The notes under the pieces were generated by a model. That model was not told where the DNA came from, searched no databases, and saw only the letters and a program-made list of their open reading frames with translations. From positions 5,394,001 to 5,458,000 of the forward strand of contig NZ_CP109485.1 of the NCBI RefSeq assembly GCF_035918235.1: a DNA stretch of 64,000 nucleotides. The letters run 5' to 3'. Position 1 is the stretch's first letter, and each line of letters begins with the position of its first letter. Both the position numbers and the translations under genes were made by a program. This document shows positions 1-64,000 of the stretch, piece after piece. This DNA comes from Streptomyces sp. NBC_01445. GTDB lineage: Bacteria > Actinomycetota > Actinomycetes > Streptomycetales > Streptomycetaceae.

Positions 1-998
1 TCAACCCCTTCGATGGCGTCGATCAGTAGTTGGACGACCGCGGTGCCGATGCGCCGGGGCTTGAGCGAGAGGGTCGTGATGGGCGGTTCCGTGGTGGCGT
101 AGACGGTCGATTCGCTGCAGCAGACGAGCAGCAGGTCCTCGGGGACGCGCAGGCCGTACCGGCGGGCGGCGGCGAGCAGGTCCGTGCCGTTGGGGTCGAA
201 GAGTCCGTACACGGCGTCGGGCCGGTCGGGGCGGGCCAGGAGCCGGTCGGCGGCGACGGCCCCCGCGCACGGGTCGTGCGCGGGATAGGACTCGTACACG
301 GGTTCCTGCCCGATCCGCTCGCACCAGTGCAGGTACGCGGAGGTGGACAGATGGGTGTACGTGTCCGTGGTCGTGCCGGTGAGCAGTCCGATGCGGCGGG
401 CCCCCGCGGCGGCGAGGTGGTCGAGGATGCCGAGGACGGCAGCCTCGTGGTCGTTGTCGACCCAGGCGGTGACGGGGAGCGTGCCGGCGGGGCGTCCGTC
501 GGAGACGACGGGCAGGCCCTGGCGAACCAGCTCGGTGACCACCGGGTCGTGGTCGGAGGGGTCGATGACGACGGTGCCGTCGAGAGCGACGTTCGACCAG
601 ACGTCATGGCGTGAGGTGGCGGGCAGGATGACTAAGGCGTACCCGCGGGCGAGCGCCGCCGAGGTGGCGGCTCTCGCCATTTCCGCGAAGTACGCGAATT
701 CGGTGAAGGTGAAAGGTTCATCCCCGTAGGTCGTGACGGTCAGGCCGATCAGGCCCGACTTTCCGGTACGGAGCGTTCGGGCCGCCGCGGAGGGGCGATA
801 GCCCAACCGGTCGGCGACCTCGCGGACATGGCGTCGGGTGGCGTCCGGGAGCCGGCCCTTACCGTTGAGCGCATCGGAGACAGTCGTGATGGAGACCCCG
901 GCGGCGGCGGCAACGTCTCTGATGCCCGCCCGCACCTGCCGGGTGCCCCGGCGGGTGGTCTCTGCCCGGCTCACCTGGTGCTTCCCTGCTGCTGTCAT
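1..998 (-). CDS. LacI-family transcriptional regulator, 3' end cut by window edge
   Basis: Reading the minus strand from the ATG at 998 gives an uninterrupted frame that runs off the window after 332 codons. The N-terminal helix-turn-helix is seen at about residues 29-48 (VAAAAGVSITTVSDALNG), followed by the LacI hinge-type segment with LGYRPSAAARTL. The rest is a periplasmic-binding-protein-like sensor domain. DNA binding is therefore likely; the effector (usually a sugar) is not visible. Codon 122 (positions 633-635) is TTA, the rare leucine codon read by the bldA tRNA in Streptomyces, so translation may be restricted to late growth. The family is usually 330-350 residues, so only a few C-terminal residues are missing. 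The TGA at 1-3 is out of frame. Confidence 0.9.
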   Translation of the reverse strand, partial: MTAAGKHQVSRAETTRRGTRQVRAGIRDVAAAAGVSITTVSDALNGKGRLPDATRRHVREVADRLGYRPSAAARTLRTGKSGLIGLTVTTYGDEPFTFTEFAYFAEMARAATSAALARGYALVILPATSRHDVWSNVALDGTVVIDPSDHDPVVTELVRQGLPVVSDGRPAGTLPVTAWVDNDHEAAVLGILDHLAAAGARRIGLLTGTTTDTYTHLSTSAYLHWCERIGQEPVYESYPAHDPCAGAVAADRLLARPDRPDAVYGLFDPNGTDLLAAARRYGLRVPEDLLLVCCSESTVYATTEPPITTLSLKPRRIGTAVVQLLIDAIEGV

Positions 999-1410
999 GG
1001 CGAGCCGATAGTAGGGCTCATGTGGCGGGGCGGCGTGAGTGCATATGCACGCGTTGACAGGCACGTTTCTGCATGGCCAGAGTGGGTCAATGACCTTGGA
1101 AATCAAGGGAGTTGAGCGCATCGACGCCAGGACGTCACTTGTCGGCGCGCGTGGGCCTGCCAAGTCGGTGATGTTGCGAGTAGGTCTCAACTCACCTTCA
1201 CGGGGGATGCGCGCCACGGCGCGAGCTACCGGCGCGCACTGAGAAGGGGAGCGCTCCCCCTCCTCCGTACGCCTCTGGGAGGTCCGCGGCAGTCGTCATG
1301 GGTGGTGTCGGACGACCACCCGGCAGGTCGAGGGCCCCGAGCCATTGGGGTCTGCCGCGAATCCTCTTAAGGTGAGCAGTATTGAAATGGTGGTCGCGAG
1401 GAGGACTGCG
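999..1410. promoter_or_regulatory. Divergent intergenic region with a 12-bp palindrome
   Basis: No gene is supported in these 412 bases between the LacI regulator (minus) and the aminotransferase (plus). The clearest element is the perfect palindrome GTGCATATGCAC at 1039-1050, about 46 bp upstream of the regulator start, a natural place for autoregulation. A TTGACA hexamer lies at 1053-1058. The site lacks the central CG typical of LacI operators, so assigning it to this regulator is only inference. Confidence 0.35.
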
Positions 1411-2490
1411 GTGAGCGAGACGAGCCCCAAGCTGCGTGCCGAGCTGGAGGGTATTCCCACCTACAAGCCGGGCAAGGCTGCCGCGGCCGGGGGGCCGGTG
1501 GCGTACAAGCTGTCCTCGAACGAGAACCCCTATCCGCCGCTTCCCGGCGTGATGGAGAGTGCCGTCGCGGCGGCCGGTTCCTTCAACCGCTACCCGGACA
1601 TGGCCTGCACCGGGCTGATGAACGAGCTGGCGGAACGATTCGCGGTGCCGGTCACGCACCTGGCCACGGGCACCGGCTCGGTCGGGGTCGCGCAGCAGCT
1701 GCTCCAGGCGACCAGCGGTCCCGGCGACGAGGTCATCTACGCCTGGCGGTCCTTCGAGGCGTACCCGATCATCACGCAGATCAGCGGTGCCAAGGCGGTG
1801 GAGGTGCCGCTGACGTCCGGTGAGGTCCACGACCTCGACGCGATGGCCGACGCGATCACCGACCGCACGCGCCTGATCTTCGTGTGCAACCCGAACAACC
1901 CGACCGGCACGGTGGTGCGCCGGGCCGAGCTCGAGCGGTTCCTGGACCGGGTCCCGAGCGACGTCCTGGTCGTGCTCGACGAGGCGTACCGCGAGTTCAT
2001 CCGTGACGCCGAGGTGCCGGACGGCGTCCAGATCTACCGGGACCGTCCGAATGTCGCTGTGCTGCGGACGTTCTCCAAGGCGTACGGGCTCGCGGGCCTG
2101 CGGGTCGGCTTCGCCATCGCCCATGAGCCGGTGGCGGCCGCGCTGCGCAAGACGGCGGTGCCGTTCGGCGTGAGCCAGCTCGCGCAGGACGCGGCGGTCG
2201 CCTCGCTGCGGGCCGAGGACGAGCTGCTCGGCCGGGTGGGCTCGCTGGTGTGCGAGCGCAATCGCGTGGTCGAGGCGCTGCGGGGGCAGGGCTGGACCGT
2301 GCCCGAGACGCACGCGAACTTCGTGTGGCTGCGTCTGGGGGAGCGCACGGCGGACTTCGCCGCGGCGTGCGAGCAGGCCGGTGTGGTCGTGCGGCCGTTC
2401 GCCGGCGAGGGGATGCGGGCCACGATCGCGGAGACCGAGGCCAACGACGTCTTCCTGAACACGGCGGCGGCGTTCCGCAAGGAGCTGTAG
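1411..2490 (+). CDS. hisC: Histidinol-phosphate / aromatic aminotransferase (HisC-like)
   Basis: Class I/II PLP-dependent aminotransferase of 359 residues. Features seen: SSNENPYPP near the N-terminus, the cofactor-contacting NPNNPTG stretch, LDEAYREF, and the PLP lysine in [14 protein letters not shown] (about K223). This pattern is that of HisC and the related phenylalanine/aromatic aminotransferases. With pheA elsewhere in the window and no his genes beside it, an aromatic transaminase role is as likely as histidine synthesis. The frame is open upstream to an ATG at 1345, but the GTG at 1411 has a GAGGAG ribosome site (about 1399-1404) at good distance and gives the family's usual N-terminus. 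Confidence 0.85.
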
Positions 2491-2592
2491 ACCGGGCGGC
2501 TGCGGCCGCTCCGTAGCGCGGTGGGGGTTCCCCGGAGTAAGGGGGGACCCCCCTTCTGCTGTCCGGAGCCGGTAGTACATAATGCTTGTGAA

Positions 2593-2608
2593 TGTGAACG
2601 CTTTCACA
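2593..2608 (+). promoter_or_regulatory. Rex (redox repressor) operator upstream of cydA
   Basis: TGTGAACGCTTTCACA is an inverted repeat (TGTGAA-N4-TTCACA) that fits the known Streptomyces Rex operator consensus TGTGAACNNNTTCACA without mismatch. It lies 83 bp upstream of the cydA start. Rex releases DNA when the NADH/NAD+ ratio rises, so cyd expression should increase under oxygen limitation. The site match is seen; the regulation is established for S. coelicolor cydABCD and inferred here. Confidence 0.85.
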
Positions 2609-2690
2609 AGCGTGCCCGGTTGATCCGGAGAGCAGTGGGATTAAAGGGGCAAATTTCCACTGGACCACGGCGACTTAAGGAGATGACGCA

Positions 2691-4238
2691 GTGGACCCGA
2701 CGTTGATGGCTCTGGCGCCGGAAACTCTGGCGCGATGGCAGTTCGGCATCACGACCGTCTATCACTTCCTTTTTGTCCCCCTGACCATCTCGCTCGCCGC
2801 GCTGACGGCGATCCTCGAGACGGCCTGGGTGCGGACGGGCAAGGAGCACTACCTCCGGGCGACCAAGTTCTGGGGAAAGCTCTTCCTGATCAACATCGCC
2901 ATGGGTGTCGTGACCGGCATCGTGCAGGAATTCCAGTTCGGCATGAACTGGTCGGACTACTCGCGCTTCGTCGGCGACATCTTCGGCGCTCCGCTCGCCT
3001 TCGAGGCGCTGATCGCCTTCTTCTTCGAGTCGACCTTCATCGGTCTGTGGATCTTCGGCTGGGACAAGCTCCCGAAGAAGCTGCACTGCGCCACGATCTG
3101 GCTGGTGTCCATCGGCACGATCCTGTCGGCGTACTTCATCATGGCCGCCAACTCGTTTATGCAGCATCCGGTCGGCTACCGGATCGTGGAGCGGGACGGC
3201 ACCAAGCGCGCCGAGCTGACCGACTTCGCCGCCGTGCTCTTCCAGGAGACGGTGCTCGTCAACTTCTGGCATGTGATCAGCGCGTCCATCCTGGTCGGCG
3301 GCGCGTTCATGACGGGCATAGCGATCTTCCACCTGCGCAAGAAGCAGCACATCCGCACCATGCGGATGTCGCTGCGCCTCGGCCTGGTGACGGCCATGGT
3401 CGGCACGCTCCTCACCGTCGTCAGCGCGGACACGCTCGGCAAGGTGATGTACGAGCAGCAGCCGATGAAGATGTCGGCCGCGGAGGCGCTGTGGGACACG
3501 GAGAAGCCGGCGCCGTTCTCGATCTTCGCGTACGGCGATGTCTCCAAGGGCCACAACACGGTCGCCGTCGAAGTCCCGGGCGTGCTGTCCTTCCTGGCCA
3601 AGAACGACTTCAACGCCGAGATCCCCGGGATCAACGACATCAACAAGGCGGAGCAGAAGAAGTTCGGGCCCGGTGACTACCGCCCCAACATCCCCACCGC
3701 CTACTGGTCGTACCGCTGGATGATCGGCTTCGGCGGGGTCTCGATGGCCCTGTGCGCGGCGGGCCTGTGGCTCACCCGGCGCAGGTTCTGGCTGGCGCCG
3801 GAGCACCGCACCGGCGAGGACGAAGTGCCCAAGCTGATGCTCACCAAGAACAAGGAACTGATGCCGAAGCTGGGCATCTGGTGGTGGCGCCTGTCCCAGT
3901 GGACGCTGATCTTCCCGATCATCGGCATCTCCTGGGGCTGGATCTTCACCGAGACAGGGCGTCAGCCGTGGGTGGTCTACGGCGTGCTCAGGACCAAGGA
4001 CGCGGTCTCCCCCGGCGTCTCGCAGGGCGAGGTCCTCACCTCCCTGATCGTGTTCGCGCTGGTCTACGCCGCACTCGCCGTCATCGAGGTGAGGCTGATG
4101 GTCAAGTACGTCAAGCAGGGGCCGCCCGAGCTCACCGAGGCCGACCTCAACCCGCCCACCAAGATCGGCGGCCCCGGATCCGGAGCGGATTCCGGCGACG
4201 CTTCCGATGCCGACCGGCCCATGGCCTTCTCGTACTGA
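2691..4238 (+). CDS. cydA: Cytochrome bd ubiquinol/menaquinol oxidase subunit I
   Basis: Subunit I of the high-affinity cytochrome bd terminal oxidase, a membrane complex that oxidises quinol and reduces oxygen to water. The 515-residue protein has the family hallmarks: LARWQFGITTVYHF with the N-terminal heme-ligand histidine, several hydrophobic helices, a GRQPW motif near residue 423, and an EFQFGMNWSDYSRFVGD stretch. Start: GTG at 2691 with AAGGAG at about 2675-2680. It is followed after 20 bp by cydB and then cydCD, one likely operon behind the Rex site. The C-terminal tail (Pro/Gly/Asp rich) is a variable cytoplasmic extension. Confidence 0.97.
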   Translation: MDPTLMALAPETLARWQFGITTVYHFLFVPLTISLAALTAILETAWVRTGKEHYLRATKFWGKLFLINIAMGVVTGIVQEFQFGMNWSDYSRFVGDIFGAPLAFEALIAFFFESTFIGLWIFGWDKLPKKLHCATIWLVSIGTILSAYFIMAANSFMQHPVGYRIVERDGTKRAELTDFAAVLFQETVLVNFWHVISASILVGGAFMTGIAIFHLRKKQHIRTMRMSLRLGLVTAMVGTLLTVVSADTLGKVMYEQQPMKMSAAEALWDTEKPAPFSIFAYGDVSKGHNTVAVEVPGVLSFLAKNDFNAEIPGINDINKAEQKKFGPGDYRPNIPTAYWSYRWMIGFGGVSMALCAAGLWLTRRRFWLAPEHRTGEDEVPKLMLTKNKELMPKLGIWWWRLSQWTLIFPIIGISWGWIFTETGRQPWVVYGVLRTKDAVSPGVSQGEVLTSLIVFALVYAALAVIEVRLMVKYVKQGPPELTEADLNPPTKIGGPGSGADSGDASDADRPMAFSY

Positions 4239-4258
4239 GACTGAGGAGCTGCTGAGGC

Positions 4259-5263
4259 ATGGAACTTCACGACGTCTGGTTCGTACTCATCGCGGTCCTG
4301 TGGATCGGCTACTTCTTCCTGGAGGGATTCGACTTCGGGATCGGGGTCCTGACCAAGGTGCTCGCCCGCGGCCGCACCGAGCGGCGCGTCCTGATCAACA
4401 CCATCGGACCCGTCTGGGACGGCAACGAGGTGTGGCTGCTCACTGCCGGCGGCGCGACCTTCGCCGCTTTCCCCGAGTGGTACGCGACACTCTTCTCGGG
4501 CTTCTATCTGCCGCTCCTGATGATCCTGGTCTGCCTGATCGTGCGCGGTGTCGCCTTCGAGTACCGGGCGAAGCGGCCCGAGGAGAAGTGGCAGACCAAC
4601 TGGGAGCACGCGATCTTCTGGACCTCTCTGATACCGGCGGTTCTGTGGGGCGTGGCCTTCGGGAACATCGTGCGCGGCGTGAAGATCGACGTGCACAAGG
4701 AGTTCGTGGGCAGCTTCTGGGACCTGCTCAACCCGTACGCGCTCCTCGGTGGTCTGGTGACGCTGACGCTGTTCACCTTCCACGGCGCGGTGTTCGCCTC
4801 GCTCAAGACGGTGGGCGACATCCGGGTGCGGGCGCGGAAGACGGCGCTGGGGCTCGGTCCCGTCGCCGCGGCCCTCGCGCTCGCCTTCCTGATCTGGACC
4901 CAGGCCGACAAGGGCGACGGCTCGTCGCTGATCGCGATGATCGTCACGGTGGTCGCCCTCGTCGGGGCCATCATCGCCATCAGGGCGGGGCGTGAGGGCT
5001 GGTCGTTCGCGCTGTCCGGCATCACGATCGCGGCAGCCTTCGCGATGCTCTTCCTGACGCTGTTCCCGAACGTCATGCCGTCGTCGCTCGACCCGGACTG
5101 GAGCCTCACGGTCACCAACGCCTCGTCGAGCCCCTACACCCTGAAGATCATGACCTGGTGCGCGGCGGTGGCGACGCCCATCGTGCTGCTCTACCAGTCG
5201 TGGACGTACTGGGTGTTCCGCAAGCGGATCGGCACCCAGCACATCGCCGACGCCGCACACTGA
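4259..5263 (+). CDS. cydB: Cytochrome bd oxidase subunit II
   Basis: Subunit II partner of CydA, 334 residues, with about eight hydrophobic helices. It opens with the characteristic ELHDVWFVLIAVLWIGYFFL and continues with EGFDFGIGVL, then IGPVWDGNEVWLL, all diagnostic of CydB. The ATG at 4259 follows a GAGGAGCTGCTGAG stretch that supplies the ribosome site. It lies 20 bp after cydA and 18 bp before cydCD, so co-transcription with the Rex-controlled cydA is very likely. Confidence 0.97.
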   Translation: MELHDVWFVLIAVLWIGYFFLEGFDFGIGVLTKVLARGRTERRVLINTIGPVWDGNEVWLLTAGGATFAAFPEWYATLFSGFYLPLLMILVCLIVRGVAFEYRAKRPEEKWQTNWEHAIFWTSLIPAVLWGVAFGNIVRGVKIDVHKEFVGSFWDLLNPYALLGGLVTLTLFTFHGAVFASLKTVGDIRVRARKTALGLGPVAAALALAFLIWTQADKGDGSSLIAMIVTVVALVGAIIAIRAGREGWSFALSGITIAAAFAMLFLTLFPNVMPSSLDPDWSLTVTNASSSPYTLKIMTWCAAVATPIVLLYQSWTYWVFRKRIGTQHIADAAH

Positions 5264-5281
5264 GCCCCTGATGACGAGGGT

Positions 5282-8200
5282 GTGTTTCACGTGAAACCGA
5301 TCGACCAGCGGCTGCTCCGGTACGCCAGGGCCACTCGCCTCTTCCTGATCGCGGTGGTGGTCCTCGGCGTGGCCGGGGCGGGCCTGGTCATCGCTCAGGC
5401 GATGCTCATCGCCGAGGTGGTGGTGGGGACTTTCGAGCACGGTCTTGATGTCTTCGCCCTGCGCACACCGCTCTTGCTGCTTGCGCTGGTGGCGGCCGGA
5501 CGCGGTCTGGTCTCCTGGCTGACCGAACTGGCCGCTCACCGGGCCAGCGCGGCGGTCAAGTCGGAGCTGCGCGGACGGCTCCTGGAGCGCGCCTCCCAGC
5601 TGGGTCCGGGGTGGCTCAGCGGGCAGCGGACCGGATCCCTGGTGGCGCTCGCGACGCGGGGTGTGGACGCGCTCGACGACTACTTCTCGCGATATCTGCC
5701 GCAGTTGGGCCTCGCGGTGGTGGTGCCCGTCGCGGTGCTCGCGCGCATCGTCACCGAGGACTGGGTGTCCGCGGCGATCATCGTGTGCACACTGCCTCTG
5801 ATCCCCGTCTTCATGATCCTCATCGGCTGGGCCACCCAGTCCCACATGGACCGTCAGTGGCGGCTCCTGTCCCGGCTCTCGGGGCACTTCCTGGACGTGG
5901 TCGCCGGACTTCCGACGCTGAAGGTGTTCGGCCGGGCCAAGGCGCAGGCCGAGTCGGTCCGCCGGATCACCGGCGAGTACCGGCAGGCGACGATGCGGAC
6001 CTTGCGCATCGCTTTCCTGTCGTCGTTCGCCCTCGAACTGCTCTCGACACTGTCGGTCGCCCTGGTGGCCGTGACCATCGGCATGCGGCTCGTGCACGGT
6101 GACATGGACCTCTACGTGGGACTGGTCATTCTCGTCCTCGCGCCCGAGGCCTATCTGCCACTGCGTCAGGTCGGCGCGCAGTACCACGCGGCGGCCGAGG
6201 GGCTCGCCGCCGCGGAGGAGATCTTCGCCGTTCTGGAGACCCCGGTGCCGCCGTCCGGCGCCGGAGCGGTGCCCGCGGCCACCGGTATCGCCTTCGACGG
6301 AGTGACCGTCCGCTATCCCGGCCGGTCCACGGACGCCGTCTCGGAGGCCGACTTCGAGGTCGCGCCCGGGGAGACGGTGGCACTCGTCGGCCCGAGCGGC
6401 GTGGGCAAGTCGACGCTGCTGAGCGCGGCGCTCGGATTCGTCCGTCCCGACGCGGGGCGGGTCCTCGTCGGGGGCGCCGATCTGGCCGGTCTCGACCAGG
6501 AGGCGTGGCACGCGCGCGTGGCCTGGGTGCCGCAGCGACCGCAGCTGTACGCCGGGTCGGTCGCGGACAACGTGAGGCTCGCGCGGCCCGACGCGTCCTC
6601 CGCGGAGGTCGAGGAGGCGCTGCGCGAGGCAGGGGCCCAGGACTTCGTCCGTGCGCTGCCCGACGGCGCGGACACTCTGCTCGGCGACGACGGGGCCGGG
6701 CTCTCCGCCGGGCAGCGGCAACGCCTCGCCCTGGCACGGGCGTTCCTCGCCGACCGGCCCGTGGTGCTGCTGGACGAGCCGACGGCCGCCCTCGACGGGG
6801 AGACAGAGGCGGGGATCGTCGAGGCGGTCCGCAGGCTTGCCGCCGGCCGTACCGTCCTTCTGGTGGTGCACCGTCCCGCGCTGCTGGCCGTCGCCGACCG
6901 GGTGGTGCGTCTCGACGTGCCGCGTTCCCCTGCGGTGGCGGGGGAGCCTGCGGTACGACCCGTGCCGTCGGCCGAGGCGGCCGAAGTGCCCGGCTACGTA
7001 GAGGACCGTCACGTATCCGATCACTCCGGAGAGAGCCGGGGCAGTGTGCTCGCGCGTGTGCGGGGTGCCGCGCGGGCGCGGCGGGGGCGCCTTGCCCTCG
7101 CGCTGCTGCTCGGAGCGCTCGCCCTCGGCAGCGCCGTCGGGCTGATGGCGACCTCCGGGTGGCTCATCTCGCGGGCCTCGCAACAGCCGCCCGTGATGTA
7201 CCTGATGGTCGCCGTCACGGCGACCCGCGCCTTCGGGATCGGCCGCGCCTGCTTCCGGTACGCCGAGCGGGTCGTGTCGCACGACGCCGTGCTGCGGATG
7301 CTGGCCGACACCAGAGTCGCCGTCTACCGGCGCCTTGAGCGGCTCGCCCCCGCGGGCCTGCGCGCGACGCGCCGCGGCGATCTGCTCTCCCGGCTCGTCG
7401 CCGATGTGGACGCCCTCCAGGACTACTGGCTGCGCTGGCTGCTGCCCGCGTCGGCCGCCGCGGTGGTCGGTGCCGCCTCCGTCGTGTTCACCGCATGGAT
7501 GCTGCCCTCCGCCGGTGCCGTGCTCGCCGCCGGCCTGCTGCTCGCGGGGGTCGGTGTGCCGCTGCTCTCCGGAGCCGTCGCCCGTCGCGCCGAGCGCCGG
7601 CTGGCCCCCGCGCGCGGGACGCTGGCCACCCGCGTGGCCGAACTCCTCACCGGCACCGCCGAACTGACCGTCTCCGGAGCGCTTTCCGCGCGCACCGCGC
7701 AGGCGAAGGCCGCCGACTCCGTGCTGACGCGGATCGCGTCCCGCGCCGCCACCGCCACCGCGCTGGGCGACGGACTGACCGCGCTGATCACCGGCCTCAC
7801 TGTGGCCGGTGCGGCACTCGCCGGGGTGCAGGGTGTGCGCGAGGGCCGCCTCGACGGGGTCCAGCTCGCGGTCGTCGTCCTGACGCCGCTGGCCGCGTTC
7901 GAGGCCGTCATGGGCCTGCCACTCGCCGTGCAGTACCGCCAGCGGGTCAAGAAGAGCGCCGAACGCGTTCACGAGGTCCTGGACGCGACGGTCCCCGTAC
8001 GCGAGCCGGAGGCGCCCGCGCAGGCGCCCCAGGATCCCTTCCCTCTGGTCGTGCGCGGTCTCGCCGCGCGCCACGACGGGCAGGGCCGGGACGCGCTCCA
8101 CGGGGTCGACCTCACGCTGGAGCGGGGCCGCAGGGTCGCCGTCGTCGGCTCGTCCGGGTCCGGCAAGACGACGCTCGCGCAGGTCCTGCTGCGGTTCCTG

Positions 8201-8785
8201 GACGCGGGTGAGGGGTCGTACACCCTGGCCGGGCAGGACGCGTACGGGCTCGAAGGCGATGCGGTGCGGCGGCTCGTCGGGCTGTGCGCGCAGGACGCGC
8301 ACCTCTTCGACAGCTCGGTGCGCGAGAACCTGCTCCTCGCGAAGAAGGGCGCCACCGACGACGGACTGCGCGAAGTCCTGGCCGCCGCGCGCCTCCTGGA
8401 GTGGGCGGATTCGCTGCCCGACGGGCTCGGCACCCTCGTCGGCGAACACGGCGCGCGCCTGTCCGGAGGCCAGCGGCAACGGCTCGCCCTGGCCCGCGCC
8501 CTGCTCGCCGACTTCCCCGTCCTCGTGCTCGACGAGCCCGCCGAGCACCTCGACCTGCCGACGGCGGACGCGCTGACGGCGGACCTCCTGTCCGCGACCG
8601 AGGGCCGGACAACGTTGCTGATCACGCACCGGATGGCCGGCCTCGACGCCGTGGACGAGGTCATCGTCCTCGACGAGGGAAGTGTCGTGCAGCGCGGCAG
8701 GTACGAGGATCTGGTCGCGGTCGAGGGGCCCTTGCGCGCGCTGTGGGAACGCGAGCGGGATGCGGAGCTCCTGGTGGGTGCGTAG
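5282..8785 (+). CDS. cydCD: CydC-CydD fused ABC exporter for cytochrome bd assembly
   Basis: A 1167-residue fusion of two ABC exporter half-units (membrane domain + ATPase, twice). In E. coli CydD and CydC are separate and export cysteine/glutathione needed to assemble cytochrome bd; actinobacteria often fuse them. ATPase 1: Walker A GPSGVGKST, signature LSAGQRQRLALA, Walker B VVLLDEPTAALD. ATPase 2: GSSGSGKTT, LSGGQRQRLALA, VLVLDEPAEHLD. Hydrophobic segments precede each. Two GTG starts are possible: 5282, or 5291 which is better spaced from GAGGG at 5276-5280; both overlap the parS site. Last gene of the cyd operon. Confidence 0.95.
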   Translation: MFHVKPIDQRLLRYARATRLFLIAVVVLGVAGAGLVIAQAMLIAEVVVGTFEHGLDVFALRTPLLLLALVAAGRGLVSWLTELAAHRASAAVKSELRGRLLERASQLGPGWLSGQRTGSLVALATRGVDALDDYFSRYLPQLGLAVVVPVAVLARIVTEDWVSAAIIVCTLPLIPVFMILIGWATQSHMDRQWRLLSRLSGHFLDVVAGLPTLKVFGRAKAQAESVRRITGEYRQATMRTLRIAFLSSFALELLSTLSVALVAVTIGMRLVHGDMDLYVGLVILVLAPEAYLPLRQVGAQYHAAAEGLAAAEEIFAVLETPVPPSGAGAVPAATGIAFDGVTVRYPGRSTDAVSEADFEVAPGETVALVGPSGVGKSTLLSAALGFVRPDAGRVLVGGADLAGLDQEAWHARVAWVPQRPQLYAGSVADNVRLARPDASSAEVEEALREAGAQDFVRALPDGADTLLGDDGAGLSAGQRQRLALARAFLADRPVVLLDEPTAALDGETEAGIVEAVRRLAAGRTVLLVVHRPALLAVADRVVRLDVPRSPAVAGEPAVRPVPSAEAAEVPGYVEDRHVSDHSGESRGSVLARVRGAARARRGRLALALLLGALALGSAVGLMATSGWLISRASQQPPVMYLMVAVTATRAFGIGRACFRYAERVVSHDAVLRMLADTRVAVYRRLERLAPAGLRATRRGDLLSRLVADVDALQDYWLRWLLPASAAAVVGAASVVFTAWMLPSAGAVLAAGLLLAGVGVPLLSGAVARRAERRLAPARGTLATRVAELLTGTAELTVSGALSARTAQAKAADSVLTRIASRAATATALGDGLTALITGLTVAGAALAGVQGVREGRLDGVQLAVVVLTPLAAFEAVMGLPLAVQYRQRVKKSAERVHEVLDATVPVREPEAPAQAPQDPFPLVVRGLAARHDGQGRDALHGVDLTLERGRRVAVVGSSGSGKTTLAQVLLRFLDAGEGSYTLAGQDAYGLEGDAVRRLVGLCAQDAHLFDSSVRENLLLAKKGATDDGLREVLAAARLLEWADSLPDGLGTLVGEHGARLSGGQRQRLALARALLADFPVLVLDEPAEHLDLPTADALTADLLSATEGRTTLLITHRMAGLDAVDEVIVLDEGSVVQRGRYEDLVAVEGPLRALWERERDAELLVGA
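5284..5297 (+). promoter_or_regulatory. parS chromosome-segregation site (perfect)
   Basis: GTTTCACGTGAAAC, the exact 14-bp ParB-binding parS consensus of Streptomyces. It covers the start region of cydCD (GTG codons at 5282 and 5291). parS sites cluster around oriC and nucleate the ParB segregation complex, so this marks the window as origin-proximal. Confidence 0.9.
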
Positions 8786-8858
8786 TCGTGCGGACCGGGT
8801 GGCCGGGCAGGGCTCGTCCCGACTTTCCTCTCCAAATGGGACTAACTAGTCTCAAGGC

Positions 8859-10604
8859 ATGTCAGCTGCTCCGGTGCCCGGCGCCACCCCACCGTCCGAC
8901 GGCGAGCGGGACTCCTCCGACGCGCTGGAGGCGGCGACGCAGGCGACGCGCGGGCTCCAGGGACTGTCCGCCGAGTTGACCGCGCGGGTGCCGCAGCTGC
9001 TCGAAGCGATGCGGTCCGTAGGCACCGGTCCGGAGCTGCACTCCACCCTCGACCGCATCTGCGAGACGGCCGCCGAGCTCGCCGACGCCCGTTACGCGGC
9101 GATCGGCGTCGTCTCAGAGGACGGCGAGGCTCTCTCGGACTTCGTCTTCCACGGAGTCGACGGAGAGACGGCGGAGCTCATCGGACGGCTGCCCGACGGC
9201 CACTGCGGGCTCCTCGGTGCGCTCATCAACGACCCGGACCCGGTACGCCTCGCGAACCTCGCCGACGACCCCCGCTCCTGCGGCTTTCCGTCCCACCACC
9301 CGCCGATGCGGAGCTTTCTGGGCGTCCCCATCCGCGTACAGGGGGAGATCTTCGGCAACCTCTATCTGACGGAGAAGCAGGGCGGGATCGAGTTCAACGA
9401 CTACGACCTGAACATGGTCCGTGTCCTCGCCACGGAGGCCGGCATCGCCATCGGCAACGCGCGCCTGTACGAGGCCGCCAGGCAGCGCGAGCGGTGGATC
9501 GACGGGTCCGTGGCCGTCACGACCGCCCTGCTGTCGGGCAGCGACGCCGAGGATGCCCTCCAGGTCGTCGCCGAACAGGCCAGACACCTGTCGGGCTCGT
9601 CGGCAGGCATCGTCCTCCTGCCGGCCGAGGAGGGCGGCATGGAGATCGTCGCCGTCTCGTCGGACGAGCCGTCGCAGGCCCTCGGCGTGATCATCCCGGC
9701 CGAGAGCGAGATCGTCGCCGAACTCCTGGTCGGCGCGGCCGTGTTCATCGACGACGCGTCCACCGACCCGCGCATACTGACCGATCTCGCGCACGAATAC
9801 GGACCGGCGATGATGCTGCCCCTTCAGAGCGACGGTCGCGTCCTCGGCACCCTCGTCACGCCACGCGCGCGTGGCGCCCGGCCCTTCAGCGACGCGGAGC
9901 GCACCCTCGCCACCCAGTTCGCGTCGCAGGCCGCACTCGCGCTGATGATGGCGGAGGCGCAGCGCGACCGGGAGCGGCTCGCGGTGTACGAGGACCGCGA
10001 CCGGATCGCCCGCGATCTCCACGACCTCGTCATCCAGCGCCTGTTCGCCACGGGGATGATGCTGGAGAGCGCTCAGCGCAGGTCCGTCGTGCCCGAGGTA
10101 CAGGTCGGTGTCGGCAGGGCCGTCGACGAGCTGGACGTCACCATCCAGGAGATCCGCACGGCGATCTTCGCGCTCCAGCAGGGGCCCGCCGAGGCGCCGT
10201 CGGGCCTGCGCACACGGGTCCTGCGCGAGATCAACATGGCGGCCGTACCGCTCGGCTTCAAGCCCACGCACCACTTCGCCGGCGCCGTCGACACCGTGGT
10301 CGGCGAACTCACCGGCAAGAACCTCATCGCCGCCCTGCGAGAGGCGCTGTCCAACGCGTTCCGGCACGCGGAGGCCGCCCGTATCGACGTGGTCGTCGAC
10401 GCGAACGTCACGCTCCCCGACGGGCAGCCCGGCGTCCGGCTGACGGTCGCCGACGACGGCGTCGGCATCCCGGAGGGCGGCCGGCGCAGCGGCCTCAAGA
10501 ACCTCAAACGGCGGGCCGATTCCCTGGGCGGCGACAGCTGGTACGGGCCGGGCATCGGCGAGGACGGGGGCGGCACGACGGTGATCTGGCAGGCGCCTCA
10601 CTGA
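8859..10604 (+). CDS. DevS/DosT-like GAF-GAF sensor histidine kinase (orphan)
   Basis: Cytoplasmic histidine kinase of 581 residues with two GAF domains (about 60-200 and 215-360), a HisKA_3 dimerisation helix with the phospho-acceptor in DRIARDLHDLVIQRL (H388), an N-box REALSNAFRHAEA and G-box DDGVGIPEGG. The first GAF domain keeps FPSHHPPMRSFLGVPI, with H146-H147 where mycobacterial DevS has its heme-ligating histidine (H149). Heme-based sensing of O2/NO/redox is therefore plausible. It lies 73 bp after cydCD, but no response regulator gene is adjacent. Start: ATG at 8859 with AAGG just upstream. Confidence 0.88.
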   Translation: MSAAPVPGATPPSDGERDSSDALEAATQATRGLQGLSAELTARVPQLLEAMRSVGTGPELHSTLDRICETAAELADARYAAIGVVSEDGEALSDFVFHGVDGETAELIGRLPDGHCGLLGALINDPDPVRLANLADDPRSCGFPSHHPPMRSFLGVPIRVQGEIFGNLYLTEKQGGIEFNDYDLNMVRVLATEAGIAIGNARLYEAARQRERWIDGSVAVTTALLSGSDAEDALQVVAEQARHLSGSSAGIVLLPAEEGGMEIVAVSSDEPSQALGVIIPAESEIVAELLVGAAVFIDDASTDPRILTDLAHEYGPAMMLPLQSDGRVLGTLVTPRARGARPFSDAERTLATQFASQAALALMMAEAQRDRERLAVYEDRDRIARDLHDLVIQRLFATGMMLESAQRRSVVPEVQVGVGRAVDELDVTIQEIRTAIFALQQGPAEAPSGLRTRVLREINMAAVPLGFKPTHHFAGAVDTVVGELTGKNLIAALREALSNAFRHAEAARIDVVVDANVTLPDGQPGVRLTVADDGVGIPEGGRRSGLKNLKRRADSLGGDSWYGPGIGEDGGGTTVIWQAPH

Positions 10605-10745
10605 AGGCACGACGAAGCGCTGAACCGGGCCTTGCCCGGGATCGCCTCGTGCCATGGCTTGGGCAGCACGGGGTGCCGCTCCAGGGGGCACGAGGGCTGT
10701 GCGCGGGGCGGGTCCACGTGCGGGGGACCGTTTCTTCCCGTGCTT

Positions 10746-11666
10746 CTAGGAGTTGCCCGATGCGCCGTCCCCGCAGGGTCGACGCGCCGCCAGGATCTGC
10801 TCGATGACCGCGGCCACGCCGTCCTCGTTGTTGGGCACCGTGTGGCCCGACGCAGCGGCGAGCACCTCCGGGTGCGCGTTGCCCATCGCGAACGAGGTGC
10901 CCGCCCACGTGAGCATCTCCACGTCGTTGGGCATGTCCCCGAAGGCGACGACCTCGGCCGCCGTGATGCCGCGCTCGGCGCAGCACAGCGCGAGGGTGCT
11001 GGCCTTGGAGACGCCGGGGCCGCTGATCTCCAGGAGCGCGCTGGGGCTGGAGCGGGTGATCGCCGCGCGGTCGCCGACGGCCTCGCGGGCCAGGGCGAGG
11101 AACTCGTCGGGGGCGAGGTCCGCGTGGTACGCGAGCAGCTTGAGGACCGGCTGGTCGGCGCAGGGCGAGCCGTCGGCGAGCAGCTTCTCGGCGGCGGCGA
11201 CGCTCTCCCCCGCCTCCAGGTGCAGCGGCGGGTACGTCGGCTCGTGGTGGAGGCCGCCGGTCCGCTCGACCGCGAAGGCCGTACCGGGCGCGGCGGCGCG
11301 CAGGATGTGTACGACGTCGAGGGCGGTCCCGGGCGCGAGGTCCCTGATCTTCACGAACCGGTGGCGGCCGGGGCCGCCGTGCAGGTCCACCACGGCCGCG
11401 CCGTTCCCGCAGATCGCCAGGCCGTGGCCGTGCACGTGGTCGCTGACGACGTTCATCCAGCGGGCCGGCCTGCCGGTCACGAAGAAGACCTCGATGCCCG
11501 CCTGCTCGGCGGCGGCGAGCGCGGCGACCGTCCGCGGCGAGACGGACTTGTCGTCGCGCAACAGCGTGCCGTCCAGGTCCGTGGCGACGAGCCGGGGCGC
11601 GGGGGCGTTGGCGGCCGGGGTCCAGGGCCGAGGAGTCGGTGAGGTCACCGCACTAGTGTCCCGCAT
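10746..11666 (-). CDS. HAD-superfamily (Cof-type) sugar/nucleotide phosphatase
   Basis: Cytoplasmic HAD hydrolase of the Cof/IIB subfamily, 306 residues. Motif [15 protein letters not shown] carries the nucleophile and acid aspartates; motif II is FVTGRPARW; the C-terminal [14 protein letters not shown] supplies the metal-binding acids (motif IV). Substrates of this family are phosphorylated sugars or cofactors such as FMN or PLP and cannot be told from sequence. A GTG about six codons downstream is an alternative start. It is a clear paralogue of the phosphatase at 22504-23328. Convergent with the sensor kinase; a short GC hairpin (10625-10639) lies between. Confidence 0.88.
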
Positions 11667-11754
11667 ATGCGCGCACGGGCGTGCGGTGGGGCGCGCAGAT
11701 GAGTACGGTCCTCGCGCAGGCGCCCCACCGGTTCCACCGGGTTGCTGCGGGGCT

Positions 11755-12693
11755 TCAGCCGAGCTGGGCCAGGGCCTCCGTGGCGATGCTTTCGAAGACC
11801 TTCTGGTCGGCGGCGAACGCCGAGTCGGGGATGGGCCAGTGGATCACGATCTCGGTGATGCCCAGGGCGGCGTGCTTGCCGGCGAAGTCGACGAAGGCGT
11901 CCACGGACTCCAGCGGACGGCCGCGGTCCGGGGTGAACCCGGTGAGGAGGACCTTGTCGAGTTCGGCGGCGTCCCGGCCGATCTCGGCGCAGGCACCGGC
12001 GAGCTTGGCCGCCTGTCCGCGAATGGCTTGAATCGACTCCTCGGGGGTGCCCGTCTCGAACAGCTTCGGGTCGCCCGTCGTCACCCACGCCTGCCCGTGC
12101 CGGGCGGCCACCTTCAGTCCGCGCGGTCCCGTCGCGGCCACCGCGAAGGGCAGTCGGGGCCGCTGCACGCAACCCGGGATGTTCCGCGCCTCCTGGGCCG
12201 AGTAGAACTCGCCGTCGTACGTCACCGAGTCCTCGCTCAGCAGCCGGTCGAGCAGCGGCACGAACTCGGCGAAGTGGTCGGCCCGTTCGCGCGGGGACCA
12301 CGGCTCCTCGCCGGCCTTCAGGAGCGTCGTCGCGTCGAAGCCGTTGCCGCCCGCGCCGATGCCGAGGGTGATCCGGCCACCGGAGATGTCGTCGAGGGAG
12401 ATCAGCTCCTTGGCCAGCGTGACCGGGTGCCGGAAGTTCGGCGAGGTGACGAGCGTGCCGAGGCGCATCCGCTCCGTGACGGACGCGGCGGCGGTCAGGG
12501 TCGGCACGGCGCCGAACCACGGCCCGTCGCGGAAGGTCCGCCAGGCCAGGTGGTCGTAGGTGTACGCGGTGTGGAAGCCCAGCTCCTCGGCGCGCTGCCA
12601 CGCGGCTCGGCTGCCCTCGTGCCAGCGGCGGTAGGGCAGGATCACGGTGCTCAGGCGCAGGGCGGGCGTGGGCTGACGGGGCTGATCGCTCAT
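11755..12693 (-). CDS. LLM-class flavin-dependent oxidoreductase
   Basis: Luciferase-like monooxygenase-fold protein of 312 residues. Visible family features: [11 protein letters not shown] after the first beta-alpha unit, [19 protein letters not shown], and [15 protein letters not shown], which together mark the TIM-barrel flavin (FMN or F420) enzymes. Substrate is unknown. The frame is open to 12885, but that would overlap kptA; the ATG at 12693 (MSDQPRQP) gives the normal N-terminus. It is transcribed with kptA in the same direction, separated by 85 bp. Confidence 0.85.
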
Positions 12694-12778
12694 GCCCCAG
12701 AGCCTAAGCGGCGCGCGCCGGGCGTGGGCCGGGGGTGACGGCGGTATGGGGGACCGCGTCTCGCGGGTCCGGTCGGTC

Positions 12779-13321
12779 TCAGCCGCGAAACCGCAGGTAG
12801 CGGGGTGGAACGGCCTCCGTGAGCCAGACGCCGTTGGCGCTGACGCGGAACGTGTGGCCGTCCCGGTGCATCGCTCCCGCGTCAACGGACAGCACGACGG
12901 GGCGGCCGCGGCGGGCGCCGACGCGGGTGGCGGTCTCTCGGTCGGGTGAGAGGTGGACGTCGTGCCGACTCATGGGCCGCAGCCCCTCGGCGCGGATGGC
13001 GTCCAGGGCCGAGGCGACAGTGCCGTGGTAGAGGTACGCGGGCGGGGTCGCCGGGGGCAGTCCGAGGTCGACGTCCACGGTGTGGCCCTGGCTGGCGCGG
13101 ATCCGGGAGCCCTCGATCGCGAAGCGCCGCTTGTCGTTGGCGGCGACGACGTGGTCGAGCTCGTCCCGCGTGATGCGGAAGCCGTGGGCGGCGGCCGCGG
13201 CGAGCAGCGTGCCGATCTCGACCCAGCCGCCCTCGTCGAGGGTCAGTCCGATCCGCTCCGGCTGATGCCGCAGATGCTTCGAGAGGTACTTCGACACCTT
13301 GACGGTGCGTCTTTCGTCCAT
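12779..13321 (-). CDS. kptA: RNA 2'-phosphotransferase (Tpt1/KptA family)
   Basis: Transfers a 2'-phosphate from RNA to NAD+, giving ADP-ribose 1'',2''-cyclic phosphate. In eukaryotes this ends tRNA splicing; bacteria lack that pathway, so the natural substrate is unclear. The 180-residue protein is full length. Seen: SKYLSKHLRHQPERIGL (catalytic Arg-His segment), YLYHGTVASALDAIRAEGL, HVHLSPD and the C-terminal VWLTEAVPPRYL. ATG at 13321. DnaA-like boxes lie directly upstream (13380-13433). Confidence 0.92.
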   Translation of the reverse strand: MDERRTVKVSKYLSKHLRHQPERIGLTLDEGGWVEIGTLLAAAAAHGFRITRDELDHVVAANDKRRFAIEGSRIRASQGHTVDVDLGLPPATPPAYLYHGTVASALDAIRAEGLRPMSRHDVHLSPDRETATRVGARRGRPVVLSVDAGAMHRDGHTFRVSANGVWLTEAVPPRYLRFRG

Positions 13322-13379
13322 CCCGTCAGAGTGGCGGGCGTCTCACTCCTCGCGCATGTGATTTTTCTGTTCGCAGGTT

Positions 13380-13433
13380 TGATCCACAGCCAAGTCCGGT
13401 TATCCACAGGGGATTTGGCGATTCTGTGGACAA
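13380..13433. promoter_or_regulatory. Group of three DnaA boxes upstream of kptA
   Basis: Within 54 bp there are TGATCCACA (13380-13388, one mismatch), TTATCCACA (13400-13408, perfect) and TGTGGACAA (13425-13433, reverse complement of the Streptomyces-preferred TTGTCCACA). They fill the short gap between the MerR gene's stop and kptA's start, so they may act on kptA transcription or titrate DnaA. Confidence 0.6.
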
Positions 13434-13436
13434 CCA

Positions 13437-14387
13437 TCATGCGATTGGCGGCATTTGGTCAATCTGGCGTGAATCGCGGTGGTTTGAGGTGAGAGTGTTC
13501 AATGTTCTTGCTTGTACTTCCCGTTCGGTCGCAGCGGCGATGAACTCGGGGACGCGCTCAGCACCAACGAGGCTCTGTACAGCGCGGATCGTGTCACCGG
13601 GAAGAGCCACCGAATGGGCTTCCTCCACAGGCGAGGTGACCGGGCCCTCCGACAGGTGCCGGTGGAGGTGCCGAGTGGCGAACAGCTTCATCGCACGCGC
13701 CAGTTCGGCGTCGACCGACTGCTGCGCGAGCGGCCGGAGTCTGCGAACGAGCGAGGCCGCCTCGGCCGCCTCGGCGTCCGTCGGGGGCAACGGGCCGAGA
13801 TAGCGCGCGAAGACATGCTCGGTCGTGAACTCCAGGAAACGCGTGGCGATGTGCTCGATCTGACCCCTCAACTCCCTTAGATGGCCGGAGATCGCGGGCA
13901 ATGGAACGCCGGCCGCATGCAACTCGGCGGCCACGGCCAGCTCTTGAGGACTCGGGACCAGGAACTCGTCGTCGTGTCCGGGGATCTGTTCCAGGATCCC
14001 GAGCGCCACCGCGTCGGCGATGGCCGCCGCGTCCTCGCTGCCCCCGAACCGTGCCGCGAGATCGGCGCGCGAGATCCGGTCGGCCTTCTCGTCGGTCCAC
14101 GGCCCGTCGACCTCCGCGACCAGGCCGAGCACACCCCCGAGCCCGCGCCCCGCGTCCCACGCCTCGAGGAGCTCCTTGATCGAGGCCAGGGTGTACCCGC
14201 GGTCGAGGAGGTCGGCGATCTGCCGCAGCCGGGCCAGATGCGTGTCCCCGTACACATTGGCCCGGCCGCGCCGCTCTGGGCGGGGGAGTAGCCCGCGGTC
14301 CTGGTAGGCGCGGATGGTGCGGACCGTGGCGCCGCTGCGGTGCGCCAGGTCCTCGATCCGGTACTCGGCCACAGCCTGCTCCGTCAC
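13437..14387 (-). CDS. MerR-family transcriptional regulator
   Basis: DNA-binding regulator of 316 residues. The N-terminal MerR helix-turn-helix and wing are clear: YRIEDLAHRSGATVRTIRAY then DRGLLPRPERRGRANVYGD, followed by LARLRQIADLLDRGYTLASI. The C-terminal region (about 110-316) is long for MerR and alpha-helical, with no cysteine metal site of the classical metal sensors. It resembles the large actinobacterial MerR proteins of unknown ligand. The stop is only 4 bp from the DnaA boxes. Confidence 0.85.
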   Translation of the reverse strand: MTEQAVAEYRIEDLAHRSGATVRTIRAYQDRGLLPRPERRGRANVYGDTHLARLRQIADLLDRGYTLASIKELLEAWDAGRGLGGVLGLVAEVDGPWTDEKADRISRADLAARFGGSEDAAAIADAVALGILEQIPGHDDEFLVPSPQELAVAAELHAAGVPLPAISGHLRELRGQIEHIATRFLEFTTEHVFARYLGPLPPTDAEAAEAASLVRRLRPLAQQSVDAELARAMKLFATRHLHRHLSEGPVTSPVEEAHSVALPGDTIRAVQSLVGAERVPEFIAAATEREVQARTLNTLTSNHRDSRQIDQMPPIA

Positions 14388-14478
14388 GTTTCACATCCCT
14401 CTGCCGTGCTGTGTGGGAAGGCGGCGCCGCCCCGTGTTCCGGACGTCGACCGCGTGCGGCCGGACCGAACGAAAGGCC

Positions 14479-15432
14479 CTAGGACAGAGCGGTCCGGCCG
14501 ATCGCGCCCGCCGCCGTCCTGGCCGCGGGCGACTGCGCCAGATACTCGACGGCCTTGCGCAGCGACCCCTCCTGCGAGGGATGGTACGACCGCCGCAGAT
14601 AGCGGGGTATCGCCGCACCCAGCTCCCGCCAGCTGGGCAGCAGCCCCTTGCGCACCGCCCTGTTGTGTTCCGCCAGCGAGTAGCGCATCCGTCCGACGAG
14701 CTGCGGGTCGTGACGTATGAGATACGCCGCGCCCCAGGCCCACAGATACAGCATCACGGGAACGGTGACGGCCATGCCCGCGAGCCGGCGGGCGTAGCGG
14801 GGCAGGCCCTCGCCGCCGCAGTGCTGGTACATGTCGAAGGCGACCGCGCGGTGCTCGACCTCCTCCGCGCCGTGCCAGCGCAGCAGGTCGAGCATGACCT
14901 CGTCCGTGTCCGCCGCGTCGAGCCCTTCGGCATGCAGCACCCAGTTCCCCAGGACCGCGGTGAACTGCTCGATCGCAGCGACGACGGAGAGCCGGAAGCG
15001 CAGCCACTCCTGGGTGGAGACCGGGGCACCCAGCGGCGGCCGCTCGCCGAGAAGCTTCTCGAAGAGGAAGTCGACGTACTTCGTGAAGTCCGCGGTGTCG
15101 AGCCGCTGCGCCGCCAGATGGTCGAGGACGTACGCGTGCTGCACGCTGTGCGTGGCTTCCTGACCCATGAACCCCTTGACGTCCCCGAGCAGTTCGGGAT
15201 CGTCGACGAGCGGCAGGCCCTCCTTGAACACCTTCACGAACCACCGCTCCCCCGCCGGGAGCAGCAGGTGCAGCACATTGATGACGTGCGTCGCCGTGGG
15301 CTCGCCCGGTATCCAGTGCAGCGGCGTCGTCTCCCAGTCGAAGGAGACCCGGCGCGGGGTGATCGCGTAGTGCCCGGTGTCCCCGGTGAGCTCGCTGTGT
15401 CCGGTGGGCCCGGCGCTCTCCTCAGTGCTCAC
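14479..15432 (-). CDS. PF10118-type metal-dependent hydrolase
   Basis: A 317-residue protein of the predicted metal-dependent hydrolase family PF10118 (ferritin-like helical, di-metal). Putative metal ligands: FMGQEATHSVQHAYV, and RWHGAEEVEHRAVAFDMY, with ExxH patterns on two helices. The start is the GTG at 15432, which overlaps the upstream gene's TGA by four bases (GTGA), a sign of translational coupling. The exact reaction is not established for this family. It is the last gene of a three-gene overlapped operon with the hydrolase-SDR fusion and the M24 protein. Confidence 0.8.
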   Translation of the reverse strand: MSTEESAGPTGHSELTGDTGHYAITPRRVSFDWETTPLHWIPGEPTATHVINVLHLLLPAGERWFVKVFKEGLPLVDDPELLGDVKGFMGQEATHSVQHAYVLDHLAAQRLDTADFTKYVDFLFEKLLGERPPLGAPVSTQEWLRFRLSVVAAIEQFTAVLGNWVLHAEGLDAADTDEVMLDLLRWHGAEEVEHRAVAFDMYQHCGGEGLPRYARRLAGMAVTVPVMLYLWAWGAAYLIRHDPQLVGRMRYSLAEHNRAVRKGLLPSWRELGAAIPRYLRRSYHPSQEGSLRKAVEYLAQSPAARTAAGAIGRTALS

Positions 15433-17210
15433 AACGGCGGCTCCAATCGTGCGACGGCGCGCAGGGCCTTGGGCGTGAAGCGGGACATGAGGTGGGCGCC
15501 GCGGGCCTCGGGCGTGACCGGGACGACCGCCTGATTGCGCACGACGGCGGACAGGATCGCGTCGGCGACCTTCTCCGGCGGATAGTTCCGCAGGCCGTAC
15601 AGGCGCGAGGACTTCTTCTGGCGGCGCTTCTCCTCTTCGGCGTCGACCCCGGCGAACCGGGCCGTCGCCGTGATGTTCGTGTTCACCAGGCCGGGGCAGA
15701 TCGCGGAGACGCCGATTCCCTGGCCCGCCAGCTCGGCGCGCAGGCACTCGCTGAGCATGAGGACGGCGGCCTTGGACGTGCTGTAGGCGGGCAGAGCCTT
15801 GGAGGGCTGGAACGCCGCGGCGGACGCCGTGTTCACGATGTGGCCGCCCTGTCCTCGCTCGGCCATCTGCTTGCCGAAGAGGCGGCAGCCGTGGATGACA
15901 CCCCACAGATTGACGTCGAGGACCTTCTTCCAGTCCTCCGGCGTGGTGTCGAAGAAGGACCCGGACAGGCCTATGCCCGCGTTGTTCACCAGCACGTCGA
16001 CGATGCCGTACTCGGCGGCGACCTTCTCGGCGAGCTTCTCCATGGCCTGCTCGTCGGCGACGTCGACGGTCTCGGCCCACGCCTGGGGGGCGCCTATGAG
16101 CTGGGCCATCTCGGCGGTGCGGGCCGCGCTCTCCGTGTCCCGGTCGACGGCCACCACGCGCGCGCCGGCCTCGGCGAACGCGAAGGCCGTGGCCCGCCCG
16201 ATCCCGCTGCCCGCGCCCGTGACCAGCACCAGCTGGCCGCCGAAGCGCTCGGCGTGCTTGCCCGTCGCCTTCGTGCGCCGTGCGGGCAGGCCCGCCTCCC
16301 GCTCCTCGTTCGCCAGGACGAACTCGCTGATCCACGCGGACAGTTGATCCGGCCGGGTGCGCGGCACCCAGTGCTTGGCCGGCAGCGTGCGGCGGACCAA
16401 CCCCGGTGCCCACAGCTCCAGTTCGTCATAGAGCCGCTCGGACAGGAAGATGTCGCCCAGGGGCAGGACGAGCTGCACCGGCACGTGCGCGTACGCGTCA
16501 GCGCGTGGCCTGCTGAGCCGCGCCCGTACGTTGTCCCGGTAGAGCCAGGCGCCGTGGGCCGCGTCCGACGGCAGGGACGGCGTCGGGTAGTCGCCCGCCG
16601 GCACCTTCTCCATGCGCTCGAGGATCTTCGGCCAGCGCTTGCCGAGCGGACCGCGCCAGGCGAGCTCGGGCAGCACGGGCGTGTGCAGCATGTAGACGTA
16701 CCAGGACTTGGCGCCCTGGCCGAGCAGCTGGCCCACCCTGCGGGGCGTCGGCCGCGCCATGCGCTTCTTGATCCAGTGCCCGAAGTGGTCGAGCGACGGG
16801 CCCGACATCGAGGTGAAGGACGCGATCCTGCCCTCGGTGCGCTTGACCGTGGCGAACTCCCAGGACTGCACCGAACCCCAGTCGTGGCCGACCAGATGGA
16901 CCGGCTTGTCCGGGCTGACCGCGTCGGCGACCGCGAGGAAGTCGTCCGTCAGCTTCTCCAGCGTGAACCCGCCGCGCAGCGGCGTCGGCGCCGTCGACCT
17001 GCCGTGGCCCCGCACGTCGTACAGGACCACATGGAAGCGGTCCGCGAGCCGCTCGGCGACCTCCGACCACACCTCCTTGGAGTCCGGGTACCCGTGCACG
17101 AGCAGCACCGTGGGCCGGTCCGGGTCGCCCAGCTCGGCCACGCACAGCTCGATACCGCCCGTGCTGACCCAGCGCTCCCGCGCTCCGGCCAGCCCCTTGA
17201 TTCCCGTCAT
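15429..17210 (-). CDS. Fusion of alpha/beta hydrolase and short-chain dehydrogenase
   Basis: One 593-residue chain with two enzyme domains. Residues about 1-290 are an alpha/beta hydrolase of epoxide hydrolase/dehalogenase type: VLLVHGYPDSKEVW, VLYDVRGHGRS, and the aspartate nucleophile elbow GHDWGSVQSW. Residues about 310-593 are an SDR oxidoreductase: nucleotide-binding TGAGSGIGRA, NNAG and the catalytic YSTSK (YxxxK). Start: ATG at 17210, sharing a base with the upstream stop (TGATG). The frame is open to 17978, but that part lies over the M24 gene in another frame. Similar fusions occur in actinobacteria; the substrate, probably a lipid or xenobiotic, is unknown. Confidence 0.88.
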   Translation of the reverse strand: MTGIKGLAGARERWVSTGGIELCVAELGDPDRPTVLLVHGYPDSKEVWSEVAERLADRFHVVLYDVRGHGRSTAPTPLRGGFTLEKLTDDFLAVADAVSPDKPVHLVGHDWGSVQSWEFATVKRTEGRIASFTSMSGPSLDHFGHWIKKRMARPTPRRVGQLLGQGAKSWYVYMLHTPVLPELAWRGPLGKRWPKILERMEKVPAGDYPTPSLPSDAAHGAWLYRDNVRARLSRPRADAYAHVPVQLVLPLGDIFLSERLYDELELWAPGLVRRTLPAKHWVPRTRPDQLSAWISEFVLANEEREAGLPARRTKATGKHAERFGGQLVLVTGAGSGIGRATAFAFAEAGARVVAVDRDTESAARTAEMAQLIGAPQAWAETVDVADEQAMEKLAEKVAAEYGIVDVLVNNAGIGLSGSFFDTTPEDWKKVLDVNLWGVIHGCRLFGKQMAERGQGGHIVNTASAAAFQPSKALPAYSTSKAAVLMLSECLRAELAGQGIGVSAICPGLVNTNITATARFAGVDAEEEKRRQKKSSRLYGLRNYPPEKVADAILSAVVRNQAVVPVTPEARGAHLMSRFTPKALRAVARLEPPL

Positions 17211-18052
17211 CAGATGCCCTCCGCCCAGCGCCGCACGTGCGGCAGATCGTCGTCCAGCCAGAACGCGCTCTGTTCGGGGTCCTTGGAGTCGGTGACGACC
17301 AGGATCTCCTCGAACTTCGCGCCCGTACCCCGGAAGCCGAGGTGCGGCTCCACCGCCCACAGGCCCGGCTGCGGCGGATGGTCGGAGAACTTGTACGGCG
17401 ACCACAGCGGGGACCAGCCGTCCCGGTGCCCATGGATCGCGTCGCTCGCGAGCCCCTTCAGGGACTGCGTGCCGAAGCCGAACAGCGTCGGGGACATCCG
17501 GCGCTCCTTGACGCGGTCCACCTTGTGCGCGATCACGCCGAACGGGTACGCGCGATGCCGGTTCGCGTAGCCCTGGCGGACCATGAGCCGGTCCACGTCC
17601 TCGTAGATCTCCCGCAGGGAACGGCGCTCGCGGACCTCGCGGACGATCAGCTCGCGGTGGGCCTCGAGGTCGGCGAGCAGCTTGTCCTGCACGGGATTGA
17701 GGCCGAGCGAGCCCGAGTAGCCGATGTCCGCCGTACAGCCCTTGTAGACCGGGGCCATGTCGAGGATGAACGGCATCCCCGCCTCCAGCTTCCGGTTCGT
17801 CGGGAAGAACTGGAGCGGGATCCGGAAGCCGGCGAACGCCGTGCGGTCGCCGAACCAGGCGAACGGCAGATGGAACCAGTCGCGCACCCCGCGCTCCCGC
17901 AGCCACTCCCGCTGCATCCGGGCGGCCTCGCGCTCCGTCACGCCCGGCTTGAGCTGCGCCGCGACAGCCTCCGCGCACTCGTACGCGAGGGACTGGACTT
18001 CTCTGAACCCCCGCAGCTCCGCGGAGAGTTCACGTACCACTGCTGGGGTCAT
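17210..18052 (-). CDS. M24-family (methionine/Xaa-Pro aminopeptidase-like) protein
   Basis: Pita-bread fold M24 protein of 280 residues. Seen are the first metal-ligand region LDMAPVYKGCTADIGYSG with two aspartates and the C-terminal WAVEPHLGF...KFEEILVV with two glutamates; the histidine appears in FGVIAHKVD. Hydrolytic activity on peptides or a related C-N bond is possible, but the family includes non-peptidases such as creatinase. The ATG at 18052 is chosen; an ATG at 18139 adds 29 unlike residues. First gene of the overlapped trio (ATGA/GTGA junctions follow). Confidence 0.82.
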   Translation of the reverse strand: MTPAVVRELSAELRGFREVQSLAYECAEAVAAQLKPGVTEREAARMQREWLRERGVRDWFHLPFAWFGDRTAFAGFRIPLQFFPTNRKLEAGMPFILDMAPVYKGCTADIGYSGSLGLNPVQDKLLADLEAHRELIVREVRERRSLREIYEDVDRLMVRQGYANRHRAYPFGVIAHKVDRVKERRMSPTLFGFGTQSLKGLASDAIHGHRDGWSPLWSPYKFSDHPPQPGLWAVEPHLGFRGTGAKFEEILVVTDSKDPEQSAFWLDDDLPHVRRWAEGI

Positions 18053-18289
18053 GCCACCGTCCGTCCGTGTCCGGTCCGTTGCCGTACGCGCTCGTAACTT
18101 GACACTGATGAATGTGACAATGGTTGGCGGCTGCGTCAAGGGGTGTGCACGGCAGCCTGTGGAAAACTCCGGGAGCTCACGGAGGGCGACTCAGGGAGGA
18201 ACCCCTAGGGACCCGTAGTACTCGAGTCTGAGACCGGGACAACCCCCTGGTCTGACGACCCGTGTGGTCTGCGCCACTACCTTCGAGGT

Positions 18290-19261
18290 GTGACTGTGAT
18301 CGCGACCGAAAGCCTGAGCAAGCGGTTCCCCCGGGTGACCGCGCTTGACCGGCTCTCCATGGACATCGGGCCCGGTGTGACGGGACTCGTCGGAGCCAAT
18401 GGAGCCGGCAAGTCCACTCTGATCAAGATCCTTCTGGGTCTGTCCCCCGCCACGGAGGGCCGCGCCGCCGTGCTCGGCCTCGACGTGGCCACCGAAGGCG
18501 CCGCCATCCGCGAACGCGTCGGCTACATGCCGGAACACGACTGCCTGCCGCCCGACGTCTCGGCCACCGAGTTCGTCGTCCACATGGCGCGCATGTCGGG
18601 CCTGCCGCCCACCGCGGCCCGCGAGCGCACCGCCGACACTCTCCGCCACGTCGGCCTCTACGAAGAGCGCTACCGCCCCATCGGCGGCTACTCCACGGGC
18701 ATGAAGCAGCGCGTGAAGCTCGCGCAGGCTCTTGTCCACGACCCGCAGCTCGTCTTCCTCGACGAACCGACGAACGGCCTCGACCCGGTCGGCCGTGACG
18801 ACATGCTCGACCTGATCCGTCGCGTCCACACCGACTTCGGCATCTCGGTCCTCGTCACCTCGCACCTCCTGGGCGAGCTGGAGCGCACCTGTGACCACGT
18901 CGTAGTGGTCGACGGCGGAAAGCTCCTGCGCTCCAGTTCCACCACGGACTTCACCCAGACCACGACGACTCTGGCGATCGAGGTCACCGACTCCGACGAA
19001 CACCCGGACGGTACGCGTGCGTTGCGTGAGGCCTTCGCCCTGCGCGGCATCGAGACCGCGACCGGCGGAGAGCTGCCCGGCGCCGGACACACGGTGCTGA
19101 TCACCACCCAGAGCGACGACACCTACGACCTCGTGCGCGACATCGTCGCCGAGCTCGGCCTCGGGCTGATCCGGATGGAGCAGCGCAGGCACCACATCGC
19201 GGAAGTCTTCCGCTCAGAGACGGACAACGAGCGGAAGGAGGCGGTCACCCATGGCGGTTGA
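18290..19261 (+). CDS. ABC-2 type transporter ATP-binding protein (pair 1)
   Basis: ATPase of 323 residues with Walker A GANGAGKST, signature YSTGMKQRVKLAQA and Walker B LVFLDEPTNGLDPVG, then the H-loop TSHLL. This is the type that works with multi-span ABC-2 permeases in export or resistance. The start is GTG at 18290 or GTG at 18296; neither has a strong ribosome site. Its stop overlaps the permease start by 11 bases. It is the first of four genes (two ATPase-permease pairs) in one run. Cargo is not evident. Confidence 0.9.
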   Translation: MTVIATESLSKRFPRVTALDRLSMDIGPGVTGLVGANGAGKSTLIKILLGLSPATEGRAAVLGLDVATEGAAIRERVGYMPEHDCLPPDVSATEFVVHMARMSGLPPTAARERTADTLRHVGLYEERYRPIGGYSTGMKQRVKLAQALVHDPQLVFLDEPTNGLDPVGRDDMLDLIRRVHTDFGISVLVTSHLLGELERTCDHVVVVDGGKLLRSSSTTDFTQTTTTLAIEVTDSDEHPDGTRALREAFALRGIETATGGELPGAGHTVLITTQSDDTYDLVRDIVAELGLGLIRMEQRRHHIAEVFRSETDNERKEAVTHGG

Positions 19262-20156
19262 GCAGTCCCTCACCCTCGCCGGTGAGCAGACCCGCATCCA
19301 CAACATCGGCTACCGCCACTACGACGGCCCGCGCCTCGGCCGCGCCTACGCCCGCCGCTCGCTCTTCTCCCAGAGCCTGCGCGGCGCCTACGGCCTCGGC
19401 CGCTCGGCCAAGTCCAAAGTGCTGCCGATGCTGCTCTTCGTCGTGATGTGCGTCCCCGCGCTGATCATGGTCGCGGTGGCCGTCACCACCAAGATGAAGG
19501 ACCTGCCGGTCGACTACACGCGCTACGCGATCCTCCTGCAGGCCGTCATCGGGCTCTATCTCGCCTCCCAGGCACCCCAGTCCGTCTCGCGCGACCTGCG
19601 CTTCAAGACGGTCCCCCTGTACTTCTCCCGCCCCATCGAGCGCGGTGACTACGTCCTGGCGAAGTTCGCGGCCATGACCTCCGCCCTCTTCGCGCTCACG
19701 GCGGCCCCGCTGATCGTGCTCTACGTAGGCGCGCTGCTCGCCAAGCTCGACTTCGCCGAACAGACCAAGGGATTCGCCCAGGGACTGGTCTCCGTGGCTC
19801 TGCTCTCGCTGCTCTTCGCCGGCATCGGCCTCGTCGTCTCGGCGATCACCCCCCGCCGAGGCTTCGGCATCGCCGCCGTCATCGCCGTCATGACCATCTC
19901 CTACGGAGCGGTCTCCACCGTCCAGGCCATCGCCGACTCGCAGGACAACGGCGGCGCGATCACGTGGCTCGGCCTCTTCTCGCCGGTCACCCTCATCGAC
20001 GGCGTGCAGACCGCCTTCCTCGGCGCCACCTCCGCCTTCCCCGGCGGACACGGCCCCTCGACCGGCCAGGGCGTCGTCTATCTGCTCGTCGTGCTCGGAC
20101 TCATCGCGGGCTGCTACGGCCTCCTGATGCGCCGCTACCGGAAGGTCGGACTGTGA
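19251..20156 (+). CDS. ABC-2 type transporter permease (pair 1)
   Basis: Membrane protein of 301 residues with about six hydrophobic helices, for example VLPMLLFVVMCVPALIMVAV and the C-terminal VVYLLVVLGLIAGCYGLLM. It contains the ABC-2 permease-like SRDLRFKTVPLYFSRPIERGD segment. A GGAAGGAGGC-type ribosome site precedes the ATG at 19251. The gene overlaps the upstream ATPase and its TGA overlaps the GTG of the next ATPase (GTGA), so the pairs are translationally coupled. Confidence 0.88.
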   Translation: MAVEQSLTLAGEQTRIHNIGYRHYDGPRLGRAYARRSLFSQSLRGAYGLGRSAKSKVLPMLLFVVMCVPALIMVAVAVTTKMKDLPVDYTRYAILLQAVIGLYLASQAPQSVSRDLRFKTVPLYFSRPIERGDYVLAKFAAMTSALFALTAAPLIVLYVGALLAKLDFAEQTKGFAQGLVSVALLSLLFAGIGLVVSAITPRRGFGIAAVIAVMTISYGAVSTVQAIADSQDNGGAITWLGLFSPVTLIDGVQTAFLGATSAFPGGHGPSTGQGVVYLLVVLGLIAGCYGLLMRRYRKVGL

Positions 20157-21064
20157 CCACGATCAACATCGACCACGTATCGCGCTGGTTCGGCAACGTG
20201 GTGGCGGTCAACGACATCACGATGACGATCTCCCCCGGCGTCACCGGCCTCCTCGGCCCGAACGGCGCGGGAAAGTCCACCCTCATCAACATGATGGGCG
20301 GCTTCCTCGCCCCGTCGAACGGAACGGTCACCCTCGACGGAGAGCCGATCTGGCGCAACGAACAGGTCTACCGCCACATCGGCATCGTCCCCGAGCGCGA
20401 GGCGATGTACGACTTCCTCACCGGCCGCGAATTCGTCGTCGCCAACGCCGAGTTGCAGGGCCTCGGCACGCACGAGGCGCAGAAGGCGCTCGCCACGGTC
20501 GAGATGGAGTACGCGCAGGACCGCAAGATCTCGACGTACTCCAAGGGCATGCGCCAGCGCGTGAAGATGGCGTCCGCCCTCGTCCACGAGCCGTCCGTGC
20601 TGCTGCTCGACGAGCCGTTCAACGGCATGGACCCGCGCCAGCGCATGCAGCTCATGGACCTCCTGCGCCGCATGGGCGCCGAGGGCCGCACGGTCCTCTT
20701 CTCGTCGCACATCCTCGAAGAGGTCGAGCAGCTCGCCTCCCACATCGAGGTGATCGTCGCCGGGCGCCACGCGGCCGGCGGTGACTTCCGCAAGATCCGC
20801 CGCCTGATGACCGACCGTCCGCACCGCTACCTCATCCGCTCCAGCGACGACCGCGCCCTCGCGGCCGCGCTGATCGCGGATCCGTCCACCGCGGGCATCG
20901 AAGTCGACCTCAAGGAGGGCGCGTTGCGCGTCCAGGCCGTCGACTTCGGCCGGTTCACCACCCTGCTGCCCCAGGTCGCCAAGGCCCACGGCATCAGACT
21001 GCTCACGGTCTCGCCGTCCGACGAGTCCCTCGAGTCCGTGTTCTCGTATCTGGTCGCGGCGTAG
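20153..21064 (+). CDS. ABC-2 type transporter ATP-binding protein (pair 2)
   Basis: Second ATPase of the operon, 303 residues. Walker A GPNGAGKST, signature YSKGMRQRVKMASA, Walker B VLLLDEPFNGMDPRQR and H-loop SSHIL are intact. It is similar in layout to the first ATPase of the operon, suggesting duplication of an ATPase-permease pair. Start is the GTG at 20153 inside the GTGA junction; the open frame upstream to 19964 is not used. Confidence 0.9.
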   Translation: MTTINIDHVSRWFGNVVAVNDITMTISPGVTGLLGPNGAGKSTLINMMGGFLAPSNGTVTLDGEPIWRNEQVYRHIGIVPEREAMYDFLTGREFVVANAELQGLGTHEAQKALATVEMEYAQDRKISTYSKGMRQRVKMASALVHEPSVLLLDEPFNGMDPRQRMQLMDLLRRMGAEGRTVLFSSHILEEVEQLASHIEVIVAGRHAAGGDFRKIRRLMTDRPHRYLIRSSDDRALAAALIADPSTAGIEVDLKEGALRVQAVDFGRFTTLLPQVAKAHGIRLLTVSPSDESLESVFSYLVAA

Positions 21065-21073
21065 GAGGCCCTG

Positions 21074-21793
21074 ATGTACGACCCCACTGTCGCCCGGCTC
21101 ACCTACCGAGCCCTGCTCGGCCGCCGCCGGGCCCTCATCCTGTGTGCCCTGCCCGTCCTGCTCATCGCCATCTCCGCGCTCGTGCGCGGCCTCACCGGGG
21201 CGGACGACCAGATCGCCGCCGACGTGCTCGGCGGGTTCGCGCTCGCCACGATGGTGCCGATCATCGGCGTCATCGCGGGCACGGGCGCGATCGGCCCCGA
21301 GATCGACGACGGCTCCGTCGTCTACCTCCTGGCGAAGCCGATCAAGCGCCCGACGATCATCTTCACCAAGCTGATCGTCGCCATCGCCGTGACCATGGTG
21401 TTCTCCGCGGTCCCCACCCTCATCGCGGGCCTGATCCTGAACGGGAACGGGCAGCAGATCGCCGTCGCCTACACCATCGCGGCTCTCGTCGCCTCCATCG
21501 CGTACGCCGCGCTCTTCCTGCTCCTCGGCACGATCACGCGCCACGCGGTGGTCTTCGGCCTCGTCTACGCCCTGGTCTGGGAAGCGCTCTTCGGGTCCCT
21601 CGTGGCCGGTGCGCGCACCCTCAGCGTGCAGCAGTGGTCCCTCGCCGTGGCCCACAAGGTGGCGGGCGGCGACCTCATCACCTCGGACGTCGGCCTCCCT
21701 CTCGCCACCGTCCTGCTCGCCGGGGTCACCGTGCTCGCCACCTGGTACGCGGGCCAGAAGCTGCGCACGCTGAAGCTCGCCGGCGAGGAGTGA
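21074..21793 (+). CDS. ABC-2 type transporter permease (pair 2)
   Basis: Membrane protein of 239 residues with about six hydrophobic helices and the same IDDGSVVYLLAKPIKRPT segment that in pair 1 reads LRFKTVPLYFSRPIERG, a typical feature of these two-pair exporters. ATG at 21074, 9 bp after the ATPase stop with AGGAGG just upstream. A strong hairpin at 21813-21845 closes the operon. Confidence 0.87.
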   Translation: MYDPTVARLTYRALLGRRRALILCALPVLLIAISALVRGLTGADDQIAADVLGGFALATMVPIIGVIAGTGAIGPEIDDGSVVYLLAKPIKRPTIIFTKLIVAIAVTMVFSAVPTLIAGLILNGNGQQIAVAYTIAALVASIAYAALFLLLGTITRHAVVFGLVYALVWEALFGSLVAGARTLSVQQWSLAVAHKVAGGDLITSDVGLPLATVLLAGVTVLATWYAGQKLRTLKLAGEE

Positions 21794-21812
21794 CAGCTCT
21801 TGACAGCGGCTT

Positions 21813-21845
21813 CACCCTCCCATCAGGACACTGGTCGGGAGGGTG
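21813..21845 (+). terminator. Terminator of the ABC transporter operon
   Basis: CACCCTCCC and GGGAGGGTG form a perfect 9-bp stem around a 15-nt loop, 20 bp after the last permease stop. There is no T-run, as is usual for Streptomyces. Confidence 0.7.
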
Positions 21846-21925
21846 ACGTGTTTTCCGGGAGAGCGCCCCGTTTTCCAGGAAGCTGATCTGTCCCGGAAAG
21901 GTGACCCGTTCCAGGAGGAGTGGAG

Positions 21926-22150
21926 ATGACGGCGGAGCCGGAGCGTGAGCGGGACGAGACATGGGAGGGCGTGGCCCTCGACGAGGACTTCATACGGTCC
22001 GCCGAGACCACGGAGCCGTCCGCGCGGGCCCGCATGCTCGCCGCACGCTGGCGGAACGAGTCCCCGGAGCCCCAGCCGTGGCGCTCCGACGAGCCGCCCG
22101 CGGGCTGGTTCTTCAGCCGCGCCCGCCGCCGCAAGTGGCGCAAGCGCTAG
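21926..22150 (+). CDS. Small conserved charged protein, function unknown
   Basis: A 74-residue cytoplasmic protein with an acidic N-terminal half (MTAEPERERDETWEGVALDE) and a basic C-terminal tail (FFSRARRRKWRKR). No catalytic motif, signal peptide or membrane helix. Start ATG at 21926 with an excellent AGGAGGAG ribosome site at 21913-21920; a GTG at 21920 lies within that site. The codon pattern is typical of Streptomyces genes, supporting a real gene. It follows the ABC operon terminator and so probably has its own promoter (a TTGACA lies at about 21800). Confidence 0.7.
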   Translation: MTAEPERERDETWEGVALDEDFIRSAETTEPSARARMLAARWRNESPEPQPWRSDEPPAGWFFSRARRRKWRKR

Positions 22151-22503
22151 GGCCTCTCGTCTGGGCCGGACAGGCCCAGGCGCGCGCCTGGCCACGTTTT
22201 ATTCGGTGGCGCCCAACTCCCGGCAGAGGCACAGTAGTTCTGTAACCGCGCCGCGCACGGCGCCCGCCTACTGGGAGAGGAGCGAGACGATGTCGGTCAA
22301 GATTCCGTCGAGCTCCCAGCAGGGCAGCCCACGGCAGGCTCCGGAGTAGTTACTCACTCTGTATGAGCCGGCTCACGGGGAGGCTGCCCGGGGCGGCCGC
22401 TTCGAGCGTGCACCTTCCCGGTGCGCGGGCCGCCCACCCAGACTTCTCAGTGCCGCGCCCCAAGGGAACGGCACCCGCGGACGGCCGCGGCGACGGCAGG
22501 CCG
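22151..22503. other. Intergenic region with possible tiny ORF
   Basis: No family is recognised in these 353 bases. They hold a GC-rich inverted repeat just after the small-protein stop (CTGGGCCGGACAGGCCCAGG, about 22161-22180), likely a terminator, and the 19-codon reading frame at 22290-22349. Confidence 0.5.
22290..22349 (+). CDS. Possible 19-residue micro-ORF
   Basis: ATG at 22290 to TAG at 22347-22349 encodes 19 residues (MSVKIPSSSQQGSPRQAPE). The reason to list it is the strong GAGAGGAG ribosome site about 8 bases upstream of the ATG, in a region with no other gene. The peptide is hydrophilic, without cysteine or leader-like sequence. It could be a regulatory or signalling peptide or simply chance; conservation would decide. 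Confidence 0.3.
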   Translation: MSVKIPSSSQQGSPRQAPE

Positions 22504-23328
22504 TCAGCCCAGCAGGCGTTCCAGGACCACCGCGATGCCGTCGTCCGCGTTCGACGTCGTGACCTCGTCCGCGACGGCCTTGAGCTCCGCGTGGGCATTG
22601 GCCATCGCCACGCCGTGCGCCGCCCAGCCGAACATCGGGATGTCGTTGGGCATGTCGCCGAAAGCGATCGTGTCGGCCGCCTTCGCGCCCAGCCGGCGTG
22701 CGGCCAGCGAGAGACCGGTCGCCTTCGAGAGACCGAGCGGCAGCAGCTCGACGATGCCCTCGCCCGCCATCGTGACGCCCACCAGATCACCGGCCACGGC
22801 CAGCGCCACGGCGGCCAGCTCGTCGTCGGTCATGCCCGGGTGCTGCACGTACACCTTGTTCAGCGGCGCCGCCCACAGTTCGGTGACATCCGTGAACGGG
22901 ATGACCGGCAGGGGGCCCTCCTGCACCTGATAGCCGGGCCCCACGACGACCTCGCCATCGAGGCCGTCACGGCTCGCGGCCAGAGCCAGCGGCCCGGCCT
23001 CCGCCTCGATCTTGGAGAGCGCGAGACCGGCCAGCTGCCGGTCGAGGGTCACCGATGTCAGTAGCCGGTGCTCGCCGGCGTGATAGACCTGCGCGCCCTG
23101 CCCGCACACCGCGAGCCCCTCGTAGCCGAGGTCGTCGAGGATGTGCCGGGTCCAGGGCACGGCCCGCCCGGTCACGATGATGTGGGCGGCGCCCGCCGCG
23201 GTGACCGCGGTGAGCGCCTCACGCGTCCGCTCGGAGACCGTGTCGTCGGGCCGCAGAAGCGTCCCGTCGAGATCGGTCGCGACGAGTTTGTACGGGAACG
23301 GGTGATCCAGCGGAGCAGGGTGGCTCAC
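22504..23328 (-). CDS. HAD-superfamily (Cof-type) phosphatase next to serS
   Basis: HAD hydrolase of 274 residues: motif [16 protein letters not shown], motif [12 protein letters not shown], motif [15 protein letters not shown]. Start is the GTG at 23328, which overlaps the serS TGA (GTGA), so it is co-translated with seryl-tRNA synthetase. The frame is open further upstream, but that part is inside serS. Paralogue of the HAD gene at 10746-11666 with the same motif spacing. Substrate is not predictable; its fixed place behind serS suggests housekeeping metabolite repair. Confidence 0.87.
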
Positions 23329-24602
23329 TTGTTGATCGGCTCCAGGATCTTTCGGCCCCCCAAGTACGGACGCAGCACCTCGGGCACCCTCACTGAGCCG
23401 TCGGCCTGCTGGTGATTCTCCAGGATGGCCACGATGGTGCGCGGCACCGCGCACAGCGTGCCGTTCAGCGTCGCCAGCGGCTGGACCTTCTTGCCGTCGC
23501 GCATCCGGATGGACAGACGGCGGGCCTGGAAGCCGTCACAGTTCGACGCCGAGGTCAGCTCGCGGTACTTGCCCTGCGTCGGGATCCACGCCTCGCAGTC
23601 GAACTTGCGCGAGGCCGAGGACCCGAGGTCGCCCGTCGCCACGTCGATGACCTGGAAGGGCAGTTCGAGGCCGGTCAGCCACTGCTTCTCCCACTCCAGA
23701 AGCCGCGTGTGCTCGGCCTCGGCGTCCTCGGGAGCGACGTACGAGAACATCTCGACCTTGTCGAACTGGTGCACGCGGAAGATGCCCCGGGTGTCCTTGC
23801 CGTACGTACCGGCCTCGCGGCGGAAGCAGGGCGAGAAGCCGGCGTAGCGCAGCGGCAGCTTGTCCGCGTCGAGGATCTCGTCCATGTGGTACCCGGCGAG
23901 CGCGACCTCGGAAGTGCCGACCAGGTAGTAGTCGTCCTTCTCCAGGTGGTACACGTTCTCCGCGGCCTGGCCGAGGAAGCCCGTGCCCTCCATGGCGCGC
24001 GGGCGCACCAGCGCCGGCGTCAGCATCGGGATGAAGCCGGCCTCGGTGGCCTGCGCGATCGCCGCGTTCACCAGGGCGAGTTCGAGGAGCGCGCCGACGC
24101 CCGTCAGGTAGTAGAAGCGCGAGCCCGACACCTTGGCGCCGCGCTCGACGTCGATGGCGCCGAGCGCCTCGCCGAGCTCCAGGTGGTCCTTGGGCTCGAA
24201 GCCTTCGGCGCCGAAGTCGCGGATCGTGCCGTGCGTCTCGAGGACGACGAAGTCCTCCTCGCCGCCGACCGGGACGTCCGTGTGCACGATGTTGCCCAGC
24301 AGGAGGGCGAGGCGCTGGGTCTCCTCGTCGGCCTCGCGCTGCTCGGCCTCGGCGCTCTTGACGGCGGCGGAGAGCTCGCCGGCCTTCTTCAGGAGCTCCT
24401 GCTTCTCGTCGGCGGAGGCTTTGGGGATCAGCTTGCCGAGCGACTTCTGCTCGGAACGGAGCTCGTCGAAGCGGAGCCCGGACGACCTGCGCCGCTCGTC
24501 GGCGGAGAGCAGGGCGTCGACGAGTGCGACGTCCTCTCCACGGGCGCGCTGGGAGGCGCGAACACGGTCGGGGTCCTCACGAAGCAGGCGAAGGTCAATC
24601 AC
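23325..24602 (-). CDS. serS: Seryl-tRNA synthetase
   Basis: Class II aminoacyl-tRNA synthetase of 425 residues that charges tRNA-Ser. The N-terminal long coiled-coil arm is seen at about residues 30-105 ([17 protein letters not shown] and following), which binds the long variable arm of tRNA-Ser. The catalytic core has the class II motifs, including [20 protein letters not shown] (motif 2) and the C-terminal [18 protein letters not shown] (motif 3). Length and order are standard. ATG at 24602; upstream is a 730-bp gene-free region carrying DnaA boxes. Confidence 0.97.
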
Positions 24603-24755
24603 CCCTCAAGGCTACCGGTGCGCGGTTCCACCGCACGAACCGATATCCCGTGCGTTACCTTTTGCCCGATTTGCCGGATGTGAATTCGGCAATGGGCGGT
24701 CGACGCGCGGCGAAGCTCGCGGCCGAAATGGATCTTCTCGGGGCCGGTCGGACAC

Positions 24756-25172
24756 TGTGGACGCCGGTCAATGAAAAGGGCTCCATTCCCCGAAATGGGG
24801 CAGACGCGGCACGGCCGCTTGACCAAATCCCCTTGTGCGGGGCGGGACTTGGCGGCGGGGTTGTCCACAGGGATGCGGCTCCCCGAAAAGTTATCCACAG
24901 GCTGTGCGAAAGATCTGTGGATGCCGGAAGAGATCGTTCCGAAAGCCGCATGAGCGGCGAAGGATTCCCGATCCAAACCCATCTCACACGCACTTTCGAG
25001 TGGAAATGGTTCGCTCTATAGAGTTGATCAAAGGAAAAGAGTGGACGAGGGGTGACGTGCGCACCTGTGGACGGAGTTGTGGGCCGTAGGGCGATTTGTC
25101 GACCATGTAGCGAGATGGTGTCGACTTGTCCCCAGGTCGAGAAGCACGCCTGTGGATAACTTCTGTGGATGG
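24756..25172. promoter_or_regulatory. Cluster of DnaA boxes
   Basis: Three perfect boxes: TTGTCCACA (24861-24869), TTATCCACA (24891-24899) and TGTGGATAA (25151-25159, reverse). Weaker copies: TTGTCCCCA (25126-25134, one mismatch) and, with two mismatches, TGTGGACGC (24756-24764), TGTGGATGC (24916-24924), TGTGGACGG (25066-25074) and TGTGGATGG (25164-25172). Eight boxes in 417 bp of non-coding DNA are far more than chance in this GC-rich genome. A DnaA-titrating (datA-like) role or DnaA control of serS is the inference. Confidence 0.7.
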
Positions 25173-25243
25173 CGAAAATCTGCAGGTAGGACTGGTTCTG
25201 AGGACGTCGAAATCCGGCGCCCGAAGACGCCGGAAACCCGTCA

Positions 25244-25315
25244 GAACCCGTATGCCCCAAGGCACCGGAACCCGTATGCCCGAATGCGCCGGAACCCGTA
25301 TGCCCCAAGGCGCCG
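25244..25315. repeat. Three tandem 24-bp repeats
   Basis: Units start at 25244, 25268 and 25292, each GAACCCGTATGCCC followed by a 10-bp variable half. They lie 20 bp from the pheA stop. The same GAACCCG core with the same 24-bp period occurs at 28131, 28155 and 28179 inside the copCD gene. Confidence 0.75.
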
Positions 25316-25335
25316 CCAGCTGGAACGCAAAGGCG

Positions 25336-26271
25336 TCAGAAACGGCCGTCCTGGCAGCGCGCGAGCCAGTCGGACGCCGCCATGAAGTCGCTGTCGGACG
25401 TTCCCGTCCGCGGAGTCCGGACGTCCGCCACGGTGACCCCGGCCCTCGGATACGAGCCCAGGAAGCGCACCTGCGGGCAGACCCGCTTGAGCCCCATCAG
25501 CGCCTCGCCCACGCGGCGGTCCGAGATATGGCCCTCCGCGTCGATGGCGAAGCAGTAGTTCCCGATGCCCTCACCGGTCGGCCGGGACTGCAGCAGCATC
25601 AGGTTGACCCCGCGCACCGCGAACTCCTGGAGCAGTTCGAGCAGCGCGCCCGGGTGGTCGTCGCGCTGCCAGATGACCACGGAGGTCTTGTCCGCGCCGG
25701 TGGGCGCGGCGGGGCGGGCCGGCTTGCCGACGAGGACGAAGCGCGTCTGCGCGTTCTCCGCATCATGGATCTCGGTGACCAGTGGCACCAGGCCGTAGCG
25801 CTCCGCGGCGAACTCGCCCGCGAACGCCGCGTCGTAGCGACCCTCCTGGACGAGGCGCGCACCGTCCGCGTTCGACGCCGCGGACTCCCACGTCACGTCC
25901 TCGGCGAGATTCGCCTTCATCCAGTTGCGGACCTGCGGCTGAGCCGCGGGGTGGGCCGTCACCGTCTTGATGTCCGACACCTGCGTACCGGGCCTGACCA
26001 GCAGCGCGAAGGTGATGGAGAGCAGCACCTCGCGGTAGATCATCAGCGGCTCGCCGGCCACCAGCTCGTCGAGCGTGGTCGTGATGCCGCCCTCGACAGA
26101 GTTCTCGATCGGCACGAACGCGGCCTCGGCCTCGCCGTTGCGTACGGCGTCGAGTGCGGCGGGCACGGACACCATCGGAACGAGTTCCCGGGTGGCGGTC
26201 TCCGGGAGCGTGCGCAGAGCAACCTCGGTGAAGGTGCCCTGAGGGCCGAGATACGCGTAGCTGGCTGACAT
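25336..26271 (-). CDS. pheA: Prephenate dehydratase
   Basis: Converts prephenate to phenylpyruvate in phenylalanine synthesis. The 311-residue monofunctional enzyme has the N-terminal YLGPQGTFTEVAL, the IENSVEGGITTTLD catalytic segment, the SNADGARLV stretch and, in the C-terminal ACT regulatory domain (about 195-290), DHPGALLELLQEF, LQSRPTGEGIGNYCF. The ACT domain usually gives feedback inhibition by phenylalanine. ATG at 26271 is preferred, with AGGGTG upstream; a GTG at 26280 adds three residues. It lies just after the dtpA gene with at most 10 bp between. Confidence 0.95.
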   Translation of the reverse strand: MSASYAYLGPQGTFTEVALRTLPETATRELVPMVSVPAALDAVRNGEAEAAFVPIENSVEGGITTTLDELVAGEPLMIYREVLLSITFALLVRPGTQVSDIKTVTAHPAAQPQVRNWMKANLAEDVTWESAASNADGARLVQEGRYDAAFAGEFAAERYGLVPLVTEIHDAENAQTRFVLVGKPARPAAPTGADKTSVVIWQRDDHPGALLELLQEFAVRGVNLMLLQSRPTGEGIGNYCFAIDAEGHISDRRVGEALMGLKRVCPQVRFLGSYPRAGVTVADVRTPRTGTSDSDFMAASDWLARCQDGRF

Positions 26272-26281
26272 ATTGGTCACC

Positions 26282-27535
26282 CTAATGGGCCTCCAGCAAC
26301 GCCTGCCCCACGTACTCGCCCTTTGCCGCCCCGCCGGGCACCGCGAACAGCCCGCTCGACTCGTGACGGATGAAGTCCGACAGGGCGTCTCCCCGGTCGA
26401 GCTTGCGCTGCACCGGCACGAAGCCGCGCAGGGGGTCCGCCTGCCAGCAGATGAAGAGCAGCCCGGCGTCCGGCACCCCGTCGTGGCCGACGCCGTCGTG
26501 GTACGAGAACGGGCGGCGGACCATCGCGGCGCCGCCGTTCTGGTCGGGCCGGGTGATGCGCGCGTGGGCGTTGATAGGTATGACGAGCTTGCCGTCGGCG
26601 CCGGTCTTCTCCAGGTCCGGCTTCGTGGTCTCCGTGCCGCCGGTCAGGGGCGCGCCGTCGGACTTCTTGCGCCCGATGACGTCCTCCTGTGCCTTGCCCG
26701 ACAGCTTCTCCCAGTCGTCGAGGAGCATGCGGATGCGCCGTACGACGGCGTACGAGCCGTCGGCCATCCAGGCGGGGTCGCCCGACGCGGGCACGAAGAT
26801 CCGCTTGTCGAAGTCGGCGTCGGCCGGCTTCGGGTTGTTGGTTCCGTCGATCTGGCCCATGAGATTGCGGGCGGTCATGGGGTGGGAGGTGGCGCCGGGC
26901 GAGCGGTTGAAGCCGTTCATCTGCCAGCGCACCCTGGCCGCTTCCCCCGCGTCCCGCTGGACCGCGCGCAGGGCGTGGAAAGCGACCAGCGCGTCGTTCG
27001 CGCCGATCTGCACCCACAGGTCGCCGTTGCTCCGGGCCTTGTCGAGGTGGTCGGAGAAGAAGTCGGGCAGCGGGTCGAGGGCCGCCGGGCGCTGCTTCTC
27101 CAGCCCCGTACGGGAGAAGAAGCTGTGGCCGAAGCCGAAGGTGAGCGTCAGCGATGAAGGACCGGCGTCGCCGGCAACGTCGGTGTCGGAGTCGTCGAGG
27201 GCTTCCCCGGCCATCAGCCGCTGGGCGGTGGCCGACCAGCGCCGCATCAGGGCAGCCGCTTCCTTGCGTCCGGCGCCCGGCGCGAGATCGAAGGCGATCA
27301 GGTGCCCGCGGGACTGCGTCGGGGTCGTGATGCCGGGCTGATGTTTCCCGTGAAACATCACGCGGTCCGCGCCGAGGGAGGTCAACGACGCGGCGGCGTC
27401 GGGGGAGTTCGACGAAGCGGTCGCGTACCCCGCGGCGCCGCCCACGGTGCCCAGGGCGAGGCCCGTCGCGCCCGCGGTGCCGAGCAGCCGCCGTCGGGAG
27501 ATGCCGGAGTCGGTCCGGTTCTCGGAGTCAGCCAT
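26282..27535 (-). CDS. dtpA: Tat-secreted dye-decolourising heme peroxidase (DtpA/EfeB family)
   Basis: Dyp-type peroxidase of 417 residues with a twin-arginine signal (SRRRLLGTAGATGLALG), so it is exported folded. The family fingerprint GxxDG is present in MGQIDGTNN, giving the distal aspartate. In S. lividans the orthologous gene sits in the same copper cluster, and DtpA works with the copper oxidase GlxA in the pathway needed for morphological development. EfeB-type iron release from heme is the other possible role. The one-mismatch parS-like site at 27343-27356 lies inside the gene. It is followed closely by pheA. Confidence 0.9.
   Translation of the reverse strand: MADSENRTDSGISRRRLLGTAGATGLALGTVGGAAGYATASSNSPDAAASLTSLGADRVMFHGKHQPGITTPTQSRGHLIAFDLAPGAGRKEAAALMRRWSATAQRLMAGEALDDSDTDVAGDAGPSSLTLTFGFGHSFFSRTGLEKQRPAALDPLPDFFSDHLDKARSNGDLWVQIGANDALVAFHALRAVQRDAGEAARVRWQMNGFNRSPGATSHPMTARNLMGQIDGTNNPKPADADFDKRIFVPASGDPAWMADGSYAVVRRIRMLLDDWEKLSGKAQEDVIGRKKSDGAPLTGGTETTKPDLEKTGADGKLVIPINAHARITRPDQNGGAAMVRRPFSYHDGVGHDGVPDAGLLFICWQADPLRGFVPVQRKLDRGDALSDFIRHESSGLFAVPGGAAKGEYVGQALLEAH
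27343..27356 (+). promoter_or_regulatory. parS-like site (one mismatch) inside dtpA
   Basis: GTTTCCCGTGAAAC differs from the parS consensus GTTTCACGTGAAAC at the sixth base. The flanks extend the inverted repeat (ATG...CAT). It may be a weaker ParB site. Confidence 0.5.
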
Positions 27536-27544
27536 GGTGGGGGG

Positions 27545-29533
27545 TCAGCCGATCTTCGCGTTCTTGTTGACGGTCACTTGGTCGATGTCGGATGTGCGCA
27601 CGGTGATCGCGATCTTCCAGTCGCCCGCCACGGGGATCTGTACGCCGCTCGCGCTCCAGTGTCCGGTGGCGATGTGGTCGGGAACGACCGGCAGGGGGCC
27701 GAGCTTCTTCGCGGCGAGGGTGAAGGAGACCTTCACCTCGGGGACGTCGAACGCCTTGCCGTTGGGGCGCTCCACATAGACGTGCATGTCGTTGCTGCCG
27801 GTGCGCCCGGGATCCATGTCCAGCAGAAGCGTGCCCTTGCCGTCCTGGCCGCCCGTGTCGAACGGCAGCTTCAGGGAGAGCGGCCCCGACCGCTGGGAGG
27901 CCGCTGCGGTGACGGCCTTGGCCTCCTCCTCGGTGCGGCCCGGCTCGGTGGAGGTGAGCACGGTGGTGACGACGAGCAGGACGACGGCGACGCCGGCCTC
28001 GGTGAGTACGGAGCGACGCAGTCCGGAGCGGCCCGGGTCGGCGTCCCGTATGCGCTTCTCGCGAGCGGTCGTGAGCGCGGCGCGCTGGCGGGCGAGCTGG
28101 GCGGACCTCTTGTCGTCGACGTCGGAGCCGGAACCCGTATCGCTGCCGGCACCGGAACCCGTATTGCCACCGGAACCGGAACCCGCTTCGCCACTACCCC
28201 CTTCCGCGGACGACGACGATCCCTTCGAAGCGCCGCCGGTAGGTACCGTCACCGCCTCCTCCGACCGCGTGCGCTCCTCGATCACAGTGGTTGCGGCGGC
28301 CTCCGGGGCGAGGCCCTCCGACAGGCGTCCCGTCCACTTCCGCGAGATCCAGGCGACGCCGACCAGGACGGCGACGAGCCCGATCTTGAGCAGCAGCAGT
28401 TGCCCGTAACGGGTGCCGGTGAGTGCCGACCAGGAGCCGACCTGGCGCCACGACTGGTAGAGCCCGGTCGCGGCCAGCGTGGAGACCGCGCAGAACGCCA
28501 CCCGGGAGAACCGCCGGACGGCGGTGGCCTCGATCGAGGGCGCCCGGTACAGGGCGACGAGCAGGGTGGCGAGTCCGCCGAGCCAGGCCGCCACCGCGAG
28601 CAGGTGCAGAACGTCGACGGGCATGGCGAGTCCGGCCTGGATGCCGGTGGAGGCGTGCTCGGCCATCGCCCAGGTGGCGGCGAGACCGGCGGCGACGACC
28701 GCGCCGCCGATCGCGAGCCCGAAGGTGAGGTCCTTCTTCTCCTTGGGGTCGGTCCGCTTCTCGTACGCGCCGAAGAGCACGGCGATGAAGAGGGCGGCGG
28801 CGGCGAGGAGCAGGAGCCGTGACACCAGTGCCGCGCCCGACTTGGTCTGCAGGACCTGCCCGAGGAGGGTCAGGTCGAAGATGTCACCGATCGCGCCGGA
28901 CCCTGTGTAGGAGCCGCGCATCAGGAGCATGGCGAGGGTCGCGCCGGTGAGGGTGATCCAGCCGCCCACCACGACCCGCTGCACAGGGCGTACGCCCGCT
29001 CCGCGCGGCCAGCAGGCGAGGACGAAGGCCGCGCCGCCGACGGTGAGGATGAACCCCCCGTAGGAGAGGTACCGCGCGACGCCGTAGAGCCCGCCGACGA
29101 CACCGCCGCCCGCGGTCTGGTCGGGCAGTGCCGCGGTGGTCTTGGAGGGGGCGCCGATGGAGAAGGTGAACGCCCCGGAGACGGGGTGGCTGTCGGCCGA
29201 GACGACCTGGTAGGCGACGGTGAACGTGCCGTCGGGCAGTCCGGAGTGGAGGGGGACGCCGTAAGTCGTGCCACCGAGGTCGGTCGTCTTGCCGGTGTCG
29301 ACGCGCTTTCCGGCCGGGTCGAGAACCCGTACGGAGCCGGCGGACATGGCGACCTCCTCGGAGAAGGTCAGGGACACCCGTGTGGGGGCCTGCTCGACCA
29401 CCGCGCCCTGCTTCGGGTCGCTCCCGGTCAGCGCGGCGTGCGCGGAGACGGGCGCGGCGCCGGCGAGGAGGGCGCCGGTGACGGCGAGGAGCAGCAGCAA
29501 CAGGTGCCGGAAGCGGGGAGCGATGGTCTTCAC
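27545..29533 (-). CDS. CopC-CopD fusion copper transport protein
   Basis: A 662-residue membrane protein. A signal peptide ends near ASAHA; the mature chain begins with the copper-ligating histidine (HAALTGSDP) of an extracytoplasmic CopC domain (about 32-125). About eight CopD-type membrane helices follow (about 150-430), then a low-complexity Gly/Ser linker with SGAGSDTGSGSD-type repeats and a further helix, and a C-terminal beta-rich domain ending in a TVNKNAKIG tail. In this position it is the copper importer or donor of the dtpA-sco cluster. It starts 14 bp after the PCu(A)C gene. Confidence 0.88.
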   Translation of the reverse strand: MKTIAPRFRHLLLLLLAVTGALLAGAAPVSAHAALTGSDPKQGAVVEQAPTRVSLTFSEEVAMSAGSVRVLDPAGKRVDTGKTTDLGGTTYGVPLHSGLPDGTFTVAYQVVSADSHPVSGAFTFSIGAPSKTTAALPDQTAGGGVVGGLYGVARYLSYGGFILTVGGAAFVLACWPRGAGVRPVQRVVVGGWITLTGATLAMLLMRGSYTGSGAIGDIFDLTLLGQVLQTKSGAALVSRLLLLAAAALFIAVLFGAYEKRTDPKEKKDLTFGLAIGGAVVAAGLAATWAMAEHASTGIQAGLAMPVDVLHLLAVAAWLGGLATLLVALYRAPSIEATAVRRFSRVAFCAVSTLAATGLYQSWRQVGSWSALTGTRYGQLLLLKIGLVAVLVGVAWISRKWTGRLSEGLAPEAAATTVIEERTRSEEAVTVPTGGASKGSSSSAEGGSGEAGSGSGGNTGSGAGSDTGSGSDVDDKRSAQLARQRAALTTAREKRIRDADPGRSGLRRSVLTEAGVAVVLLVVTTVLTSTEPGRTEEEAKAVTAAASQRSGPLSLKLPFDTGGQDGKGTLLLDMDPGRTGSNDMHVYVERPNGKAFDVPEVKVSFTLAAKKLGPLPVVPDHIATGHWSASGVQIPVAGDWKIAITVRTSDIDQVTVNKNAKIG

Positions 29534-29547
29534 GAACGGTCAGCCCC

Positions 29548-30126
29548 TCAGTGCGACGTGTGCGACGGGTGTGACTTGTGCGATGCCATCGACGACACCG
29601 AGGAACTTGATGCCATCGACGACATCGATGAGTGTGCCGACATCGACGAGTGCGCCGACTTGGCCGTCGGGTTGTAGGTGGCGGCCTTCACCGGGAAGGT
29701 CACCGTGACGGTGCCGGACTTGGCGAAGTGCAGCTTCACGGACACCTTGTCGCCCTCCTTCGGCGTCTGCTTGAGGTTTTCGAACATGAGGTGGTTGCCA
29801 CCGCGTTCGAAGTCGAGCTCGCCGTCGGCCGGGACGGGGAAGGCCTTCTGCTCCTTCATCACTCCGCCCTTCGTGGAGTGGAGGGTCACCTGCTGGGCGA
29901 TGGAGCTGGTCACCGAGGTGAGCGTGTCGGCGCCGCCGCTGTTGTGCACGATGAAGAAGCCGGCCGCCATGTCGCCGCCCGCGGGCGCCGGTATGAACGC
30001 CCCGCCGACCTTTACCGCGGGCTTGCCGGAGGACGCCGAGGCCGACGAGTCGCCCGAGCCGCAGGCCGTGAGGGCGAGCCCGGCCGCCAGCGCCGTGGCG
30101 CCGAGGACGAGCGGTGTACGCCTCAC
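29548..30126 (-). CDS. PCu(A)C-type copper chaperone lipoprotein (ECuC-like)
   Basis: Extracytoplasmic copper chaperone of 192 residues. The lipobox LTACGSG gives a membrane-anchored lipoprotein. The PCu(A)C fold carries the ligand pattern (LHSTKGGVMKEQ and NHLMF, the H-x-M pair). The C-terminal tail is a His/Met/Ser repeat (SAHSSMSAHSSMSS...SHKSHPSHTSH), extra potential copper ligands. In S. lividans the homologue ECuC binds Cu(I) and passes it on with Sco. Start GTG at 30126 overlaps the sco stop (GTGA). Confidence 0.9.
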   Translation of the reverse strand: MRRTPLVLGATALAAGLALTACGSGDSSASASSGKPAVKVGGAFIPAPAGGDMAAGFFIVHNSGGADTLTSVTSSIAQQVTLHSTKGGVMKEQKAFPVPADGELDFERGGNHLMFENLKQTPKEGDKVSVKLHFAKSGTVTVTFPVKAATYNPTAKSAHSSMSAHSSMSSMASSSSVSSMASHKSHPSHTSH

Positions 30127-30821
30127 GGCTGCTCCCCCTTGATGATCTTGGGGAGGTCCTTGGTGTAGTCGTCGACGGTGGCGTCCTCGCCGTACAGGAC
30201 ATACCCGGCGTCGGTCTTCGGCGAGAAGGCGATGACCTGGGTGCCGTGCATCGAGACGAGCTTGCCGTTCTTGTCCTTCTCCGTCGGCTCGATGGAGATG
30301 CCGAGGGTGCGGGCGCTGCCCTGGATGGTGGCGAAGTCGCCGGTCAGGCCGATGAAGTCGGGGTCCTGCGCCTTGAGCCACTTGCCGAGGACGGGCGCGG
30401 TGTCGCGGTCCGGGTCGGTGGTGACGAAGACGACCTGGAGCTTGTCCTGTTCGGCCTTCGGCAGTGCCTTCTTGGCGACGGCGATGTTGCTCATCGTCAG
30501 GGGGCACACGTCGGGGCAGTGGGTGTAGCCGAAGTAGATCAGCGTGGGCTTGCCCTTGGTCTGCTCGCGCAGGTCGAACTTCTTGCCGTGGGTGTCCGTG
30601 AGGACGAGGTCCGGCTTCTTGAAGGGCGAGTCGAGGACGGTCGCGGCCTTGTTCGAGCCGGTCTCGGCGGAGACCTCGGCCACGGGCTTGCTGCTGTCGT
30701 CGCCACTGCCACAGGCGGAGAGGGCGAGCGAGGCCGCGGCGATGAGCCCGGCGGCGAGCAGCGTCTTCTTGCGGAGGGTCTGGCGAGGACCTGTGTGCGG
30801 GGTCTTACGGGGAGAGCGCAT
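30123..30821 (-). CDS. sco: Sco1/SenC copper metallochaperone lipoprotein
   Basis: Thioredoxin-fold copper chaperone of 232 residues that loads the Cu(A) site of cytochrome c oxidase. A lipobox LSACGSG anchors it outside the membrane. Copper ligands are seen: CPDVC in YFGYTHCPDVCPLT and the histidine in SMHGTQV. Start ATG at 30821 (MRSPRKTPHTG). The frame is open further upstream, but across a terminator hairpin. Translationally coupled to the PCu(A)C gene. Confidence 0.93.
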   Translation of the reverse strand: MRSPRKTPHTGPRQTLRKKTLLAAGLIAAASLALSACGSGDDSSKPVAEVSAETGSNKAATVLDSPFKKPDLVLTDTHGKKFDLREQTKGKPTLIYFGYTHCPDVCPLTMSNIAVAKKALPKAEQDKLQVVFVTTDPDRDTAPVLGKWLKAQDPDFIGLTGDFATIQGSARTLGISIEPTEKDKNGKLVSMHGTQVIAFSPKTDAGYVLYGEDATVDDYTKDLPKIIKGEQP

Positions 30822-30850
30822 AGAAAAATGTCCCAGATGTGAGGCGGGCC

Positions 30851-30914
30851 GGTGTGCACCGGGGTCGGCCGACGGCCACGGGGGGCGACGTCTGCGCCGG
30901 CCCCGGTGCACACC
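30851..30914. terminator. Long hairpin between ycnI and sco
   Basis: GGTGTGCACCGGGG (30851-30864) and CCCCGGTGCACACC (30901-30914) form a perfect 14-bp stem. It lies downstream of ycnI and 30 bp upstream of sco, so it should end the ycnI transcript and sco would need its own promoter. Confidence 0.65.
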
Positions 30915-30924
30915 CGCGGCTGGT

Positions 30925-31683
30925 TCAGCTGTTGGTACGACGGCGTCCCGCGAGCACCCCGAAGGCCACGCCGGCGGCGCCGACGACGATGCCGGCGATG
31001 CCGAGGGCGCGTGCGGTGGTGTCGCTGTCGGAGGAGCTGTCGGAGGAGCTGTCCGACGAGGAGGCCGTGGCCGCCTTGTCGTCATCCGACTTGGCGCTGT
31101 CGTCGGCCGCGGCGCCGCCGTGGTGGTCCTCGGTCGCGGCCGAGAGCTCCAGAGTGGGCGCCGGGTTCTCCGGCTCCTCCTGGCCCTTGGCCTGCGGCTC
31201 GATCCAGCGCACGACTTCCTTGTTGTCGTAGGTCTGGATCGCCTTGAAGACGAGCTCGTCCGTGTCCTCGGGCAGCTGCCCGATGGAGAGCGGGAACTTC
31301 TGGAAGAAGCCGGGCTGGATGCCCTTGTCCTTGCCCGAGCCGTCGGCGGTCCAGGTGACCTGGGAGACGGCCTGGTCGATCTTCTCGCCGTGCATCTCCA
31401 GCGGCTTGTCGAGCTTGGACTTGGTGACCTTGGCCGTCCAGCCGGGGATGGGCTCGGGCATGACCGAGGCCAGCGGGTGGTCGGTCGGGAAGTTGACCTC
31501 GACCTTGGTGGTCGCGGCGTCGTCGCGCTCGTTCGGCACCTTGAAGTTCACGACGGCGTATCCACCCTTGGCGGCGACGCCCTCAGGCTGCACGCTCACG
31601 TGTGCGAAGGCGGGGACGGAGAGCACCAGGACGGCGGACGCGGCGGTGGCACCGACTGCGGCGACGCGGGAAATCTTCTTCAT
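30925..31683 (-). CDS. ycnI: YcnI-like exported copper-associated protein
   Basis: Membrane-anchored exported protein of 252 residues with DUF1775 (YcnI). A signal peptide ends at PAFAHVSVQPEG, leaving an N-terminal histidine like CopC-type copper proteins; VNFKVPNERDDAATTKVEV is the family core. A Ser/Asp-rich linker leads to a C-terminal helix (IAGIVVGAAGVAFGVLAG) and RRR stop-transfer. YcnI of Bacillus binds copper(II). Start ATG at 31683. Confidence 0.88.
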   Translation of the reverse strand: MKKISRVAAVGATAASAVLVLSVPAFAHVSVQPEGVAAKGGYAVVNFKVPNERDDAATTKVEVNFPTDHPLASVMPEPIPGWTAKVTKSKLDKPLEMHGEKIDQAVSQVTWTADGSGKDKGIQPGFFQKFPLSIGQLPEDTDELVFKAIQTYDNKEVVRWIEPQAKGQEEPENPAPTLELSAATEDHHGGAAADDSAKSDDDKAATASSSDSSSDSSSDSDTTARALGIAGIVVGAAGVAFGVLAGRRRTNS

Positions 31684-31830
31684 GGCAGAAACCACTCCAC
31701 TCGGGTTCAGCGAGATCAGGCGAACGGTGAGTGCGCGCACCGGGAACGGGGCACGCGCGCGTGCCGCACGACACTCCTCCGCGCTGGGCGGGAACCCGTG
31801 CAGGGCCCCGCGTGGAGTACGTGTGTCGTG

Positions 31831-32637
31831 TCAGGCAGCGAGACGGAACGCGTCGCCCACGGGCGGGCCGCGCCTGATCACCGAGTGCTGAAGTGCCGTC
31901 GTGTGCAGAGGCAGTGGCGCGAGGAGCTCGATGGGCACCACATGGGGCGCCGCTTCCGCAGCCCCGGGCAGACCGGCCCTGAGGGCGCGTACGAGCGCGA
32001 GAGCGGCGCGCAAGGAACGGACGAGCGCCCCCTGGGCGACTCCATGCGCCGAGTTCGCCGAGAGGCGGACGAGCCGGCCGAGCGCGAGGTCTCCATGGCG
32101 CAGCAGCCAGCCCGCGACGACTGCGGCGAGCAGGTGCCCGAGCAGCATCGGCAGGGACGGCAGCAGCGGCATGGAGGTGACCGCTTCGGTGGCGGTGTGG
32201 TGGTGCATGCCCGTTCCGGAACCGGGTTCGATGCCGGCGTCCGACAGGATCTTCTGCGCCTGCGCGGGGCTGATCGCCGCCATGCCGGAGCCGCACATGA
32301 GCCGGGCCGCGCGCTCCACGACCGAGGGTTCCTGTGCGGTCTGCGTCATCGTCATGGCGCCGTGCTGGCCCACGCCGAAGAGGGTGTGCAGACCGGTCTG
32401 GCCGACCGCGAGAGCGGCGGCGATGCCCGGCAGCGAGCGCTCGCGCCCGGCGAGCGGCGCCGCCACGGCGAACACCGCGAGGAACCCGACGCCCAACGTC
32501 CACAGCGGGACGGTGGCGCACGAGGCGAGCACATGTCCGGCCGCGGACAACGCGACGCAGACCGCGGTGAACACCGCGGCCCTCAGCAGCCGGACATCCG
32601 TTCCGGTGCGCGCCTCGCGCTGGTGGGGGGCAGACAT
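31831..32637 (-). CDS. Integral membrane protein, function unknown
   Basis: A 268-residue protein with about five hydrophobic helices (AAVFTAVCVALSAAGHVLA, VPLWTLGVGFLAVFAVAAPL, LPMLLGHLLAAVVAGWLL and others). Its central loop holds a HGAMTMTQT segment and a MHHHTATEAVTSM stretch, His/Met patterns that could bind copper. It is upstream of ycnI in the same direction with a 147-bp gap. That context suggests a copper role, but this is inference; I do not recognise a named family. Confidence 0.75.
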   Translation of the reverse strand: MSAPHQREARTGTDVRLLRAAVFTAVCVALSAAGHVLASCATVPLWTLGVGFLAVFAVAAPLAGRERSLPGIAAALAVGQTGLHTLFGVGQHGAMTMTQTAQEPSVVERAARLMCGSGMAAISPAQAQKILSDAGIEPGSGTGMHHHTATEAVTSMPLLPSLPMLLGHLLAAVVAGWLLRHGDLALGRLVRLSANSAHGVAQGALVRSLRAALALVRALRAGLPGAAEAAPHVVPIELLAPLPLHTTALQHSVIRRGPPVGDAFRLAA

Positions 32638-32792
32638 GGCGGGCTCATCATCGCACTGGGCTTACCCGCCTCATACGGCAGGTCCACAAGGTCCGGAATC
32701 TTCCGCCCCGCCCCCTTGAAGCCGACTCCGGACACCGCTGAAGCCGGCTCCGTACACCGCCGCCACCGGTCCGCGCGTCCGCCGTATGGGCG

Positions 32793-32806
32793 GTATCACG
32801 TGAAAC
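32793..32806 (+). promoter_or_regulatory. parS-like site (one mismatch)
   Basis: GTATCACGTGAAAC differs from parS at the third base. It lies in the divergent promoter region between the membrane protein and the HATPase gene. Confidence 0.5.
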
Positions 32807-32875
32807 ACGCGATTGCACAGGGGTCGTTGCGGCAATACGTATCGGTATGTCGAGCCGCGGCCTGGAGGCTGGAGC

Positions 32876-33337
32876 ATGAGCATCTGGTGGTCTCTGCACT
32901 TGCGCCGCGAGGCCGCGAGCGTTCCGCTCGCCCGACGCCTGCTGATCGACACCATGGACACCGCGGGCGTGGACCCCGACATCTCGTACGACCTGTCCGT
33001 CGCCCTCACCGAGGCCTGTGCCAACGCCGTCGAGCACGGCGGTGATCCGGACCCCGACGATCCGGCGGGCGCGTACCGGGTCACGGCCTACCTGGAGGGC
33101 GAGACCTGTCGCATCGAGGTCGCCGACTCAGGTCCCGGCTTCCCGGCCCTGCGCGGCCGCGGCACGACGCTGCTCAAGCCCGCCCCCGACCACGCCGAGC
33201 ACGGCCGCGGACTCTGTCTCATCCAGGAGCTCGCGGACCACGTCCACTTCGTCAACAGACCGGGCAGGGGCGGCGCGGTGGTCAGCTTCGACAAGGTGCT
33301 CAAGTGGCGCGAGGACGCGCCCCTGGTCTCGGTCTGA
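32876..33337 (+). CDS. RsbW-like ATP-binding anti-sigma/regulatory kinase
   Basis: Small HATPase_c protein of 153 residues, the size of RsbW/SpoIIAB-like serine kinases. N-box ALTEACANAVEHG, G1-box EVADSGPGFP and G2-type EHGRGLCLIQELAD are all present. Such proteins phosphorylate anti-anti-sigma factors; no sigma factor or partner lies next to it. ATG at 32876 follows CTGGAGG; 21 upstream in-frame residues after 32813 are unlikely to be used. Confidence 0.85.
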   Translation: MSIWWSLHLRREAASVPLARRLLIDTMDTAGVDPDISYDLSVALTEACANAVEHGGDPDPDDPAGAYRVTAYLEGETCRIEVADSGPGFPALRGRGTTLLKPAPDHAEHGRGLCLIQELADHVHFVNRPGRGGAVVSFDKVLKWREDAPLVSV

Positions 33338-33465
33338 CCCCCTCCGGACACGAAAGCCAGACCCGTCCCGGCACGACACCCCGACCCCCTCCGGACACGA
33401 CAGCGGCCGGGCACCGTCACGCCGTGCCCGGCCACTTCGCAAACGCGTCTCTACGCGCGCGTGGT

Positions 33466-34935
33466 TCAGCCCTTGAGCTGAGCCATCCACGCCTCGACCT
33501 CGTCCGAGCGGCGCGGCAGGCCGGCGGAGAGGTTCCGGTTGCCGTCCTCGGTCACGAGGATGTCGTCCTCGATCCGGACGCCGATGCCGCGGTACTCCTG
33601 CGGCACGGTCAGGTCGTCGGCCTGGAAGTACAGACCGGGCTCGACGGTCAGGCACATGCCGGGCTCCAGCGTGCCGTCCACGTACGTCTCGGTGCGCGCG
33701 ACGGCGCAGTCGTGGACGTCGAGGCCGAGCATGTGGCCGGTGCCGTGCAGCGTCCAGCGGCGCTGGAGGCCGAGCTCGAGGACGCGCTCGACCGGGCCCT
33801 CGACGAGGCCCCACTCGACGAGCTTCTCGGCGAGCACACGCTGCGCGGCGTCGTGGAAGTCGCGGTACTTGGCACCGGGCTTGACGGCCGCGATACCGGC
33901 CTCCTGGGCCTCGTACACGGCGTCGTAGATCTTCTTCTGGAGCTCGGTGTAGCGGCCGTTGACCGGCAGCGTGCGCGTCACGTCGGCGGTGTAGAGGCTG
34001 TGCGTCTCGACGCCCGCGTCCAGGAGGAGCAGGTCGCCGGAGCGGACCGGGCCGTCGTTGCGGACCCAGTGGAGGGTGCAGGCGTGCGGGCCGGAGGCGC
34101 AGATCGAGCCGTAGCCGATGTCGTTGCCCTCGACGCGTGCGCGCAGGAAGAACGTGCCCTCGATGTAGCGCTCGCTGGTGGCCTCGGCCTTGTCGAGGAT
34201 CTTCACGACGTCCTCGAAGCCGCGGACGGTGGAGTCGACGGCCTTCTGCAGCTCGCCGATCTCGAACGCGTCCTTCACGAGGCGGGCCTCGGAGAGGAAG
34301 ACGCGCAGCTCGTCGTCGTGCTCGCGGGTGACCTTGTCGGTCAGGGCGGCCTCGATGCCGGCGTCGTGTCCGCGCACCACGCGGACCGGGCCGCTCGCCT
34401 CGGCCAGGTGGCCGGCGAGCTCGCGCACGTCGGAGGCGGGGATGCCGTAGACCTGCTCGGCCTCGGCGAGGGAGTGGCGGCGGCCGACCCACAGCTCGCC
34501 CTGGCCGTCCAGCCAGAACTCGCCGTTCTCGCGGTCGGAGCGCGGCAGCAGGTAGATCGTCGCGTCGTGCCCGGAGACCGTCGGCTCAAGGACGAGGACG
34601 CCGTCCTCCGTCTGGTTGCCGGTCAGGTACGCGTACTCGACGGAGGCGCGGAAGGCGTACTCGGTGTCGTTCGAACGGGTCTTGAGGTTGCCCGCGGGGA
34701 CGACGATGCGCTCACCGGGGAAGCGCGCGGAGAGGGCGGCGCGGCGGGCGGCCGTCTCGGACGCCTGCGCGATCGGCTCGAGGCCGTGCAGCTCCGTGTC
34801 GGCCCAGCCGGACTTCATGCTCTCGGCGAGCTCATCGGACACGCCCGGGTACAGGCCGTTCTTGCGCTGCTTGATCGGCTCGTCGCTCTCGGTCTGAGCG
34901 ATCTCCGGGTTCTCCGGGGTGAGCTCCTCCGACAC
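33466..34935 (-). CDS. pepP: Xaa-Pro aminopeptidase P (M24B)
   Basis: Removes N-terminal residues preceding proline from peptides. The 489-residue protein has an N-terminal creatinase-like domain and C-terminal catalytic domain with the five metal-ligand regions: LLLLDAG, SLYTADVTRTLPV, HGTGHMLGLDVHD, TVEPGLYF and RIEDDILVTEDG. Length and layout are those of bacterial PepP. ATG at 34935; a GTGTCC region and AGGAGG just upstream (34940s) supply the ribosome site. Single-gene transcript, flanked by hairpins. Confidence 0.93.
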   Translation of the reverse strand: MSEELTPENPEIAQTESDEPIKQRKNGLYPGVSDELAESMKSGWADTELHGLEPIAQASETAARRAALSARFPGERIVVPAGNLKTRSNDTEYAFRASVEYAYLTGNQTEDGVLVLEPTVSGHDATIYLLPRSDRENGEFWLDGQGELWVGRRHSLAEAEQVYGIPASDVRELAGHLAEASGPVRVVRGHDAGIEAALTDKVTREHDDELRVFLSEARLVKDAFEIGELQKAVDSTVRGFEDVVKILDKAEATSERYIEGTFFLRARVEGNDIGYGSICASGPHACTLHWVRNDGPVRSGDLLLLDAGVETHSLYTADVTRTLPVNGRYTELQKKIYDAVYEAQEAGIAAVKPGAKYRDFHDAAQRVLAEKLVEWGLVEGPVERVLELGLQRRWTLHGTGHMLGLDVHDCAVARTETYVDGTLEPGMCLTVEPGLYFQADDLTVPQEYRGIGVRIEDDILVTEDGNRNLSAGLPRRSDEVEAWMAQLKG

Positions 34936-34977
34936 GTCTTCCTCCTAGATACGGCCCTGGGATCGGCCTGGGTGCGG

Positions 34978-35010
34978 CCTGGGTACAACGATGGACCCCC
35001 TCCATCGTAC
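34978..35010. terminator. Nested hairpin between pepP and phosphatase genes
   Basis: CGATGG and CCATCG pair around a 7-nt loop, and an overlapping stem pairs CCCCCT with AGGGGG around the CGTACG repeats to about 35027. As both neighbours are transcribed leftward it may end the phosphatase transcript before pepP. Confidence 0.4.
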
Positions 35011-35087
35011 GGTCGTACGGAAGGGGGCCCAGGGCCGGAAGACCTGTTACATCAAGGGCTACGGGCTGTACCGCCCCGGTCACCGGA

Positions 35088-36629
35088 TCACTTGAAGCGC
35101 GCGGCGAGCAGCACGACGTCCTCGTCGCTGTCGGCGGCGTCGAGCCCGTCCGGCAGGACGGTGTGCAGGACGTGGTCGGCGATCGCGCCGGGGTCGTCGC
35201 GGATCGTGCGCGGGACGCCGGCCGCCGCCGCGTGCAGACGGGCGAAGGCGCGGTCCATGGGGTCACCGGTGCGGTGCAGCAGTCCGTCCGTGTACAGCAG
35301 CACGGTCTCGCCGGGCTCCGGGCTGAACTCGACGCTCGGCGCCTCCCAGCAGGCCAGCATCCCGAGCGGCGCGGACAGCGACGTCTCCACGAACTCGGTG
35401 CGTCTCTCGCCGATGACCAGCGGCGGACTGTGCCCGGCCCCGGCCAGGACGATCTTGCGCAGGGCGGGCTCGCAGTACGCGAAGAGGGCGGTGGCGCTGC
35501 GCGCGGGCTCGGTCAGCCGGAGCAGCAGCTCCAGATCGGACAGGACGGCGACGGGGTCCTCGCCCTCCATCACCGCGTACGCCCGCAGGCTGGCCCTGAG
35601 CCGGCCCATCGCGGCGACGGCGCTGGCCCCGGAGCCGGTGACGGAGCCGACGGCCAGGCCGAGTGCGCCCTCGGGCAGCGGCAGCGCGTCGTACCAGTCG
35701 CCGCCGCCGCGCGGGCCCGTGCGGTGCCGGGCGGCGAGCTGGACGTCCGCGACCCGCGGGAGCCGCGGCGGCAGCAACTCCTCCGCGATGGTGCGGGACT
35801 TGGTGCGCGCCCGCTCCAGTTCGAGCAGGCGTGCGAGGTGTTCGGTGGCGTAGCGCGTGTACAGACCGACCAGATGGCGCTGGCGTTCGACGGGCTCGGC
35901 GGGCTCGTCGTAGAGCCACACCGCGGCGCCGAGCCGGCCCGCCGCCTCGGTCGCGAGGGGCAGCGCGAAGCTCGCGGCGTAGCCGAGCCGGGCGGCGACC
36001 TCGCGGTGGCGCGGGTCGAGCCCGTCCTCGGACAGCAGATCCGCGTGCACCTCGGGCTCGCCGGTCGCGTCCGCGCGGTCGAGGATCCTCCCGTACGAGG
36101 TCGCGCCGCGCGGCACCGTCTCGATGTGGCCGAGGTCGGCGCGGGCGAGGCCGAGCCCGACGGTGGTGTCGGGGCCCAGGCCGTCGGCCGGTTCCAGGAC
36201 GACGAGTCCGCGGCGTGCGCCGACGAGGGCAGCGCCGGCGCGGAGCACCTCGTGCAGGGCGTCGTCCATGACGGCCGTCCTGGCCAGGCGCTCGGTGAGT
36301 TCGTGCAGCGTGGTGAGGTCGGAGACCCAGCCGGCGAGCCGGTCCTGGATCAGCGCTCCGGGGGCGCCGGGGGGTTCGGGGGCTTCTGGCGCTTCGGGCG
36401 CTCCAGCGGAGGAAGGGGGCGCGGGCGAGGGTGACGCGGGCGCGACAGTGTGTGCCGGTGGGGGAACCGTTGAATCGATTCCAGCCACTTTCGGAAAGTG
36501 TGGGGCTGTCATGGTGTCCGGCTTTCCGACCGGTGCGTATTGCTCAATAGCATCGCAAACCCCCATGTGATTCTGCGCCGCCAGCAGTGTCTCCACATCT
36601 ACACGCACCGATGAGGGGATGTCCAGCAT
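35088..36629 (-). CDS. GAF-SpoIIE (PP2C-like) phosphatase with altered metal motif
   Basis: Protein of 513 residues: a Pro/Ala-rich low-complexity N-terminus (about 45-100), a GAF domain (about 105-270) and a SpoIIE-type serine phosphatase domain (about 290-513). Seen: GGGDWYDALPL, AGAGHSPPLV, LYTDGLLHR and SDEDVVLLAAR. The canonical GDVxGHG motif instead reads GSVTGSG (about 328-334), so a metal-binding aspartate is replaced by serine. Activity may be reduced, changed or lost. Such proteins usually dephosphorylate anti-anti-sigma factors. Confidence 0.88.
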   Translation of the reverse strand: MLDIPSSVRVDVETLLAAQNHMGVCDAIEQYAPVGKPDTMTAPHFPKVAGIDSTVPPPAHTVAPASPSPAPPSSAGAPEAPEAPEPPGAPGALIQDRLAGWVSDLTTLHELTERLARTAVMDDALHEVLRAGAALVGARRGLVVLEPADGLGPDTTVGLGLARADLGHIETVPRGATSYGRILDRADATGEPEVHADLLSEDGLDPRHREVAARLGYAASFALPLATEAAGRLGAAVWLYDEPAEPVERQRHLVGLYTRYATEHLARLLELERARTKSRTIAEELLPPRLPRVADVQLAARHRTGPRGGGDWYDALPLPEGALGLAVGSVTGSGASAVAAMGRLRASLRAYAVMEGEDPVAVLSDLELLLRLTEPARSATALFAYCEPALRKIVLAGAGHSPPLVIGERRTEFVETSLSAPLGMLACWEAPSVEFSPEPGETVLLYTDGLLHRTGDPMDRAFARLHAAAAGVPRTIRDDPGAIADHVLHTVLPDGLDAADSDEDVVLLAARFK

Positions 36630-37088
36630 TGTCCTGCCGGGATTCCTGGTGTCCAGGAGGCCCGTGCGGCATTAGTGATCTCTGATCAAACTTGGCTGAA
36701 AAGTGCCTCGGGTAAGGGCATATTGCGGTCGACTGGCATTGTTCGACAGAGCGTCACAGCGGTCGTGATGGGTACGTACTCGGAGAAGGCCAGGGGCACT
36801 TGGGATCGACCCGGAACCTGGCGACGGACCCGGGCGTCCTAACCACCGACGACCGTGCCCCATCCTCCCGTGGCGGAGACGGCGAGTAACACGCGCGACG
36901 GCAAACGCCAGGCGCCGCCACCCCACGCCAGGCTTTTCAAGTACGCGGCCGGCGCTCGGACTATAGGGGTTCCCCTGCTCAAGGCTGGGGTGCGGCGCTC
37001 CCAGTACGTACGCTCAGTGAAGTGTTCGACACACAGTGCGATGTGGCCCACAGCGTTCTCTTCGGTCTACGGAAAGGAACGAGCGCTC
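36630..37088. other. Divergent intergenic region, no gene seen
   Basis: 459 bp between the divergent phosphatase and Prim-Pol-like genes. No gene or known RNA is recognised. It is less GC-rich near 36680-36730 (AAACTTGGCTGAAAAG) where the phosphatase promoter probably lies. Confidence 0.5.
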
Positions 37089-37784
37089 ATGCGCGAGATC
37101 CTCGGAAGGCGACGCAGGCTCCTGTCCAGGCGAAACAACGGGAAGTCTGATCAGTTCAGCGCGGCCCTGACCTTCGCGACCGCATGGCAGTGGCCCGTGC
37201 TCCCGGGCGTGGGGCTCGTGGGGGCGGGGCGCCGTGACGGCGTCAGCTGCGCCTGCCCCGACCCGGAGTGCACGGTGCCCGGCGCGCACCCCTTCGACCC
37301 CGGGCTGCTCGCCGCGACCACGGACGAGCGCATGATCCGCTGGTGGTGGACCAACCGTCCGACGGCGCCGATCGTGCTGGCCACGGGGGCCGGTGCGGGC
37401 GCGAGCGGCGGCCGCGCACCCTGCGCGGTGAGCCTCCCCTCGGTCGCCGGAGCCCGCGCCCTCAAGGCGCTCGACCGTACGGACATCAGGCTCGGCCCGG
37501 TCGTCGCCACCAGGGACCGTTTCTTCATCCTCGTGGCGCCCTACTCCATGGAGCAGCTGGGCGAGCTGCTCTACGCCCAGGACTGGGTGCCGGGGTCCCT
37601 GCGCTTTCACGGCGAGGGCGGCTATCTGGCACTGCCTCCGTCCGACACCGGCCTCGGCCAGGTCCGCTGGGAGCGCGCACCGCTGCCCGGCTCCGCGGCG
37701 CCCTGGGTGCCCGGTGTGGAGGCCGTGGTGGACGCGGTGGTGGATGCCCTCACTCGTACGGGTGTGAGCGCGCCCGAGTTGTAG
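37089..37784 (+). CDS. Prim-Pol-like protein without catalytic acids
   Basis: A 231-residue protein resembling the N-terminal half of bifunctional DNA primase/polymerases: AALTFATAWQWPVLPGVGL, the CACPDPECTVPGAHPF segment, WWWTNRPTAPIVLATG, and a late HGEGGYLALPPSDTG that lines up with the GAGGYLVGPGS loop of the other copy at 48640-49524. Where active members have the DxD metal motif (VDLDT), this one has CAVSLPS, so it is unlikely to polymerise DNA. ATG at 37089 with AAGGAA upstream. A conserved Streptomyces protein; role unknown. Confidence 0.7.
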   Translation: MREILGRRRRLLSRRNNGKSDQFSAALTFATAWQWPVLPGVGLVGAGRRDGVSCACPDPECTVPGAHPFDPGLLAATTDERMIRWWWTNRPTAPIVLATGAGAGASGGRAPCAVSLPSVAGARALKALDRTDIRLGPVVATRDRFFILVAPYSMEQLGELLYAQDWVPGSLRFHGEGGYLALPPSDTGLGQVRWERAPLPGSAAPWVPGVEAVVDAVVDALTRTGVSAPEL

Positions 37785-37839
37785 GGGAATTGGGCGCGCG
37801 GCGAGGGGTGCGAAGGGGCGGCGCCGATATCTTCGGCGC

Positions 37840-38523
37840 ATGCCCTCCCCCTTCCCCAAGCTCTCGACCAGCCTCGAGCAGGGGAGACCCCATTCGCGCC
37901 TTCGTCTGCTCGGTCTTCTCGCGGTCGTGGTCCTGACCGTTCTCCTCCCGCTGGCGGGCGCGTCCGCGGGCCCCGTCGGCGACGCGGCCGCGGAGGACAG
38001 CCTCAACTCCGGCGAACTGCCCCCGGGTGACGCCGACAGCGCCGACAAGGTCGACGACAAACCGGGTGCGAGCGAGAGCGACATGGCGGACACCGCGGCG
38101 ACGGATGCGGCGGGCAAAGCGCGCCGGTCCCACGGGCGGCCGCCGGGTACTTCCGTCCTCGCCGGTCTCGGCATCGCCACGACGGCACGGTGCGGACCTG
38201 AACTCGCCTCTCCCGACGGCATCGAGGCGCAGACCTGCGTACTGACCCAGGGGCGGGACACGTGGGCGAGGACCTACTACAGGAACGCGACAGGGGGGCC
38301 GCTGAGTTCCGTCCTGACGCTGATGGCTCCGGGGGGCCGCACCGTGCAGATGTATTGCGTGGTGGGTGCCCAGGACGAACCGGGGACGTGTGACACGCCT
38401 CGGGAGCGCACTTCGGGTGAGGCGAGCGCCTACTCGGCGGTGGCGGAGTTCGCGGGAGCCGGGGACGCCGGGCCGCTGTTGCTCAGGTCGGGAAGCAACG
38501 CGCCGACGCCGGCCGGACGCTGA
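37840..38523 (+). CDS. Secreted or membrane-anchored hypothetical protein
   Basis: A 227-residue protein with an N-terminal hydrophobic segment (LRLLGLLAVVVLTVLLPLAG) preceded by arginines, a signal peptide or anchor. It continues with an acidic low-complexity stretch (about 45-95) and a C-terminal domain with four cysteines, including ARCGPEL, QTCVLTQ, QMYCVVG and GTCDTPR, which could form disulphides outside the cell. No family is recognised. It follows the Prim-Pol-like gene by 55 bp. A strong terminator follows. Confidence 0.72.
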   Translation: MPSPFPKLSTSLEQGRPHSRLRLLGLLAVVVLTVLLPLAGASAGPVGDAAAEDSLNSGELPPGDADSADKVDDKPGASESDMADTAATDAAGKARRSHGRPPGTSVLAGLGIATTARCGPELASPDGIEAQTCVLTQGRDTWARTYYRNATGGPLSSVLTLMAPGGRTVQMYCVVGAQDEPGTCDTPRERTSGEASAYSAVAEFAGAGDAGPLLLRSGSNAPTPAGR

Positions 38524-38580
38524 GCGAACGGGACGATTTCCCGGGCGCAGGCCCACGGGGAAGTCCCGGAAAAACAAGGA

Positions 38581-38618
38581 CCCGGTTGCTGGCGACGGGG
38601 GATGCACCAGCAACCGGG
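38581..38618 (+). terminator. Strong intergenic hairpin terminator
   Basis: CCCGGTTGCTGG (38581-38592) and CCAGCAACCGGG (38607-38618) form a perfect 12-bp stem with a 14-nt loop between convergent genes. Confidence 0.75.
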
Positions 38619-38752
38619 CTACTCGAACGGTAACAAGAGATCGGCCGTTAGCAAATTCGATCTCGGCTATTCGTATGCGGATTTACCTGCCGCTACGGGG
38701 AGTTGTGACCGGAGTCACCCGTTCTGAGGGCTTCCTGTGGCTGACCGGTCGG

Positions 38753-39715
38753 TCAGCTGAGCGTCACCTGTCGATTGGTGAGGCCGCCACGTGCCCGGCG
38801 CTCTTCGACGGTCAGCGGCGCCTCGGAGGCGAGGGCTGCGGCGAGCCGCTCGGCGAACTCGGCGGCCGGCTTCTCGACATCCTCGGCGCTCACCCCGGTG
38901 GGCAGGTCCCAGACCGGAACGGTCAGGCCGTGCGCCCGGAACGAGCCGACCAGGCGCGTGCCGTCGCCGAGTGAGGACGTGCCGGCCGCGTGCAGCCGGG
39001 CGAGCGCGTCGAGCAGCTGCTCCTCGGGGTGCGGCATGACCCAGCGCAGGTGGTTCTTGTCGGGCGTCTCGCACCAGTACGCGCCTTCGACCCCGGACAG
39101 CTTCACGGTCGGGATGGCGGCCGCGTTGGCGCGCTCCAGGGAGGCGGAGACCTCCGGGCTCGCGTTCTCCGAGTCGGGCACCCAGAACTCGAATCCCGTG
39201 TGCACGACCGGCTCGAAGGCGGCCTCGGGGTCGAGCAGGTCCTGCAGACGCGGGCCGTCGGCGGGTGCGCGGCGCGCCTGCACCGGCGTACCGGGCTCCG
39301 CGGTGAGCGCGCGCTGAAGGGTGTCGGCGAGGTCGCGGCTCAGGTCGCCGGACGAGGTGTCGTTCTGCAGGCCGATCAGGACCGAGCCGTCTTCGCGGCG
39401 CAGCGCGGGCCACGCCATCGGAAGCACCGTCGCGAGCGTCACGGAGGGAACGCCGTCCGGCAGGCTCTCCTTGAGGGTGAGCGGCACCGTCGCTGCGGGC
39501 ACCAGCTCGCGCAGCGCGATCCAGTCACCCTCTCCCACGAGACCGTCGAACGGGCGCTGCACCAGCTCGGTCACCGCGTGCGCGGCGGCGCGGCCGTGGC
39601 AGGCCTTGTAGCGGCGGCCGCTCCCGCAGGGGCAGGGCTCACGGGCGCCGACGACCGGGATCTCCCCGCTGCTGACGTGCGACTTGCCCTTGGTCTGGGG
39701 GCGCTTCTTGGCCAT
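38753..39715 (-). CDS. DUF5926-type protein with SEC-C zinc motif
   Basis: A 320-residue cytoplasmic protein. The N-terminus carries a SEC-C-like zinc finger (REPCPCGSGRRYKACHG, residues about 25-41) as at the end of SecA. The rest is an actinobacterial domain (DUF5926) of unknown activity with conserved segments HTGFEFWVPD, YWCETPDKNHLRWVMPH and GSFRAHGLTVPVWDLP. It may act near the ribosome or Sec pathway through the zinc finger, but this is inference. ATG at 39715 (MAKKRPQTKG). Confidence 0.8.
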   Translation of the reverse strand: MAKKRPQTKGKSHVSSGEIPVVGAREPCPCGSGRRYKACHGRAAAHAVTELVQRPFDGLVGEGDWIALRELVPAATVPLTLKESLPDGVPSVTLATVLPMAWPALRREDGSVLIGLQNDTSSGDLSRDLADTLQRALTAEPGTPVQARRAPADGPRLQDLLDPEAAFEPVVHTGFEFWVPDSENASPEVSASLERANAAAIPTVKLSGVEGAYWCETPDKNHLRWVMPHPEEQLLDALARLHAAGTSSLGDGTRLVGSFRAHGLTVPVWDLPTGVSAEDVEKPAAEFAERLAAALASEAPLTVEERRARGGLTNRQVTLS

Positions 39716-39819
39716 CTTGGGTGTCTCCCGGTTACGGCTCTCGTACGTACGGGCGCGAGCCTAGCCCCTCGTACGGCCGGGGGCGGGGATCAGGCCGGGT
39801 CGTCGGGCCGGAGCGGGAT

Positions 39820-40371
39820 TCAGCCCAAGTCGTCGAAGGCGTCCGCGAAATCGAGGTCGGACATGCTCGCGGGCGCGCGGCTCGCCACGCGCGTAGCGAA
39901 AGTGCCCTGCCCCTGTGCTTCGCCTTCGGAGCGCACGTCCTTGTGCACGACCACCCAGACGGTGACTTCACCGGGGGCGTCGTCACGTACGCCCCAGTCG
40001 TCGGCGAGCGCCGAGATGATGTTGAGCCCGCGGCCGCCGTGCGCGGTGACCGAGGGCGTGGCCGGAACCGGGCGGGTCGGACCACCACCGTCCGTCACCT
40101 CGACGGTGAGACAGCCCCGCGTGTCGACCCTCCAAGCGGCCCGGACGTCGCCGTCCCCGGCCATGTCGTCGCCCAGCGGCCTGCCGTGCCGGCAGGCGTT
40201 GCTCAGCAGTTCGGACAGGATCAGTACGGCATCGTCGATGACCGCTTCCGAGACCCCGCCGACGCGCAGCTGATCACGCATCCGGTGTCTTGCTTCGCCC
40301 ACGCCCGCAGGGCCATGGGGTACGGCCATGCTCGACGACGTGGGCACCTCCTGTGCCACCACCAACGCCAC
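39820..40371 (-). CDS. HATPase-type regulatory kinase (RsbW-like)
   Basis: Second small HATPase_c protein, 183 residues. N-box LILSELLSNACRHG, G1-type EVTDGGGPT and G2-type HGGRGLNIISALAD are present. Probably an anti-sigma-like serine kinase, as common in Streptomyces. The start is the GTG at 40371, shown by a perfect AAAGGAGGT Shine-Dalgarno at 40379-40387. The C-terminus has an extension of about 40 residues (ASRAPASMSDLDFADAFDDL) not found in RsbW. Confidence 0.84.
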   Translation of the reverse strand: MALVVAQEVPTSSSMAVPHGPAGVGEARHRMRDQLRVGGVSEAVIDDAVLILSELLSNACRHGRPLGDDMAGDGDVRAAWRVDTRGCLTVEVTDGGGPTRPVPATPSVTAHGGRGLNIISALADDWGVRDDAPGEVTVWVVVHKDVRSEGEAQGQGTFATRVASRAPASMSDLDFADAFDDLG

Positions 40372-40520
40372 CCCCGAGACCTCCTTTGCCCCACGCCACG
40401 GTGTGAATGCCCCAATGGACTGGACCGGAAACCGGCCAATCCACGCTCAGTGACGCACTCGTAACGATCGAATACGGAGCGAACGCGCCGGAGCACTCCC
40501 TGTGAGAGAAGTGGCCGGAT

Positions 40521-41336
40521 TTAGCCTCTTCCGAGCTGGCGCAGAACCGCGCGGGGCCGGTTGGTGATGATCGCGTCGACGCCGAGGCCGACACACAGGT
40601 CGACATCCTCCGGCTCGTTGACCGTCCACACGTGCACCCGGTGGCCCGCCCGCTTGAGTTTCTCCACGTACCCGGGGTGGCTGCGCACGATCCGGATGCC
40701 CGGGCCCGCGATCGATACCCCCTTGGGGAGGCGGCCGTCGCGGTGGCGGGGCGAGACGAACTGCATCAGGTAGACCGTCGGCAGGTGGGGGGCCGCGGCC
40801 TGGACGCGGTGCAGGGAGCGGGCCGAGAAGCTCATGACGCGCACCGGGGACGGCGTGTCCGGCGCTCCGGTGGGGGCGTCGAGGCCGAACCGCTTGAGGA
40901 GCATCAGCAGGCGTTCCTCGACCTGGCCGGCCCAGCGGGTGGGGTGTTTGGTCTCGATGGCGAGCTCCACGCGGCGGCCCGCGTCGGCGACCAGTTCGAG
41001 CAGGCGCTCCAGGGTCAGGACGGAGGTGTCCTCCCAGTCGGGACCCTCCGTGCTGGTGCGGCCGGCCTCGCTGTTCTTCCAGGAGCCGAAGTCGAGGGCG
41101 GCGAGATCCGCCAGTTCCAGGGCCGATACCGCACCGCGTCCGTTCGACGTACGGTTGACGCGGCGGTCGTGCACGCAGACGAGATGGCCGTCCGCGGTGA
41201 GCCGTACATCGCATTCGAGGGCGTCGGCACCGTCCTGGATGGCCCTTCTGTACGCGGCCAGCGTGTGCTCGGGAGCCTCGTCGGAGGCTCCGCGGTGGGC
41301 GACGACCTGGATCTGCTGCTGTCGTGCGAGGGTCAC
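40521..41336 (-). CDS. Glycerophosphodiester phosphodiesterase
   Basis: Hydrolyses glycerophosphodiesters to glycerol-3-phosphate and an alcohol. The 271-residue TIM-barrel protein has VVAHRGASDEAPEHTL with catalytic His-Arg, ADALECDVRLTADGHLVCVHDR (metal-binding Glu/Asp and second histidine), a later ELAIETKHPT and the C-terminal VHVWTVNEPEDV. No signal peptide, so cytoplasmic. GTG at 41336 gives the standard N-terminus; the open frame to 41420 adds residues unlike the family. Confidence 0.9.
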   Translation of the reverse strand: MTLARQQQIQVVAHRGASDEAPEHTLAAYRRAIQDGADALECDVRLTADGHLVCVHDRRVNRTSNGRGAVSALELADLAALDFGSWKNSEAGRTSTEGPDWEDTSVLTLERLLELVADAGRRVELAIETKHPTRWAGQVEERLLMLLKRFGLDAPTGAPDTPSPVRVMSFSARSLHRVQAAAPHLPTVYLMQFVSPRHRDGRLPKGVSIAGPGIRIVRSHPGYVEKLKRAGHRVHVWTVNEPEDVDLCVGLGVDAIITNRPRAVLRQLGRG

Positions 41337-41526
41337 CGCGTCATGGTGCCATCGCGAGGCGCAGGGCCGCCCAGCGGATGCGTCCGTTTCGCCCGGCGTA
41401 AAGGATGGCACCGGACACACAGGAACGCCTTATGGTGCCCTGACGTCCCGTGGGAAAAGCTGACCGCATACAAACAGCAATGCCGATGGAATCAGCTGGT
41501 ACAGCCGTGGATCGAGGAGAAGAGCT

Positions 41527-43002
41527 GTGAGCACCGAGAACGAGGGCACTTCGGTACCCGCGGCCCCGTCCGCACCTCCCGTGCCGGTGGAATCTCCCGC
41601 TACTCCCGCACCCGCCGGTTCCGCACCACCTCCGGAGCCTGCCGACGCGCCCACTGCGGTGATCCCGCCGGTCGAGGGCGCGGCACCGGGGGCGCACGAG
41701 GGTCCCGGCGCGGCCTCGGGGGCTGCACCGGGACCCGGCGGGCAGGACGAGGCCGCGCACGCGGCCTCGGGTGGCTGGCCGCCTCCGCCGCCCGCCGTTC
41801 CGCCGTACGGGGACGGCGGCGGCGGGGGGCACCACCCCTGGGGCGCCTCCTACCAGGCTCCGGAGCCCACACCGGGCCGTCGGCGCGGCGGTCTGCTGGC
41901 CGCGGTGGTCGCGGCGGCCCTGATCGCGGGCGGTGTCGGCGGTGGCATCGGCTACTGGGCGGCCGAGCGCAACGACGACGGTGGCGCGGATTCGACGACG
42001 GTCTCCGCCTCGGACAACCCGGCGGGCTTCAAGCGTGACGCGGCCTCGGTCGCCGGCATTGCGGCGAACGCGCTGCCGAGCACCGTCACCATCGAGGCCG
42101 AGGGCAGCGACGGCGAAGGCGGCACCGGCAGCGGCTTCGTCTACGACAAGCAGGGCCACATACTCACCAACAACCACGTGGTGGCCTCCGCCGCCGACGG
42201 AGGAAAGCTTTCGGCCACGTTCTCGAACGGCAAGAAGTACGACGCCGAGGTGATCGGCCGCGCCCAGGGCTACGACGTCGCGGTCATCAAGCTGAAGAAC
42301 GCCCCGTCGAACCTGAAGCCGCTGGTGCTCGCCAACTCGGACAAGGTCGCCGTCGGTGACGCGACCATCGCGATCGGCGCCCCCTTCGGTCTGTCGAACA
42401 CGGTGACCACGGGCATCGTGTCGGCGAAGAACCGCCCGGTGGCGTCCAGTGACAGCTCGGGCAGCAGCAAGGCGTCGTACATGAACGCGCTGCAGACCGA
42501 TGCCTCGATCAACCCGGGCAACTCGGGCGGCCCGCTGCTCGACGCGCGGGGCGCGGTCATCGGCATCAACTCGGCGATCCAGCCGGCGAGCAGCGGCGGC
42601 ATCGCGGGCTCCGGCCAGTCGGGCTCCGTCGGCCTCGGCTTCGCCATCCCGATCAACCAGGCGAAGAATGTCGCCAAGCAGCTCATCAAGACCGGACAGC
42701 CGGTCTATCCGGTGATCGGCGCCTCGGTCGCGCTGGACGAGCAGGGTGACGGCGCGAAGATCACCGAGCAGGGCGCGGGCGGCTCGTCCGCGGTCACGGC
42801 GAACGGTCCGGCGGACAAGGCCGGCCTGAAGCCCGGCGATGTCATCACCAAGCTCGACGACACGGTGATCGACAGCGGTCCGACCCTGATCGGCCAGATC
42901 TGGACGCACAAGCCGGGCGACACGGTCAAGATCACGTACAAGCGCGGCGGCGCGGAGCACACGGTCGACGTGGTCCTGGGTGAGCGCAAGGGCGACAGCT
43001 GA
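41527..43002 (+). CDS. HtrA/DegQ-like membrane-anchored serine protease with PDZ domain
   Basis: Trypsin-like envelope protease of 491 residues. A Pro/Ala-rich cytoplasmic N-terminus (about 1-115) is followed by one membrane helix (GGLLAAVVAAALIAGGVGGG), then an extracellular protease domain with triad positions in LTNNHVVAS (His), GYDVAVIKL (Asp) and NPGNSGGPLL (Ser). A C-terminal PDZ domain begins around residue 410 (ADKAGLKPGDVITKLDD). It degrades or refolds misfolded exported proteins. Start GTG at 41527 after GAGGAGA. A hairpin and tRNA-Ser follow. Confidence 0.93.
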   Translation: MSTENEGTSVPAAPSAPPVPVESPATPAPAGSAPPPEPADAPTAVIPPVEGAAPGAHEGPGAASGAAPGPGGQDEAAHAASGGWPPPPPAVPPYGDGGGGGHHPWGASYQAPEPTPGRRRGGLLAAVVAAALIAGGVGGGIGYWAAERNDDGGADSTTVSASDNPAGFKRDAASVAGIAANALPSTVTIEAEGSDGEGGTGSGFVYDKQGHILTNNHVVASAADGGKLSATFSNGKKYDAEVIGRAQGYDVAVIKLKNAPSNLKPLVLANSDKVAVGDATIAIGAPFGLSNTVTTGIVSAKNRPVASSDSSGSSKASYMNALQTDASINPGNSGGPLLDARGAVIGINSAIQPASSGGIAGSGQSGSVGLGFAIPINQAKNVAKQLIKTGQPVYPVIGASVALDEQGDGAKITEQGAGGSSAVTANGPADKAGLKPGDVITKLDDTVIDSGPTLIGQIWTHKPGDTVKITYKRGGAEHTVDVVLGERKGDS

Positions 43003-43034
43003 CCGAACTCCCGGCCGAACCCGCTACCCTGGTC

Positions 43035-43063
43035 CTCGCTCCGCCGGTCGCCGGCGGGGCGAG
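43035..43063 (+). terminator. Hairpin between htrA-like gene and tRNA-Ser
   Basis: CTCGCTCCGCCGG and CCGGCGGGGCGAG form a 13-bp stem (one G-U pair) with a 3-nt loop, ending exactly at the base before the tRNA 5' end. It probably terminates the protease gene; it could also guide 5' processing of the tRNA. Confidence 0.65.
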
Positions 43064-43148
43064 GGTGGGTTGCCCGAGCGGCCTAAGGGAACGGTCTTGA
43101 AAACCGTCGTGGCGCGAGTCACCGTGGGTTCAAATCCCACACCCACCG
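43064..43148 (+). tRNA. tRNA-Ser (anticodon TGA)
   Basis: 85-nt class II tRNA. Acceptor stem GGTGGGT (43064-43070) pairs with ACCCACC (43141-43147), discriminator G148. Anticodon stem ACGGT/ACCGT encloses the loop CTTGAAA, anticodon TGA at 43098-43100. A long variable arm and T-arm GTGGGTTCAAATCCCAC (43124-43140) follow. No CCA is encoded. An imperfect copy of its 3' 59 nt lies at 48490-48548. Confidence 0.95.
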
Positions 43149-43156
43149 CGCAAGTT

Positions 43157-43193
43157 GAAGGCCCCTGACCAGCAATATCGGTCGGGGGCCTTC
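43157..43193 (+). terminator. Terminator after tRNA-Ser
   Basis: GAAGGCCCCTGACC (43157-43170) and GGTCGGGGGCCTTC (43180-43193) form a 14-bp stem (one mismatch) with a 9-nt loop. Confidence 0.75.
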
Positions 43194-43609
43194 GTCATGC
43201 ACAGTGGCTGCCGGTGACCGCGATTCCCCGTGAGCCCTCGGTCCGTCGGGCACGGGAGGGGCGCAGCACATCGCAGATCACGCACGCTACGAAGGGCGCC
43301 GAGAGCAACCGCGGCAGTCCACGTGAGATCTCCAGAAGCCCAAGCCCGATCAACAGCCAGATGCCAAAGGCTCGGTGGCGAGTCCGGCGGTCCCGGCGTA
43401 CCGGAAGATCTTGCGGAGTTGTGGCAGGCGCCCAGTAGTCGCTACGACATCATCCTGCGCTCGGGTGGCGGACAGGCGGCGGTGGGCATCGCCGCCGCCT
43501 CCTGACACCCGCGGGGCCCTGTGGGCCGCCGTCGCTGAGGATAGTGAGACCCTGCATTCGGCCGGCGAGCACGGACCCGCACGCGCCGGCCGGTGAGGGA
43601 AGGGACAGC
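43194..43609. other. Gene-free left flank of the island
   Basis: About 416 bp between the tRNA terminator and the regulator gene. Reading frames up to 91 codons exist but none shows a recognisable domain or Streptomyces codon bias in a consistent frame. It may hold decayed element DNA. Confidence 0.5.
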
Positions 43610-44608
43610 ATGCTGGAGCCCGTGGGTCTCACGGCCGCCGAGGCCGAGATGTACCGCCTGCTGATCGTCGCCGAGGCGGCCTCCGCCGAGGAGATCGCCG
43701 GCCGCTCGAACCTCGGCGTCCCGGCTGCCCGGCGCCTGCTGCTCGCCCTGGAGGACAAGGGGCTGGCGTCCGCGGTGGAGGACAGTCCCGGCTGGTACTC
43801 GGCCATTCCCCCGGAGACGGCCCTCGTGCCGCGGCTGCAGCGCCAGTCCGACGCCCTGGAGCAGACCCGGGCGGCCATCCACGATCTGGTGGAGACCTAC
43901 CGCCGCAGCGCACAGGCATGGAGCGGGTGCGACGCGATCGAGATCATCAGCGGCGCGGCCGCGCTGCGGCAGCACCTGCGCCAACTTCAGGACGGCGCGC
44001 GTCACGAGATGCTGTGGTTCGTCAAGGCCCGATACCTGGCCATGCCCCCGGAGAGCAACCAGGAGGAGTACGACGCGCTGAACCGTGGCGTGCTCTACCG
44101 GGCCCTGTACGAACAGGAGTACTTCGACGACCCCAGCGCGGTGGACAACGTCGTCGCCGGGGTACGCGTCGGCGAGATCTCCCGCGCGGTGCCGCGGCTG
44201 CCGCTGCGCATGGCGATCGCCGACCGGTCGGTGGCCGTCCTGCCGCTGAACTCCGCGGACGCGCCCGGCAGCCCTCGCAGCCTCACGGCGGCGCTGGTGC
44301 GGCGGAGCAGCGTGCTGGACGCGCTCGTCGACCTGTTCGAGCACTACTGGGAGGTCGGTGCCCCGCTGCGGGTGACCGAGGAGGGCGGGATCGGCGGTGC
44401 CGGTCCCGAGGACGCGGCGTCACCGGCCGGGGAGGACCGGCACCTGCTGTCCCTGATGGTCGCCGGCATGACGGACGAGACGATCGCCGGGCAGCTGCGC
44501 GTGAGCAAGCGCACCATCCAGCGTCGCATCCAGGGCCTGATGAACCTCGCGGGCGTCGCCACGCGCATGCAGCTGGGGTGGCACGCGGCGCGCCGCGACT
44601 GGCTCTGA
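43610..44608 (+). CDS. TrmB/LuxR-type transcriptional regulator
   Basis: A 332-residue regulator. The N-terminus (about 1-65) has a TrmB-like winged helix (LTAAEAEMYRLLIVAE then LGVPAARRLLLALEDKGLAS). The C-terminus has a LuxR-type helix-turn-helix (about 270-330: LMVAGMTDETIAGQLRVSKR, TIQRRIQGLM). There is no receiver domain, so it is not a phosphorylation-driven regulator. The middle is a ligand-type domain with unknown effector. ATG at 43610 with GAGGGAAGGG upstream. It converges on the subtilase gene across a perfect hairpin; control of that gene is a natural guess. Confidence 0.85.
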   Translation: MLEPVGLTAAEAEMYRLLIVAEAASAEEIAGRSNLGVPAARRLLLALEDKGLASAVEDSPGWYSAIPPETALVPRLQRQSDALEQTRAAIHDLVETYRRSAQAWSGCDAIEIISGAAALRQHLRQLQDGARHEMLWFVKARYLAMPPESNQEEYDALNRGVLYRALYEQEYFDDPSAVDNVVAGVRVGEISRAVPRLPLRMAIADRSVAVLPLNSADAPGSPRSLTAALVRRSSVLDALVDLFEHYWEVGAPLRVTEEGGIGGAGPEDAASPAGEDRHLLSLMVAGMTDETIAGQLRVSKRTIQRRIQGLMNLAGVATRMQLGWHAARRDWL

Positions 44609-44647
44609 GCACCGCGGCCGGGGCCGTACCGCGCACCGGGCACAGCG

Positions 44648-44681
44648 GAGGGGCCCGCCGGAAGGATCCGGCGGGCCCCTC
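44648..44681. terminator. Bidirectional terminator between regulator and subtilase
   Basis: GAGGGGCCCGCCGG and CCGGCGGGCCCCTC form a perfect 14-bp stem with a 6-nt loop (AAGGAT), between two convergent genes. Confidence 0.85.
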
Positions 44682-44694
44682 GGTGCCGTCGGCG

Positions 44695-47600
44695 CTATTT
44701 CAGCAGGTAGGCCTTGATGACGGTCTGCTTGAAGGAGTTGCCCGCCGCGTCCTTGACGTACGTGCGCAGGCTGACCGATCCGCCCGCGGCGCGGCGCGGG
44801 CTGTCCACGGTCACGGTGCGGTGCGTGCCGGACCCCTTGACGGCGGTGGACTGCCACGTCCTGCCCTCGTCGTAGGAGACCTCGACGGTGACGGTGCGGA
44901 TCGGTGACTCGGCGGCGCCGACCGTGCGCTGGATCAGGACCGGGATGTCGAGGGCGCGTCCGGCCCTGGCACGGTTCCACTCGTCCAGTTCCGGCGACAT
45001 GCGCACCGCGTACAGCGGCAGCGCCTGGCGGGTCGCCGTGGTCTGCGACCGGAACTGCCACTCGGCCCGAAGCTTCGTGGAGATGGAGCTGGGAGCGCGG
45101 TCACGGTCCACCGCGAACGTCAGGCGGTAGTCGGCGGGAGTGGCGTCGGCCGGCACCTGGGCCAAGCCCCAGCTGTGGGGGACCAGTTCGCCATTGCGCC
45201 GCAGCTGCACCGTGGGCATGCCGGTCGTCGTGTCGCCCACCAGGTCGAGGTCTCCGTTGGCGGCGAACTGGAAGGCGTACCACATGTCGTCGCCCTCACG
45301 GAAGGTGTTCATCCCCTCGGGCGAGAAACCCACGGCCTGGACTCCGCCGTTCCAACGCTCCTGGACCTTGGCTCCGGCCTTGTAGCCGTGCAGGGCACTG
45401 AGATAGCTCTGCCCCGTCTTGCTCGGATCCAGGAAGCTGTTCTGGTCGAAGGCCGTCTGCCACCGCAGGCCCTCGGCCGACGAGAAGTAGTCGACGCGCC
45501 GGTTCGGAACCGGCAGTCCTTCCATCGACTGTCCGCCGAACCGGACGTTGTCGACGTACATCCAGACGATGCGGGTAGCGGTGGTGCCGGGCGCGGTGGC
45601 TGCGAACGTGGTGTTCACCGTGGCCAGTTCCGACTTGCGGGGGCGGTACCCGGGATCGGCCGGGATGGCGCCGTGCACCGGCCGGCTCAGGTAGTACACG
45701 GACGAGGGGTTCCCGCCGTCGGCGGCGAGCTCGTTCCAGACGGTGCTGACCAGGTAGGTGAACTTGGAGTCCTTGAACCGCGCCGTCGGAGTCGCGTACA
45801 CGCCCTCGATGTGGTCACTGCCGATCGCGTTCGCCATGGTGACGGAGAGCAGCTGGTCACCCAGGCTGATGGTGCCGACCTCGGCCGACGCGATGCGCGC
45901 GGTGCGGCTCGGAGCCGAGACGGTGACGGGCCTGGCCGTCCGGGCGTCGATGGTCTCCTTCTGGTCGGTGGTCATCACGGCCTTCGGCACGCCGACCACG
46001 GTGGCCTCGGTGAACGCCCCGTCGAAGAAGAAGCCGGTCACCGAGTAGGTGTCGTTCGGCAGCCGCAGCACGGTGCTGCCCTGGCCGACCAGTTCCTGCT
46101 CGTAGGTCCTGCCGTCGGCGGAGTTGACGAGCAGGTCGGCGTAGTCGGGGGCGGCGCCCGAGCGGCCCTTCAGGGTGATGCGGAGATCGTGCGACGGTTG
46201 CTCGAGGTCCATGCCGAAGGGAACGCGCACCGAGATCTTGCCGTCCGCGGTGGCCGCGGTCACCACACCGCTGTAGGCCACGTAGGCCGTCGTGGCCTCC
46301 GGGGTCACGGTGAACCTGACGTCCGCCGTACCGTGCGCGGGCACGGTGACGGTGTCGGCGCCGAGCTGGAACAACCCCTCGGGGGCGGGCCGGTCCAGCC
46401 TGCCGGTGCTCGCGTGCTGCGTCACGTGAAGGGTGAGGGGCTCCGCGCCGGGGTTGCGGTAGGTGATCGTCTTGGTCACCGGCGGCCGCTTGCCGTCGGT
46501 CCAGCGGACCAGCCCGAAGTCGAGTCCGGTGGGCTCGGCGGAGACCTCCTGGTCGACCGCCCGGGCGACGTCGACGCGCCCGGCGCCCTGGAAGTAGGCG
46601 CCGTGCTCCTTGGCACCGGTCGCCGAGTGCATCAGCTGGCGCTTGACCTGCTCCGGGGTCCAGTCGGGGTGCTGCTGGAACAGGATCGCGGCCGATCCGG
46701 CGACGTGCGGCGTGGCCATCGAGGTGCCGCTCATCGCCACGTAGCCGTCGTCGGCGCTGGTGCCGCCCGCCATCGCGCCGACGACGTTCACGCCGGGGGC
46801 GATGATGTCGGGCTTGAGACCGGAGTCGCCCGTGCGCGGACCGACCGAGCTGAAATCGGCGCGGTCGTCGTCGGCCTCGGAGGCACCGACGGCCAGCGCC
46901 CGGTCGGCGGAGGCGGGCGAGGAGACCTTGCTCCCCGAGCCGTTGTTGCCCGCGGCCGCCACGACCAGGGTGCCGTAGTCGCGGGTGACGGTGTCGACCA
47001 CGGCCTCGATGGCGTCGGTCTCCGGGGTGTCGATGTCGCCCAGGCTGAGGTTGATCACCTTGGCGCCGTGCTGGGCGGCCCAGGCCAGGCCCTCGACGAT
47101 GGCGGAGTCGTCGCAGTTGCCGTCCATCGTGCAGACCTTGCCGAACAGGACCTGCGCGCCGGGTGCCACGCCCTTGTACCGGCCGTCGGAGGCCGCGCCG
47201 GAACCGGCGATGGTCGAGGTCACATGGGTGCCGTGGCCGTTCAGGTCGTCGGTGTTCGGCTCTCCGGTGAAGTTCTTGGATTCGGCGACCAGGCCCTTGA
47301 GGTCCGGGTGATTCGGGTCGAACCCGGTGTCGAGCACCGCGACCTTGACCCCGTCGCCCTTGTAGCCCAGCTCCCAGGCGTGGGGGGCTCCGATGAGCGG
47401 CACCGTGCTGTCGAGCTGGACCTTGGCGTGTCCGTCCAGCCAGACCCGGCTCACGCCCGCGCCGAAGGACTTGGCACCCGCCGTGGCGGGGGCGATGCCC
47501 GCCCAGAACGCGGGGGCGTCCCTGCGGCTTTCGCTGAGCGCCGCGAAGGAGGTGCCGGATACGGGTCGGACCTCGTCGGCCCCGGCTGCGGTGAGCCGGC

Positions 47601-48093
47601 TCTTGGCGGAACTCGCGTCACCCGTGTACTGGACGATCAGCGGCAGGCTCGACCGCTCGGCGTACTTGCCCTTGACCAGGGCCGACACATTGAACAGAGC
47701 CTTGTCGAGGCGACCCGCGGCGAGCAGCGGCAGGGCGTCGGCGGGTATCACCGTCCAGTCGTGCCCCTGCTGGCGCTTGACGAACATGATGTGCTCGCGG
47801 CCCTTGGAGGGCTCGACCGAGACGCTCTGCCGCCCCGAGGCGTCCGTCTCCAGCGTGACCCGGTCGCCCGTGACGAGGGTGACCTGGTGCCGGGAGACCA
47901 TCGGCGTCCGGGCCGGGGTCGCCCTGCCCGGCGCGCCCGCGCCGCTCCGTCCGGTGTCCGGAGCGAGGTCCCGGGCCGCGGCGGGGGCGACGGTCAGTCC
48001 GGCCAGCAATGCCACGAGGGCGGCGGTGGCCGCGGCAGACCGCGACCCGGGACGCCGTACCCACGGGCGCCACCTGCTGTTCATGTCTCTCAT
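44695..48093 (-). CDS. Large secreted subtilisin-like (S8) serine protease
   Basis: Extracellular protease of 1132 residues. A signal peptide (AAATAALVALLAGLTVAPAAA) is followed by a propeptide region (about 60-225), then an S8 catalytic domain with Asp in VAVLDTGFDPNHPDL, His in LNGHGTHVTSTIAG and Ser in SGTSMATPHVAGSAA. The C-terminal half (about 520-1132) is beta-rich, with domains that look like immunoglobulin/CARDB-type accessory modules. Start ATG at 48093 or the in-frame ATG at 48084; both have weak ribosome sites. It lies between the tRNA-Ser copies, so may have come with the island. Confidence 0.93.
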   Translation of the reverse strand: MRDMNSRWRPWVRRPGSRSAAATAALVALLAGLTVAPAAARDLAPDTGRSGAGAPGRATPARTPMVSRHQVTLVTGDRVTLETDASGRQSVSVEPSKGREHIMFVKRQQGHDWTVIPADALPLLAAGRLDKALFNVSALVKGKYAERSSLPLIVQYTGDASSAKSRLTAAGADEVRPVSGTSFAALSESRRDAPAFWAGIAPATAGAKSFGAGVSRVWLDGHAKVQLDSTVPLIGAPHAWELGYKGDGVKVAVLDTGFDPNHPDLKGLVAESKNFTGEPNTDDLNGHGTHVTSTIAGSGAASDGRYKGVAPGAQVLFGKVCTMDGNCDDSAIVEGLAWAAQHGAKVINLSLGDIDTPETDAIEAVVDTVTRDYGTLVVAAAGNNGSGSKVSSPASADRALAVGASEADDDRADFSSVGPRTGDSGLKPDIIAPGVNVVGAMAGGTSADDGYVAMSGTSMATPHVAGSAAILFQQHPDWTPEQVKRQLMHSATGAKEHGAYFQGAGRVDVARAVDQEVSAEPTGLDFGLVRWTDGKRPPVTKTITYRNPGAEPLTLHVTQHASTGRLDRPAPEGLFQLGADTVTVPAHGTADVRFTVTPEATTAYVAYSGVVTAATADGKISVRVPFGMDLEQPSHDLRITLKGRSGAAPDYADLLVNSADGRTYEQELVGQGSTVLRLPNDTYSVTGFFFDGAFTEATVVGVPKAVMTTDQKETIDARTARPVTVSAPSRTARIASAEVGTISLGDQLLSVTMANAIGSDHIEGVYATPTARFKDSKFTYLVSTVWNELAADGGNPSSVYYLSRPVHGAIPADPGYRPRKSELATVNTTFAATAPGTTATRIVWMYVDNVRFGGQSMEGLPVPNRRVDYFSSAEGLRWQTAFDQNSFLDPSKTGQSYLSALHGYKAGAKVQERWNGGVQAVGFSPEGMNTFREGDDMWYAFQFAANGDLDLVGDTTTGMPTVQLRRNGELVPHSWGLAQVPADATPADYRLTFAVDRDRAPSSISTKLRAEWQFRSQTTATRQALPLYAVRMSPELDEWNRARAGRALDIPVLIQRTVGAAESPIRTVTVEVSYDEGRTWQSTAVKGSGTHRTVTVDSPRRAAGGSVSLRTYVKDAAGNSFKQTVIKAYLLK

Positions 48094-48489
48094 GGGGGGA
48101 CAGACTGGTGCCGAAAAAGGCGCAGGTCAGCACTTTCCTGTGTCCACGAGGTGCCAAGTCACCTTTACGCCAGGGCCAAATATGGGTAAAGCGTCTCAAT
48201 TACCGAGACTCCGCGGCCATCGGAACGGCCGGCTGCGCATGCGGCGGCGGATGCCGGACCGGTGTCGCGAAGCGGTGTTCGGCAGGACACTTGGGGACGG
48301 CCGGCGACCTGGATGATGGCTCTGGGCCGCGACGGCATCCTTGTCGGCCTCTAGCGCGATTTTCTTGGGAGCTCGGCTTGCCATGTCGGAAGACCTCTGT
48401 GTGGCCATCCTTTGGCCAGGACGGGCTTTCACGAGTGGAGCCAGTGGGGAAACGCCCTGGTCAACGGTGGTTCAACTGAGCTCTGTGCA
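48094..48489. other. Upstream region of the subtilase inside the island
   Basis: 396 bp with no recognised gene. A minus-strand frame of 78 codons (48196-48432; basic, with MASRAPKKIALEADKDA) has no known domain. The region must hold the subtilase promoter; it also lies where an integrase gene would be expected. Confidence 0.45.
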
Positions 48490-48548
48490 ACGCTCTTGGA
48501 AACCGTCGTGGCGCGATTCGCCGTGGGTTCACATCCCACACCCACCGC
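48490..48548 (+). repeat. Degenerate copy of the tRNA-Ser 3' half (att-like)
   Basis: Matches 43091-43149 over 59 bases without gaps; five substitutions. It starts in the anticodon stem (anticodon becomes TGG) and runs to the acceptor 3' end, the usual attB-homologous segment of tRNA-integrating elements. The 5' part of a tRNA is absent, so it is not a functional tRNA. Confidence 0.85.
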
Positions 48549-48564
48549 TTGCAGGTAGGTGTTT

Positions 48565-48598
48565 GTAAGGGGCGTTCGCCGTGGCGGGCGCCCCTTAC
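48565..48598. terminator. Hairpin beside the tRNA-Ser copy
   Basis: GTAAGGGGCG (48565-48574) and CGCCCCTTAC (48589-48598) form a perfect 10-bp stem with a 14-nt loop. It lies downstream of the Prim-Pol gene (minus strand) and just after the tRNA copy; it may be the original tRNA terminator. Confidence 0.65.
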
Positions 48599-48639
48599 GT
48601 GTGTCCTGGGGAAGCGGGTTCGCGTGCGGGCGTCCTGGC

Positions 48640-49524
48640 CTACGCCTCCGTGTCGTTGCGCCGGGTCATCCGGGCCGCCGAGGCGATCGTGGAGCGGGCC
48701 TCGTGTTCCGCGAGGCCCGTGCGGGTCGCGGCCTTCACGAGGGCGTTGGTGAGGCTGTCGCCGAGGTCGCTCTCGTAGGCGCGGCAAGCGGCCCAGAACA
48801 GGCGGGTGTTGCGCTGGCCCTCATGTGCCGCGAGCACGAACTGGACCAGGCCCTGGCCGTGTCGGCCCGCATGTGCCGGTGACGGGTGGTGCACGCGTGG
48901 CGGGGGTGTGAGCAGCCGCAGGAGCGTCGGCGGGCAGGGCGCGACAGACAGATGGGCGGTTCCTGGGACTGCGCTGTAGACGCCCTGGGCCGTGCGGGAG
49001 CCGGGGCCCACGAGATAGCCGCCCGCGCCACGGATGTCGATGCCCGGCGCGAGGCGTCCCGCCGAGTTGGGGACCACGACGTCCGGCGGTCCGGAGAGCC
49101 ACACATGACGGCCGCCGCTGGGCGTGGCCACGACGACGGTGTCCGGGATCGTGAAGAGGTGGCGCAGCGCCAGTTCGCGCAGTGCTGCCGAGGAGTCCGT
49201 ACCGGACTTGGTGTCGAGGTCGACGCCGATGAGGTGGTGTGGCGGCAGCCCGCACGCGATGCCGTAGCCGGTGGCGCGGGGCGCCGCCGCGAAGAGCTCA
49301 CGGATGCGGCCCGGGTCGGTCGTGGCGTCGTACACGCCGTGGCCGGGGCGGCCGCACTCGCCGTGGCACGGGGCCGGGTCGGGTTCGTCGCGGTGCGGGG
49401 AGCGCAGGGCGGGGAGCTTCGTGCGGGAGAGCGGGATCACGGCCAGTCCGCGCTCGGCGGCGGAGAGGGCGTGAGCGAGGGCCAGGGTCGCAAAGGGCAC
49501 TGCATGCCGGTCGGTGGTGGCCAT
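48640..49524 (-). CDS. Bifunctional DNA primase/polymerase (Prim-Pol) domain protein
   Basis: A 294-residue archaeo-eukaryotic-primase-type protein. The acidic metal motif is seen in LIGVDLDTKSGTD, followed by TPSGGRHVWLSGP and GIDIRGAGGYLVGPGS, matching the Prim-Pol core. A C-terminal helical part (about 220-294: RNTRLFWAACRAYESDLGD) resembles the helicase-associated or PriCT-type extension. Such enzymes occur in plasmids, phages and integrative elements, and also beside tRNA genes in Streptomyces. Because it is outside the tRNA repeat it may be resident or from an older insertion. ATG at 49524. Confidence 0.85.
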   Translation of the reverse strand: MATTDRHAVPFATLALAHALSAAERGLAVIPLSRTKLPALRSPHRDEPDPAPCHGECGRPGHGVYDATTDPGRIRELFAAAPRATGYGIACGLPPHHLIGVDLDTKSGTDSSAALRELALRHLFTIPDTVVVATPSGGRHVWLSGPPDVVVPNSAGRLAPGIDIRGAGGYLVGPGSRTAQGVYSAVPGTAHLSVAPCPPTLLRLLTPPPRVHHPSPAHAGRHGQGLVQFVLAAHEGQRNTRLFWAACRAYESDLGDSLTNALVKAATRTGLAEHEARSTIASAARMTRRNDTEA

Positions 49525-49855
49525 GCCTCCATGTTCGTACGAATGTTCGAGTAACGGAAGAGGGGCTCGCCCGGGTGGAGCTTATTTGCCAAAAATGTGC
49601 CGAAACGCTTCAGCCCCTGCGGCGGCTGACCTGTCCTGTGTCGATGAGGCGCAATCCGGGCTGAGCTGGGCCTTTAAGGGCGCGAAGCATGTTTATCGAC
49701 ATGTCCTCACGCTTGCGGGGGAATAGTGCCTTCCGGCCTGGTTCGACGGGGATTCGGTGGGCAATTCTGATCTCGCGACGTCGTGAGCAACGACCGAGGC
49801 GGTCGGCCAACTGCCTTGGACCAACCAGCAGTTACTGCTTCTCGGAGGAATTGAC
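49525..49855. promoter_or_regulatory. Divergent intergenic region with a 10-bp palindrome
   Basis: 331 bp without a gene. TTCGTACGAA (49534-49543) is a perfect palindrome just upstream of the Prim-Pol start, overlapping a second inverted repeat CGAATGTTCG. They could bind a repressor of the Prim-Pol gene but do not match the actinobacterial LexA box. Confidence 0.35.
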
Positions 49856-50167
49856 ATGGCACACATCCGTACCGCCCGCGTCCTCGCCGCCGTCGCCGCC
49901 CTGCCCCTCGCGGCAGCCCTCTTCTCGGGGGTGGCGATGGCCGACAACGGGTCCTTCGCGGACAACGGATCGAACGCGGGTGTGGCGACCGTGAGCGGCA
50001 GTGGTGTCGGCGGCAACAACCACGGCAACTCGTCCACCAGCCAGCAGCAGGCGGTGGGCTCCGGCGCCTCGAACCAGAACAACACGGCCCAGGTGAACGG
50101 CTCCGCGTTCACGGCCATCGACCAGTCGAACGAGAACATCGCGGTGCGCTTCACCAAGCTCTGGTGA
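49856..50167 (+). CDS. Small secreted Asn/Gln/Ser-rich protein
   Basis: A 103-residue protein with a signal peptide (VLAAVAALPLAAALFSGVAMA, cut after ADA-type site near residue 29). The mature 74-residue part is rich in Gly, Asn, Ser and Gln (GVGGNNHGNSSTSQQQAVGS, NQNNTAQVN) and without cysteine, a composition seen in surface or amyloid-forming small Streptomyces proteins. It is not a chaplin (no chaplin domain or Cys pair). GGAGGA ribosome site before the ATG at 49856. A terminator follows at 50215-50246. Confidence 0.75.
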   Translation: MAHIRTARVLAAVAALPLAAALFSGVAMADNGSFADNGSNAGVATVSGSGVGGNNHGNSSTSQQQAVGSGASNQNNTAQVNGSAFTAIDQSNENIAVRFTKLW

Positions 50168-50214
50168 CCTGCGGGCTCCTGTCGGCGGGGGCCATTCCCA
50201 GGGGTGCGTGACAT

Positions 50215-50246
50215 CTGTGCGGCGGTGCTTAGGCATCGCCGCACAG
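50215..50246 (+). terminator. Terminator of the small secreted protein gene
   Basis: CTGTGCGGCG (50215-50224) and CGCCGCACAG (50237-50246) form a perfect 10-bp stem with a 12-nt loop. Confidence 0.75.
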
Positions 50247-50292
50247 GCGTTTTCGCGCACCGAGCAGCCCTTCACGCGCGCGTGCTGATCCC

Positions 50293-50343
50293 TTGACACC
50301 CGTACCGAACCTGACGGACAGTCGTACCGAATCTGACGGTCAG
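50293..50343 (+). promoter_or_regulatory. igr-like operon promoter with two tandem operators
   Basis: A TTGACA (-35-like) hexamer at 50293-50298 is followed by CTGACGGACAG (50311-50321, one base from palindromic) and CTGACGGTCAG (50333-50343, perfect palindrome). Their centres are 22 bp apart, two helical turns, and each is preceded by ACCGAAYCTGACGG in direct repeat. This is a typical TetR-family repressor binding region overlapping the start of transcription. The regulator is not in the window. Confidence 0.6.
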
Positions 50344-50413
50344 TCAGAAAGCTTCCATCGGAAGCGGACGGTCAGAGACCCTTGTTCGTACGAGGTCCGG
50401 GAGGGCCGCCGCC

Positions 50414-51652
50414 GTGCACCTCGCCCCCACCGAGCGCCAGCATGAACTCCGCGCCGAACTGCGCGCCTACTTCCGTGAACTGATGCCGGACGGGCCGCCC
50501 GCCCACGATGATCGAACGGCCCAGCGGCGCCTGCTGCGCCGCATCGGTGCCGACGGCCTCCTCGGGCTCGGCTGGCCCGTCGAGTACGGCGGCCAAAGCC
50601 GGGGCCCCGACGAGCAGTTCGTCTTCTTCGACGAGGCGTACCGCGCGGGCGCGCCGGTCTCCATGGTGACCCTGAACACCGTCGGACCGACCCTGATCAA
50701 GTACGGGACCGAGGAGCAGAAGGCGTACTTCCTGCCGCGGATCCTCAAAGGGGAGCTGGTCTTCGCGATCGGGTACAGCGAGCCGTCGGCGGGGACCGAT
50801 CTCGCCTCGCTGCGGACGCGGGCTGTCCGGGACGGCGACGACTGGATCATCGACGGGCAGAAGGTATTCACGTCGAACGCGCAGAACGCCGACTGGATCT
50901 GGCTGGCCTGCCGCACGGACCCCGAAGCCGCCAAGCACCAGGGCATCTCGATCATTCTTGTGCCGACGCACGCCGCCGGCTTCAGCTGGACGCCCATCGA
51001 GACCGTCGGCGGGCTGACCACCACCGCCACGTACTACGACGGGATCCGCGTTCCCGCCTCGAATCTCGTCGGGGACGAGAACGGCGGCTGGGGTCTCATC
51101 ACCAATCAGCTCAACCACGAGCGGGTCGCGCTCGCCGCGATCGGGATGCAGGCGGAGGACTTCTACGCGGCGGTGCTCGAAGCGGTTCGTTCACCCGATC
51201 CGGTGACGGGGGAACGCCGGATCGACCTGCCGTGGGTGCGGTCGCGGCTGGCCGAGGTGCATGCCCGTCTGGCGGCAACGCGCCTGCTCAACTGGCGTTT
51301 GGTGGGGGACGTCGGGGCGGGGCGGCTCGCGCCGGGCGACGCGAGCGGCGTGAAATTCATGGGAACCGAATCGGCGGTCGAGGTGTACCGAATGTGTCAG
51401 GAGATCGCGGGCGACGCGGCGCTGGTTCGAGCCGGGTCGCCCGGGGCGTTCGGGGGCGGGGCCGGTGGTGACGCGGGTGCTGGGTCCGGTGGTGGTGGGT
51501 CGGGCGGTGCTGCTCGGGGCGGGACGGCGGAGGGGGAGTTGGAGCGGATGAACAGGGCGGCGCAGATCAACACGTTCGGGGGCGGCGTGAGCGAGGTGCA
51601 GCGGGAGATCGTCGCGACGATGCGGCTCGGGATGAGGAGGGGGCGGCGGTGA
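50414..51652 (+). CDS. chsE2: Acyl-CoA dehydrogenase, ChsE2/FadE29-like
   Basis: FAD-dependent acyl-CoA dehydrogenase of 412 residues. Seen: the substrate/FAD loop AIGYSEPSAGTDLASLRTRA, DGQKVFTSNAQNADW, and the probable catalytic base in NQLNHERVALA. In mycobacteria ChsE1 and ChsE2 form a heterotetramer that dehydrogenates the 3-carbon steroid side chain as a CoA thioester. A Gly/Ala-rich insertion of about 25 residues (about 355-380) precedes the C-terminal NTFGGGVSEVQREI and is not typical of the family. GTG at 50414 after GGGAGG; its stop overlaps the next start. Confidence 0.85.
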   Translation: MHLAPTERQHELRAELRAYFRELMPDGPPAHDDRTAQRRLLRRIGADGLLGLGWPVEYGGQSRGPDEQFVFFDEAYRAGAPVSMVTLNTVGPTLIKYGTEEQKAYFLPRILKGELVFAIGYSEPSAGTDLASLRTRAVRDGDDWIIDGQKVFTSNAQNADWIWLACRTDPEAAKHQGISIILVPTHAAGFSWTPIETVGGLTTTATYYDGIRVPASNLVGDENGGWGLITNQLNHERVALAAIGMQAEDFYAAVLEAVRSPDPVTGERRIDLPWVRSRLAEVHARLAATRLLNWRLVGDVGAGRLAPGDASGVKFMGTESAVEVYRMCQEIAGDAALVRAGSPGAFGGGAGGDAGAGSGGGGSGGAARGGTAEGELERMNRAAQINTFGGGVSEVQREIVATMRLGMRRGRR

Positions 51653-52596
51653 CCGGCGAGATGACGTCCGAGGCGCTGAAGGCCTTCGAAGGGCTGCCTG
51701 CGGCCACCTCAGGGGTCGGCAAGGACCTGGTCAACGTGCCGATGATCAGGCACTGGTGCGAGGCGATGGGTGACACCAATCCCGCGTACGAGGGGCCCGA
51801 CGCCATAGCGCCGCCGACCATGCTCCAGGCCTGGACGATGGGTGGGCTCTCCGGGCATCAGGGGCGCAGCGGCGCCTACGACGAGCTGTTCGCGCTGCTG
51901 GACGGCGCGGGGTACACCTCGGTCGTCGCCACCGATTGCGAGCAGGAGTATCTGCGTCCGTTGCGGCCCGGTGAAGCGATCACTTTCGACGCGGTCATCG
52001 AGTCGGTGTCCGAGCGCAAGACGACGAAGCTGGGCACGGGGCACTTCGTCACGACGCGCATGGATGTCAGGGCGGACGGCGAGCTCGCCGGGACGCATCG
52101 CTTCCGGATTCTCAAGTACGCTCCCGCGGCGCGGGCAGGGCGTGCGGTGAGGGGAGCGCGGGAGCAGCAGGCCCTGCGGCCCCGTCCGGTGGTGAACCGG
52201 GACAACGCGGGGTTCTGGGAAGGAGTCCGCGAGCACCGCCTCCTCATCCAGCGCTGCGAGGGGTGCGGGGCATTGCGCTTTCCCTGGCTGCCGGGGTGCG
52301 GCGCGTGCGCCTCGCAGGACTGGAGCACGGTCGAGGCGAGCGGCGAGGGGACCGTCTTCTCGTACGTGGTGATGCACCACCCGCCTTTCCCGGCCTTCGA
52401 CCCGCCGTACGCGGTGGGTCTGGTCGAGCTGGCCGAAGGCGTCCGGATCATCAGCAATGTGGTCGGGGTGCCGTACGACAAGGTCCGAATAGGGATGCCG
52501 GTACGGCTCGAATTCCTTCGGGTGGACGAGGAGCTGGAGCTGCCGGTCTTCCGGGCTGGCGACGGTTCGGGTGTCGTTGCGGGAGGGGAGGGCTGA
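51649..52596 (+). CDS. chsH2: MaoC-DUF35 protein, ChsH2-like (hydratase subunit / aldolase partner)
   Basis: A 315-residue two-domain protein. The N-terminal half (about 1-160) is a MaoC-like hot-dog fold; the C-terminal half (about 175-315) is a DUF35 domain with a zinc ribbon (CEGCGALRFPWLPGCGAC) and an OB-fold (EGTVFSYVVMHHP). This is the ChsH2 layout: the MaoC part pairs with ChsH1 to hydrate the enoyl-CoA side chain, and the DUF35 part binds Ltp2 to form the retro-aldolase. Overlaps the upstream gene by GTGA. Confidence 0.85.
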   Translation: MTGEMTSEALKAFEGLPAATSGVGKDLVNVPMIRHWCEAMGDTNPAYEGPDAIAPPTMLQAWTMGGLSGHQGRSGAYDELFALLDGAGYTSVVATDCEQEYLRPLRPGEAITFDAVIESVSERKTTKLGTGHFVTTRMDVRADGELAGTHRFRILKYAPAARAGRAVRGAREQQALRPRPVVNRDNAGFWEGVREHRLLIQRCEGCGALRFPWLPGCGACASQDWSTVEASGEGTVFSYVVMHHPPFPAFDPPYAVGLVELAEGVRIISNVVGVPYDKVRIGMPVRLEFLRVDEELELPVFRAGDGSGVVAGGEG

Positions 52597-52597
52597 C

Positions 52598-53704
52598 GTG
52601 GACTTCACACCTGCGCAGGACCAGGCGGCCGCCGCCGGTCTGGCCGCGCGGATCTTCGGTGACCTGTCGACCCCCGAGCGTCTCGCGGCGGCCGGCACCG
52701 GCACGGACCCCGAGCTGTGGAAGGCGCTCGGCTCCGCCGGTCTGCCGGGGGCGGTGGAGGAGACCGGGCTGCTCGGACTCGTGCTGATGCTGGAGGAGCA
52801 GGGCCGGACGACGGCGCAGGTGCCGTTCGCCGCCAGTTGCGTGTACGGACTGCTCGCGGTGGCGGGGCATGGCACCTCCGAGCAGCGGGACCGGCTGCTG
52901 CCGGGCCTGCGGGACGGGACGGAGGTGGCCACGGGGGCGTTTCCGGCGCAGGCCGGAGTGCGGGTCACCGGCGCGGAGGAACTAGAGGCAGGAGAAGCAG
53001 GGACCGGTGGGGGCGCGGGGCGGCTCACGGGGGTGGTGCCCTGGGTTCCCTGGCTTCGGGACGCGTCCTGGGTTCTGGTGGCGACGGCCGACCGGGGTCT
53101 GTGGAGAGTGCGTACGGCCGATGCCGGCTGCGATGCGGTCGAGCTCAGCGCACCCTGGTCGGCGGGCCGGCTCGTTCTCGACGGGGCGCCGGCGGAGAGG
53201 CTCGGCGGGGCCGGTGCGTACGACGATGTGCTGGCGATGGCGCGGACCGCGTTCGCGGGGCTCCAGGCCGGGGTCTGCGCGGGGTCGCTGGCGCGGGCCG
53301 TGGAGTACACGAACGAGCGGGAACAGTTCGGGAGACCACTCGCGGCCAAGCAAGGGGTCCAACTCCGGGCAGCTGACGCCTATATGGATACGGAGGCCAT
53401 CCGTGTCACCGCGTACGAGGCGGCATGGCGACGGGACGAGGGGGTGCCGTACGCGGGCCATGCGCTGACCGCGGCCTGGTGGGCATCGGAGGCGGGCAGA
53501 CGGGTCGTGCATGCCGGGCAGCATCTGCACGGCGGCATGGGCGCCGACCTGGAGCATCCCGTGCACCGGCATTTCTTGTGGGGCAGACAGCTCGATGCGT
53601 ATCTGGGATGCGGGGGTGAACTGCTCGCGGAGCTGGGCGACTTGATCGCCGGAGACGACGGGAACGGTGCGGCGGGGGCGGGGATGACGTGGGTGCGGAA
53701 GTGA
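52598..53704 (+). CDS. chsE1: Acyl-CoA dehydrogenase, ChsE1/FadE28-like
   Basis: Second acyl-CoA dehydrogenase-like subunit, 368 residues. The C-terminal half has REQFGRPLAAKQGVQ and HLHGGMGADLEHPVHRH, family features that bind FAD; the N-terminal half is more divergent and short. The pairing of one full and one divergent subunit fits the ChsE1-ChsE2 alpha2beta2 enzyme. GTG at 52598 lies 2 bp after the chsH2 stop with GGGAGGGGAGG as ribosome site. Confidence 0.82.
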   Translation: MDFTPAQDQAAAAGLAARIFGDLSTPERLAAAGTGTDPELWKALGSAGLPGAVEETGLLGLVLMLEEQGRTTAQVPFAASCVYGLLAVAGHGTSEQRDRLLPGLRDGTEVATGAFPAQAGVRVTGAEELEAGEAGTGGGAGRLTGVVPWVPWLRDASWVLVATADRGLWRVRTADAGCDAVELSAPWSAGRLVLDGAPAERLGGAGAYDDVLAMARTAFAGLQAGVCAGSLARAVEYTNEREQFGRPLAAKQGVQLRAADAYMDTEAIRVTAYEAAWRRDEGVPYAGHALTAAWWASEAGRRVVHAGQHLHGGMGADLEHPVHRHFLWGRQLDAYLGCGGELLAELGDLIAGDDGNGAAGAGMTWVRK

Positions 53705-54255
53705 AGGCGGAGGGGGAGGGAATGGATCGGGAAGAGGGGGAAGCCGCTGTGACGGAGGTAGCTGTGGGGGTCGGCACGGAGCTGGCGCCGCTGGAGATTC
53801 CGGTCACCCGGACACTGATCGTCTCCGGAGCCATCGCGTCCCGTGACTACCAGGACGTGCACCATGACGCGGAGCTCGCCAAGGAGAAGGGCTCCCCCGA
53901 CATCTTCATGAACATCCTGACGACGAACGGACTGGTCGGCCGTTACGTCACCGATCACTTCGGCCCCGCAGCGGTTCTGCGCAAGGTCGCGATACGGCTG
54001 GGCGCCCCCAACTACCCAGGAGACACCATGGTGTTGACCGGGACGGTGGCTGAGGTCCAAGAGGGGGACGCCGGCGGGAGCGGGCACGGAAGTGAGCCCG
54101 GCGGCGGTGCCACGGTGGTGGTGCGGATCGTCGGGGCCAACGGGCTGGGCAAGCACGTCACCGGGACGGTGACAGTCGCCCTCCCGAACCCCCCGAACCC
54201 CCCGAGCCCCACGAGCACGCCGTCCCGTCCCTCGGTGTCGGGGAGGCCGGCATGA
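53701..54255 (+). CDS. chsH1: MaoC-like hydratase subunit, ChsH1-like
   Basis: A 184-residue MaoC hot-dog protein with the catalytic-type SRDYQDVHHDAELAKEKG (Asp/His of the hydratase motif), then FMNILTTNGLVGRYVTD and LGAPNYPGDTMVLTG. It should pair with the MaoC half of ChsH2 to hydrate the unsaturated side-chain CoA ester. The start is uncertain: GTG at 53701 (GTGA overlap) or ATG at 53722. The C-terminal tail is a Pro/Ser-rich stretch that ends in the ltp2 start (ATGA). Confidence 0.82.
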   Translation: MKAEGEGMDREEGEAAVTEVAVGVGTELAPLEIPVTRTLIVSGAIASRDYQDVHHDAELAKEKGSPDIFMNILTTNGLVGRYVTDHFGPAAVLRKVAIRLGAPNYPGDTMVLTGTVAEVQEGDAGGSGHGSEPGGGATVVVRIVGANGLGKHVTGTVTVALPNPPNPPSPTSTPSRPSVSGRPA

Positions 54256-55418
54256 GCGTGCGGGCGAAGGACAGTCTTGGCGGGCGGGCGGCGATCGTCG
54301 GGATCGGGGCGACCGAGTTCTCCAAGGACTCCGGGCGCAGTGAGCTGAAGCTGGCGGTGGAGGCGGTGGGGGCGGCGCTGGACGACGCCGGGCTCTCCCC
54401 CGCCGATGTCGACGGCATGGTCACGTTCACCATGGACACCAGCCCGGAGATCACCGTCGCGCAGGCGGCCGGGATAGGGGATCTCTCCTTCTTCTCTCGT
54501 GTCCACTACGGCGGTGGTGCAGCCTGCGCCACAGTGCATCAGGCTGCGCTCGCCGTGGCGACCGGGGTGGCCGAAGTGGTCGTCTGCTACCGGGCGTTCA
54601 ATGAGCGCTCCGGCAGGAGGTTCGGCTCGGGGGTGCAGCATCGGGAGCCGTCGGCGGAGGGGGCGGCGCTCGGCTGGGCACTGCCGTTCGGGCTGCTCAC
54701 GCCCGCGTCGTGGGTGGCGATGGCGGCGCAGCGCTATCTCCACGCGTACGGCCTGGGCCCTGAGGCGTTCGGGCATGTCGCCGTCATGGACCGCGCGTAT
54801 GCGGCCACCAATCCGGCGGCGTACTTCCACGGGAAGCCGATCACGCTGGAGGACCATGCGGCGTCGCGGTGGATCGTGGAGCCGTTGCGGCTGCTCGACT
54901 GCTGTCAGGAGACCGACGGCGGGCAGGCGATCGTCGTCACCAGCGTCGAGCGGGCCCGCGACCTGCCGCACCGGCCCGCCGTGATCACGGCGGCGGCCCA
55001 GGGGGCCGGGCGCAACCAGGAGCAGATGACGAGTTTCTACCGGGACGACATGACGGGTCTGCCTGAAATGGGTGTGGTGTCACGGCAGTTGTGGCGGTCG
55101 GCGGGGCTGGCGCCGGGCGAGATAGACGTCGGGATCCTCTATGACCACTTCACGCCGTTCGTGCTGATGCAGCTGGAGGAGTTCGGCTTCTGCGGGCCGG
55201 GTGAGGCGGCGGACTTCGTGGCGGAGCGACGGCTTCCGCTCAACACGCACGGTGGGCAGCTCGGCGAGGCGTACCTGCACGGGATGAACGGCATAGCGGA
55301 GGCCGTCAGACAGGTGCGGGGCACGGCGGTGAACCAGATAGCCGGCGCCGCCACGGCGCTGGTGACCGCGGGGACCGGCGTCCCCACATCGGGTCTGATT
55401 CTGGGAGCGGACGGCTGA
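54252..55418 (+). CDS. ltp2: Thiolase-fold aldolase, Ltp2-like
   Basis: A 388-residue thiolase-superfamily protein of the lipid-transfer type: AAIVGIGATEFSKDSGRSEL, DGMVTFTMD, HYGGGAACATVHQAA and the C-terminal HGGQLGEAYLHGMNGI. With the ChsH2 DUF35 domain it cleaves the last propionyl-CoA from the steroid side chain by a retro-aldol reaction. ATG at 54252 inside the ATGA overlap. It is the last of five coupled genes; a hairpin terminator follows. Confidence 0.88.
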   Translation: MSVRAKDSLGGRAAIVGIGATEFSKDSGRSELKLAVEAVGAALDDAGLSPADVDGMVTFTMDTSPEITVAQAAGIGDLSFFSRVHYGGGAACATVHQAALAVATGVAEVVVCYRAFNERSGRRFGSGVQHREPSAEGAALGWALPFGLLTPASWVAMAAQRYLHAYGLGPEAFGHVAVMDRAYAATNPAAYFHGKPITLEDHAASRWIVEPLRLLDCCQETDGGQAIVVTSVERARDLPHRPAVITAAAQGAGRNQEQMTSFYRDDMTGLPEMGVVSRQLWRSAGLAPGEIDVGILYDHFTPFVLMQLEEFGFCGPGEAADFVAERRLPLNTHGGQLGEAYLHGMNGIAEAVRQVRGTAVNQIAGAATALVTAGTGVPTSGLILGADG

Positions 55419-55434
55419 ACGAGGGGTGTGTCCC

Positions 55435-55458
55435 GGGGCCGGTTCCCACCCCGGCCCC
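55435..55458 (+). terminator. Terminator of the igr-like operon
   Basis: GGGGCCGG (55435-55442) and CCGGCCCC (55451-55458) form a perfect 8-bp stem with an 8-nt loop, 16 bp after the ltp2 stop. Confidence 0.7.
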
Positions 55459-55470
55459 TTCACTCGCCCT

Positions 55471-56565
55471 ATGCACCGCACTTACCCTATGCACCGCACT
55501 CGCCATAGGCGCCGCCGGAAGCTAGTCGTGGGTCTGGTGCTGGTTCTGATGGCGCTGACCGCCCTCCCCGCGTCGGCGCGGGGCGAACCCGGCCTCCCCC
55601 AGCCGTCGCCGACGCACGGCCCCCACCCCGACGCCCACCCCGACCCTCTGGCCGACCTCGCGCCACCGAGTGTCGTCACCTTCCCCGACCCTCTGGCCGA
55701 CCTCGCGTCGCGGGGCCTCGCCACCTTCCCCGACTCCGCACTCGACGACGACGCCACACTCGACGCCCCGGCACCGGCCCCCGGCCCGGCCCCGGCTCCC
55801 GCCGAAGGTCCCTCCACCTCCGAACCCCTCCTGCCCTCGCTCTCCAACCCCCGGACGTTCCGCGGGCTGGCATTCGACACCTGCATGGCGCCGTCGCTCG
55901 ACACCATGCGGCGGTGGCGGGCGTCGAAGTACGGGGCGGTGGGCGTGTACTACGGGGGCCGTGGGCGAGCCTGTCCTCATCAGCCCCGGCTCGGGCACCG
56001 TTGGATGAAGGGGGTGCAGCGGCTGGGGTGGCGGGTGCTGCCGGTGTACGTCGGTTCGCAGTCTCCGTGTGTGGTCGAGCGGCACAAGAAGGTCTACCGC
56101 ATCGGCCGTCACGCCTGGAGCGAGGGAGTGCGGGAGGGGCGGGACGCCGTACGCAGGGCGTGGGCCGTCGGCATCCGGCCGGGCAGCCCGCTCTATCTCG
56201 ACATGGAGGCATACAAGTACCGGCAGAAGAAGTGCGCCCGCACGACGCTCGCCTTTGTGCGGGGCTGGGACCGGCAGGTGCGCGCGAAGGGGTACGTGCC
56301 GGGGTTCTACAGCAGTGCCGACTCCGGGGTGGCGCACATGCGGGCCGCGGCGCGGGCGGGAGTGCGGGATCTGCCGTCGGTGATCTGGTTCGCGCGCTGG
56401 CACACGCGGCCCCGGCTGTCCCGGGAGCCCGTGCTGTGGCGGTCCGCCTGGAGCCGGCAGCGCAGGATCCACCAGTACGCGGGGAACGTGAAGGAGCGGC
56501 ACGGCGGGCGGACCCTCGTCATCGACCGGAATCTGGTGCACGCGCCGGTGGCCCGCATCCGATGA
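55471..56565 (+). CDS. Secreted DUF1906 glycoside-hydrolase-like protein
   Basis: A 364-residue exported protein. Arg-rich N-terminus then a hydrophobic signal (KLVVGLVLVLMALTALPASA), a Pro/Asp/His-rich linker (about 45-120), and a C-terminal DUF1906 domain (about 135-364) like mycobacterial Rv2525c: FRGLAFDTCMAPSLDTMRRW, VYYGGRGRACPH, GSPLYLDMEAYKY and VPGFYSSADSGVAHM. A TIM-barrel glycosidase-like fold, perhaps acting on the cell envelope; activity is unproven. Starts at ATG 55471 or 55489, which sit in a duplicated CCTATGCACCGCACT (15 bp) stretch. Confidence 0.8.
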   Translation: MHRTYPMHRTRHRRRRKLVVGLVLVLMALTALPASARGEPGLPQPSPTHGPHPDAHPDPLADLAPPSVVTFPDPLADLASRGLATFPDSALDDDATLDAPAPAPGPAPAPAEGPSTSEPLLPSLSNPRTFRGLAFDTCMAPSLDTMRRWRASKYGAVGVYYGGRGRACPHQPRLGHRWMKGVQRLGWRVLPVYVGSQSPCVVERHKKVYRIGRHAWSEGVREGRDAVRRAWAVGIRPGSPLYLDMEAYKYRQKKCARTTLAFVRGWDRQVRAKGYVPGFYSSADSGVAHMRAAARAGVRDLPSVIWFARWHTRPRLSREPVLWRSAWSRQRRIHQYAGNVKERHGGRTLVIDRNLVHAPVARIR

Positions 56566-56761
56566 CGCGTCCCGGTCCGCGGGAGTGGCAGAGTGGAACG
56601 AAGCCCATGGATTGGCTCTCAGGGATGAACCCTCAGGGGTGCGTACGGCGTCCTCCACCTTCAGGAGGTGGGGATACCACCACTCCTACAACCTGAGGCG
56701 GACACCGCTTCGGGACCTGCGGCCGATCCGCGAGGGTAGGGGGCGCTCCTAGCGTGGAGCC

Positions 56762-57403
56762 ATGACCGCAACCATGGCGCCTGTCTGCTCCAGTGCATCG
56801 GATGCCGCGACGCGCAGCGCGCCGCGAGCCGCGATGACGCCTCACTCTTCCCACCCGGCGCCGTGCCCGCCGGCCGCCCACTCGACGCCGTACGGGCCGC
56901 ACAAGTCGTACCCGTCGTTCGCGTCGTACGTACGGGCGCGGCAGCCCGTGCTGCTGCGGACCGCCCGGTCGCTGACGGCGAACCCGTGCGATGCCGAGGA
57001 CCTGCTCCAGACCGCGCTCACCAAGACGTATGTGGCGTGGGACCGCATCGAGGACCACCGCGCGCTCGACGGTTATGTGCGCCGGGCCCTGCTGAACACG
57101 CGTACGTCGCAGTGGCGTAAGCGGAAGGTCGACGAGTTCGCCTGCGACGAGCTGCCCGAGCCGGAGACCGTGGCGGCGGCCGACCCCGCCGAGCACCAGG
57201 CCCTGCACGACGCGATGTGGCGCGCAATCATGAAACTGCCGGCCCGTCAGCGCGCGATGGTCGTCCTGCGGTACTACGAGGACCTGAGCGAGGTTCAGAC
57301 GGCCGAGGTGCTCGGGGTGTCCGTCGGCACGGTCAAGAGCGCGGTCTCACGGGCCCTCGGCAAACTTCGCGAGGACCCGGAACTGCGCCCGGCCCAGAGC
57401 TGA
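56762..57403 (+). CDS. ECF sigma factor, SigE family
   Basis: A 213-residue RNA polymerase sigma factor. Region 2 (about 55-120) includes PCDAEDLLQTALTKTYVAW and GYVRRALLNTRTSQWRKRK (SigE-family features); region 4 (about 155-205) includes LPARQRAMVVLRYYEDLSEV and VGTVKSAVSRALGKLRE. The first 50 residues are a low-complexity Ser/Pro/His tail. No anti-sigma gene is adjacent, as is usual for this family. ATG at 56762; upstream in-frame ATG at 56774 is an alternative. Confidence 0.88.
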   Translation: MTATMAPVCSSASDAATRSAPRAAMTPHSSHPAPCPPAAHSTPYGPHKSYPSFASYVRARQPVLLRTARSLTANPCDAEDLLQTALTKTYVAWDRIEDHRALDGYVRRALLNTRTSQWRKRKVDEFACDELPEPETVAAADPAEHQALHDAMWRAIMKLPARQRAMVVLRYYEDLSEVQTAEVLGVSVGTVKSAVSRALGKLREDPELRPAQS

Positions 57404-57443
57404 GCAGGACGACTCTCTGATCGATCATTCCCGGGGCTAGTGA

Positions 57444-57459
57444 CATACCGACTGGTATG
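57444..57459 (+). promoter_or_regulatory. Palindromic operator upstream of acyl-CoA ligase
   Basis: CATACCGACTGGTATG: perfect 6-bp arms CATACC and GGTATG around GACT, 54 bp upstream of the ligase start. The form is typical of TetR-family repressors of fatty-acid or lipid genes. Confidence 0.6.
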
Positions 57460-57512
57460 CGGTGAGAATCGGCGGAACATTGCTGCGCCGTAGCGCCCAC
57501 CGGGAGGACGCC

Positions 57513-59162
57513 GTGCTGAGCACGATGCAGGACGTACCACTGCTGATCTCGAGGATCCTGACCCATGGGTCGACGATCCACGGCACGTCCCAGGTGACCA
57601 CCTGGACCGGTGAGAGCGGGCCGCAGCGCCGGAGCTTCGCCGAGATCGGCGACCGCAGCGCCCAGCTGGCGCACGCTCTGCGCGACAACCTCGGCATCGT
57701 GGACGACGACCGCGTGGCGACTCTGATGTGGAACAACGCGGAGCACGTCGAGGCCTACTTCGCGATCCCTTCCATGGGCGCCGTACTGCACACCCTGAAC
57801 CTGCGGCTTCCCGCCGAGCAGTTGGTGTGGATCGTCAACCACGCCGCCGACCGCGTGATCATCGTCAACGGCTCCCTGCTGCCGCTGCTCGCGCCGCTCC
57901 TGCTGTCCCTCACGGGCGTGGAGCACATCGTCGTCTCCGGTCCCGGCGATCGTTCGCTCCTCGAGGGAGCGCGCCCCCAGGTCCACGAGTACGAGGAGCT
58001 CATCGCCGGAAAGCCGGTCGCGTACGACTGGCCGCAGCTCGACGAGCGCCAGGCCGCCGCGCTCTGCTACACCTCCGGCACCACCGGCGACCCCAAGGGC
58101 GTTGTCTACTCGCACCGTTCGATCTACCTGCACTCCATGCAGGTCAACATGACGCAGTCCATGGGCCTGACCGACGAGGACACCTCGCTCGTCGTGGTGC
58201 CGCAGTTCCATGTGAACGCGTGGGGCCTGCCGCACGCGACGTTCATGACCGGCGTGCACATGCTGATGCCGGACCGCTTCCTCCAGCCCGCGCCGCTGGC
58301 CGAGATGATCGAGAGCGAACGCCCCACGCACGCGGCGGCCGTCCCCACCATCTGGCAGGGCCTGCTCGCGGAGCTCACCGCGAAGCCTCGCGACGTGAGT
58401 TCGCTCGGGCAGGTCACCATCGGCGGCTCGGCCTGTCCGCCCTCGCTCATGAAGGCCTTCGACGAGCTCGGCATGCGGGTCTGCCACGCCTGGGGCATGA
58501 CGGAGACGTCTCCCCTCGGCACGGTCGCCCGGCCGCCGGCCGCGGCGGTCGGCACCGACGAGGAGTTCGCGTACCGCCTCACCCAGGGCCGGTTCCCGGC
58601 CGGCGTCGAGGCGCGGCTCTCGGGCCCCGACGGCGAACTGCTGGCCTGGGACGGCGAGTCGGCCGGTGAGCTGGAGGTCCGCGGGCCGTGGATAGCGGGT
58701 GCGTACTATTCGGGCCCCGACAGTGAACCGCTGCGTCCCGCCGACAAGTTCAGCGACGACGGCTGGCTCAAGACGGGTGACGTCGGCACGATCAGCCCCG
58801 ACGGCTTCCTCACCCTTACCGACCGTGCCAAGGACGTCATCAAGTCCGGTGGTGAGTGGATCAGCAGCGTCGACCTCGAGAACGCCCTGATGTCCCACCC
58901 GGACATCGCCGAGGCAGCCGTTGTGGCCGTACCCGACGAGAAGTGGGGCGAGCGCCCGCTCGCCACCGTTGTCCTGAAGGACGGCGCGAGCGCCGACTTC
59001 GAGATCCTGCGCGCGTTCCTCGGCGAGAAGGTCGCCAAGTGGCAGCTCCCGGAGCGCTGGACGGTGATCACCGCGGTGCCGAAGACGAGCGTCGGCAAGT
59101 TCGACAAGAAGGTGCTGCGCAAGCAGTACGCCGAAGGGGAACTGGACATCACGCGGCTCTGA
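57513..59162 (+). CDS. Long/medium-chain fatty-acid-CoA ligase (ANL superfamily)
   Basis: Activates a carboxylic acid as acyl-AMP then acyl-CoA, 549 residues. P-loop-like YTSGTTGDPKGVVYSHRS, WGMTETSPLGTV, DGWLKTGDVGTI and the C-terminal lysine loop SVGKFDKKVLRKQY are present, the standard ANL set. Which acid is used is not clear; the nearby igr-like operon suggests a steroid- or lipid-derived acid. Start GTG at 57513 with GGGAGG five bases upstream; an ATG at 57525 is possible. The parS site at 59181-59194 follows its stop. Confidence 0.9.
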   Translation: MLSTMQDVPLLISRILTHGSTIHGTSQVTTWTGESGPQRRSFAEIGDRSAQLAHALRDNLGIVDDDRVATLMWNNAEHVEAYFAIPSMGAVLHTLNLRLPAEQLVWIVNHAADRVIIVNGSLLPLLAPLLLSLTGVEHIVVSGPGDRSLLEGARPQVHEYEELIAGKPVAYDWPQLDERQAAALCYTSGTTGDPKGVVYSHRSIYLHSMQVNMTQSMGLTDEDTSLVVVPQFHVNAWGLPHATFMTGVHMLMPDRFLQPAPLAEMIESERPTHAAAVPTIWQGLLAELTAKPRDVSSLGQVTIGGSACPPSLMKAFDELGMRVCHAWGMTETSPLGTVARPPAAAVGTDEEFAYRLTQGRFPAGVEARLSGPDGELLAWDGESAGELEVRGPWIAGAYYSGPDSEPLRPADKFSDDGWLKTGDVGTISPDGFLTLTDRAKDVIKSGGEWISSVDLENALMSHPDIAEAAVVAVPDEKWGERPLATVVLKDGASADFEILRAFLGEKVAKWQLPERWTVITAVPKTSVGKFDKKVLRKQYAEGELDITRL

Positions 59163-59180
59163 GCCCACAGCTCAGCGACG

Positions 59181-59194
59181 GTTTCACGTGAAAC
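59181..59194 (+). promoter_or_regulatory. parS chromosome-segregation site (perfect)
   Basis: GTTTCACGTGAAAC, identical to the consensus, in the short convergent gap between the acyl-CoA ligase and the hybrid kinase. It touches the adjoining terminator hairpin. Confidence 0.9.
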
Positions 59195-59221
59195 AGGGGC
59201 GGCCCGAACGGGCCGCCCCTG
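59194..59221. terminator. Bidirectional terminator after parS
   Basis: CAGGGGCGGCCC (59194-59205) and GGGCCGCCCCTG (59210-59221) form a perfect 12-bp stem with a GAAC tetraloop, followed by TTTG on the plus strand. Confidence 0.85.
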
Positions 59222-59254
59222 TTTGTCAGTTGTGGGTGTGTCAGTCGCGGATGC

Positions 59255-62200
59255 TCAGTTGGTGCCGATCTTCGCGAGCAGGTCCACGATCCGGCCCTGT
59301 ACCTCGTCGCTCGTCGAACGCTCCGCCAGGAACAGGACGGTCTCGCCCGCGGCCAGGCGCGGCAGCTCGGCCTCCTCGACGGCGGCGGTGTAGACGACGA
59401 GGGGCGTGCGGTTCAACTGGCCGTTCGCGCGCAGCCAGTCGACGATCCCTGCGCGCCTGCGACGCACCTGGAGCAGGTCCATCACCACCAGGTTCGGCCG
59501 CATCTGCGCGGCCAGCGTTACCGCATCCGCGTCGGAACCCGCCCGCGCGACCTGCATCCCGCGCCGCTCAAGCGTCGCGGTGAGCGCGAGCGCGATCTCC
59601 TCGCGCTCCTCGATGAGCAGCACACGCGAGGGGTGCTGCTCACTGTCCCGAGGCGCGAGGGCCTTCAGCAGGACGGCGGGATCGGCCCCGTACGCGGCCT
59701 CGCGCGTCGCCTGTCCGAGCCCGGCCGTCACCAGGACGGGAACCTCGGCGGCGACGGCGGCCTGGCGCAGCGACTGGAGCGCGGTGCGCGTGATCGGTCC
59801 GGTCAGCGGGTCGACGAAGAGCGCGGCGGGGAAGGCCGCGATCTGCGCGTCGACCTCCTCGCGGGAGTGCACCGTCACCGGGCGGTAACCGCGGTCGCTC
59901 AGGGCCTGCTGCGTGGTGGCGTCGGGCGCGGGCCAGACCAGGAGCCGGCGCGGGTTGTCGAGCGGCTCCGGGGGCAGCTCGTCGTCCATCGGCTGCGGCT
60001 GGGGCCGGATCGCCAGCTCGACGGCGCCGCCGGGCCCGTCCAGCGGCTCGGGCCCCTCATCGGCGTCCTGGTCGGGGGCGCCGATCGCGTACGAACGTCC
60101 GCGGCCCTCCGATGACGACGACAGCAGAGACTGCGGCTGACCGGGCTGGGACTGGCCGGACGGCGTCTGGGGCTGAGCCTTCGGCTGCGCCGGCGACGAC
60201 TGTGACGGGGCCTGCGGGTGCGGGCGGGCCGCGGTCTCCGGCTGGGTGCCGGCGGGATCGGGCCGGGTGGACAGCCTGCGCCGGCGACCGGAGCCGCCGA
60301 GCGTGTGCTGCGTCTGCTCCTGCGGGGCCGCCGCGGGCTGCGGGACCTGGGGAGGCAGCGGGACCTGGAGGGACGGGTTGCCGCCGGCCGACTGAACGGG
60401 CTGCTGCCCGGACTTCGGGCCGGACGGACCGCCCTGCGCGCCGCCCTGCGTGCCGGACGCCTGCTTCGCCTGCGGACCGGGCTGCTTGCCCGTCGTGGGG
60501 CTGGCCGGGTTCGCCTGGCTGGGCTGGTTCGCGCGGTTCGGCTGTGCGGCCGCCGGTGAATTGGGCTGTGGGCTCGGCAGCGGCTGGGCCGTGCCGGGGG
60601 CCGCCGACTGGGGCCGCGGCGGGCGCTGCTGCTCGGCGATCTGACGTCCGAAGGGAACGCCCTGCCCCAGCGTTCGTACGCTTATGGCGCGGCCCTGAGT
60701 CGAGTTGGGGTCTGCCGACGGGGCCTCGGCGGGGAGGGGCTGCGCGGCGCGGGGCCTGGCACCGTTCTCCGGCGGCAGCGCGGCGCGCGCCGCCGGAACC
60801 GTCTGGACAGGGTGCGGCTGCGGCGGAGTGTGGTCGTCGGAGGGGTGACCCTGCGCGGCGTCGTGCCGCTCTCCGCCGGCACCCCTACCGGTGGCCGCAG
60901 TCGCGTCGGTGTCGGCGCCCGTAGCGGCATCCGGCTCGGGCGTCGTCCGGTCGGCCTCAGCGGGCGGCAGCGCGAATACGGTGCGCGCGGTGCTGCTCTG
61001 CTCGGCTTCCCGCTCCGGGGCGCTGCCGAGAGCGCGGCGTGCGCGACGCCCGGCGGGGACGTTCTGCCCGGCCTGAGACGCGTCGGCAGCCCCGGCCCGA
61101 CCTGAACCACCGGCAGGCAGCGCGGCCGGCTCCGAGTCGCGCCGGGCCCGCCGGCCCGAGGACGCTCCGACCGGCACACCTTGCGGCGGCACGGTCTCGC
61201 CCAGGGCGGGGGCTCCGGCGGCGTGTTCTGCAGCGGTCATCACGGAACCCTCAGCGGCACCGGGACCAGCGGCTCCCTCGGGAACGGCGACCTCGGCCGG
61301 ATTGGGCCGCCCACGCCGACGCCCCGTGCCGGTCCCGGCCCCCGCGTCACCCGCAGGTGTCCCGCCGGCCGGAGTCTGCGTGGCCTGCGCCGGCAGCTGC
61401 CCCTGAGCGCTCCCGGGCGTTCCCGCGGTCGCGCCCTCCTCGGCCCGCCGCCTGCGTCGCCCGGTCGGAGCGGCAGCCTCCGAGCCACCGCCACCCTGCC
61501 CGGCCTCGTCGGCGTCCGGCACGGCACCCGCGACACCGCTCTCCAAGAATGAGTCCACCGACGCGCCCGAAGCCCGCCGGGCCCGCCGCCGCCCGCCGCG
61601 CGTACCCGACGCCTGCTCGGGCAGCAAGGCTCCGGCCCGCGCCTCCGCACCGGCGGGACCGGCCTGCGACGCGACCTCGACAGCCGTACCGGGAACAGCC
61701 GCCCCGACAACACCCGAAGGACCAGCCACCGGAACCGCCCCGGCCCCGCCCCCGATCGGCACCTCGAGCACATACGCGCTGCCGCTCATCCCGGGCACCT
61801 CGTGCGTCTGGAGCACGCCGCCGTGCGCCCGCACGATGCCGCGCACGATGGGCTCGTGCACCGGGTCGCCGCCCGTGTAGGGCCCGCGCACCTCGATACG
61901 GACGCTCTCGCCGCGCAGCGCCGCCGCCACGACGATCGTCGAGTCCACGTATCCGCCGACGCCGCTGGTCGGTACGACGCCCACGCGTGCGTTGCCGGTG
62001 GCGTCGATCCCTGCGACGTCCGCGACGAGGTGGGCGAGCGCGGTGGCCAGGCGCGCCGCGTCGACCTCGGCCTCGATGGGCGGGGCGTGCACGGCGAACT
62101 GCGCGCGCCCGGGCCCGATCAGCTCGACCGCCCCGTCGACGCCCGCGGCGACGACCGCGTCGAGCATCACCTTCGTCCGGGTCAGCTGCGCGTCGCCGGA

Positions 62201-63475
62201 GTCGAGGAGCTGGTAGCCGAGCACGTTGTCGACGAGCGTGGTCATGCGGCTGTAGCCGGCCGCGAGGTGGTGCAGGATCTGGTTGGCCTCGGGCCACAGC
62301 TGGCCCGCGTCGTCCGCGGCCAGAGTGGTGAGCTGGCCGCGCAGTTCGTCGAGGGGGCCGCGCAGCGACTGGCCGAGGACGGCGAGGAGCTGCTCGTGCC
62401 GGGCCGCGAGTGCCTCGTAACGGTCCTTCTCGCGCTCGGCGAGAGCGGCGATCCGGTCCTTCTCGGCGGAGAGTTCCTCGGTGTGCTGCTCGGTGATCGT
62501 GGCGAGTTCGGCGGCGTGCTCCTCTTCGGCACGCGCGGTCTGCGCCTCGTGCTCCTCGACGGTGCGCGCGAGCGTCTCCGCGTGCTCCGTGGCGGCGCGC
62601 TCCGTCTCCTTGTCGCGCCGGTCGATCTCCTCCGTGTGCGCCACGACGAGCTCGTCGTAGGGCCGCCGGTCGGTGAACGTCATCACGGCGCCGACCAGTT
62701 GGTCACCGTCGCGGACGGGCGCCGTCGTCATGTCGACGGGCACCTGCGCGCCGCTCTTCGACCACAGGACCTGCCCGCGCACCCGGTGCTTGCGCCCGGA
62801 GCGCAGGGTGTCGGCGAGCGGGGACTCCTCGTACGGGAACGGCTCGCCGTCGGCGCGGGAGTGGAGGACGAGTGCGTGCAGCTCCTGTCCGCCCATGTCG
62901 CTGGCGCGGAACCCGAGGATCTGCGCGGCGGCCGGGTTGACGAGCACGATCCGTCCGTCGGTGTCGGTGCCGACGACGCCCTCGGCGGCGGCGCGCAGGA
63001 TCATCTCGGTCTGGCGCTGCGAACGCGCGAGCTCGGCCTCGGTGTCGACGGTCCCCGACAAGTCGCGCACGACGAGCATCAGCAGCTCGGCCTCGCCGCC
63101 GTAGGACCCGTACGAGCTGTTGCCGTAGCCGTCGACGGCGTCGCGGCCGTCGGCGAGGTTGGCGCTCGTGACCTCGACGGGGAACTCGCTGCCGTCGGTG
63201 CGGCGGGCCATCATCCGGGTCGGCTTGGTGCGCCCGCGCTCGTCCGTGGTGTCGGGCCTGCGCATCGATCCGGGGATGAGCCGCGAGTCGAACTCGGGCA
63301 GCAGATCGAGCAGTCCGCGCCCCACGAGGGCGGTGCCCGGGGCTTCGAAGGCTTCCAGGGCGATGGTGTTCGCGTTGACGACAGTCCCGTTGGCGTTGAC
63401 CAGCACCAGCGCGTCCGGGAGCGCGTCGAGTATGGCTGCGAGGCGAGCAGCGCCTCGGGATGGCCTGCTGCTCAC
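59255..63475 (-). CDS. Giant PAS-containing hybrid kinase-like protein, degenerate
   Basis: A 1406-residue cytoplasmic protein. Domains: PAS 1 (about 10-130) and PAS 2 (about 155-275); a coiled-coil Glu-rich helix (about 280-355); a DHp-like helix; a HATPase-like domain (about 440-580); a Pro/Ala/Gln-rich linker of about 550 residues (about 590-1140); and two receiver-like domains at the C-terminus (about 1155-1260 and 1275-1400). The H-box reads LGQSLRGPLDELRGQL, with Gln (about 369) where the phospho-histidine belongs, and the N-box lacks its Asn. The last receiver keeps the Asp (about 1333, VVMDLL). Probably a signal scaffold rather than an active kinase. Confidence 0.8.
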   Translation of the reverse strand: MSSRPSRGAARLAAILDALPDALVLVNANGTVVNANTIALEAFEAPGTALVGRGLLDLLPEFDSRLIPGSMRRPDTTDERGRTKPTRMMARRTDGSEFPVEVTSANLADGRDAVDGYGNSSYGSYGGEAELLMLVVRDLSGTVDTEAELARSQRQTEMILRAAAEGVVGTDTDGRIVLVNPAAAQILGFRASDMGGQELHALVLHSRADGEPFPYEESPLADTLRSGRKHRVRGQVLWSKSGAQVPVDMTTAPVRDGDQLVGAVMTFTDRRPYDELVVAHTEEIDRRDKETERAATEHAETLARTVEEHEAQTARAEEEHAAELATITEQHTEELSAEKDRIAALAEREKDRYEALAARHEQLLAVLGQSLRGPLDELRGQLTTLAADDAGQLWPEANQILHHLAAGYSRMTTLVDNVLGYQLLDSGDAQLTRTKVMLDAVVAAGVDGAVELIGPGRAQFAVHAPPIEAEVDAARLATALAHLVADVAGIDATGNARVGVVPTSGVGGYVDSTIVVAAALRGESVRIEVRGPYTGGDPVHEPIVRGIVRAHGGVLQTHEVPGMSGSAYVLEVPIGGGAGAVPVAGPSGVVGAAVPGTAVEVASQAGPAGAEARAGALLPEQASGTRGGRRRARRASGASVDSFLESGVAGAVPDADEAGQGGGGSEAAAPTGRRRRRAEEGATAGTPGSAQGQLPAQATQTPAGGTPAGDAGAGTGTGRRRGRPNPAEVAVPEGAAGPGAAEGSVMTAAEHAAGAPALGETVPPQGVPVGASSGRRARRDSEPAALPAGGSGRAGAADASQAGQNVPAGRRARRALGSAPEREAEQSSTARTVFALPPAEADRTTPEPDAATGADTDATAATGRGAGGERHDAAQGHPSDDHTPPQPHPVQTVPAARAALPPENGARPRAAQPLPAEAPSADPNSTQGRAISVRTLGQGVPFGRQIAEQQRPPRPQSAAPGTAQPLPSPQPNSPAAAQPNRANQPSQANPASPTTGKQPGPQAKQASGTQGGAQGGPSGPKSGQQPVQSAGGNPSLQVPLPPQVPQPAAAPQEQTQHTLGGSGRRRRLSTRPDPAGTQPETAARPHPQAPSQSSPAQPKAQPQTPSGQSQPGQPQSLLSSSSEGRGRSYAIGAPDQDADEGPEPLDGPGGAVELAIRPQPQPMDDELPPEPLDNPRRLLVWPAPDATTQQALSDRGYRPVTVHSREEVDAQIAAFPAALFVDPLTGPITRTALQSLRQAAVAAEVPVLVTAGLGQATREAAYGADPAVLLKALAPRDSEQHPSRVLLIEEREEIALALTATLERRGMQVARAGSDADAVTLAAQMRPNLVVMDLLQVRRRRAGIVDWLRANGQLNRTPLVVYTAAVEEAELPRLAAGETVLFLAERSTSDEVQGRIVDLLAKIGTN

Positions 63476-63762
63476 GACGACGCTTCCTCCCTGATTACCG
63501 CACCTTGCCGACCGCGCGAGCCATCTTCCTACGTGGCTCGCGGCATGTCACGGGAGGGAGTCTACGGGCAGAGGTTGTGCTCGCGGCGCCGGATGAGAGG
63601 GAGGTCGCACGCGGAAGATGTGCCCTTGGAATGAAGATGCGTGAGGGCGAGGCCCTCCCCGGCCGTGCGACGGCGGGTCATGCATGGGCATATGCCTGGT
63701 CACAGGGTGTCCGGCGCCGCGCCGCACCTTGGCACGCTCCCCACACAATGGACCGCGCTCGT

Positions 63763-64000
63763 TCACGGACCGGTCGCGGGCAGTACGGGAATGAGCCCCT
63801 GCCACCGCGAGATCTCACAGCCGTCGGTCCTCTTGTACGTCGCGTCGACGGGCCGGCCGTGCCACGTTCCGGTGACGCGGGCGGTCGCGGGGCCTCCGTA
63901 CTGCATCGTGCACTGGGAGTCCGGCGAGCTCGGCGCGAACGGGTCGCGGCCGTTCGCGGACAGCTCGTCGAGCCGCGCGCACGCGTTCGCGGGTTCCGGA
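63763..64000 (-). CDS. SSI-family (subtilisin inhibitor-like) secreted protease inhibitor, 5' end cut
   Basis: The last 79 codons of a Streptomyces subtilisin inhibitor-type protein; the start and signal peptide lie beyond 64000. Seen: conserved cysteines in NACARLDEL, QCTMQYGGP and DGCEISRW, and the core VTGTWHGRPVDATYKR. By alignment with SSI, the reactive loop is C-T-M-Q-Y, giving Met at P1 and Gln at P1'. Such inhibitors bind subtilisin-like and trypsin-like proteases outside the cell. Confidence 0.85.
   Translation of the reverse strand, partial: PEPANACARLDELSANGRDPFAPSSPDSQCTMQYGGPATARVTGTWHGRPVDATYKRTDGCEISRWQGLIPVLPATGP

Follow-up and report, generated by a model that had tools for sequence, protein, structure and literature searches.

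An island of about 5.3 kb in a serine-tRNA gene of the Streptomyces chromosome is probably the relic of two actinomycete integrative conjugative elements (AICEs) of different families, which had inserted one behind the other at tRNA-Ser(UGA) as tRNA - A - B. It lies in a 64,000-nt stretch of Streptomyces sp. NBC_01445, hereafter the window, and encloses a regulator and a protease gene between two copies of a tRNA 3'-end repeat (Table 1). As judged from the arm sequences, its ends are hybrid, type A beside the tRNA and type B at the far end.

Table 1. Features of the island and its flanks (positions in the window)
Feature	Position	Strand	Evidence or remark
HtrA-like trypsin/PDZ protease gene, chromosomal left flank	41527..43002	+	Pfam Trypsin_2, PDZ_2
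Intact tRNA-Ser, anticodon TGA, attL side	43064..43149	+	ARAGORN; 86 nt 100% identical in L013 and L009
attL copy of the 60-nt repeat, anticodon arm to tRNA 3' end	43090..43149	+	
Type A P' arm	43150..43274	+	72.0 bits to the type A profile; no match to type B
Terminator hairpin in the A P' arm	about 43158-43195		
A P' arm motif ATTCCCCGTG	43223-43232		
A P' arm motif TCGGGCACGGGAGGGG	43246-43261		
Cargo regulator, N-terminal TrmB domain and C-terminal HTH	43610..44608	+	PF01978 above cut-off
Cargo S8 subtilase, 1132 aa	44695..48093	-	PF00082, E 2.6e-63; DTG/HGTH/GTSMA motifs
Type B P arm	48417..48496	+	Position matrix B 19.1, A -57.0
CTGGTCA in the B P arm	48457-48463		GGTCA 38 nt before the core T
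attR copy of the repeat	48489..48548	+	5 changes relative to the tRNA
Chromosomal right flank, as after the tRNA in the empty site	48549..48639	+	90% over 70 bp to L009
Prim-Pol gene, chromosomal anchor for finding the site in relatives	48640..49524	-	PF09250, E 1.7e-36

Insertion site and cargo

A repeat search of the window aligned the two copies without gaps at 55 of 60 bases (92%), with five mismatches at repeat positions 5, 11, 29, 32 and 44. The first-pass annotation had reported a direct repeat with 54 of 59 bases identical, which is the same result once the first base is dropped, and its layout from the anticodon arm to the tRNA 3' end holds as well. Searched against the whole 11.47-Mb genome, the attR copy gave an E-value of 1.3e-17, so that chance is ruled out for the repeat. 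ARAGORN recognised a single tRNA in the window, the intact tRNA-Ser(TGA). An intact tRNA gene with a displaced 3' fragment in the same orientation, as found here, belongs to the Islander-type signature described for tRNA-integrated genomic islands, and crossover in the anticodon loop is a recognised class in the same source (PMC4383910).

Loci of relatives were found with the Prim-Pol protein across the contigs of the genus, with the best 80 of 378 confirmed loci kept; Prim-Pol matched at an E-value of 1e-60 or better in 44 of 57 genomes. The empty-site comparison proposed in the first-pass annotation found its relative in Streptomyces sp. NBC_01446 (L009), where one intact tRNA directly joins the flank that follows position 48549 in the window. 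Streptomyces sp. CB01635 (L013), a closer relative than L009, carries the same repeat pair and island at 98% identity. The insertion at tRNA-Ser, already read as an old tRNA-integrated element with attL and attR, is supported by these empty and filled sites. The other early reading, a decayed tandem tRNA-Ser with no insertion, would account for the partial tRNA copy, but a single tRNA with no further fragment is seen in the empty-site relative, and the fragment in the window starts at the crossover point with an element-type arm on its left; its probability is negligible.

The window and L013 do not differ in the tRNA copy of the repeat, and the attR copy shows two private changes in each strain as well as a core change common to both, CTTGA to CTTGG, in the presumed overlap. 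The window lacks ~77 bp next to the A arm (at about 43262) that are present in L013. Synonymous divergence between the two strains is 0.019 and 0.028 for the cargo genes and 0.025 for Prim-Pol; the similar values indicate that the island was inherited together with its surroundings. The G+C content is 0.706 in both the island and the window, so that composition gives no hint of origin.

Gene calls and Pfam bear out the earlier description of the enclosed genes: the only two long gene calls between the repeat copies are a TrmB-domain regulator, whose C-terminal HTH matches GerE/LuxR under Pfam's cut-off, and an S8 subtilase, whose predicted N-terminus suggests a signal peptide. The cargo looks conserved, as judged from small counts of changes against L013 (dN/dS of 0.14 from 7 nucleotide changes in the regulator and 0.26 from 42 in the subtilase). 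In the same genome, four of the seven other regulator matches (E <1e-20) adjoin an S8 protease match (C1:3086034, 10186813, 2030282 and 339862), and a fifth paralogue at C1:9528849 has a weaker S8 protease match ~1.6 kb off. From this paralogous pairing, a regulated secreted protease is the likely role of the cargo. One paralogous regulator-protease pair (L092 3961-10010, about C1:2026460-2032509) is seen 1.2 kb from a weak tRNA-Ser-like fragment of 52 nt (87%) without recognisable arms. The full island body was found in its own genome alone among 159 genomes (E <=1e-100, two candidates scored per genome), and the same search gave partial matches at 68-72% in 11 other genomes.

The absence of an integrase, likewise reported earlier, was borne out by several searches. 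An initial motif scan of the window found none, and the motif later proved too strict for the type A and type B families described below, as the type A integrase reads HDLRASHG; a looser scan of the fetched loci returned frame noise and no credible integrase. Integrases were finally located by PF00589 searches of genomes, and the closest of ten such places in the genome lies ~0.5 Mb from the island. In the island itself, tblastn with both integrase families gave chance-level matches only (E >1), and the catalytic-domain HMM found no integrase-like ORF, whereas the same HMM finds integrase fragments in other islands. The integrase inside the island that belongs to the Islander-type signature was hence not found here. 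Comparison of the island with 19 element interiors by blastn yielded three matches of 25-37 nt and no backbone gene of either family; scattered short tblastx matches were disregarded.

Two AICE families and their arms

Related islands with an integrase, which the first-pass annotation had proposed to look for, are present at the same tRNA-Ser site. They fall into two families, and crossover takes place in the same anticodon loop in each. The tyrosine integrase of type A lies distally and reads toward attR; that of type B adjoins the tRNA and points at it. The two integrases share 24-32% identity in tblastn matches, and we call them unrelated. One type A element annotated closely (L149) encodes RepSA above NCBIfam's cut-off, FtsK/SpoIIIE, GntR-UTRA, NUDIX, a small HTH_17 protein resembling an excisionase and the distal tyrosine integrase; RepSA was also found in a second type A element (L153). 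By these predicted genes, type A is classed as a pSAM2-like AICE. One annotated type B element (L152) has an FtsK/SpoIIIE match, the tRNA-proximal tyrosine integrase and DUF3631, which is the RepAM domain (PMC3218068). Int, Rep and FtsK-type Tra, which together define an AICE, are thus found in both L149 and L152, and the window island holds the regulator and the protease only.

The arms beside the core distinguish the two families. Counted from the core T, TGACC stands at -45 in the P arm of type A and GGTCA at -38 +/-1 in that of type B, with chance rates in background segments of 0.37% and 0.47%, respectively; the two motifs are largely one octamer in opposite orientation (TGACCTGC vs GCAGGTCA). 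The P' arms, which include the tRNA terminator, also differ between the types. A P' profile trained on loci from the first set (see below), eight of type A and nine of type B, typed 17 of 17 correctly in leave-one-out, and its maximum over 3000 control segments was 2.6 bits for A and 4.4 bits for B. The P-arm matrix favoured the right type in 32 of 32 cases. The type B P arm is short and weakly conserved, with leave-one-out scores from -0.4 to 35.6, and several true B P arms score under the best background segment (16.0); the window score of 19.1 was reached by none of 5000 background segments.

These controls bear on the reading that a single A or B element lost its integrase while one arm drifted to resemble the other type. 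Islands with matched ends and no integrase (L158, L160, L255 and L019) or only integrase fragments (L199 and L200) do exist, as such a history would require, but the B motif stands at the right distance in so few background segments, and the window B score in none, that we hold drift to be highly improbable.

Ends were typed at 46 loci that have the tRNA and a distal repeat, a first set of 28 and a second set of 18, and a full-length integrase was taken as at least 300 aa matched. The first set comprised eight A..A loci with full-length integrase A, seven B..B loci with full-length integrase B, two type B loci with integrase B whose other end was untyped (L197 and L198, P arm), two A..A loci without integrase, three B..B loci without full-length integrase B, three A..B loci (the window, L013 and L159), one B..A locus (L037, integrase B in pieces) and two untyped loci without full integrase. 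The second set comprised seven A..A loci with integrase A, seven B..B loci with integrase B (one being the first unit of a B-B array), one A-B array with both integrases, one intact A element followed by a B remnant, one A..A locus without integrase and one untyped locus. In L079, L194 and L246 the distal arm could not be typed, and none of the three has a full-length integrase. Altogether, matching ends were seen in every one of the 29 elements that had a full-length integrase and could be typed at both ends (15 A..A and 14 B..B), a count that includes the loci from which the arm rule was derived and that comes from Streptomyces loci that are not independent (L157/L160 and L158/L250 share >90% over the first 2 kb).

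The second set represents 18 of 21 searched genomes, G162, G173 and G177 being excluded with tRNA and repeat on different contigs. It was only partly blind, as the distal arms and type A integrases had already been seen; the tRNA-side arms and type B integrases were new. Six distal-B loci whose integrase was initially not visible (L011, L020, L040, L048, L067 and L083) all turned out to carry the B arm and the type B integrase on their tRNA side; the seventh, L055, is the A-B array. Three loci (L041, L086 and L183) were excluded from arm typing, as their partial repeat left the core not anchorable, and the integrase of L189 matches in two pieces of 346 and 131 aa.

Origin of the mismatched ends

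The A-B array of Streptomyces sp. SA15 (L252/L253, the genome of L055) reads tRNA - A - intA - att - intB - B - att, with its integrases 231 bp apart and its outer ends A..B. The integrase A frame ends ~33 bp before the inner repeat and the integrase B frame lies ~135 bp after it. Two further loci show an intact A element followed by type B remains: L244 of S. scabiei 87.22 has an intact intA and then a B remnant, and was counted apart with its distal octamer off by one base; L157/L219 (G056) has an intact A and then a decayed B.

A second A..B relic, independent of the window, is L159 (G057), in which the catalytic-domain HMM found no integrase. Its left 1.29 kb, counted from 100 bp ahead of the tRNA, shares 84-96% identity with six A-ended loci (L149, L150, L155, L157, L158 and L160), and L154 and L156 match it over 205-294 bp only. 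Its right end, including the repeat, is 83% identical over 216 bp to the B element L161; an inner 0.5 kb also matches L161 at 91%, and part of this also matches the A-ended L155 and L157 at 86-87%. The known hybrids are few: the window with L013, which count as one event, L159, and L037 in the reverse order B..A.

We propose that an A and a B element would have stacked side by side as tRNA-A-B. With the type A integrase at the far end of its element and the type B integrase on the tRNA side, the two would stand tail to tail at the inner att. If the middle was then lost, both integrases would have gone together with the inner att and the conjugation genes, and the outer A arm, the two cargo genes and the outer B arm would remain as a hybrid-ended island. 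The empty site, the filled site, the arm types, the precursor array and the second A..B relic are observed parts of this scheme, which was framed before the SA15 array was found. We infer the deletion itself in the window, where it is read from the two ends alone because no backbone gene was found in the island and blastn gave only matches of 25-37 nt.

The mismatched ends could also have arisen by homologous recombination between two islands at the site in two strains, with exchanges on the tRNA/HtrA side and within cargo common to both. The many different islands at this site in the genus would let islands with different ends meet, and both integrases could be lost on the way. An existing A-B array, however, needs internal loss only, and apart from the own genome none of the 159 genomes has a full-length match to the island body at the threshold given above, which makes recombination unlikely.

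Another reading is a non-autonomous, satellite-like element that natively ends in an A-type P' and a B-type P arm and is mobilised by a third integrase acting in trans. P_B|core|P'A sites do exist away from the tRNA, e.g. L166, with no type A or B integrase detected within ~10 kb, but such junctions are also the product of B-A tandem arrays. Not one of the 29 elements counted above, all with an integrase and two typed ends, shows the P'A..P_B combination, and the changed attR core, present in L013 as well, also speaks against a mobile satellite; we consider it improbable. Of the early phrase "old satellite-type insertion", the old insertion stands, and the satellite type gives way to a composite relic, which is more likely than one small element because each end derives from a different AICE family.

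For the composite relic, we predict that Int A would act only between two A arms and Int B only between two B arms. With an A arm only at attL and a B arm only at attR, neither integrase alone would excise the island. An A element arriving at attR, or a B element at the tRNA, would make the outer ends match, and the island could then move. The core change at attR lies in the presumed overlap, so recombination should weaken further.

Known elements and the tRNA-Ser(UGA) hotspot

The tRNA 3' half and its downstream arm were matched in 119 of 121 genomes of the genus, and the tRNA-Ser(UGA) site serves two AICE families as a hotspot throughout the genus. Among 91 loci with tRNA and Prim-Pol both in view (93 fetched minus two exact duplicates, partly hand-chosen and not a random sample), 11 have <300 bp between the two, 12 have 0.3-1 kb, 28 have 1-3 kb, 16 have 3-6 kb and 24 have 6-20 kb. 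At the same site, S. himalayensis (L038 13964-18451) has a compact 4.3-kb type B island, an intact-looking small element that encodes its type B integrase at full length and a single large DUF5122/DUF11 protein. The chromosomal neighbour of the hotspot, Prim-Pol, is itself an AICE replication type (PMC3218068), and this gene could be an old relic.

In kind, the island resembles a known class, the cis-mobilizable element (CIME), described as a decayed ICE or IME with attL and attR and no integration or transfer genes, and known to undergo accretion (PMC5704250, PMC7563491). Like a CIME, it is an att-flanked relic in a tRNA 3' end, with cargo only, at a site of tandem accretion, and it has no integration or transfer genes. 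Its core repeats are kept, with arms of different types and a changed attR core; derivation by deletion fits the ends and the SA15 array, with no backbone remnant inside the island. The variant lies in the ends, which, as read from the arms, are mismatched and come from two unrelated families; in contrast to a CIME, neither family's integrase is predicted to excise the island unless a new element supplies the missing arm type.

The window attL has the arm of pSAM2-like AICEs, of which L149 follows the described order att-tra-rep-int-att (PMC3218068), but the island lacks RepSA, FtsK-type Tra, GntR, HTH_17 and integrase. Similarly, attR has the arm of DUF3631 (RepAM-type) AICEs, but FtsK/SpoIIIE, DUF3631 and integrase genes are absent. 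Stacking of AICEs with different integrases is described in PMC3218068, where tandem arrays sharing integrase and site are termed unstable. Accretion of AICEs and DAICEs at tRNA-Arg in a Streptomyces population, with families of different integrases stacked and a remnant element, is described in PMC9513070; that case concerns another tRNA, and two-family-ended remnants are not among the descriptions in the parts of that article consulted. We found no description of hybrid-ended relics in the portions of the open-access literature consulted, and do not claim their absence from print.

Orphan tRNA-Ser 3' halves far from the tRNA were seen at L089 (9944-10024), at L090 (8923-9067 and 9879-10014, on contig C2 of 1.04 Mb) and at L091 (9901-10010, at C1:9954900), with no type A or B integrase found within ~10 kb. 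The L090 sites have strong type A P' arms (77 and 88 bits). The two orphan fragments on C2 that lie 956 bp apart, with a 156-aa ORF between them, prompted an integron-like cassette system as a candidate, which was not kept: AICE markers were absent from 17 and present in 11 of 28 stretches examined, three of which hold a full tRNA. In other genomes, 19 orphan fragments occur in 13 of 57 (e.g. L163, L164, L166, L167 and L220-L231). A left flank ending CGATCTTGA recurs in several of them, with more in common between L164 and L230 (AGTCTCAATGG), and this flank may be a third arm type; near well-conserved orphan arms, no type A or B integrase was found. The terminator/P' arm of the orphan att-like site in L089 is split by an IS-like insertion (about 10020-10900, C2:577020-577900) that has inverted ends GAGATCATCTCAATTG and ORFs resembling a putative transposase. 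In G000, equal-score integrase matches at C1:37088, C1:10395710 and C2:37086, ~37 kb from both chromosome ends and from the C2 start, suggest that the chromosome and C2 share terminal sequence.

The arms beside the tRNA repeat serve as labels of which family made each end, even without element genes, and integrase-less islands become interpretable through arm typing. For the composite relic, this gives a testable account of how cargo loses mobility, with two families, opposite integrase positions and one tRNA. We tentatively suggest a one-step ratchet, in which tRNA-A-B stacking would let one deletion disable both integrases and lock the island by its mismatched ends. If true, release of the island would take an A element inserting distally or a B element landing on the tRNA, and nothing else, and the ratchet would be a general route by which cargo gets fixed at hotspots.
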